Origin: a virus
Virus record (IMG/VR): IMGVR_UViG_3300033143_002503
Location: 1-29,349 of that record
Strand: one strand, 5' to 3'
Length of the DNA: 29,349 bases
This document shows, in pieces, positions 1-29,349 of this stretch. Below the pieces are notes generated by a model, which worked only from the letters and a program-made list of their open reading frames with translations, made no database searches and was not told the origin of the DNA. The translations under genes and the position numbers were made by a program. Each line of letters begins with the position of its first letter. Positions within the stretch are counted from its first letter, which is position 1.

Positions 1-208
1 TTAATCCGTGTCCCGCACCCAATAATATATCATAACTATTGATTGAGACACCACTCAAAATTGGTAGACGCGCACCTACAGCCATAAGTGCCCAGCTACC
101 AACCTTCGGGCTATGTTGATCTTGAAGAGCCACTGCTAAAGCGCCATTTTCTACTTCAACACGGTGGCCATGTATATCTGTTATTATTGCTTCTATTACC
201 TGTGGCAT
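1..208 (-). CDS. Partial hypothetical phage protein (3' end cut by window edge)
   Basis: An open frame of 69 codons starts at ATG 208 and runs off the left edge without a stop. A good ribosome site (GGAGG, 4-5 bases before ATG) fixes the start. The protein begins MPQVIEAIITDIHGHRVEVE and continues with a glycine-rich tail, LLGAGHGL, at the edge. It lies 50 bp downstream of the tail fibre gene on the same strand, so it probably belongs to the end of the tail module. I do not recognise the family. A small tail-tip or assembly protein is possible, but nothing visible proves it. Confidence 0.6.
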   Translation of the reverse strand, partial: MPQVIEAIITDIHGHRVEVENGALAVALQDQHSPKVGSWALMAVGARLPILSGVSINSYDILLGAGHGL

Positions 209-258
209 TATTCCTCCATCACCGCCAGTTGATAGTTAAATATTTCTTGGATGTCTAA

Positions 259-3200
259 TCAAGGCGTTTGATTAACACTCCTTCCTATTTCTTTCCAGTT
301 CCCGTCTTCTTTGGGGATTAGCGTGAGAGTATCATCAGCGAGCATATCAAAGTCTGTGTCATCGCTTAAGATCATATTTGTAGCACTCACAATTGTAACT
401 GTGTGTTCAGCGATTATCGTGACAGGTCGATATGGCGTGCTATCTAGCAGGTCGGTTATTATGGTCGTTCCGCCTGTTAACCAAACATCACCACCTTTAA
501 CGCTCGGTGTTCCTGTGTTATCCAGTGTTGTTGTTCCGTTCACCGTTCCGGGCGTTGGTATGGCACTCGTCAACCACAGGTAACCGTTGAGAGTGGATCC
601 AGTGTCATAGACAATGCATGAGCCGGAAGTCACAGGGATATCAACATAGTGTGTGTAGGTGTCCGCGGATGTACCACGCCACAGACGACATATTGAATAA
701 GGCGCTCTTGAGGCCAGATTCATTTCGATTGCGCCGGTCTTGCTTATAAAGGTGGCGGTCGTAACGTTCATCTCTGCACTTTTCACGGTCTCGCCGCGTA
801 GATTGTAACAGGCGATCCGGTAATAAAAGGTAGTGCTCTCAGCTAAATCGCCGGGAGGGGTTGCAGTTTGCTGTGCGAGTGTATAAATCAAGCTTGTACC
901 GATCAGGGCTGGCAGCGGTCCAGTCTGAAACCCGCCCCTGGCTCTAACTTCCCATGTGGCAGCATCAAATATAATGTCAACATCAGATGCGAGCAGTCCT
1001 CTATAATTATCCAGAGGTGTTTGTAGGGCTCCGTCCGACGAGGCGACAGTGATACCGGTTGTGGATAACTTTGTTTGCCCTCGCTGGTAACCTGATTTAT
1101 TATTACGGAGGATTAAGCTCGACCGGTTTTTGGGGTTCACGTAAATTTCAGGCTTAATCTTGTGGCTAGTAGCGGAGGTATATGGGGTGTAGAACGTGTT
1201 ACTCTCAATTGAGACATGGCTATTTGCCGGAGTCTCTGCACTATCGTTAATCTGAATTGGGTATTGGTCACACTCAGAAACGAAATCCAAAGTAGGGGAA
1301 TCCGTGGCATTCCTTAGATAACTCCATAAGAATGAGTCTCTTATGGCTACACGAGAGTTTTTGATGTTGATACCCGGTGCGCTCTTGTATGTTTCCAAGT
1401 GGCAACCGATAAATAAAACTGCAGAGCTGTCACTAATATCAAACGTTCCGTTAACGCAACTGATGAAGGTCACACCGTTTGCATTAGATAACTTACAAAG
1501 TCCGTTGAACTCGCGGTATGGCCCGGCGGAACAGCTTTCCATCACAATCCCGTCGCCGCTATGTGGGTTGTAATACAGGTAGCTTCCTTCAGTGACTGGC
1601 CCGGTACCAGCTGGCGTCTGTACGCCAAACTCTACATTCTTAAATGTGACGTTGTCACAGACCTCAGTAGCACGAACAACATATTGCAAATAGGTTGCTT
1701 CGACATTTGTCATACTGAAGTAGGAATTGCGGAGCTTAATGAACGAGTTGGTTTCAAAGCCTGTCGTGGTACTGTCGCCATATACACGCAAATCCCGCAC
1801 GATGAAGCGGAGGCCGGGGAAGGTTTTGGCGGTAGCGCCGCCAGAGGTTTCGTTGAAGTAAAACGCATAATCACCACTCAGTCCGCTAATATGCAGGTTC
1901 GTGCCTACTCCTTGCCCTTCGATGATGAAGGTGATGTTGGCAACTGCGGAATCGAAATACGAAGCGTCTTCGAGGAGGTAGGTTCCTGTCCCAAAAACTA
2001 CTTTACCACCCGTGTTCACCGCTGCATTTTTTAGTGCGGTGATGGCGGGTGAGCAGTTAACCGTATCATCTGCTGCTGCCCCAAACCATTCCGGCAGGAA
2101 TCCGCCGGATGGGGCTTTTTCGAACAGTACAGAGGTTGCTACATCAAATATTTGCCAAGCACCAGCTATAACAGGCTCTTCTAGTGTTAGTATGTAAGCC
2201 CCACTAATAACAGAACCATTAACAAACTGCAAACGAATGTTAGCTGGAATCGTCAGATTTCCTGTTAAGATATCATCCTGGTCGATAATAAGGATAACTT
2301 CAGTCGAGCCAATAGCAGTGACAGCGGCAGCCAGAGAAGCATAAAACGAAAGACGTAAGTCAGGCAAAGCCGTGTCAATCGTATTAAGAGCTGTCTGAAC
2401 GTCAGTATCAGTAGGACCAAGCATCCCAGAGAACCCAGTAGCATCAACACTTATCGCAGTTGATGGGTGACTATTCGAATCTGTGCGGTTAGTTAGATTA
2501 CTATGGCTGGATGGGGATGTACCGGTACCTGAACCAATCTCAGCATTACGGAAATCAGCATAGTCCTCCCCGTCAAAAGAGCGGATACGCGCTTTAACAG
2601 CATTAGTGTAAATACTCCGAGTTTGCCAAATAGTCGTGCCAATAGACTTGAACTCTGCGAGTGGTAGATATGTAACCGTAAGACTATAGATCTCATCTGC
2701 AGCACCCTGACGCGCTGCATTAGCCGAACTATACACAACTTGGCCCTGTACGACAAACATACGATTAGGGTCAGAATTAGTCGGCGTTGCAAATGCGTGG
2801 TAGTTAACATAATCGTTATCGCCAACTTCAGTCTGCTGCATAACGCCACCATTATTCTGGTTGTATGCAAGTCTACCACTGCCGGCTATTAACACACTAA
2901 AACCGGTGATAGCACCAAAACGTGGGTAGGCGTTAGCGCCCTCAAAGTAAAGAACCTTGAGGCCCGTAGTAGAAGCTACAGTACTTATATTGCTGATGAT
3001 ATCTTCATCAGCAATCTGACCGGACGCTACACCAAACTGCGCAGAAGTGTCATCATCACCACTTGCATCTGCGTCGATGTCTGTCAGAGCCAATCCACTT
3101 CGATATGCTGTACCAAAGTCTAAGTGGAACTTTTGATGCGAGGCACCATCCATCTGTGTGCCATGACGCTCGTCAAAACAATCATTGAAAAGTGCTTCTT

Positions 3201-3651
3201 TGTTTGTAGCGTCCCAATAAATATATGCAGCAAAGACTTTAGGGCCGAGGATGATTGTATCCACAAAAGTCATAGTAGACTTAAGCGTATCATCTGCTGG
3301 GTCAATATAAAAGTAATGTAAGCCCTCAGTATCATCCCATACAACAGACTGAGCACTCGCAAATGTGATTTGACGGTACTCTGAGTATACACTAAAATCA
3401 GCACCGGTCGGTGTAATTGTAAAGGTACGTGTACCTTCAACAATAGAAAGTGTTGTATCTGTTTGATTCGGAAAGCCTGTAGCTTCGCCGTTTGAAAGAT
3501 TTTGGTTATAATAGTCATTTAAATACTCAGTACGCAACTGTGCTGCAGTCATTTTGTAAGAGATATTATTATAAGCAAGGTATGCAAGTATAGAATCACC
3601 GATATCACCATCAGCAATCTGATCTAAATTGGTAAGTTTTTTGTCTGCCAT
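259..3651 (-). CDS. Tail fibre / tailspike with right-handed beta-helix domain
   Basis: This 1130-aa protein has the build of a receptor-binding tail fibre. The N-terminal part (about 1-400) is beta-rich and ends in a segment typical of fibre shafts (SHSNLTNRT, then SHPSTAIS, about residues 385-405), followed by TDTDVQTALNTID. From about residue 520 (EWFGAAADD, then GGKVVFGTGTYLL) it matches the pectate-lyase-3 type opening of a beta-helix, and the stretch to about 830 is rich in short N-, V- and F-containing coils. About residues 920-1000 look like a fibronectin-type or similar beta-sandwich (TTFYYRIACYNLRGETVKSAE). The C-terminus is another small beta domain. It is the last large gene of the tail module, where host-range fibres usually sit. 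Enzymatic activity on host polysaccharide is possible, but I cannot assign catalytic residues. Confidence 0.82.
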   Translation of the reverse strand: MADKKLTNLDQIADGDIGDSILAYLAYNNISYKMTAAQLRTEYLNDYYNQNLSNGEATGFPNQTDTTLSIVEGTRTFTITPTGADFSVYSEYRQITFASAQSVVWDDTEGLHYFYIDPADDTLKSTMTFVDTIILGPKVFAAYIYWDATNKEALFNDCFDERHGTQMDGASHQKFHLDFGTAYRSGLALTDIDADASGDDDTSAQFGVASGQIADEDIISNISTVASTTGLKVLYFEGANAYPRFGAITGFSVLIAGSGRLAYNQNNGGVMQQTEVGDNDYVNYHAFATPTNSDPNRMFVVQGQVVYSSANAARQGAADEIYSLTVTYLPLAEFKSIGTTIWQTRSIYTNAVKARIRSFDGEDYADFRNAEIGSGTGTSPSSHSNLTNRTDSNSHPSTAISVDATGFSGMLGPTDTDVQTALNTIDTALPDLRLSFYASLAAAVTAIGSTEVILIIDQDDILTGNLTIPANIRLQFVNGSVISGAYILTLEEPVIAGAWQIFDVATSVLFEKAPSGGFLPEWFGAAADDTVNCSPAITALKNAAVNTGGKVVFGTGTYLLEDASYFDSAVANITFIIEGQGVGTNLHISGLSGDYAFYFNETSGGATAKTFPGLRFIVRDLRVYGDSTTTGFETNSFIKLRNSYFSMTNVEATYLQYVVRATEVCDNVTFKNVEFGVQTPAGTGPVTEGSYLYYNPHSGDGIVMESCSAGPYREFNGLCKLSNANGVTFISCVNGTFDISDSSAVLFIGCHLETYKSAPGINIKNSRVAIRDSFLWSYLRNATDSPTLDFVSECDQYPIQINDSAETPANSHVSIESNTFYTPYTSATSHKIKPEIYVNPKNRSSLILRNNKSGYQRGQTKLSTTGITVASSDGALQTPLDNYRGLLASDVDIIFDAATWEVRARGGFQTGPLPALIGTSLIYTLAQQTATPPGDLAESTTFYYRIACYNLRGETVKSAEMNVTTATFISKTGAIEMNLASRAPYSICRLWRGTSADTYTHYVDIPVTSGSCIVYDTGSTLNGYLWLTSAIPTPGTVNGTTTLDNTGTPSVKGGDVWLTGGTTIITDLLDSTPYRPVTIIAEHTVTIVSATNMILSDDTDFDMLADDTLTLIPKEDGNWKEIGRSVNQTP

Positions 3652-4118
3652 TATGGTGTGTCCTCTTCTAGTATCAGATAATAACCGTCTTCTAACAACA
3701 GATAACCAGAGTCATCTTCGAGTCGTAGAAGTCTGTCAGTTGACAATCTTATTCCAACAAGTTCGATTGTGAATTCGGCGCGACCTTGTGATGTGTACGT
3801 AATTTCTAAAGGATTAGTAATGATTTTACCGACCCACATAGAGTCATCATATCCAAATAGTCTTACGTCACGGCCTTTGACAATTGCCAGAAAGTCATCA
3901 AAGGCAGACTTTTGGTTATCACATATAATAGGAATATTCCTAAAAGTCATTAACATCTTTTGTCGTGTAGGTGTCCTGCGTGTAGCGATTGTCGCTGCAG
4001 ACATAGCTACATGGATATTCGTCTTCACGCTGTCAGTAAAAGAATCACCTAAAATTGGTGAACGTAACGTTACTGAGTGTGTAGGATTTGCTGCAGGATA
4101 CTGTATTACGACTGACAT
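3651..4118 (-). CDS. Putative tail-tip (minor tail) protein with LLLED motif
   Basis: A 155-aa protein that looks paralogous to its upstream neighbour. Both begin with a short strand followed by a proline/glycine turn (LRSPILGDSF here, LPNPEFGDTE in the neighbour), and both have R-x-T-R and a central helix (KSAFDDFLAI) before beta-strands. This copy adds a C-terminal leucine/acidic repeat, LLRLEDDSGYLLLEDGYYL, a short module I associate with the ends of many phage tail proteins. The stop overlaps the fibre gene start by one base (TAATG type). Position between tape measure and fibre suggests a distal tail or baseplate-hub part. The function is inferred from position. Confidence 0.6.
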   Translation of the reverse strand: MSVVIQYPAANPTHSVTLRSPILGDSFTDSVKTNIHVAMSAATIATRRTPTRQKMLMTFRNIPIICDNQKSAFDDFLAIVKGRDVRLFGYDDSMWVGKIITNPLEITYTSQGRAEFTIELVGIRLSTDRLLRLEDDSGYLLLEDGYYLILEEDTP

Positions 4119-4119
4119 G

Positions 4120-4485
4120 CTAGGATATTTCCATTAACTGTAATGTAACTTCATAATTACAACCGTCTCTGAGTACAACATACTCGATGTCTTCATTAGT
4201 TATTAATGCATCAAACTCAACTGCATTATAGTCAGTGACTTTGATTGTATCTCCGGCTGTTACTTGAATGAATTTCTGAAGTGTATCACGTTGAACTTTT
4301 GTTAGCTTATTAATACGCCAAACACGTGTACGTGTTGTTGGATGACTTGCATTATAGACATTCAGTAACTCATTATTCCTATTTGTACCAAATACGTTAC
4401 CATACGTTGGCGCTTCTGTATCCCCGAATTCCGGGTTCGGTAAAGTAACGCTTGCTGTACTTGGATGCGCTAGAATTATACTCAT
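4120..4485 (-). CDS. Putative tail-tip protein, paralogue of next gene
   Basis: A 121-aa, mostly beta-strand protein (MSIILAHPSTASVTLPNPEF at the N-terminus; NYEVTLQLMEIS at the C-terminus). It shares its fold pattern with the 155-aa protein just downstream: GD turn, RTRVWRINKLTKVQRDTLQKF, a helix, then VTDY and a strand pair. The start overlaps the stop of the preceding gene by 4 bp, so the two are probably coupled. No known enzyme motif is visible. A minor structural role at the tail tip is the simplest reading. The pair may have arisen by gene duplication. Confidence 0.6.
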   Translation of the reverse strand: MSIILAHPSTASVTLPNPEFGDTEAPTYGNVFGTNRNNELLNVYNASHPTTRTRVWRINKLTKVQRDTLQKFIQVTAGDTIKVTDYNAVEFDALITNEDIEYVVLRDGCNYEVTLQLMEIS

Positions 4486-4979
4486 GATCCACTTGCTGTA
4501 AGTTCATAGTATGTTTTAAGGATATCACCGATACCTAAGGCGGAGTTACCATTTGAAAACAATCCTGTAGACCAGAGTGTGCCACTTGAGCCACCTACTG
4601 TGCTATCGGATGTAATAAAACATCCCGCAATGACTATATCGTCATTCATAGTGAATGACGGGTAGGTTGTATTTACAATCTTCCCATTGCCACTCTGGAC
4701 TGGAGTCCAATCATTACGTGAGGTTTCATCATAGTCTATATTTTCAGACCACCCTGCATGACTAGACATAGTGTCTGCCGCTGAGAGTGTTGGAGTACTT
4801 GCTCCGTCAATCAGACCAAAATACCAGTTGGTATGTTGTGATTGGGCCCGAAAGGCCACGCCTAGTAAGTCATTCAAACCACCTGTGGTTATACCGTTCT
4901 TGATATAACGTGTAGTAAGCAACTTACCATCACGCCACTGTTCAATAACAAACCGCCCACCTATTTTGAAATTGCTCAT
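4482..4979 (-). CDS. Hypothetical phage tail-associated protein
   Basis: A 165-aa protein with features I have seen in a widespread phage structural family: an early GRFVIEQWRDGK strand pair, the N-G-I-T-T-G-G-L-N-D-L-L segment, WYFGLIDG, then ADTMSSHAGWSE and NDWTP. The rest is beta-rich and ends at LTASGS. It overlaps the tape measure stop and the next gene by 4 bp on each side, which is typical of co-translated tail genes. No biochemical function is known to me. A role in the tail tip or as a virion protein follows from position only. Confidence 0.62.
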   Translation of the reverse strand: MSNFKIGGRFVIEQWRDGKLLTTRYIKNGITTGGLNDLLGVAFRAQSQHTNWYFGLIDGASTPTLSAADTMSSHAGWSENIDYDETSRNDWTPVQSGNGKIVNTTYPSFTMNDDIVIAGCFITSDSTVGGSSGTLWSTGLFSNGNSALGIGDILKTYYELTASGS

Positions 4980-7900
4980 ACTAGACCTCGTCTTGCTGCT
5001 CTCTTGATTGCACCACCAAGAGCGGCAGCGTCATATCCTAAATTACCACTAGCATTCATCGTTACGTTAATATCACCGACGGTTGTGCCGCCAGTGGGAG
5101 CAGTAACTACCGACTGTGGTGATGTGTTCATAGCCACTAACTGACTATAGAACTTACGTGTACTCTTTGCATTAACAACACCTTCACCCTTCTGACGAAG
5201 AGCTAACATATTATCACTACCACGCATGATGTCACCAAACGCTTGTTGAGCTGGTGCCTTGCCATTTGGTCCAACAGCTTGTTTCTGTAACTCTTGCGTT
5301 TGTTCTCTTAGAATCTGAAGTAGGTACTGCTGGGCTCTTATTAGGTTCTCAGTTTTGAGCCTCTTCTGATCTTCAACAACAATTTGTTTTCTAGATTCAG
5401 CTAAGAGACGAGCATTACCATTCTTAAGCTCATCGACTTTAGCCTGTGCTTCAATCAACTTATCATTATAGATAGTTAATTCTAGATTCATGTCAAACTC
5501 AGAACCCTTGACTTTATTAAGTTCTACGCGCAACTGGCCCATAGTTTCAGCAAGAGGCTTTATTGTTCTATTACCACTTGCATCTAGAATTGTAGTAAAG
5601 GATTTGTTAAGTGCATCAAATGCACCTTTAGCATCCTTTACACGACCTGCTTCATCCAAGAACTTTTTAAGATCAGTCGTAATTGTATCTATTGTAGATT
5701 GAAACTCTGGTGTAAATTCCACAAAAGAAATAGCAGCTAAAGCATCTTTAACATTCTCGTAAGCTATCTTCAGCTTTAATAATTCTTTGCCTTCAGCCTT
5801 TGCTGCTTCAATAGCTGCCTTAAAGCCTTCTTGCTTCTTTTGTAATTCATCAATCTTAGTCCGACGTTCCTGAACTTTCTCAAGGATTTTGAGTGAATCA
5901 ATCAGGACTTGTGTTTCTTTGATTGCCGCATCACCAAGGCCAAGTAAGCCCTTAGAACGCACACCGCGATCCTTTTGGAATTGTGCCAGTCTCTTAGCGG
6001 CTTCTTGGCGTTCTGCGATTACCTTTCTAAGCTTATCGGGATCAGTAATTGCGGCAGCTTCACCAATATCAAAAGACTTAAAGTCTTTTATCAGGGCTTT
6101 AAGATCTTCTTTCAGAAGTTCCTGATCGACAATCTTCTGGCGTTCCTGATTGATAATAGTAACGTTTTGCTTAGCTATCTGTGCATAGCCGTCCTTCTGC
6201 TTATTGATTTCAGCAGTCAAGGTTCGAGCGTGGTCAATCTTACGCTGTTCAAGCTTTACAATCTCAGATTGCTTGCTTTCAAGTTCAGCAACCTTATTCG
6301 TTGTCTTCTGAACTTCTTCAAAGATCTTGCGTTCAGTAGCTCTACGTTTGTTGCTTGCACCTTTTCCAGGTTTTATGCCACTAAGCGTTTCCTGAAGCTT
6401 TGCAAGTTTGATCGCTGAGTCACGTTTGGCTTTAGCAATCTCTTCAGTAAGTTTCTTCTCAGCTTTAAGAGCCTTAATATTACCATTATGAAGTTCATCA
6501 TCGAGCGTTTTACGCTCTTTGATTAACTTAAGTATATCATTATTAAATTCGTCAAGAGCTTTTTTGTTATTAGCACGAAGTGCGGCATCACGCTTAGATT
6601 GTTGCTGAGCAATCCTATCGGTGATTGCTGCTATCTTCTCAGCAGTATTCCGCGTGTCTTGGGCCCACTCAAAAAGAGTCTGATCTTCTTCTTTAACAAG
6701 ACTAATGATACGCTTGTTTGCATCTTCAATCTCTTTAGTAAGACTTGCTACACGTGAAGTAGATTTACTAATGGAGTCAGAGATACTCTCAACGAGCAGA
6801 CCACCAGTCTTAAGAGCTTCATCACGAATTTTTCCGTAACCCTCGACAGCGGAATCAACCTGCTTGTTCATTGCAGCGCGGAATTCTGCTACTTCTTGTT
6901 CATATAACCTTGAACGATCTTTAGCGGCATCATCATAAGCCTTAGTAATATTATTTAGATCACGCGCGACTGACTCACGATTATGTAACTCACGCCGTTG
7001 ACGCTCTGCTTCATGAAAGAAATTGGAATTAAGATCTAGTATCTCTACCCATGTTTCTACAAAGGTACTTCCAAAGCTAATAAATGCATTCTTAACTGTT
7101 GTCAAGAAGATTTCTGCACGTTTGCCTGAGTTATTCAGAACTTCATCAACAGCTTTGCCATATGAGTCAGTAGAATTTCTGATCTCATCTAAGTTCTTCT
7201 TATAGGTTTCTAGACCTTCATTTGTAAAGACCAGTCCACCAGACAATCCGCGTATACGGCTAATATATTTAGCTAACTCAGTTGCACTACCCTTTGTGGT
7301 ATCACGCAATCTCTCCATGACCCCGGCAAAACCGAAAGTTCTGATTGCAGCTTCACCAGATTCAACACCGATGCTATGAAAGAAATCTTTCATAGCTTCA
7401 GTAGGCTTAAGCAATTTTACAAGGATACCACGCATTTGCGTCGCAGCCTTGTTATATTTAATACCTTGGATTGTGAGTGTTGATACACCTGCGCCCAGTT
7501 CATCTAGACCGAGAGACAACTGCTTACCCAGTACAGCTAGTTCGCCGATTGAGTTGGACATCTCGCTTGCACGAACACGTCCTAATTCAATCACCTTAAA
7601 AAACTGTGCGGCTACACGGCTAGTTTGGTCTGCTCCAAGACCGTATGCATTAAGCGCACCAGTCAATAGATTCACTGCATCTGAGGTGCTAGTCACTGCT
7701 GCAGCAGCAAAGTCATTTGCATCTGCTAAGAAAGTAAATGTTTCGGCACCTTCAGCTACCTGATTAGATAGTGTTTGATAGGTTGCCTCAACTTGATCTT
7801 TCAAATCAACGCCATATGCATTTGAAAGTGCTTTAACACCAACGAGCCATTTATCAAGGGTAAGTTGGTTCTCTTGCGAGATAGTACGGATTTCAGCAAG

Positions 7901-8404
7901 CCCTTTCTGCAGTTCAATAGCTTCACGTGCGCCTTCAGCTAATGCACGAACCATAGTAGAGATTGCTCTATGTATAAGCTGAACACCAACAAGTCTTGCC
8001 ATACCACCAAGTGAGATACCAAGTTTCAGTACATTACTATTTGCTTGCTTAGCCTTAGTAGATGTACGTGTGAAAGCAGCTGCTAATGCATTAGCTTTTG
8101 CTGTGGCAGTATCAGTATCCGAAGCTAGCTTCTTAGTACTGCGCGCAGCACCATCCATATTCTTCTTAGACGTAGCAACAGAACGATTGAGTCTCTGCTG
8201 TTGATTAGCAGCAGCACGTGCACCAGCAGAATAATCACGGAGCTCGGCAGTTACATGTTTTGTAGCTTCAAGATTGAGATTCATCGCCTTCGCATTAATC
8301 TCAAGCGCTTTGTTATAGCTATTCCAAGCATTAACAGCACGGTCTAAAGCCCGAACAAGACCACTAGGGTCACCGTCTAATCTTATATTGTCGCTATTTG
8401 GCAC
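4976..8404 (-). CDS. Tail tape measure protein
   Basis: A 1142-aa protein that sets tail length and is ejected with the DNA. The N-terminal 130 residues are helical and Ala/Lys/Gln-rich. A conserved core of TP901-type tape measure proteins follows (about 155-420: EGAREAIELQKGLAEIRT, then YQTLSNQVAEGAE, DAVNLLTGALNAYGL, LDELGAGVSTLTIQGI and QMRGILVKLLKPTEAM). The next several hundred residues are coiled-coil, heavy in K, E, Q and A. The C-terminal 40 residues (GDINVTMNASGNLG, then AAALGGAIKRAARRGLV) look like the usual tail end of such proteins. A short hydrophobic stretch (about 125-160) could insert into a membrane. It lies directly downstream of the frameshifted chaperone and one small gene, the classical order. 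Confidence 0.95.
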   Translation of the reverse strand: MPNSDNIRLDGDPSGLVRALDRAVNAWNSYNKALEINAKAMNLNLEATKHVTAELRDYSAGARAAANQQQRLNRSVATSKKNMDGAARSTKKLASDTDTATAKANALAAAFTRTSTKAKQANSNVLKLGISLGGMARLVGVQLIHRAISTMVRALAEGAREAIELQKGLAEIRTISQENQLTLDKWLVGVKALSNAYGVDLKDQVEATYQTLSNQVAEGAETFTFLADANDFAAAAVTSTSDAVNLLTGALNAYGLGADQTSRVAAQFFKVIELGRVRASEMSNSIGELAVLGKQLSLGLDELGAGVSTLTIQGIKYNKAATQMRGILVKLLKPTEAMKDFFHSIGVESGEAAIRTFGFAGVMERLRDTTKGSATELAKYISRIRGLSGGLVFTNEGLETYKKNLDEIRNSTDSYGKAVDEVLNNSGKRAEIFLTTVKNAFISFGSTFVETWVEILDLNSNFFHEAERQRRELHNRESVARDLNNITKAYDDAAKDRSRLYEQEVAEFRAAMNKQVDSAVEGYGKIRDEALKTGGLLVESISDSISKSTSRVASLTKEIEDANKRIISLVKEEDQTLFEWAQDTRNTAEKIAAITDRIAQQQSKRDAALRANNKKALDEFNNDILKLIKERKTLDDELHNGNIKALKAEKKLTEEIAKAKRDSAIKLAKLQETLSGIKPGKGASNKRRATERKIFEEVQKTTNKVAELESKQSEIVKLEQRKIDHARTLTAEINKQKDGYAQIAKQNVTIINQERQKIVDQELLKEDLKALIKDFKSFDIGEAAAITDPDKLRKVIAERQEAAKRLAQFQKDRGVRSKGLLGLGDAAIKETQVLIDSLKILEKVQERRTKIDELQKKQEGFKAAIEAAKAEGKELLKLKIAYENVKDALAAISFVEFTPEFQSTIDTITTDLKKFLDEAGRVKDAKGAFDALNKSFTTILDASGNRTIKPLAETMGQLRVELNKVKGSEFDMNLELTIYNDKLIEAQAKVDELKNGNARLLAESRKQIVVEDQKRLKTENLIRAQQYLLQILREQTQELQKQAVGPNGKAPAQQAFGDIMRGSDNMLALRQKGEGVVNAKSTRKFYSQLVAMNTSPQSVVTAPTGGTTVGDINVTMNASGNLGYDAAALGGAIKRAARRGLV

Positions 8405-8966
8405 TGCGCCATACTCCTGTTAAGATCCAACGATTGATCTCTATTGGATTCACATATACTTCGTGTAGATTATTCCAGGCCGTCAGAAAGGCTTTCTTAC
8501 CGTGGTCTAACGATTCCCAATGCCGACTCTGCTTATAATTAGAAGAGCTCTCGTGTAGATGGTGCTGAAGGACTACTATATCAAATTCAAAAGTCATATG
8601 TGGGTTAAGCGTTGATCCAAAAGAAAGCTCATATGCTTTTGAGCCTAATCGCTGACCGTGTGCTATTGACTTCTGTTGGCTACGGCTATAATTGTAATTC
8701 ATATCAGTATAGCCGGACCTAGGTCCGCCAGAAGAACCAGAAATTTTAGAACGAAGAAAAGTGGCTAACTGAACTTTAGCAGCGAGCGGCATCATTGAAG
8801 CCATCGACATCCCTGTGTCGATGGCTATATGCATTGAAGCTTCTTTTACAAAGGCACGTACACAGTGCCGCCACAGCTTCTTAAGCTGGGCGTGGACATG
8901 CTTCTTTAAAACAGCGGAATCTCTCCGCTGCGCATGTCTAGAGTCCCTTTTGATTGACAACTTCAC
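8394..8966 (-). CDS. Small basic tail protein between chaperone and tape measure
   Basis: A 190-aa protein with a strongly basic N-terminus (KLSIKRDSRHAQRRDS, then LKKHVHAQLKKLWRH) and a W/Y/H-rich C-terminal half (LTAWNNLHEVYVNPIEINRW). The likely start is GTG at 8966, so it overlaps the -1 frame end of the chaperone fusion by 29 bp. Its own stop overlaps the tape measure start by 11 bp. An internal start is possible because no strong ribosome site precedes 8966. I do not recognise the family. Tail assembly or a tail-tube-associated role is inferred from position alone. Confidence 0.65.
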   Translation of the reverse strand: MKLSIKRDSRHAQRRDSAVLKKHVHAQLKKLWRHCVRAFVKEASMHIAIDTGMSMASMMPLAAKVQLATFLRSKISGSSGGPRSGYTDMNYNYSRSQQKSIAHGQRLGSKAYELSFGSTLNPHMTFEFDIVVLQHHLHESSSNYKQSRHWESLDHGKKAFLTAWNNLHEVYVNPIEINRWILTGVWRSAK

Positions 8967-9596
8967 TTTCTTCGTTTTCTCTTAATTGCTCGTAAGCTAT
9001 TAACTGTGCTTGGCCCCAGGAACTGCAATTGTCCCAAGATTCATTTATATACGGTGGGCGGATACCCATGCGCTCACAGGACCGCCATATCGTATAGTCT
9101 ATTGTTCTGAATCTTGGGATGTTTCGCTGCTGGACTCCTGAGCCCGACCAGCTAAAAAACGTTCCGTAGCCTCATCGATCATTGATTGATCCAGGCCACA
9201 TGCTTGGAAACAAAGCATCTTGACGCGTTCAATAACAGGTCCATTGAAACCGGCATTAATAAATTCCTGATCAAACTTAAGCCAAGTGTCTGGCTTCTTC
9301 ATGTCAACGATATCCCACTCAATGCCTTCAGACACTTCAAGAGATTTAATGAACATCCAGTTAGATCGTTTGTTTGACCAGTCATCTACTTCTTTCTGAT
9401 AGGCTTTATCATCAAAATCAATCTTCTCAGTACCATCAGCACTTCTGACTTTAACCGGGACTGGTTTCGGTACAAGCTTATCGAACTCGCTGTAGTCATC
9501 AACATGTTGTGCTTGAAAAACTACTTCAATACCATTGTGCGGAATTACTAGAACCTTAGGTTCAGGTGGGTTAATTTGTATACCTTGGAATTTCAT
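8938..9596 (-). CDS. Tail assembly chaperone G-T fusion made by -1 ribosomal frameshift
   Basis: The 165-aa upstream frame contains CGT TTT TTA GCT, a perfect X XXY YYZ slippery heptamer (T TTT TTA, 9153-9159). A -1 shift there opens a stop-free frame to TAG at 8938, giving about 219 aa: 148 from the zero frame plus 71 from the -1 frame. The added part contains IPRFRTIDYTIWRSCERMG and GQAQLIAYEQLREN, which has the look of the T domain of chaperones in many siphoviruses. In lambda, gpG and gpGT coat the tape measure and recruit tail tube subunits. The fusion lies between tail tube and tape measure genes, as expected. The -1 frame has no separate start with a ribosome site, which supports frameshifting over an independent gene. 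Confidence 0.85.
9099..9596 (-). CDS. Tail assembly chaperone, unshifted product (gpG-like)
   Basis: A 165-aa acidic, soluble protein (begins MKFQGIQINPPEPKVLVIP; middle DDWSNKRSNWMFIKSLE; then CFQACGLDQSMIDEATERF). It corresponds to the short, abundant form of the tail chaperone pair. The last 17 residues (after the slippery TTA codon) are Ser/Glu/Gln-rich and look like a disordered tail replaced in the shifted form. It follows the tail tube gene after a 50-bp gap and precedes the tape measure. By analogy with lambda gpG it would hold the tape measure soluble until the tube polymerises around it. Confidence 0.85.
   Translation of the reverse strand: MKFQGIQINPPEPKVLVIPHNGIEVVFQAQHVDDYSEFDKLVPKPVPVKVRSADGTEKIDFDDKAYQKEVDDWSNKRSNWMFIKSLEVSEGIEWDIVDMKKPDTWLKFDQEFINAGFNGPVIERVKMLCFQACGLDQSMIDEATERFLAGRAQESSSETSQDSEQ
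9153..9159 (-). promoter_or_regulatory. -1 frameshift slippery site T TTT TTA
   Basis: Read on the minus strand in the chaperone frame the bases are CGT TTT TTA, so both tRNAs can re-pair after sliding back one base. The zero frame stops 51 bases later at 9099-9101, while the -1 frame stays open for 71 codons. T TTT TTA is the same heptamer used by HIV-1 gag-pol. I did not find an obvious strong downstream stem by eye. Confidence 0.82.
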
Positions 9597-9646
9597 ACTT
9601 TTATCGCCTTTAAAGTAAGATGGTTATCGCCAGCCGCCACCGACGC

Positions 9647-10180
9647 TTAAGCTGTCGTGCGTACAATCGTCGGAACAAGCGCATTACATCGGCCATTACA
9701 GCTGATGGATGCATTCCGAAGATCATGACTGAGTTCTTCATGCCGGAAATCAGGAAACGTAATCGTTTCATTCTGTTCGCCGGTACACGCGGGTGAATTC
9801 AAGAGTTCGATATCAACAGCATATGGTTCACAAGCATCCGAAGACGTTGTTACCCATGAGCTGGCTTTACCGATTTGCTTGAGTGCTTCCTCAATTGTAG
9901 GAACGGAATCGGCAGTCTTAGCCTTGATAAATTCCCACTTGAAGTCAAAACGGACTTCCATTGGAGTTTCATCACCGTTACGTACACTATCGAGGGTTCC
10001 ACGATCAAGTTCGTACTCACGCTCAATCCGCTCAGTCCAAGTGAAGTTACCTTCTCCAATCTTGATCTCAACTTCTTCAGGCGTTGTAGCACCATCCTTG
10101 ATTGTCATAGTGACTTTCTTCAGATCAATAGTAGCAAACGTATTGATGAAGGGTGCACTTGGGAGGAATATCAAGTTCAT
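9647..10180 (-). CDS. Major tail tube protein (putative)
   Basis: A 177-aa, beta-rich protein directly upstream of the chaperone pair, the usual place of the major tail protein in siphoviruses. Visible features are a beta-strand start (FATIDLKKVTMTIKDG), a GEGNFTWTERIEREYELDRG segment typical of tube subunits that describe a field of small-molecule-like loops, MEVRFDFKWEFIKA, and a C-terminal half with four to five cysteines (DACEPYAVDIELLNSPACTG; ISCNGRCNALVP). The long central loop could reach between rings of the tube. The start follows the preceding stop by 3 bp. Assignment rests mainly on gene order and size. Confidence 0.7.
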   Translation of the reverse strand: MNLIFLPSAPFINTFATIDLKKVTMTIKDGATTPEEVEIKIGEGNFTWTERIEREYELDRGTLDSVRNGDETPMEVRFDFKWEFIKAKTADSVPTIEEALKQIGKASSWVTTSSDACEPYAVDIELLNSPACTGEQNETITFPDFRHEELSHDLRNASISCNGRCNALVPTIVRTTA

Positions 10181-10183
10181 GAT

Positions 10184-10663
10184 TTAACCTTCGAGTTCGA
10201 TTTTATAGTGACCTTCAACAGTAGCTTGCTGAAGTTTGATGTCGGTTTCGATTTGTCCGAAGTTGTGCGACATAACATGATCCCGAGGCTCATCGGTATT
10301 AAGTTCTAAGCACCCTATCTGCGACTTATCGTCTGCGACTTCGTTTCCTAGTTTGTATACCGGAATAGTTGTAAAAGCACCCATGCAGATACCTTGTACT
10401 TCCGCGTGTCTATAAATATTTTTGGATGGATTGACAATCGTCTGCACGAGCAGATTAACTTCAATCCTCAAAATGTAATCGTTCTTTGATCGTTCGTCAG
10501 CATAAGGACCATCGACGCGGATTTCCACGTACTCAGCTTTTGTGAGGTCACGAGTTGAAGTTCCTTCAATAAAATTGTCAATGCTTACAGCATCAATAAC
10601 TGCTTTGAAGTGCTTAATAGTTGAGGCGACAATCCATTTGTTCCAGTTGACATTATACGACAT
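10184..10663 (-). CDS. Putative tail terminator / neck protein
   Basis: A protein of about 159 aa from ATG 10663. I chose this start because GGAGG lies 9 bases before it; an in-frame ATG at 10681 has no ribosome site. It contains a helix near the start (STIKHFKAVIDAVSIDN), then YVEIRVDGPYADERSK, a strand pair (YILRIEVNLLVQT), and a C-terminal beta region. The helix-then-sheet layout and position between head closure and tail tube genes match tail terminator proteins (lambda gpU-like), which cap the tube and bind the head. Family membership is inferred from context, not from a diagnostic motif. The start overlaps the preceding gene by 11 bp. Confidence 0.55.
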   Translation of the reverse strand: MSYNVNWNKWIVASTIKHFKAVIDAVSIDNFIEGTSTRDLTKAEYVEIRVDGPYADERSKNDYILRIEVNLLVQTIVNPSKNIYRHAEVQGICMGAFTTIPVYKLGNEVADDKSQIGCLELNTDEPRDHVMSHNFGQIETDIKLQQATVEGHYKIELEG

Positions 10664-11087
10664 CTGGATCGGCCTCCACATTCGTGGCTGTCATCATATA
10701 TGCAATAACGTCAGCACCATGGTCATACTCATCAAAGTCATTAATAACGTATCGCTTGTTATTAATGATAATAAAATCTTGCTTTGCAATAACATATTTG
10801 CCAAGATCTCTGGCATCTACAAGTATGAGACGTGATGTCTTTCCAAAGAACCCACCATAAGTGAAGTTCTTATTAGATGCAATATAAGAGAGATCATAAG
10901 AGAAATCTGTAGACATCTTACGAGGTAGTAGAATACCGCGATTGATGATAACAGTGGCGGTTACCGACGGTGTTTCCACACCGGTATCTACATCAAGAGA
11001 TGTTGTCTCCCGCTTCAAGGTCATGGGTGTGCCCCATTGCCTTTTCAGATTGTAGATGATTCTCTGGATCTCTCTATGATTAGCCAT
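10653..11087 (-). CDS. Putative head closure / head-tail joining protein
   Basis: A 144-aa protein with a short N-terminal helix (REIQRIIYNLKRQWG) and then a beta-barrel-like region: MTLKRETTSLDVDTG, RGILLPRK, LVDARDLG, FIIINNKRYVINDFDEYD. The pattern of a small barrel with a strand reading out a physical surface (INNKRYVI) recalls head-tail joining proteins that close the connector after packaging. It sits between the membrane-protein gene and the tail terminator. Its start overlaps the previous stop by one base. The function is inferred from size, fold pattern and order. Confidence 0.55.
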   Translation of the reverse strand: MANHREIQRIIYNLKRQWGTPMTLKRETTSLDVDTGVETPSVTATVIINRGILLPRKMSTDFSYDLSYIASNKNFTYGGFFGKTSRLILVDARDLGKYVIAKQDFIIINNKRYVINDFDEYDHGADVIAYMMTATNVEADPDVV

Positions 11088-11338
11088 TATGACTCGCCCA
11101 TTGGGTTCGGTTCGTTATGTAGACAAGGTCTGCCTTTTAACGAACTATTTAGGGTAACCATTGCTGATGTGTTCTGCTTAACAACGTCGAGTAATTCCTC
11201 TGAACGCTGGTCAGCCCTCTTCTCAAGTTGCACAACACGGTCTTCCAGCCGTTTCCTGCTACGTTGATCAGATATAACAAGATAGATACACATAGCAATT
11301 GGGAAACCCAGATTGGTAATTATTGCTTGCCAATCCAT
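11087..11338 (-). CDS. Small one-helix membrane protein, holin-like
   Basis: About 83 aa from ATG 11338, which has a clear GAGGG site 6 bases upstream; an in-frame ATG at 11350 has none. The N-terminus holds one transmembrane helix (IITNLGFPIAMCIYLVI), then a charged coiled-coil (RSRKRLEDRVVQLEKRADQR). The DWQAIITNLGFPIA opening resembles BhlA/YvlB-type small holins and related phage membrane peptides. The odd point is its place, inside the head-tail morphogenesis genes, far from any visible lysis enzyme. It may be a holin, or a virion or assembly membrane protein. The final 17 residues contain one cysteine. Confidence 0.5.
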   Translation of the reverse strand: MDWQAIITNLGFPIAMCIYLVISDQRSRKRLEDRVVQLEKRADQRSEELLDVVKQNTSAMVTLNSSLKGRPCLHNEPNPMGES

Positions 11339-11365
11339 GATAGCCCTCATTTATCTAGTAAAAGT

Positions 11366-11395
11366 GGGGAGATAGGTTTTTACACCTACCTCCCC
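11366..11395 (-). terminator. Stem-loop after the coat protein gene
   Basis: Read on the minus strand there is a 12-bp stem (GGGGAGGTAGGT with ACCTATCTCCCC, one G-U pair) and a 6-base loop, followed by ACTTTTAC. The U-run is short, so this is probably a weak terminator or mRNA stabiliser. It lies just after the coat stop and would let the coat gene be expressed more than the tail genes downstream. Confidence 0.55.
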
Positions 11396-11413
11396 TGCGG
11401 CGGCGGCGATAAA

Positions 11414-12802
11414 TTATCCGCAGACGAGGACACCAAGATTGGTGTCGAGGACCTTGACACCAGCGAGCAAGTCGACGGTAACAACAGTACCCTGGTAGTC
11501 AGCATCATATGTCATGGTAATACGTACATTCAGGCCATTCAAATTCATGACAGCGGAACGTGTGGAGGTACCATTAACCAGCTTCGGCAATGCCAAAGGA
11601 CGACTGATAAAGGCGATGGCATTCTTGTGGAAGCCAAGACCATATTCACCAGCAGGACCAAGATTGACAGTTGCATCGTCAACAGCAGCAGCTTCAAGAC
11701 CACGGTCGAGCTTGAGGCTGGTCGTACTATTCTTTCCGCCGATAACACCATAAGGTGCGGTACCGGTAGCGAGAGAAGCCAACTGACCCTGCTGAGGGGC
11801 GATGGTGAAACCATCAACAACCATACGCTTGGTCCAGTACTGAGCATACCCAGCAGTCAGATCAATTGCGCCTGGGTCCATGACCGTAACAACTGCATCA
11901 TCAACGACTGCGGCAGTCAAACCCTTATCAAGCGTGATCTGAGTAACTGGCGTACCGGAAACAGCAGTGATCTGACGAGGCTGCATATCACCAGCGATTG
12001 TGCACCACTGACCAACAGCGATGGTGTCACCAGTAGTTCCGTCGATTGTAATAACAGTCGAACCAATAGCATAACCACCGCTGTTATCAACAGCAGCAGC
12101 GGCACTATCAGTTGCAGCAACAGAACGCATATTCTGCGACATGAGATTCCACATGCCGAACTTCTTCCCGAGGGAAGCTTCACGCAATGCGGTACCATCA
12201 TCACCAACCTGACTTGCGTCAGTGAAGAGCTGAACGTCGAGCAGGTCAGCTTCCATGGATGGTCCCATGACGAAGTAACGCTTACCATCTGATGGTGCAA
12301 GCAGCGTGTTCAACTCTTTGTTGACACCAATCAGGGTAGACTTAGTGGCAGCTGTGCCGAGCTTACCAACCATAGCCGTACGGAACGCGTACTTCTGCGC
12401 ACAGATGATCTCGTCAACTTCCTGAGCGATCGATTGCATTGCAGGTCCAAGATAGAGTTCCACCAACTCTTTGAAGGACTTGGACTCTTCACCATCATAG
12501 ATGATAAAAGAGGTATGCAGGTGATGGTCAAGACGAATCTGAACATCAGTACTTTCAGCATTCTGCTTGGTGATAGCGTCGCCATCAACCTTACGTTCTG
12601 CTTCAAACTTGGACGGGCGATGCGTGTGGACGATATCGCCCTGACGCTTAATTTCTTTACCGTAGTCAGTATACACCAGAGGGTGCATAACGGTCTTTTC
12701 ATTCAGAACGACCAGAGCTTCACGTGCCCATGTTTCAGGGTTGAGCGCGTCATTATCATTATCGAACGTGTTGATGAACGGGACAATCATTTGAATTTTC
12801 AT
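11414..12802 (-). CDS. Major capsid protein, P22 coat (gp5) type
   Basis: A 462-aa protein whose N-terminus matches the P22 coat family: INTFD, ALNPETWAREALVVLNEK (residues 19-36), GDIVHTHRPSKFEAER, and the long helix KELVELYLGPAMQSIAQEVD. The core would be an HK97-like fold building an icosahedral head. Residues about 243-385 carry an inserted, duplicated beta domain: LDKGLTAAVVDDAVVTV (291-307) recurs as LKLDRGLEAAAVDDATVNL (363-381). In P22 the inserted I-domain helps folding and capsid size. A good AAGGAAG site precedes ATG 12802. The scaffold gene lies just upstream and a stem-loop just downstream. Length is close to P22 gp5 (430 aa). Confidence 0.9.
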   Translation of the reverse strand: MKIQMIVPFINTFDNDNDALNPETWAREALVVLNEKTVMHPLVYTDYGKEIKRQGDIVHTHRPSKFEAERKVDGDAITKQNAESTDVQIRLDHHLHTSFIIYDGEESKSFKELVELYLGPAMQSIAQEVDEIICAQKYAFRTAMVGKLGTAATKSTLIGVNKELNTLLAPSDGKRYFVMGPSMEADLLDVQLFTDASQVGDDGTALREASLGKKFGMWNLMSQNMRSVAATDSAAAAVDNSGGYAIGSTVITIDGTTGDTIAVGQWCTIAGDMQPRQITAVSGTPVTQITLDKGLTAAVVDDAVVTVMDPGAIDLTAGYAQYWTKRMVVDGFTIAPQQGQLASLATGTAPYGVIGGKNSTTSLKLDRGLEAAAVDDATVNLGPAGEYGLGFHKNAIAFISRPLALPKLVNGTSTRSAVMNLNGLNVRITMTYDADYQGTVVTVDLLAGVKVLDTNLGVLVCG

Positions 12803-12830
12803 GATTGGTACTTCCTTTTAGTTTTACAGA

Positions 12831-13694
12831 CTACAAGCGGCCAGCTTTTTTCTCTTTGGCACGCCATGTTGCGTATTGTTCCATTGACATCTTTGAAGGA
12901 TCAGGAGATCCTCCGCCACCGCCATTGTCAGAGTTAAGTCCCTCAAGGGACTTACCTTTGAACAAGTTAAAGAAAGACGGATCTTCCTTCATCATTTCGA
13001 TGGCTTTTGAAACGGGAACGTCGAGTGTAACGTCGTTACCGTCTTTGTCTTTCGACTGTACGGAAGCCGTTGGGATATAACCCTTGACTTTTCCGTCCTC
13101 TGTCTTATCTTCGACAAGACGAGTTTGCGGTCTAATAATCGAGACAATCTGGGAAGGATTGAATGCCTCGGAGTTGACCGCTGCGTCTGTAATACTACGA
13201 CCAAGTATAGCCTCGGTGTACTCATTCTTCCAGTGGTCGCGCTGGCCGGTGAGTTCTTCTTTTTCCTGATCGTACTGAGTCTGGAGCTTTTTCTTGTCTT
13301 TAGCTGACAGTTCTTCAGCACTGAAAACTTTTCTGTTCAACTCTTCAATCTGAGTTTCAAGCTCGCCGCGCTCTTCCTCAGTCATGTTGGCTTTGGTCTT
13401 CAGCATGTTAAGCTGATTAAGCAAGTCCGAATTCTGCTGCTTATTGGAATCCTCCATCTTCTTGCGCTCGCGAGCAACAACCGAGTTGAGTTGCTCTTGA
13501 GTGTGCATTGGCTGATTATTTCCGCCAGGGGCAGGAGCCGGTGCTGGGGCAGGAGCCGGTGCCGGGGCAGGAGCCGGATCGCCACTAGGGGCGGGAGCCG
13601 GCGCAGGTGCTGGGTCACCTTCAAAGGTATTACGGAATGCATGTTTGATCCAGGGTGAATAAGTGAAACTAATTACTTCTTTCTTGAACTTCAT
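12831..13694 (-). CDS. Capsid scaffolding protein
   Basis: A 287-aa protein between the connector and coat genes. After a short N-terminal region (MKFKKEVISFTYSPWIKHAF) comes a low-complexity Ala/Pro/Gly run (residues about 27-59, PAPAPAPAP type), then a long coiled coil (about 65-145, K/E/Q-rich: KTKANMTEEERGELETQIEE, then KKLQTQYDQEKEELTG). The C-terminal part is charged and ends in MEQYATWRAKEKKAGRL, which could be the helix that binds coat. This matches scaffolds that shape the procapsid and leave or are lost on maturation. Length is like P22 gp8 (303 aa). The DNA of the PA run is an imperfect GC-rich tandem repeat. Confidence 0.78.
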   Translation of the reverse strand: MKFKKEVISFTYSPWIKHAFRNTFEGDPAPAPAPAPSGDPAPAPAPAPAPAPAPAPGGNNQPMHTQEQLNSVVARERKKMEDSNKQQNSDLLNQLNMLKTKANMTEEERGELETQIEELNRKVFSAEELSAKDKKKLQTQYDQEKEELTGQRDHWKNEYTEAILGRSITDAAVNSEAFNPSQIVSIIRPQTRLVEDKTEDGKVKGYIPTASVQSKDKDGNDVTLDVPVSKAIEMMKEDPSFFNLFKGKSLEGLNSDNGGGGGSPDPSKMSMEQYATWRAKEKKAGRL

Positions 13695-14141
13695 CTATGT
13701 CCTCATTAGACTAACCGAGCCTCCCGTCCGCAGATAAGGCTTTAATAGCAACCACGCGATAAAGCTTGGAATACCTGCAACTTTGTGCTCTGGAACCATA
13801 CTCGAATTTTGCGATGAGCGTACATTCGCGAAACCCATAGTATTAGCTCGTATATTATCATATTCTAACTCAATGTCTACACCATCAAGTAGGCTATAAG
13901 CGCACTCAGCGCATGCTTCCTTGACCTCGGTAGGAACACTGGTGTCACTTCCACGTGGGAATTGCTGCTCTTGATCAGCATCGTTCTTCTCACCGTCAAA
14001 AGCCAATTGGTCAATCATCCGTGTGGCGATGGCCAAAGCTTTTGCGTGGTCAGTTGCGGATGCTGCATCCCATGCACTCGTAATCAGCCTGTACGTCTCC
14101 ATGTACGTATTAGCTTCTTCTACTGTCATGTATGCTGCCAT
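13695..14141 (-). CDS. Head-tail connector, DnaT-like family
   Basis: A 148-aa protein with the usual pattern of this phage family: MTVEEANTYM at the start, a helix ending in W, then KALAIATRMIDQLAFDGEK, QFPRG, VPTEVKEACAECAYSLLDG. Similar proteins are annotated as DnaT-like single-stranded DNA-binding domain proteins but act as head completion or adaptor proteins below the portal. The start overlaps the portal stop by one base (TAATG), so the two are coupled. It lies between portal and scaffold. The C-terminus (FIAWLLLKPYLRTGGS) is the usual adaptor end. A DNA-replication role is unlikely here. Confidence 0.75.
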   Translation of the reverse strand: MAAYMTVEEANTYMETYRLITSAWDAASATDHAKALAIATRMIDQLAFDGEKNDADQEQQFPRGSDTSVPTEVKEACAECAYSLLDGVDIELEYDNIRANTMGFANVRSSQNSSMVPEHKVAGIPSFIAWLLLKPYLRTGGSVSLMRT

Positions 14142-15877
14142 TACCCACGTACTCCTTTGTCGCTGTCTATACCAGCGTCACGGCTTTGTGATATATTTTT
14201 CTCCTCCTTAGGAGAATTCTCTGGGTCCGGATCCAATTCCGGAACACCTCTCGCCGCTGCCTCATCGCTCTTAACAGCAGTCTGAGCCCGAACGATTGCG
14301 GCCGCTCTTTCCGCACGTTCTTCCTTGGCTTTTTCTGCTTCACCTTTGGCATAACCACGAATTTCCGACACTGTCGCAGTCGTGGCAAGGCCAATTTCAA
14401 CATCCTGAACTAATGCATCAGGATCAACAAAGACAACAGTTGCATTGTCAATCTCTTTCTTGATTGTATCAAGCACACTTGATTCAACACGATTACCAAG
14501 AGTAAGCTCAGCAGATTGTTTCGTCATCTCTTTCTGATAAGTCAGAGATGGCGAAGACTTTGCCATTTCGATTAACTCTTGCCCTTCCTTTATCCTTGCG
14601 CCTGTAGTCTTGAGACTATAGTCTTGTGGGTAACGAATTTGGGCGTCGTTGTCTACTTGTTCGTACATTGCCCATATTCTGACGATCATCCTTTCGGCAC
14701 GTTCCAGCTGATGGGCAATATAAGATAGTCCGGATTCTAGGCCGCGTTCGTCCATGGACTTACTCTCTGCACTTTCGCGCCGAGGGTCCATATTAGTTAC
14801 GGCCAACTGTACGAGTTGACGGATCTCGCGTTTCATAGCATCCTGTTTCTTCATTGAGACTTCGAGAGGCTCAGGAGAAGGATGAATAAAAGATGGTGCG
14901 TCTAGTCCTTTTGAATAGCGACGTCCACGCACTGTGCCAACACGTATTTCGCGATCAGTTGCAGTACGTGCCTTAGCGGCAGTACCATCATCTGAATCGC
15001 CTTCAACAGCATTAACCTTACGCATATAGGTATTATCTGCATGCGGGTCAGACTGTTCTGTATAAAATGGGAAATTGGATTTCCATGCATAGCTCACGTC
15101 TGACGATGCAATGTTCAGATGTGAGATCTGATAATCCGCGGCATCTTCGAGTAGACTCTGAGGGACTTCAACGATTGCGCATGGAATTTCAGTCCAAGGA
15201 TAAAGGGTTGTTGGTTCCTTGACTTCGTCCTTGTCATCGTAGATTGTTACTTCACATCCGCCGGGCACTAATTTAAAGTGTCTGTACTCTTCGGCTGTAT
15301 CATCGACTAGACCAGTGTCTTCATTAACGACATCAACAGTTGCTTGAAGCAGCAAGTTAATCAACTTTTTGTTAGGACCATAAGCCCAGCTTCTGATCTG
15401 CTCAGCACGAAAGAGATATAGATATGGAGTTCTACCGATATCATCAGCTTTAGTACCGGTCCGCTCGCCGTCAAGGGCAGGACGGTCTACAAAGATACCT
15501 ACTTTCTGGATTGCAAGGAGTTCCGGCAGAACTTCACCGCCCATAAAAGCATTCATTGACGAGTCTTCGCGGTCTACACCAGGGTCAGTACCATCAAGTA
15601 CCTGTTGCCATGAGTCAGGACCGGCAATCCGTTTTACGTCAATCATGCGTCCGAAGATTGCATTCTTAATTTCAACAACAGCAGCCTTAGCAAAAGCGGG
15701 GACATACGACATCTCTTTACGGTCAGAGAAATCAGTAGCATTTTCTCGTAAAGAGAATTGCTTCATGTACTCTTCACGAAAATCAGTGCCGCCTTGGTAC
15801 GTTAGACGAAACTTCTTCCAATCAGCCTCGCGCTCTGCGTACTTAGGGTGCTTGATTTGTGATATGTCAATGGCCAT
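14141..15877 (-). CDS. Portal protein
   Basis: A 578-aa protein of the kind carried as DUF4055 or SPP1 gp6-like portals. Helpful segments are the N-terminal KHPKYAEREADWKKFRLTYQ, the long middle domain with FRAEQIRSW, and the stem helix region near 330-420 (KKQDAMKREIRQLVQLAV, SMDERGLESGLSYIAHQLER). The C-terminus is highly charged (KGEAEKAKEERAERAAAI) and probably forms the crown inside the head. A dodecameric portal drives DNA entry and joins the head to the adaptor gene encoded just downstream. The start has an AAGGA site 7 bases upstream. Confidence 0.88.
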   Translation of the reverse strand: MAIDISQIKHPKYAEREADWKKFRLTYQGGTDFREEYMKQFSLRENATDFSDRKEMSYVPAFAKAAVVEIKNAIFGRMIDVKRIAGPDSWQQVLDGTDPGVDREDSSMNAFMGGEVLPELLAIQKVGIFVDRPALDGERTGTKADDIGRTPYLYLFRAEQIRSWAYGPNKKLINLLLQATVDVVNEDTGLVDDTAEEYRHFKLVPGGCEVTIYDDKDEVKEPTTLYPWTEIPCAIVEVPQSLLEDAADYQISHLNIASSDVSYAWKSNFPFYTEQSDPHADNTYMRKVNAVEGDSDDGTAAKARTATDREIRVGTVRGRRYSKGLDAPSFIHPSPEPLEVSMKKQDAMKREIRQLVQLAVTNMDPRRESAESKSMDERGLESGLSYIAHQLERAERMIVRIWAMYEQVDNDAQIRYPQDYSLKTTGARIKEGQELIEMAKSSPSLTYQKEMTKQSAELTLGNRVESSVLDTIKKEIDNATVVFVDPDALVQDVEIGLATTATVSEIRGYAKGEAEKAKEERAERAAAIVRAQTAVKSDEAAARGVPELDPDPENSPKEEKNISQSRDAGIDSDKGVRG

Positions 15878-15919
15878 TAATTATTCCTTGTTGCTATTAG
15901 ACTGGTGCATTAATATAAT

Positions 15920-17041
15920 TTATTGCGGGACCATGCCTCCGAGACGGGATTGATAACCGTCTTCGCCAGTTGTTATCTCGGCGGTGGCTAACTTGCGGTC
16001 CCATATCGCAATATGTTTTATCGCATGGCTCGGCTTGGTACCTGCTGCCGAATTGCCATCGTAGGAAGTTCCGCTTGGAACGATGGCAGAGGCGGCAATT
16101 ACCGGCGTTTCTCCGTCGACCTGTAACGTATGGTTGATACCATCACACTCGACAGTAATGACCGACAGCATATTCGCCGTGAGTTTCTTCGTTGAGATGG
16201 CACCGCCGGAAGTCTCGATGAGCCCAGCTGCTGAAATCTTGAGTTGGAACGCTCCAGCTTCAAGAAGTACGGCCTCAGCGTCAGCGGGGTTGCCGTCATC
16301 GCTCCAACCATATGGCATGATTGGTACTTGAAACGTGGTCGTCGCTGTATAGGTATAAAGGAAGGTAAGAATATCCTTCAGGTAATTAGCATTTGTTAGA
16401 CTGCCGTTAGGGAATCCGGCGGCAGGCGCACTGGAGTTGACAAACCGGATATTTCGTATCTCAATATCGACACCACCGGTATCCAGGAAAAACAACGCAT
16501 TCGCCGTAGAGTTATTGTCTCTTGTGGAATGTATAGGGGTCCAGTCCGTGGGCGGAGTTCCGCTATAGTATACCCTTACGAGGCCGCCATTTCTTGAGTG
16601 GACGTTAAATGTGCCGGAGGCCGCCCCACCGGGAGTCTGCCGAAAATCAAAAGACGTCGTGTAATCTGTGTTGTCAAACGTGAGGGTTCTGCTTATAAAG
16701 GAGTCAACGCCATCAGGCATCTCTAGTCTAAAGGACCCGTCGCCACGATCTGTGATGGTCGTGTTGCTACCTTTAGTCCAACTGCCGTCCGTCAAATCAG
16801 CAGCAACCAGGTTTGCATCACCCTTGAGCGAACTGACAACAAGCTGGCCACCTACCCATCGAAGGTCTGGGGTATTCGCGAGTACATCAGTACCATCAAT
16901 AATGCCCTTACGCGGGTCAATTCGGACACACGCTAGTGGTAGTGCAGTAGAGCCAACTACAGTGGATTCACGATTAAGCTGATTAAAAGCTACCTGTTTG
17001 GCAGGTACCACTCTCTGCATATGTGGCGTAAGTTTTAGCAT
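15920..17041 (-). CDS. Virion structural protein with lectin-like domains
   Basis: A 373-aa protein with two beta-sandwich domains. The first (about 75-200) reads NLVAADLTDGSWTKGSNTTI and TDRGDGSFRLEM, then YYSGTPPTDWTPI, the pattern of carbohydrate-binding-like sandwiches in phage virion proteins. The second (about 210-365) resembles a LamG or concanavalin-type jelly roll: TTTFQVPIMPYGWSDDGN, LLEAGAFQLKISAAG, and the C-terminal HAIKHIAIWDRKLATAEI. Such C-terminal segments are common in phage proteins that bind sugar or decorate the capsid. It lies between the 108-aa gene and the portal, so a head decoration role fits better than a tail role. No enzymatic motif is seen. Confidence 0.6.
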   Translation of the reverse strand: MLKLTPHMQRVVPAKQVAFNQLNRESTVVGSTALPLACVRIDPRKGIIDGTDVLANTPDLRWVGGQLVVSSLKGDANLVAADLTDGSWTKGSNTTITDRGDGSFRLEMPDGVDSFISRTLTFDNTDYTTSFDFRQTPGGAASGTFNVHSRNGGLVRVYYSGTPPTDWTPIHSTRDNNSTANALFFLDTGGVDIEIRNIRFVNSSAPAAGFPNGSLTNANYLKDILTFLYTYTATTTFQVPIMPYGWSDDGNPADAEAVLLEAGAFQLKISAAGLIETSGGAISTKKLTANMLSVITVECDGINHTLQVDGETPVIAASAIVPSGTSYDGNSAAGTKPSHAIKHIAIWDRKLATAEITTGEDGYQSRLGGMVPQ

Positions 17042-17046
17042 TATTA

Positions 17047-17373
17047 TTAACCTGTATAGATAAAGAAACTGATGTCTGTTGCACTTCCAGTATAAAATTT
17101 CAGAATCTCAAGATTAGCCCGTGTATCCCAGAATGAAAAAGCGTCAAACTGTGCAATACCACCATTATTAGCATTGGCATTACCCAGACCAAAGCGGAGG
17201 ATTGCTGATCCTTCGTTTCTAATCTCAACGCCAATACAATCAGATGGCAGATCTATACTGAGTTCTGCTAATGTTTGCGCTGAATTAACACTCTTCTTAT
17301 AAGTAGCTACCAATCGTGCTTGCGCAGGAAATATAGCTCCATTAGACTGCGTAGGGTCTTTGTCACTGCTCAT
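17047..17373 (-). CDS. Small virion-associated protein of unknown function
   Basis: A 108-aa mostly beta protein (AQARLVATYKKSV; DCIGVEIRNEGSAILRFGLG; ending SATDISFFIYTG). It starts one base inside the terminase large subunit stop (TAATG), so translation is probably coupled. Small beta-sandwich genes at this place, between terminase and portal, often encode head fibres or decoration proteins, and the next gene downstream carries lectin-like domains. No specific family is recognised. The role remains inference from position. Confidence 0.6.
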   Translation of the reverse strand: MSSDKDPTQSNGAIFPAQARLVATYKKSVNSAQTLAELSIDLPSDCIGVEIRNEGSAILRFGLGNANANNGGIAQFDAFSFWDTRANLEILKFYTGSATDISFFIYTG

Positions 17374-19043
17374 TAGTTAATATCCTCATTTGATCCTTTG
17401 GCCATTGCAACCTTAAAAGCTATCTCGCAGTAACAACGAGCCATAGCATAATGGTCGGCACCAGCAGCTAAATAGATGCCTCGCGGCTGTCCTTGGGCGT
17501 TCTTTTTATAGACTCTTACAGGTTCTTTAATGTGGTCACGATATTCTAAGTTCGTATCCATAGGGATTTTGATTGTTCCTGCCTTAAAACGACGCAGTGC
17601 AACATCGAGCCAACTTGTCTTATCAATCGAAATTGAATCTTCATCTTCCCAATCATGCTCTACAATATCACGACCAGATATCTTATCACCAGTTGTAACA
17701 CAAGTTCTAGCAATACCGCGAAATCTATTACTGAATTCCTTACTCTTACGTTGCTCGGGCTGTCGGTCAATAACTACAGAGTTAACGTCATACAGAAAAA
17801 CGTAGTCATCTATCTCTTCGAACTCATCTACTGTGAATTGTGTGAGAACTCTAGCTTCTGACATAAGATTGACATCTTTTGTCTTTGCTGCTTTCTTTGG
17901 ATCAAGTAGGTACTCAGTAATTTCAATATGGATTTTATTTCCAACGTCAATACCCATACACACGAACTGACTGGACCCAGCTCCATTAGACTTTGTGTAT
18001 CTACCAGTGCACTTTTCGATATCGTCGTCATTGATCTGAGCGCCCTTGACTACATGCGGTAATCCAAGCTTACTGTTAAAGAACTCAGTTTCATCTTCTT
18101 CAGATTGTGTCCGCCTTAGTGCAGATGTTGCAAATTCCCAAGGCTGAATCGTAAAGGAATACATCTGATTGACATGATAGCCATGGATATGACGACCCTT
18201 ATAAGCGGGCTGCCACTGAGCTTTTCCACCACGCTCGATAGGCTTGAGCCAATTGATCTTATCAAAGTGGTCTAGCGTACCTTTACACTCTTTGCATATA
18301 TAATAAGAGTCTTTGACTTTCTCGTCATAATGTGTTTCAGCAGTTATGACTAAGCAATCAGGAAAGACGAGCTCTGTGTATCTGCTGCAACATGGGCATT
18401 GGAAATAGAAATGCCGCTGATCAGATAAAAGGAACTCGCCATTAATACCAAACTTAGGTACTGTCGGGGTTGATAAGTCAAACTCAAATTTGACAAACTG
18501 ACCGGATTGTCTCTCACGACCCAGGATAAGTGACCATGGTGCCATTTCATCTACTTCGTCGAAGATCATAGTACCAGCTGGGATTGACTTAAGCTGTGAT
18601 CTACTACGTGCAGATCGTACATAGAGACTGGCCATTCCCGCTCTTTTAAGACCTAGATTCTTTGTGTCACAGAATAAGGCTGAGAGATGCGGGCTCATCT
18701 CAAGAGCGGGATCAAACCGACTAGAGCTAAAGTCAGCGGCGTCAGGCCTTTCGGTGGGTAACACATACCCAACTGACTGATGGTCTACATCAATAGTCTT
18801 AAATGCGCGGTTGATTGCTGTCTCAGTGAAAGCCATCTGGGCGGCTTTCTGACCTACCATGTGATTGGCAGTGCAATCATGCATTTCAAGGGACCAAGGA
18901 TGTAGGTCAAAACTATAGAGCATCGGTTCGCCGGTCTTTAGATTCTTGATCCAGCGATAGTTCATCGCCCAATCAGAAGCTTTAGATATAGCTGCTCGCG
19001 TCAGACCTTCATTGATCTGTTTTGCTAGACTCTCCAACAGCAT
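17373..19043 (-). CDS. terL: Terminase large subunit, lambda GpA type
   Basis: A 556-aa DNA-packaging motor. The Walker A region is GQKAAQMAFTE (residues 64-74, a divergent GpA-type P-loop), Walker B is MIFDEVDE (159-166) and STPT (191-194) is the coupling motif. A zinc-finger-like pair of CxxC motifs (216/219 and 250/253) is typical of GpA. The segment HIHGYHVNQMYSF also fits this family. The nuclease domain begins at GIDVGNKIHIEI (364-375) and ends near DHYAMARCYCE. It would cut concatemers and pump DNA through the portal encoded two genes downstream. It overlaps the small subunit by 35 bp. Confidence 0.93.
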   Translation of the reverse strand: MLLESLAKQINEGLTRAAISKASDWAMNYRWIKNLKTGEPMLYSFDLHPWSLEMHDCTANHMVGQKAAQMAFTETAINRAFKTIDVDHQSVGYVLPTERPDAADFSSSRFDPALEMSPHLSALFCDTKNLGLKRAGMASLYVRSARSRSQLKSIPAGTMIFDEVDEMAPWSLILGRERQSGQFVKFEFDLSTPTVPKFGINGEFLLSDQRHFYFQCPCCSRYTELVFPDCLVITAETHYDEKVKDSYYICKECKGTLDHFDKINWLKPIERGGKAQWQPAYKGRHIHGYHVNQMYSFTIQPWEFATSALRRTQSEEDETEFFNSKLGLPHVVKGAQINDDDIEKCTGRYTKSNGAGSSQFVCMGIDVGNKIHIEITEYLLDPKKAAKTKDVNLMSEARVLTQFTVDEFEEIDDYVFLYDVNSVVIDRQPEQRKSKEFSNRFRGIARTCVTTGDKISGRDIVEHDWEDEDSISIDKTSWLDVALRRFKAGTIKIPMDTNLEYRDHIKEPVRVYKKNAQGQPRGIYLAAGADHYAMARCYCEIAFKVAMAKGSNEDIN

Positions 19044-19554
19044 TTACAATCTCTCCGGCTATAGCTCGTTTGATATCCTCATCTGGGACATGACGAACAA
19101 TAATGTCAATTACTTTACCGGCAAAATTTGTAAGAGCGTCTTTAGACAACAGATGTCCTGTCTTCTCTTCGATACTATGACAATCCTTAACTAACTTACC
19201 AATATTATTGACCAGTGCCGCTATCTGGCCAGAATTAGTAATTAGATCGGACGCGCCTTCACACGATTCGACTGTCTCTTCAAGCGTTATACGCAATATA
19301 GCAATCTCGTCACGTAATGACATTAGGTTATCGCTATTACCTAGTTGAACAAGTCTCGCCTTGAACTTGGTCAACTTAAGATTGCGTAGTCCGTCTTTCT
19401 TAGCTTTAATAAGCACATTATGACCGCCGTGCTGAATACAGTACTGGCTGCCTGTGATAGCAACCATCATGCACTGACCGTGGGCGCTATTACCCTGACA
19501 ACGATTAGGGTCATCATGCTCTTTAACTCGTTCGAATTTATTCTCTTCATCCAT
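19009..19554 (-). CDS. Putative terminase small subunit
   Basis: A 181-aa protein directly upstream of terL, overlapping it by 35 bp. The N-terminus has a zinc-finger-like cluster (NRCQGNSAHGQC, then SQYCIQHGGHN), followed by basic helices (KAKKDGLRNLKLTKFKARL) and a coiled-coil region. Position next to terL and a Cys/His DNA-binding head fit the DNA-recognition subunit of a packaging complex. No clear ribosome site is visible before ATG 19554, and the transcript from the promoter-like element upstream would have a short leader, so translation may depend on leader structure. The family assignment rests on gene order, so another DNA-binding role is not excluded. Confidence 0.68.
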   Translation of the reverse strand: MDEENKFERVKEHDDPNRCQGNSAHGQCMMVAITGSQYCIQHGGHNVLIKAKKDGLRNLKLTKFKARLVQLGNSDNLMSLRDEIAILRITLEETVESCEGASDLITNSGQIAALVNNIGKLVKDCHSIEEKTGHLLSKDALTNFAGKVIDIIVRHVPDEDIKRAIAGEIVNAVGESSKTDQ

Positions 19555-19557
19555 GAT

Positions 19558-19662
19558 TGTATAATCGGGTCCGTTTTTAAGTACTTATAATCTCTTACTT
19601 ATAATATAGCCATTTCTCTCAGTCTACCAAATAAAATTACGAGATTTATTTTTGACGAGATC
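19558..19662 (-). promoter_or_regulatory. Late promoter-like element, copy A (before terminase)
   Basis: This 105-bp element has a second copy at 23533-23637 with 13 mismatches and no gaps. Read leftward it contains TTGGTA (19625-19630), a 16-bp spacer and TATATT (19603-19608), followed by a conserved leader with AAAAACGGACCCGAT. The two boxes are identical in both copies, while half of a 10-bp part of the spacer differs, the pattern expected of a promoter under selection. It directly precedes the terminase small subunit gene. Confidence 0.72.
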
Positions 19663-19958
19663 TATGCCCAACCTTTGTACTTTGCTATGAATATTTCACG
19701 CTGTGTTAATATAGCGCCAGTATCAGCTGTAGTAATAATCTCTAAATTATACTTAGCGTCCTGAACTAGGGATTGCGGTGAAAATGATCCCTGCCATACG
19801 CCACCTTGATTTTGTAACGTGGCAGTATCCACAAGTGTTTCATTCTTATCATAGATACGGGCTACTATACTATCAGCAACAACGGTGAGACCATCGAAGT
19901 CCAGTATATTAGATACTGTAATTCTCGCAGTACTTCCTATAAATATGGCTACTGACAT
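19662..19958 (-). CDS. Small structural protein with Ig-like or beta-sandwich fold
   Basis: A 98-aa protein with the build of a single beta-sandwich: VAIFIGSTARITVSNI, VVADSIVARIYDKNETLV, LQNQGGVWQGSFSP, KYNLEIITTADTG. Similar domains occur in adhesin-like phage virion proteins. It overlaps the 87-aa gene by 10 bp. Its stop lies at the edge of the promoter-like element before the terminase gene. It is probably co-expressed with the 1099-aa protein and may be a partner or accessory of that appendage. Function unknown. Confidence 0.62.
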   Translation of the reverse strand: MSVAIFIGSTARITVSNILDFDGLTVVADSIVARIYDKNETLVDTATLQNQGGVWQGSFSPQSLVQDAKYNLEIITTADTGAILTQREIFIAKYKGWA

Positions 19959-20212
19959 TTTTCTACCTCTGTAGATTGTGTTAAGATGTCTATATCTTTA
20001 GATGTTAGTATACTAGCTGCGGCTACCGACCCGTTCATACTCAATGATTGACGGGACGATAACATGCTAGCTTCTGTGACCTCGGTAGACATAGAGTCAG
20101 TTTCTACTTGCGCACATAGGCCGGGGAGATTAAGCTGTGCTGCAAAGCCGTAACCATATAATGGAAACGTAACTCCGGCAGCAGGACCATAACCATATGT
20201 TACAAGACTCAT
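19949..20212 (-). CDS. Small hypothetical protein with repeated YGYG
   Basis: An 87-aa protein with an N-terminal glycine/tyrosine region (SLVTYGYGPAAG, then PLYGYGFAAQ) and a polar Ser/Thr-rich C-terminal half (EASMLSSRQSLSMNGSV). The YGYG-type start recurs in small genes beside phage structural genes, and it could be a short virion or assembly protein. The start overlaps the 1099-aa gene stop by 4 bp and its end overlaps the next gene by 10 bp, so the three form one translation unit. No function can be given. Confidence 0.6.
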   Translation of the reverse strand: MSLVTYGYGPAAGVTFPLYGYGFAAQLNLPGLCAQVETDSMSTEVTEASMLSSRQSLSMNGSVAAASILTSKDIDILTQSTEVEKCQ

Positions 20213-23200
20213 TGTGGTGCTCTCTCAGTGGAGTTAATGTACGCAGCTACGCCGTTAATGTCCTTAAGGTCAAATACTACCAATGGCGTGGTGCCATCAT
20301 CTGCGTATAGCGTTGCAAGATTATCAACTGTAATCTTGAAACGATTGAGCAGACCCTGCCTAGCCAGTGTTGACTGAGTCTCTGCTACAGCGATACCAGC
20401 ATTATCTGGAGCGGTATCATTACCACGCATATCATTATTAGTGTCAATAGTACCACCCGTAACCGTACGGGTTACATGAGCCCATACTTGAGTGGCTGTT
20501 AAGGCACTTCCACTCACAGCGTCAACTGCATTCCTGATTGCTTCGAGCGTATCGGTTGTAGTCCAACCGGTGCCTTTGATTTCAGTGAATGCTGCAGTTA
20601 ACTCTGTTAGAGTAGGTATACCGTAGGCCGTGAGACGTGCGTCAATATCGGCTGTAGATAGGTCATTTAGATTACCAATTGCAATACCATTAGCAGCAAT
20701 ACCAGCGTTATCTGGAACGACTGTATTCGCGCTATCAGTACCACGCATATCATTAGTGGTATCGATAGTACCGCCCGTGATAGTACGAGTCACATAAGCC
20801 CAGATCTGAGCTGGCGTAGTTCCACCATCGACTGCATTCCTGATTGCTTCAAGCGTGTCGGTTGTAGTCCAACCTGCACCTTTGATCTGAGTAAATGCTG
20901 CTGTCATCTCCGTTAGCGTAGGTATACCATAGGCAGCGAGACGTGCATCAATATCGGCTGTGGATAGATTGTTAAGGTCGCCAATATCAGTTCCTCGCAT
21001 ATTAGAGGCGATTGACTGAACGTCATTACCGGTGAAGTTGAGTAAGTCAGTCTTAGCTTGAATGGCTACGATACCAGCGTTATCTGGGACAACCGTGTTT
21101 GCACTATCAGTACCGCGCATGTCGTTATTAGTATCAACGACACCGCCTGTGATGGTACGTGTAGCATAAGCCCATACTTCAGCAGCAGTAGCGCCACCGC
21201 TACCGGTAGTAAGCGTACGAGTCACATATTCCCAGACCGTTTGGGCGAGCTCTGAGTTCGTGGAACCAGCAACATAGACAACGCCACCATTTGTGCCGTC
21301 AACAGGCGTACCGTCCTGGGACAATAGGTAACCATCAACCGCTGCATTCGTATCACCGGCAGAGTCACGGCGTACACGGATATCTGGACCCATGAACAGG
21401 ATCTTTCCTACACCGGGTAGGTCGTCAAATTGGCAGATTGAACCCTGTTGAGAGTGCCATGCCATACCATCGGCCGTGAGTAGTGCATTTTCGAAGCTGT
21501 CAAAGACACCCTGGAGGTTAGCAACACCATCAGCAATATCGATTGTCGCTTGTGGTGTGATGAGATCAAATGACACAGTACATAATGGGCATGAGCTAGC
21601 AGTATACATAACACCACCGGCGCCTCGGATGTACTCAAGTAGTGTGACATTAATCGATAGGCTTGTGCCCTCTGCAACGAGGAACGTTCCGACATCTGGG
21701 CTGTACCCAGCCCTGTCGACTGCATACTTCCAAGTTTCGCCTTCGTCTGCTCTGGCAATAGTAAATTGATAAGTTGAGCCGGTTGCTGTGGCAAACTCTT
21801 GCTGCACTTCGGCGCCATCTTCGACCCTGATTGTATCACCAATCGTGAGGCCGGAGATCGTCACGGTCATATCATTGATGATCGTGATTGTGCCACTGGT
21901 CTGTGTGAGTGTCGGGACCGAGGACCCATTGGTCAGGGTAACAGTCAGAGTTGCTCCACCAGTTACTTCGAGCTCGGTCACGTTAGCACCATCAAGCGTA
22001 AGAGCGTTTGCGCCCGTTCCGGTGTGAATGATCTTTGAGGCTGTGATACCCGTGTAGGTGTCACCATCGGAGGTGTTATCAATCTCAATGTCGCCATCGA
22101 AAGTTTCGCCGCTGAGTAGGACGCCATTAAGGAGTATCAACTTACCAGTGGTGGTTGTTATACCAAACTCACAAGTTGCGGCCTTGGCGGTGATAGCCGT
22201 TAGAGAGGCTGCAACGTACACTGAGCCCGTAGCATCTAGGGTAAGGATAATATCGTCCAATACCATTTGATCACCAACCCGCGTAATGATCGGATAACCG
22301 TCGTTCGCGTACCACGCATAGTGGGACATGTCGTAGAACTTGTCTGCCGGACCCAAATCTGTGTAGGCTGCGACTGTAACAGGATTCGTCTCAGTGAGGT
22401 CCAACAAGTTATTCAAAATAAAGTTGACAAGCTGGTCAACTGTGTAATCGGAATTGATAGAACCTACGGGCCCAGTTGGGGCATAGGTATCACCTAGACT
22501 AAAGCCTACTGAGGCCTGGAATCCGAAGGCGCGGCACTCAATAGCGTGCAGGATAGTCACTAGATCGTATTTGAACGCACCTGGACCGTATGAACTACCA
22601 GCCTGATCCGCTTCGTTCTTGGGGAAATAGAGTGTTGGACGTGCGATGCTTGAGCCGGTGGTAAAGGCTTTTGAATCATAGGTGCCGACAAGTTGACCAT
22701 CTGAATCTGTCGAATAGCGTCCTAGCTCGGTCATCGACCCGCTTCGGTTACTACTCAGGATAAGCGTCACGTCCTCAACATCTGCGCCAGAGTCGCGATT
22801 CTTGAAGCGCCATCCAGCAGTCCATCCATCGAAAAACGCGCTGTTCGCGCTGGACATGCTGACTGTCTGATTGTTGAATAGGATGGGATTCCAGATTCCC
22901 CATTCGTTATTTCCGGAATTCCCAGTACCAAGATTAAGGGATGTCGGGACATTAACTTCTTTGATATAGGGTAGATCCATTCGGCCGGAATCAAAGTTAG
23001 TTGGTCCGTTGCCGCTATTTTCAATGCGGAGATTACCGGAAGCCGAGGGCTCACCTATCAGCTCCCAGCTGATATTATCAATGTGCATATCGTCGAGGTT
23101 GGTAGTCTCTTGCGTGTAGAGCCGAACAGTGGCTGAACCTGTGGAGTACACCCTAGTATTTTGGACTTGCGATATGAAAATCGCAACGGTTGCGGTTGCC

Positions 23201-23508
23201 CGGAAAGTAATCGAACAATCGATAAAATTAATGTGGCTGGATATCCCAGACCTGCCGCCGCTAAGCCCATTATATGATAGGGCGGCTTCTTGGATAGCCC
23301 ACCAGTTAGCCACCGGTGCAACGTCATCGATAAAGATCTGGCACCTCGTGAACGTAATCACTCCGGTACCACTCGCCCTGATTGCACCATCAGCCTTTAG
23401 CAGTATCGACTCACCTATAGCGTCGGCAGTGCCTGTAATGACATCAGCAATAATAAATACCTGCTGGCCATCCACAGTTGAGTAATTTGTAAAGCCTGTC
23501 ATCGACAT
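20209..23508 (-). CDS. Large repeat-bearing virion or appendage protein
   Basis: A 1099-aa protein. The N-terminal half is beta-rich with glycine turns and looks like a beta-helix or stacked-strand region (ITFTRCQIFIDDVAP; SHINFIDCSITF; then ITLTLDATGSVYVAASL-like strands). A carboxypeptidase-regulatory or Ig-like domain follows (about 560-620: TVTISGLTIGDTIRVEDG, TYQFTIARADEGETWKYA). The C-terminal third (about 775-1050) carries three imperfect repeats with VWAYATRTITGG, NNDMRGTDSANTVVPDN and ADIDARLAAYGIPTLTE. The last 50 residues (RFKITVDNLATLYADDG) are another beta module. It is the first gene after the second promoter-like element. The role is probably surface binding or a long fibre. 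Confidence 0.62.
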   Translation of the reverse strand: MSMTGFTNYSTVDGQQVFIIADVITGTADAIGESILLKADGAIRASGTGVITFTRCQIFIDDVAPVANWWAIQEAALSYNGLSGGRSGISSHINFIDCSITFRATATVAIFISQVQNTRVYSTGSATVRLYTQETTNLDDMHIDNISWELIGEPSASGNLRIENSGNGPTNFDSGRMDLPYIKEVNVPTSLNLGTGNSGNNEWGIWNPILFNNQTVSMSSANSAFFDGWTAGWRFKNRDSGADVEDVTLILSSNRSGSMTELGRYSTDSDGQLVGTYDSKAFTTGSSIARPTLYFPKNEADQAGSSYGPGAFKYDLVTILHAIECRAFGFQASVGFSLGDTYAPTGPVGSINSDYTVDQLVNFILNNLLDLTETNPVTVAAYTDLGPADKFYDMSHYAWYANDGYPIITRVGDQMVLDDIILTLDATGSVYVAASLTAITAKAATCEFGITTTTGKLILLNGVLLSGETFDGDIEIDNTSDGDTYTGITASKIIHTGTGANALTLDGANVTELEVTGGATLTVTLTNGSSVPTLTQTSGTITIINDMTVTISGLTIGDTIRVEDGAEVQQEFATATGSTYQFTIARADEGETWKYAVDRAGYSPDVGTFLVAEGTSLSINVTLLEYIRGAGGVMYTASSCPLCTVSFDLITPQATIDIADGVANLQGVFDSFENALLTADGMAWHSQQGSICQFDDLPGVGKILFMGPDIRVRRDSAGDTNAAVDGYLLSQDGTPVDGTNGGVVYVAGSTNSELAQTVWEYVTRTLTTGSGGATAAEVWAYATRTITGGVVDTNNDMRGTDSANTVVPDNAGIVAIQAKTDLLNFTGNDVQSIASNMRGTDIGDLNNLSTADIDARLAAYGIPTLTEMTAAFTQIKGAGWTTTDTLEAIRNAVDGGTTPAQIWAYVTRTITGGTIDTTNDMRGTDSANTVVPDNAGIAANGIAIGNLNDLSTADIDARLTAYGIPTLTELTAAFTEIKGTGWTTTDTLEAIRNAVDAVSGSALTATQVWAHVTRTVTGGTIDTNNDMRGNDTAPDNAGIAVAETQSTLARQGLLNRFKITVDNLATLYADDGTTPLVVFDLKDINGVAAYINSTERAPQ

Positions 23509-23532
23509 TGTAAATGCTCCGAGGTGATTGAG

Positions 23533-23637
23533 TGTACAATCGGGTCCGTTTTTGAGTGCTTATGATCTCTCACTTATAATATAGCCAATTTTAGCATTCT
23601 ACCAAATAAAATTCTGAGATTTATTTTTGACGGGATC
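23533..23637 (-). promoter_or_regulatory. Late promoter-like element, copy B (before 1099-aa gene)
   Basis: Second copy of the element described for 19558-19662, of the same length. Read leftward, TTGGTA is at 23600-23605 and TATATT at 23578-23583, again with 16 bp between them. The AAAAACGGACCCGAT leader is kept. It precedes the 1099-aa gene, whose ATG (23508) has GGAG 10 bases upstream. The pair suggests that one regulator or polymerase drives both late units. Confidence 0.7.
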
Positions 23638-23706
23638 AACGTACGTATGTTAGTGATTACTTTTGTAATCGGTAATTTAACCCACCCCTGCGTCTAGAGT
23701 CCCGCT

Positions 23707-23882
23707 ACCATCAACTGGATGCTGGATTCCTGTCTTAAATGTACACTGGCTCTGAGTATTATACCCTGAGTCTGGATTCTGGATTCCTGTTTTAAATTTA
23801 CATGATATATGAGGCAGGGGCTCTGTGACACCATCAACTGGATTCCTGTCTTAAATTTACATGATATATGAGGCAGGGGCTC
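23707..23882. repeat. Dispersed direct repeats in the non-coding tract
   Basis: A 43-bp sequence beginning GGATTCCTG and containing TTAAATTTACATGATATATG occurs at 23781-23823 and 23840-23882 with one difference. A shorter related piece (GGATTCCTGTCTTAAAT) is at 23724-23740. ACCATCAACTGGAT stands before two of the three. TCTGGATTCTGGATTCCTG (23771-23789) is a heptamer-type run of the same family as the arrays at 26.5 and 27.1 kb. No open frame here looks real. Confidence 0.75.
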
Positions 23883-23988
23883 CGGGTATATGGTAGATTT
23901 TATAAAGTCTTGACTCGATACATTTTTGTAACCCACCCTCCCTATACTAGCTACTATATCACAGCTACTTTGCAGTATAAAGACAACT

Positions 23989-24072
23989 GCATCGCAGACT
24001 CCATCATCCAGTACATAGTACTTTGCATCACAGAGTCCATCATCTAGTACATAGTACTCTGCATCACAGAGT
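23989..24072. repeat. 36-bp tandem repeat, 2.3 copies
   Basis: Units start at 23989, 24025 and (partial) 24061. Each begins GCATC(A/G)CAGA and contains AGTACATAGTACT, itself a near-palindrome. Iterated short repeats next to AT-rich palindromes are common at phage replication origins or regulator-binding arrays, but no initiator gene is visible here. Confidence 0.8.
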
Positions 24073-24108
24073 ACTACCTATTATCTATACACGTATGTCT
24101 GTATATGT

Positions 24109-24130
24109 ACAGCTATATGCATATAGCTGT
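24109..24130. repeat. 22-bp perfect palindrome
   Basis: ACAGCTATATG followed by its exact reverse complement. It is followed by two more GTATATGCATATAG-like copies up to 24155. The AT-rich centre could be melted easily or extrude a cruciform. A protein-binding site is equally possible. Confidence 0.75.
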
Positions 24131-24155
24131 ATGCATATGGGTATATGCATATAGC

Positions 24156-24420
24156 AAGCAATGGCCCTAATCAATTGATTGAGACAGGTAGGGCTATCAA
24201 AGCCTCAAGCCTATAGGATGCAGTCACTATGCCGCTAGTCTATAGCATCTAGCCTATATGATATACTAGATACCATAGCCCTAGATACTATAGACCATAG
24301 CCCGTATACTATAGGCTAGAGGCTAGCTACTCACGACGTACCATATATTATGGTAGGTCTATGGCCTTGTATACTATGCACTTATAGACTATCGTCAACG
24401 ATAGTCTGAAAATAATGTAT
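24156..24420. other. Gene-free tract dense in CTAG and CTATAG dyads
   Basis: No plausible gene. The tract holds AATCAATTGATT (a 12-bp palindrome), many CTAG, CTATAG and CATAG words, and an inverted pair AGCCTATAG / CTATAGGCT about 95 bp apart. CTAG is usually rare in bacterial DNA, so this density stands out. It ends in a 9-bp stem hairpin (24386-24407: AGACTATCG, TCAA, CGATAGTCT). Function unknown; an origin or a regulator-binding tract is a guess. Confidence 0.5.
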
Positions 24421-24537
24421 CCACTAGCTTGTATATACCTTATCTTTGGAGTACTCTATCAACAGACACGCGGTTAGACTGAATAGCTTGACAGTCTCAA
24501 AGTCTGTGATCCTTGACAATATAGTTTGCGGTTATGA

Positions 24538-24587
24538 GCTACCCGGCGGAAAATGTCACTTCGCGGTGAGAAGGGCCAAACGGTAGC
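24538..24587 (+). ncRNA. Possible small structured leader RNA
   Basis: Complementary GCTACC (24538-24543) and GGTAGC (24582-24587) enclose GGC/GCC and a TCAC/GTGA hairpin, giving a compact three-helix fold on the plus strand. It lies just before the first inverted-repeat gene unit. No known riboswitch consensus is recognised. The stems are short, so chance is possible. Confidence 0.22.
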
Positions 24588-24650
24588 AAGTAGCAAGACG
24601 CTGAATATAAGACTCTAGGTTTCTTTTGAGTGTATCTATAAGGATATACC

Positions 24651-24821
24651 ATGGGCAGTAAAGATATTAAATCATATACATTGAAGTGTTGGTCATCTGA
24701 TTGTTACGGAAAACCAATTATCGATTTACGACGTACTCGAACATTTGATACTATGAAACAAGTACTCGAATACATTAGAGACATAAAACCAGATAATTAC
24801 CAAACTATCGAAAACAGCTAA
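24651..24821 (+). CDS. Unknown 56-aa protein of inverted-repeat unit 1
   Basis: A short gene with a good AAGGAT site just after the left repeat arm and ATG at 24651. The protein begins MGSKDIKSYTLKCWSS, has a strand pair (GKPIIDLRRTRTF) and a helix (TMKQVLEYIRDI), and ends NYQTIENS. The first seven codons and the leader are closely similar to the gene of unit 2 (MGNRDIN), so the two are paralogous cassettes with diverged bodies. The last seven codons with the stop are part of a 21-bp tandem duplication (24801-24842). No family is recognised. Small beta-helix proteins like this are often host-takeover or regulatory factors, but that is only a guess. Confidence 0.72.
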   Translation: MGSKDIKSYTLKCWSSDCYGKPIIDLRRTRTFDTMKQVLEYIRDIKPDNYQTIENS

Positions 24822-24842
24822 CAAACTATCGAAAACAGCTAA
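24801..24842. repeat. 21-bp exact tandem duplication at the end of the unit 1 gene
   Basis: The unit CAAACTATCGAAAACAGCTA plus A occurs twice back to back. The first copy encodes the last six residues and the stop; the second is untranslated. The duplication is in frame and looks recent because it is perfect. Confidence 0.9.
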
Positions 24843-24885
24843 CAAACATTAGATACACTCAAAAGAAACCTAGAGTCTGACAATT

Positions 24886-24930
24886 TAGGTATTACCTCTA
24901 GCATGTAACTACAACTAGAGGCAACACCTA
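24886..24930. repeat. Gene-less hairpin between units 1 and 2
   Basis: Left arm 24886-24901 (AGGTATTACCTCTAG core) and right arm 24915-24930 (CTAGAGGCAACACCT core) pair over 16 bp except for two A-C mismatches. The loop is only 13 bases. The mismatches would be U-G pairs in a minus-strand RNA. It sits exactly in the 53-bp gap between the two related gene units. It may be an emptied unit or a processing signal. Confidence 0.6.
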
Positions 24931-24969
24931 GGATTCTAGGTTCTTTTGAGTGTACCAGTGAGGTACACT

Positions 24970-25146
24970 ATGGGCAATAGAGATATTAACCGTATTCTGA
25001 AAGATCACAGCATTGTTACATTTTATGAAGGCGAAAGACTTTTCGCCCTTGAAGAGTGTTACGACGCAAACAACCGTAATATTACGGTTGTCGTGGACGT
25101 AACGAGTTACAACCTGAAAGAAGTGAGAGAATTCCTTGGATATTGA
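24970..25146 (+). CDS. Unknown 58-aa protein of inverted-repeat unit 2
   Basis: The ATG at 24970 has GAGG 8 bases upstream and lies 13 bases inside the left arm. A TTG at 24946, within the arm, could extend the frame but has no ribosome site. The protein starts MGNRDINRILKDHS and has a central acidic patch (YEGERLFALEECYD), a beta-strand (NITVVVDVTSY) and a C-terminal helix (NLKEVREFLGY). The start codon region matches the unit 1 gene at the DNA level, and the strand-then-helix end also aligns with it (IIDLRRTRTF / QVLEYI). Function unknown; it is probably a small cytosolic phage early protein. Confidence 0.75.
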   Translation: MGNRDINRILKDHSIVTFYEGERLFALEECYDANNRNITVVVDVTSYNLKEVREFLGY

Positions 25147-25147
25147 A

Positions 25148-25222
25148 ATGACTTGCAACATTGTAGCTATAGCCTTCATGGCTGTAGGCTTCATCGGTCT
25201 ATTCATTACCTTGAGAGCATGA
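25148..25222 (+). CDS. Possible 24-aa single-helix membrane peptide
   Basis: The frame begins one base after the unit 2 gene stop and encodes MTCNIVAIAFMAVGFIGLFI plus TLRA. It is almost entirely hydrophobic, a good single transmembrane helix with an arginine near the end. A weak GGA lies about 10 bases before the ATG, within the preceding gene. Tight coupling to the previous stop and retention inside the inverted repeat favour a real gene. The length is so small that chance cannot be excluded. It could modulate a membrane target of the host. Confidence 0.4.
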   Translation: MTCNIVAIAFMAVGFIGLFITLRA

Positions 25223-25358
25223 AAAAGTATAGACGATACTATCTGATAAGAACTAGCTAACAAAACATCAGGTACACTCAAAAGAACCTAGAATCGAACA
25301 GTATATTTCATTAGTGTCTATCCAATTGACTATCAACATTATCATTTGAGAGCACATT

Positions 25359-26468
25359 ATGAATATCGAAGAAACTAAAATTGTTCTGAACAAAATCCAA
25401 CTGAACCCGCTGAACCCGCGACGTATTTTCAACGAACGTGCATTGGTATCTGATATCGGTGAACGTGGCTTGGACGTCGCGCTACAGTTGCGCGGCTTCA
25501 CTGGTCGAAAGACCTTTGAAACCATGCGCGGTGACCGTCGGACAAAAGCGCTCCGGATACTCGAAAAAGAGCAGCCGGACGCTTTTGCAGAGCACTTTGC
25601 CGATGGTGTTCCATGTGTTGTGCATATGGATATCAGCGACGAAGAAGCTATCGAGATTACAAACGACCATGGGCAGAGCTTGTCTTTGTCCAATGAGTTT
25701 GAAATCTATCTGACTGTCGAGGGTTACTACCGTATGGGTCTGAGTGAGCGTCAAGCTCTAATGAAGATCCAGACGTTGCTGGACCACGTTTTGCCCATCA
25801 AGGGTAAAGCCGCTCTCAAGTTGGCTGAACTCAAAGATAGCCTTGATAAGGCTACCAAAGCGAATCGCGATGATCGGTCGAAAGCATATTTCGACCAGTA
25901 CGCTTCGGCACGTCGCGGAATCATGCAACGGTATACTCGCATACACAAGAATGCGGCTGTTGTGCGTGACGCAATGGAATACAAGTGGTTACAGGCTATG
26001 CCCGAAGGGTACGAAAACGAGCTTCCGATGCTCACTGACAAAGATCTTCAACAGTTGTCGAAGGTTTTTGTTGATGAAGCAACGGAGGGTGTTTTCGACT
26101 CTTCCGGCAAGCCTCTTATCACTCGCTCATATCCGGGCGACAGGTGGAATGAGGCTTGGAAGGACTTGATCACGTCTAAGGCGATTGACGGAAAGACTGA
26201 TGGCCCGCGCAAGAGCAAAGGCCGCAAGGAAATCCTGAAACCGTTACAAGACGGGCAGATTGAGTCGGGCATGATGGCCAATGTCATTCGCCATCACGCC
26301 GCCGACAAGGATGTTGATGCAAGTTGCATCCACAAGGCCGATCAACAGCTCGCAATTGTGCAAATCGTTCAACTCGTTGACCTTTCCCTATGGGAAAGTT
26401 GCGTCGAAATGTATGAAACGTACAAGGAAGAGCAGCGCAACAAACCGGTCGAAACTGAAACCGAGTAG
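25359..26468 (+). CDS. ParB/sulfiredoxin-fold domain protein
   Basis: A 369-aa protein with an N-terminal ParB-like nuclease/CTPase fold. Residues 12-22 (KIQLNPLNPRR) form the first box, GERGLDVALQLRGFTG (34-49) the second, RGDRRTKAL (57-65) the signature box (usually G-E-R-R or similar) and PCVVHMDISDEEAIEI (85-100) the following strand and helix. The rest (about 110-369) is helical and charged, without the KorB or Noc helix-turn-helix that I can identify. ATG 25359 has GAGAG 6 bases upstream. Phage proteins of this type may be nucleases, DNA-binding regulators or partition proteins; no ParA partner is seen. A heptamer array follows the stop. Confidence 0.78.
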   Translation: MNIEETKIVLNKIQLNPLNPRRIFNERALVSDIGERGLDVALQLRGFTGRKTFETMRGDRRTKALRILEKEQPDAFAEHFADGVPCVVHMDISDEEAIEITNDHGQSLSLSNEFEIYLTVEGYYRMGLSERQALMKIQTLLDHVLPIKGKAALKLAELKDSLDKATKANRDDRSKAYFDQYASARRGIMQRYTRIHKNAAVVRDAMEYKWLQAMPEGYENELPMLTDKDLQQLSKVFVDEATEGVFDSSGKPLITRSYPGDRWNEAWKDLITSKAIDGKTDGPRKSKGRKEILKPLQDGQIESGMMANVIRHHAADKDVDASCIHKADQQLAIVQIVQLVDLSLWESCVEMYETYKEEQRNKPVETETE

Positions 26469-26470
26469 CT

Positions 26471-26510
26471 AGACTCCAGACTCCAGACTCCAGACTCCAG
26501 ACTCCAGACT
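26471..26510. repeat. Heptamer tandem array (AGACTCC, 5.7 copies)
   Basis: The 40-bp run begins two bases after the ParB-like gene stop codon and consists of five perfect copies of AGACTCC plus AGACT. It lies within unit 3, before the right inverted-repeat arm. Related variants (AGAATCC, GGATTCT) occur at 23.7, 27.1 and 28.2-28.7 kb. Confidence 0.95.
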
Positions 26511-26544
26511 AAAGTGGGTAGACACTAATGAGATATACTGTTAA

Positions 26545-26829
26545 TTGAATCCCTGAAACCAGCGTCTAGACGGTGATATTTATGGACACATTAACAGCAA
26601 TGGGCATACTCTACGCCATGTTACATAATGGTGAACTTTTGTCTGAAAATTTGTCGAAATTGATAGTCCGCGCGCATAGTGGAAAGTTAACGTCGGCAGT
26701 CATCAAAGAAATCGACTGTAAAATGGCCAAAGAGGAAGCTTACACGAAGAAAGTAAAAGAGGCTATCGACTATGTTGATAGCCTTGAAGTTTTTAACTAA
26801 GAGGCTAGACGCTGGTTTCAGGGATTCAA
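26545..26829. repeat. Gene unit 4: 25-bp perfect inverted repeat enclosing a small gene
   Basis: Left arm 26545-26569 (TTGAATCCCTGAAACCAG, then CGTCTAG) is the exact reverse complement of right arm 26805-26829. Its sequence differs from units 1-3. The gene stop is 4 bases before the right arm. The inner ends are CTAG, and the outer ends contain GAATCC, a piece of the heptamer family. Confidence 0.92.
26582..26800 (+). CDS. Unknown 72-aa protein of inverted-repeat unit 4
   Basis: From ATG 26582 (GGTGAT 5 bases upstream; a GTG at 26573 would lie inside that site). The protein is helical, MDTLTAMGILYAMLHNGELL first, then SKLIVRAHSGKLTSAVIKEI, and a Lys/Glu-rich helix KMAKEEAYTKKVKEAIDYV. The first 20 residues are hydrophobic but broken by polar residues. 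Helical, small and charged proteins like this are common among early phage genes. No family is recognised. It is tightly packed between its inverted-repeat arms, with the stop 4 bases from the right arm. Confidence 0.72.
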   Translation: MDTLTAMGILYAMLHNGELLSENLSKLIVRAHSGKLTSAVIKEIDCKMAKEEAYTKKVKEAIDYVDSLEVFN

Positions 26830-26840
26830 AACTATGAATA

Positions 26841-26870
26841 AAGCCCGGATCAAAAGATCCGGGCTTTCTT
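26841..26870 (+). terminator. Intrinsic terminator after unit 4
   Basis: AAGCCCGGATC and GATCCGGGCTT (11 bp, perfect) with an AAAA loop, followed by TCTT. It starts 11 bases after the right arm of unit 4. The U-run is short but the stem is strong. Because the stem is symmetrical it could also act on the opposite strand. Confidence 0.85.
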
Positions 26871-26888
26871 AATGCCCATAGGAGAAAT

Positions 26889-27029
26889 GTGACCATTAAT
26901 ACAAAAGAAGGCCGTGAGCTCACGTTTGAACACGACCTGGATGATTGTACTTTGGCTGAGCTTCTCGCTCAGCTCAAAAACAAGAGTTGGAAGCGTTGTG
27001 TCGAAATAATCAATATGTATACGAGTTAA
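26889..27029 (+). CDS. Unknown 46-aa protein between two terminators
   Basis: A GTG start at 26889 with AGGAGA 3-8 bases upstream; an ATG one base earlier would stop at once. The protein begins VTINTKEGRELTFEHDLDDC, has a helix TLAELLAQLKNKSW, and ends KRCVEIINMYTS. The stop codon is part of the second terminator stem. Its C-terminal CVEIINMY resembles the end of the ParB-like protein (CVEMYETY), perhaps by chance. It has no room for its own full promoter, so it needs read-through of the terminator before it. Function unknown. Confidence 0.65.
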   Translation: MTINTKEGRELTFEHDLDDCTLAELLAQLKNKSWKRCVEIINMYTS

Positions 27030-27062
27030 GCCCATCAGTAGCAATACTGATGGGCTTTTTTT
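27028..27062 (+). terminator. Strong intrinsic terminator ending the rightward block
   Basis: AAGCCCATCAGTA and TACTGATGGGCTT pair perfectly (13 bp) around GCAA, followed by seven or more T. This is a textbook rho-independent terminator and closes the plus-strand block; its stem includes part of the preceding stop codon. Confidence 0.93.
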
Positions 27063-27111
27063 GTGTCTAAATGCTGAGATTTTGGCCGAAAACATGCTTT
27101 TAGAGCCGGAA

Positions 27112-27230
27112 ATTCTGGGATTCTGGATTCTGGCAACTAAACCGATTGAGGCATGCTTCCATTATAAGGCAACTATTCTCCCAACCAATGCCCAGAATCC
27201 AGACTCCAGACGCTTGTATCCAGACGCCTG
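27112..27230. repeat. Opposed heptamer arrays
   Basis: A run of ATTCTGG units (27112-27133) faces a run of CCAGAATCC, AGACTCC and CCAGACGC units (27191-27230) on the other side of about 57 bp, giving TCTGGATTCTGG against its complement. The two runs could pair as a long imperfect stem. Both belong to the heptamer family found after the ParB-like gene. Confidence 0.75.
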
Positions 27231-27240
27231 TCTCTATCTT

Positions 27241-27365
27241 CTAGAAATAATCATCCAGACGCCACTAGAAATAATCACGCTAGACGTAGATGCTTGTGTC
27301 TAGAAATAGTCACCTCCTGAAAGATATAATCATGGGCTTGAATCTGGACTCTAGAATATAATCAC
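27241..27365. repeat. Five copies of a CTAGAAATAATCA-type motif
   Basis: CTAGAAATAATCATC at 27241, CTAGAAATAATCACG at 27265, CTAGAAATAGTCACC at 27300, a weak copy near 27320 (GATATAATCATGG) and CTAGAATATAATCAC at 27351. Spacing is irregular (20-35 bp). No gene is present. It could be a set of binding sites for a DNA-binding protein. Confidence 0.6.
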
Positions 27366-27386
27366 TTTTTCTAGGCCATTTGCCTA

Positions 27387-27488
27387 TGTCGCTTTTTGCG
27401 ACACACTAACAAAGGTTAGTCGCTTTTTGCGACAGGCTAATAAAGCTTAGCCTATTTTATACTAACAGGCATGTGTCGCTTTTCGCAC
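27387..27488. repeat. Array of small hairpins with T-rich loops
   Basis: GTCGCTTTTTGCGAC occurs at 27388-27402 and 27419-27433, with a degenerate third copy (GTCGCTTTTCGCAC) at 27475-27488. Between them lie CTAAC/GTTAG and AGGCTAA/TTAGCCT (27434-27453) hairpins. A similar build (ACTGTTTTTTACAGT) recurs at 27563-27577. As DNA these are short dyads; as RNA they would be small stem-loops. Confidence 0.75.
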
Positions 27489-27890
27489 CTAACCGTTTTT
27501 TTACCCTTTTCTTACTGGATCGTCCGTGTATTTTCAGGGTATCTTACTCTTCTACTCTCTTTACTGTTTTTTACAGTTGCCAGATCAAAGAATTTCCAAA
27601 AAAAAGAATTTATATATACAGCTAGTGAAACGGCCTAAAAGTAGATAATGGCTTAACTCGTTGACTGCCAAGGTCTTAGATAGTCTACAGCCTCAAAATA
27701 GCTGAAAAAGGGCGAAGGCTCGAATTCAGCCACCTCAATAAGGCCGCAAGGTCCAAAGGCTCTATACGCTCGATCTGATACGCGTTACCGATACCTCTAA
27801 GCAACGTTAGGCCGTTCTATGTATACAAATCCGTCCAGCTACTTTAAGGCCTCAGACTCGATCGCTTTTTCTGCCCGGAACACACAATCA
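27489..27890. other. Gene-free tract, partly AT-rich
   Basis: The first 135 bases are T-rich and then A-rich (CCAAAAAAAAGAATTTATAT around 27595-27615), resembling a DNA unwinding element. The remaining 250 bases are mixed sequence without a frame, ribosome site or RNA gene that I can support. It separates the rightward block from the leftward operon at the right side. I see no clear terminator for the leftward operon just after 27891. Confidence 0.45.
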
Positions 27891-28517
27891 TTAAGGACGG
27901 TCTCCAAGGACTATACCACGCGCCAGAGCAAGGACGCCAGAAACAAGGTCAATAGGTGCTTCAGCACCTATTAACGCGGTAGCTTCGACCCTTATAGTGC
28001 GTAGTCTACGCGCAAGGGCCTCATCACCACATTCACGCCCTGCTTCGTGGAGGTGACCAATCATCAATATACCGGACTCTGCATAGCCAGAATTATACTC
28101 GTCAGCAAGCACGCAAGCAGCTCCAAGGTGCTTAAGTGTACAGTCCAAGCAGTGAGTTTTAGGGCTTGTATCAGGTGTTTCAGCGTCGTTTTGGACTCCA
28201 GAATCCATGATCTGGTCTCCTGAAATGGGTGTTCCAGCCTCAGAATCCTGAATCTTAGAGCCAGAATCCATAATCTGGTCTCCTAAATTAGTGTGATTAG
28301 GGTTGTTTTGGCCTCTAGAAAGGAATGTTTCAGCCTCAGAATCCTGAATCTTAGAGCCAGAATCCATGACCCTAGAGTCAGAATCCCGGATTTGGCCTTC
28401 AGAATCCATAAAATTAACACCAGTATTATATAGTTTGGCTCCAGAATCCCTGATCTGGCCTCCAGAATCCTGAATATCAGCCTCTATAACATCAGGTGAT
28501 TGTTCTAACATGTACAT
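27891..28517 (-). CDS. Phage protein with heptapeptide-repeat N-terminus and conserved C-terminal domain
   Basis: A 208-aa protein in two parts. Residues 15-110 are an imperfect 7-residue repeat (IQDSGGQ, IRDSGAK, FMDSEGQ, IRDSDSR, VMDSGSK, IQDSEAE, IMDSGSK, IMDSGVQ), acidic and probably disordered. Residues 122-208 form a compact domain starting HCLDCTLKHLGAACVLADEY and containing ILMIGHLHEAGRECGDEALA, the pattern of a small helical family common in phages and their hosts (C-x-x-C, then K-H-L). The repeats correspond to the heptamer DNA repeats found outside genes. The start overlaps the previous gene by 13 bp. ATG 28517 has AGGA upstream; a second ATG (28511) is possible. Function unknown. 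Confidence 0.72.
   Translation of the reverse strand: MYMLEQSPDVIEADIQDSGGQIRDSGAKLYNTGVNFMDSEGQIRDSDSRVMDSGSKIQDSEAETFLSRGQNNPNHTNLGDQIMDSGSKIQDSEAGTPISGDQIMDSGVQNDAETPDTSPKTHCLDCTLKHLGAACVLADEYNSGYAESGILMIGHLHEAGRECGDEALARRLRTIRVEATALIGAEAPIDLVSGVLALARGIVLGDRP
28201..28490. repeat. Coding heptamer-derived repeats, with a 37-bp exact direct repeat
   Basis: Within the 208-aa gene the word CAGAATCC or a variant recurs every 21 bp or multiples. One 37-bp block (CAGCCTCAGAATCCTGAATC and on) is identical at 28235-28271 and 28331-28367. A second pair, GAATCCAT(A/G)ATCTGGTCTCCT, is at 28201 and 28264. Identity at the DNA level points to recent duplication rather than old protein repeats. Confidence 0.85.
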
Positions 28518-28777
28518 TTTTCCTTGTCTTCATAGCACTCGGGGCATGTTCTTTGTGATAGCCACTCACCTTGAGCATGTGCAAGGGCCGGTTTGTTGCC
28601 ATTTAAGGCCATACAAACGACTACTGCAAGCTCTTCAGTAGGACATTTTGCATACAAAAGGTCATCATACTGTATTTTATAGCCAGAATCTAGGATCTGG
28701 CCTATAGAATCAGGTGGAATAAGTACGGAATCACTAATTCCAGGGTCAAAAACAGCTTTATTTACCTTAAATTTCAT
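28505..28777 (-). CDS. Small protein with C-terminal Cys cluster
   Basis: A 90-aa protein. The middle carries a short form of the heptamer-derived repeat (PPDSIGQILDSGYKIQ). The rest includes ECYEDKEKCTC at the C-terminus, with CPEC just before, giving four cysteines that could bind a metal or stabilise a fold. A helix-like region (TEELAVVVCMALNGNKPALA) lies before it. The gene overlaps its upstream neighbour by 4 bp (ATGA type) and its downstream neighbour by 13 bp. Function unknown. The first third (MKFKVNKAVFDPGISDS) has no recognisable motif. Confidence 0.65.
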   Translation of the reverse strand: MKFKVNKAVFDPGISDSVLIPPDSIGQILDSGYKIQYDDLLYAKCPTEELAVVVCMALNGNKPALAHAQGEWLSQRTCPECYEDKEKCTC

Positions 28778-29148
28778 GGATTGATCCTACAATATGGTGC
28801 ATCTTTGTATTCTAGTGTGATAAAGTGGCCGCCGTCCGTGACACCGAGCAAGGTTCCGTCAAGCCAGGTGCCATCGCCGCGTCCTTCGCGGGTTAACGTC
28901 CATGCTCGCCAATAGGGCTTGACAATCAAGAGCTCTACCTTCCAAAGCTTGAGCTTCGTCCACACGAGCACCGCTTGATTGGCATCGTCGCAGTAGTTGG
29001 GAGGAGCCGGACAGTCGAGATCTTCGTGACTATCATTACATTTAGAGCATACCCACCTAGCTGTCGGTTTGGGGTTGAACTCCCACTCATGCCAACACTC
29101 ATTCATGATCTGCTCATGGATGATTTTGTTTGCGGTATCTCTGTTCAT
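28774..29148 (-). CDS. Hypothetical phage protein with zinc-finger-like N-terminus
   Basis: A 124-aa protein that begins MNRDTANKIIHEQIMNECWH and contains WEFNPKPTARWVCSKCNDSH (CxxC) followed by two more cysteines (DLDCPAPPNYC). That arrangement recalls phage proteins with a small ABA-sandwich-type domain and a treble-clef or zinc-ribbon insertion. The C-terminal part holds strands around LLIVKPYWRAWTLTREGRG and GTWLDGTLLGV, then GHFITLEYKDAPY. The start overlaps its upstream neighbour by 4 bp. No assigned function. Confidence 0.62.
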   Translation of the reverse strand: MNRDTANKIIHEQIMNECWHEWEFNPKPTARWVCSKCNDSHEDLDCPAPPNYCDDANQAVLVWTKLKLWKVELLIVKPYWRAWTLTREGRGDGTWLDGTLLGVTDGGHFITLEYKDAPYCRINP

Positions 29149-29349
29149 TTAAATAGTCCTATGTACTGCTCAAACTCTTCTTTAGTCTTAAGGTACTGGT
29201 ACGGAGGATAAAATGTGTCAAGATTATGTGGTAAATTATCTTTGAATTCCACCAACCATTCCGCATAACATTCACTGGTACAAAAGGCCAAATCAGTCAG
29301 ATGATTGTTGTCACGCTCTTCGTCATCCACGGTGTAAGATGCAGTATGT
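29145..29349 (-). CDS. Partial small protein, 5' end beyond the window
   Basis: The frame is open to the right edge: before a possible GTG start at 29330 it continues HTASYT with no stop. Downstream it contains FCTSECYAEWLVEFKDN, which looks like the second half of a zinc-ribbon (C-x-x-x-C after an aromatic residue), so the first cysteine pair probably lies in the missing part. The end (YLKTKEEFEQYIGLFK) is helical. I therefore treat it as truncated. It overlaps the next gene by 4 bp and is the first visible member of this leftward operon. Function unknown. Confidence 0.5.
   Translation of the reverse strand, partial: HTASYTVDDEERDNNHLTDLAFCTSECYAEWLVEFKDNLPHNLDTFYPPYQYLKTKEEFEQYIGLFK

Follow-up and report, generated by a model that had tools for sequence, protein, structure and literature searches.

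Why should successive genes of a phage each lie between the two halves of its own long inverted repeat? The question is raised by a 29,349-base IMG/VR virus record, analysed over its whole length and hereafter called the window. Its structural genes (terminase, portal and major head protein, assigned with PHROGs) lie on the minus strand, and a plus-strand gene cluster at 24.6-27.0 kb holds four units, each enclosed by a pair of arms.

Four enclosed units in the window

The initial annotation of this DNA had placed four inverted-repeat units at 24610-26829, and all arms were recovered exactly there, with 29/29, 25/25, 26/28 and 25/25 positions paired (Table 1). In the plus-strand RNA, both non-Watson-Crick positions of the unit 3 arms are U-G wobbles. 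The spacings it had given, 1 nt between units 2 and 3 and 2 nt between units 3 and 4, are likewise correct, and leave no room for a promoter or a terminator between these units; the gap between units 1 and 2 is 53 nt. As had also been claimed, the arms of units 3 and 4 are unrelated to all others, and those of units 1 and 2 are related to each other. The ribosome site follows the 5' arm by 1-4 nt in units 1 and 2 and by about 20 nt in unit 3, and that of unit 4 is weak. Start codons are situated 13-35 nt from the 5' arm in the four units, and the distance from the last stop codon to the 3' arm is about 5-50 nt.

Table 1. Arms, ribosome sites and open reading frames (ORFs) of the four units, and the hairpin that follows them
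Feature	Position	Strand	Remarks
Unit 1 5' arm, 29 nt	24610-24638	+	29/29 complement of 24850-24878
Unit 1 Shine-Dalgarno-like AAGGA	24640-24644	+	Directly after the 5' arm; from sequence
Unit 1 ORF, 56 aa	24651-24821	+	Without family match
Unit 1 3' arm, 29 nt	24850-24878	+	Perfect partner of 24610-24638
Unit 2 5' arm, 25 nt	24932-24956	+	25/25 pairing with 25271-25295; related to unit 1 arm
Unit 2 Shine-Dalgarno-like GAGG	24960-24963	+	
Unit 2 first ORF, 58 aa	24970-25146	+	Initial codons similar to those of the unit 1 ORF
Unit 2 second ORF, 24 aa	25148-25222	+	Hydrophobic
Unit 2 3' arm, 25 nt	25271-25295	+	Partner of 24932-24956
Unit 3 5' arm, 28 nt	25297-25324	+	26 Watson-Crick and 2 U-G pairs with 26515-26542
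Unit 3 ORF, 369 aa, ParB-like	25359-26468	+	Weak ParB_N match and Foldseek
Unit 3 3' arm, 28 nt	26515-26542	+	Partner of 25297-25324
Unit 4 5' arm, 25 nt	26545-26569	+	25/25 complement of 26805-26829
Unit 4 ORF, 72 aa	26582-26800	+	Without significant family match
Unit 4 3' arm, 25 nt	26805-26829	+	Partner of 26545-26569
Intrinsic-terminator-like hairpin closing the four-unit array	26834-26873	+	Inverted repeat, then TTTCTT; our reading, absent from the terminator scan list

Across the entire window, the four arm pairs are the sole inverted repeats scoring at least 15 within 3 kb. After dinucleotide shuffling, the longest perfect inverted repeat was 16 nt for the region (100 shuffles) and 17 nt for the whole window (20 shuffles). 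Moreover, eight loci (the window and related contigs) were shuffled to a total of 1.39 Mb, in which no pair had a score of at least 18 with arms more than 100 nt apart. A chance origin of the arm pairs is ruled out by these shuffles.

As the initial annotation held, every arm is matched by the partner of its own unit. When the 2.3-kb window transcript is folded without constraints, the minimum-free-energy structure includes all four helices. In the window, and also in the related phage G052 described below, the 5' arm of unit 2 is a second possible partner for the 3' arm of unit 1, so that alternative folds exist in both. A structured leader was suspected at 24505-24612; its fold was no better than those of shuffled sequences (z -0.46), and this candidate was rejected. 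No Rfam family matched the window at gathering scores, and one match in the leader was at chance level.

None of the small ORFs, those of unit 2 included, gave a significant family match. The unit 3 protein matches Pfam ParB_N below the cut-off (17.8 vs 26.3 bits). Its structure was modelled with a pLDDT of 71, and the best Foldseek matches were PadC, ParB, KorB and Noc (E 2e-4 to 7e-4), with low whole-chain TM-scores. By these matches, the product of unit 3 is predicted to have the ParB N-terminal fold.

Recurrence in related phages

Searches with the unit 3 protein, the terminase and the tail protein revealed no contig carrying the four-unit region. A search with the major head protein led to a large group of uncultivated phages, and these relatives were scanned, over entire contigs or long stretches of these, for long-range inverted repeats. 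We found 22 gene-enclosing pairs in 10 phages (the window, G025, G045, G014, G050, G062, G052, G049, L059 and L121). The finding, for which the initial annotation had suggested a search of related phages, therefore holds for a group of phages and not for a single contig alone; the layout recurs in this group with different arm sequences. In 22 of 22 units, the enclosed genes run in the operon sense. As the layout is found with exact gene boundaries in phages from different metagenomes, an assembly artefact is ruled out.

Three units abut within 0-3 nt in G045, with arms of 24, 29 and 27 nt. Two units are present in G050 and in G049, separated by 1 and 4 nt, respectively, and three in G052, which have 23-24-nt arms and gaps of 12 nt (units 1-2) and 3 nt (units 2-3). 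In G025, 27-nt arms surround a ParB-like gene, 1 nt from a 26-bp hairpin. The arrangement is nested in G014 and G062, where an outer pair surrounds an inner unit and the ParB-like gene, and L059 and L121 have one gene-enclosing pair each. Gaps of 0-4 nt between neighbouring units (G045, G050, G049, units 2-3-4 of the window and units 2-3 of G052) leave little space for promoters or terminators.

In a typical unit, the duplex ends a few nucleotides ahead of the ribosome site, and the partner strand begins just past the stop codon. Our script found a Shine-Dalgarno core in 19 units, and in 12 of these the core is no more than 10 nt away from the end of the 5' arm that faces the gene. The enclosed protein-coding RNAs span 0.2 to 1.6 kb and have their own ribosome sites. 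Arm length is 25.6 +/- 2.5 nt (18 units, G062 and L059 being left out), one of the 22 arms having 19 nt, and GC content ranges from 26 to 71%; the arms of G062 are longer and less perfect than those of other units. In whole-transcript folds run without constraints, the helices are complete or near-complete in G045, G052, G050, G014, G025, G049 and L121 and partial in G062, and the designed helix of L059 is absent from the minimum-free-energy fold. Some genes that lie outside the long-range clamps, namely in G025 after the ParB unit, carry a local hairpin immediately ahead of their ribosome site. In some contigs strong palindromes, which may be something else, flank noncoding regions.

Of the enclosed genes, the ParB-like one occurs most often, and its homologues are 12-27% identical to the protein of the window. 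The family was recognised by a profile built from nine members, so that its matches to those members are by construction; the ParB-like gene of G054 was found independently by this profile. According to the initial annotation, relatives that have the gene and lack the arms would speak against its proposal. In part this is so: two phages, G068 and G054, have a ParB-like gene and no pairing across its flanks, so that the element is not obligatory. Among the 10 phages with a recognised ParB-like gene, 8 have it surrounded by arms.

The cultivated phages used as controls, Hiyaa (first 50 kb), Vibrio phage 41E34.2, R5C (first 49 kb) and N15, contain no gene-enclosing pair; R5C and N15 have one intergenic pair each, with no gene inside. 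In the cultivated-phage collection there was neither a DNA match nor a ParB-like match to the window, similarity being limited to distant head-protein and terminase matches, and our searches turned up no cultivated phage that has the gene cluster. Species genomes yielded no relative of P0004 or of the head protein, and an alignment search with the ParB-like family found no contigs beyond those already in the set.

When the arms of the ParB-like units are compared between phages, they have no common stretch longer than 9 nt, while their place and their near-complete pairing persist. Most units within a phage also have arms unrelated to one another. Arms that lose their sequence but keep their pairing are typical of an RNA helix, and a layout kept by diverged relatives with different arm sequences agrees with this prediction. 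Units 1 and 2 of the window, and likewise units 1 and 2 of G052, have related arms that differ by substitutions and an indel, each matched in the partner arm. To the extent that a comparison of sequences allows, these matched differences support a constraint on pairing, but they could also arise by gene conversion between the inverted repeats. Mismatches read on the sense strand over all units (17 G-U vs 13 A-C) show no significant bias towards RNA pairing, and we do not use them as proof of it; with G062 and L059 excluded, a choice made afterwards, they are fewer and the ratio is steeper.

Function of the arms

Four features lead us to read the arms as an RNA element: their position relative to the ribosome site and the stop codon, the single orientation, the abutting units and the free sequence. 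Enclosure of the units at the RNA level, one part of what the initial annotation proposed, is well supported, and a function of the arms at that level is highly probable. On balance we favour the reading that the arms are mRNA elements that close each translational unit by its own duplex, and that this duplex is probably a processing site of the RNase III type. The close spacing suggests that the units are co-transcribed, in which case a single polycistronic transcript would run across all four units to the putative terminator at 26834. Both arms of each unit would pair across the gene to form a duplex of 23-29 bp, with the ribosome site just inside it and the stop codon just before the return strand, so that one closed loop per unit would result. 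As the most likely consequence, a double-strand-specific endonuclease, of the host RNase III type, would cut the duplexes, and separate mRNAs would be released with ends still clamped by the remaining base pairs, as 16S and 23S rRNA are from the pre-rRNA stalks.

Co-transcription of the units, pairing of the arms in the cell and cutting of the duplexes are what we infer. Given a function at the RNA level, cutting by an RNase III-type enzyme has a nearly even chance, and clamping or closed-loop translation in which the duplex stays uncut is possible, if doubtful. Duplexes of about 25 nt arm length are classical RNase III substrates. Their size, together with the narrow arm length and the broad GC content, would favour processing over mere stability; however, the spread of helix energy barely exceeds that of arm length, and the length argument is therefore weak. 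A search of 15 of these records for a phage RNase III gene gave none, so that the candidate enzyme would be that of the host or one encoded outside the covered contigs.

Translation in a closed loop, with no cutting at all, is one alternative. The duplex would join the ends of the unit, block exonucleases and let ribosomes restart at the adjacent site. The base of the helix is, in many units, where ribosome site and stop codon come together, both left unpaired by it, and the G025 hairpins directly ahead of ribosome sites suggest that a leader duplex matters in itself. Nevertheless, we consider this alternative rather unlikely: perfect duplexes of 23-29 bp are expected to be cleaved by host RNase III unless they are protected, and a stability clamp needs no such uniform arm length.

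Other scenarios place the function of the arms in the DNA. A gene with terminal inverted repeats has the outline of a transposable unit, and units 1 and 2 resemble duplicates, as mobile cassettes moved by a transposase acting in trans might. However, any target-site duplication is only 0-2 nt long in all 22 units; we found neither flush duplications nor conserved terminal repeats, the units abut, their genes have a single orientation, and no relation is seen between the arms of homologous ParB-like units from different phages, or between those of most units within a phage. Mobility is thus very improbable, and inversion of the segment between the repeats (phase variation) still more so. Inverted repeats of 20-30 bp do flank invertible promoters in some bacteria, but here no recombination site or core is common to the units, and instead of both orientations we found 22 of 22 segments in the orientation of expression. 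Transposon-like cassettes and invertible segments were rejected on the lack of duplications, the unrelated arms and the one orientation; the missing target-site duplications, the missing shared recombination site and the one orientation indicate an element of the mRNA rather than mobile or invertible DNA. Finally, the arms might be bound in the DNA, as operators or partition sites, for instance by the ParB-like protein, whose gene is the one most often enclosed; ParB and KorB do bind inverted-repeat sites. Against this, the units of a single phage have arms of different sequence and the half-sites are hundreds of bases apart, across a gene, so that we give this scenario hardly any credence.

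Known systems and significance

In bacterial pre-16S and pre-23S rRNA, RNase III processing stalks enclose each mature RNA. The initial annotation had likened the layout to these stalks, and part of the likeness stands: in both, a long-range duplex, perfect or nearly so, surrounds one RNA of a polycistronic transcript, and units follow each other in series. These phages do have long-range duplexes exceeding 20 bp around single units that are parts of one longer RNA, if the units are co-transcribed as their spacing suggests. The enclosed RNA, however, is not rRNA (the units hold ORFs, and the window has no Rfam match); protein-coding genes are enclosed instead, and the arm sequences are not conserved between phages. 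The pre-rRNA stalk is the nearest known principle, and it sets a precedent for the physical arrangement, an RNA unit inside a long duplex. RNase III sites in the early mRNA of phage T7 are local hairpins between genes. They resemble the present arms as double-stranded elements that punctuate a phage polycistronic message, whereas a whole gene separates the two strands in the phages described here.

Pairing between the 5' and 3' flanks of one bacterial mRNA is found in icaR of Staphylococcus aureus, where the 5' and 3' UTRs pair, the pairing is cut by RNase III, and repression comes about through a short UCCCCUG motif that lies over the Shine-Dalgarno region (PMC3868564). The phage duplexes, in contrast, are 23-29 bp long and stop before the ribosome site, which lies in the loop past the duplex in most units rather than under the 3' UTR, and several successive genes have a pair of their own. 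In Mimivirus, 3'-terminal hairpins are cut by a virus-encoded enzyme (PMC4402537), and palindromic RNA elements thus set viral mRNA ends there too; but Mimivirus is a eukaryotic virus with local hairpins at transcript ends and viral enzymes, whereas no RNase III gene was found in the present phages. The ESAS of cluster K mycobacteriophages are 17-bp inverted repeats directly upstream of translation starts, conserved by gene family (PMC3203893). They share with the present arms a place directly ahead of phage translation starts, but both ESAS halves are upstream and conserved in sequence, whereas the second half in the phage units lies past the stop codon and its sequence is free.

Stalks, icaR and ESAS thus each lack at least one defining feature in these phages, and we rate the architecture as new in kind because no tested family accommodates it. 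In the open-access literature, to which our search was confined, we found no account of such an operon, closed by duplexes gene by gene, in agreement with the initial annotation, which knew of no phage operon of this build. To our knowledge, no operon has successive genes each closed by its own long-range duplex.

In the current view, local hairpins, internal promoters and terminators are the main means by which bacterial and phage operons give their genes different fates. We propose with moderate confidence that these phages have a conserved mRNA architecture in which a long RNA duplex of its own joins the two ends of every translational unit of an operon, complementarity alone being selected, and in which the duplex sets the ends of the message and its translation. 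The arms would then be a signal of structure only, of a kind that sequence searches overlook. Such a constraint on complementarity would be testable by breaking and restoring pairs, and the arms might serve as a genetic part. If the proposal is true, co-transcribed genes would have a new route by which their mRNA ends, stability and translation are separated.

Alternative folds and local hairpins

Besides matching its own partner, the unit 2 5' arm is complementary to the 3' arm of unit 1; these two neighbouring arms lie within 24850-24956 of the window. In G052, a relative with three gene-enclosing units, the corresponding arms can form a hairpin of 23 bp, of which 19 are Watson-Crick and 4 are G-U (L156, 5509-5563). 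In both genomes, this potential pairing between neighbouring units gives an alternative local fold in competition with long-range pairing. In the relative G054, each arm of the pair around an 83-aa gene (L159, 10546-10588 and 10951-10993) is also a perfect or near-perfect local palindrome, and could therefore either fold on itself as a local hairpin or pair with the other arm across the gene. A local hairpin can also immediately precede the ribosome site of genes that lack a long-range clamp, as seen at two loci (table).

Inverted repeats around noncoding DNA

In three relatives (G016, G063 and G067), inverted-repeat pairs of 27-33 nt flank about 100-200 nt of noncoding DNA rather than a gene, and the noncoding stretch lies upstream of a gene encoding 329-402 aa. 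These pairs are possibly operators or an invertible promoter.

Local hairpins and noncoding repeat pairs in relatives
Feature	Locus	Position	Strand
Hairpin directly 5' of ribosome site, gene unclamped	L062	1736-1790	
Hairpin directly 5' of ribosome site, gene unclamped	L148	11478-11552	minus
Inverted-repeat pair, noncoding interior	L068 (G016)	18623-18843	
Inverted-repeat pair, noncoding interior	L172 (G063)	2493-2725	
Inverted-repeat pair, noncoding interior	L177 (G067)	18247-18496	

An annotated ribonuclease III gene, and other repeats of the window

Dinoroseobacter phage R5C, a cultivated phage distantly related by its head protein, carries a gene annotated as ribonuclease III (L188, 43460-44173).

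Noncoding stretches of the window (23700-23890, 26468-26510, 27100-27350 and 28190-28700) are filled with scattered copies of a short motif, CCAGAATCC/CCAGACTCC with related forms, and further copies lie within the gene at 27891-28517. The window also contains a 109-bp direct repeat (19554-19662 and 23529-23637, 87% identical), with one copy upstream of the genes in the terminase region and the other upstream of the large gene encoding 1099 aa; the repeat may represent a phage promoter region common to both sites.
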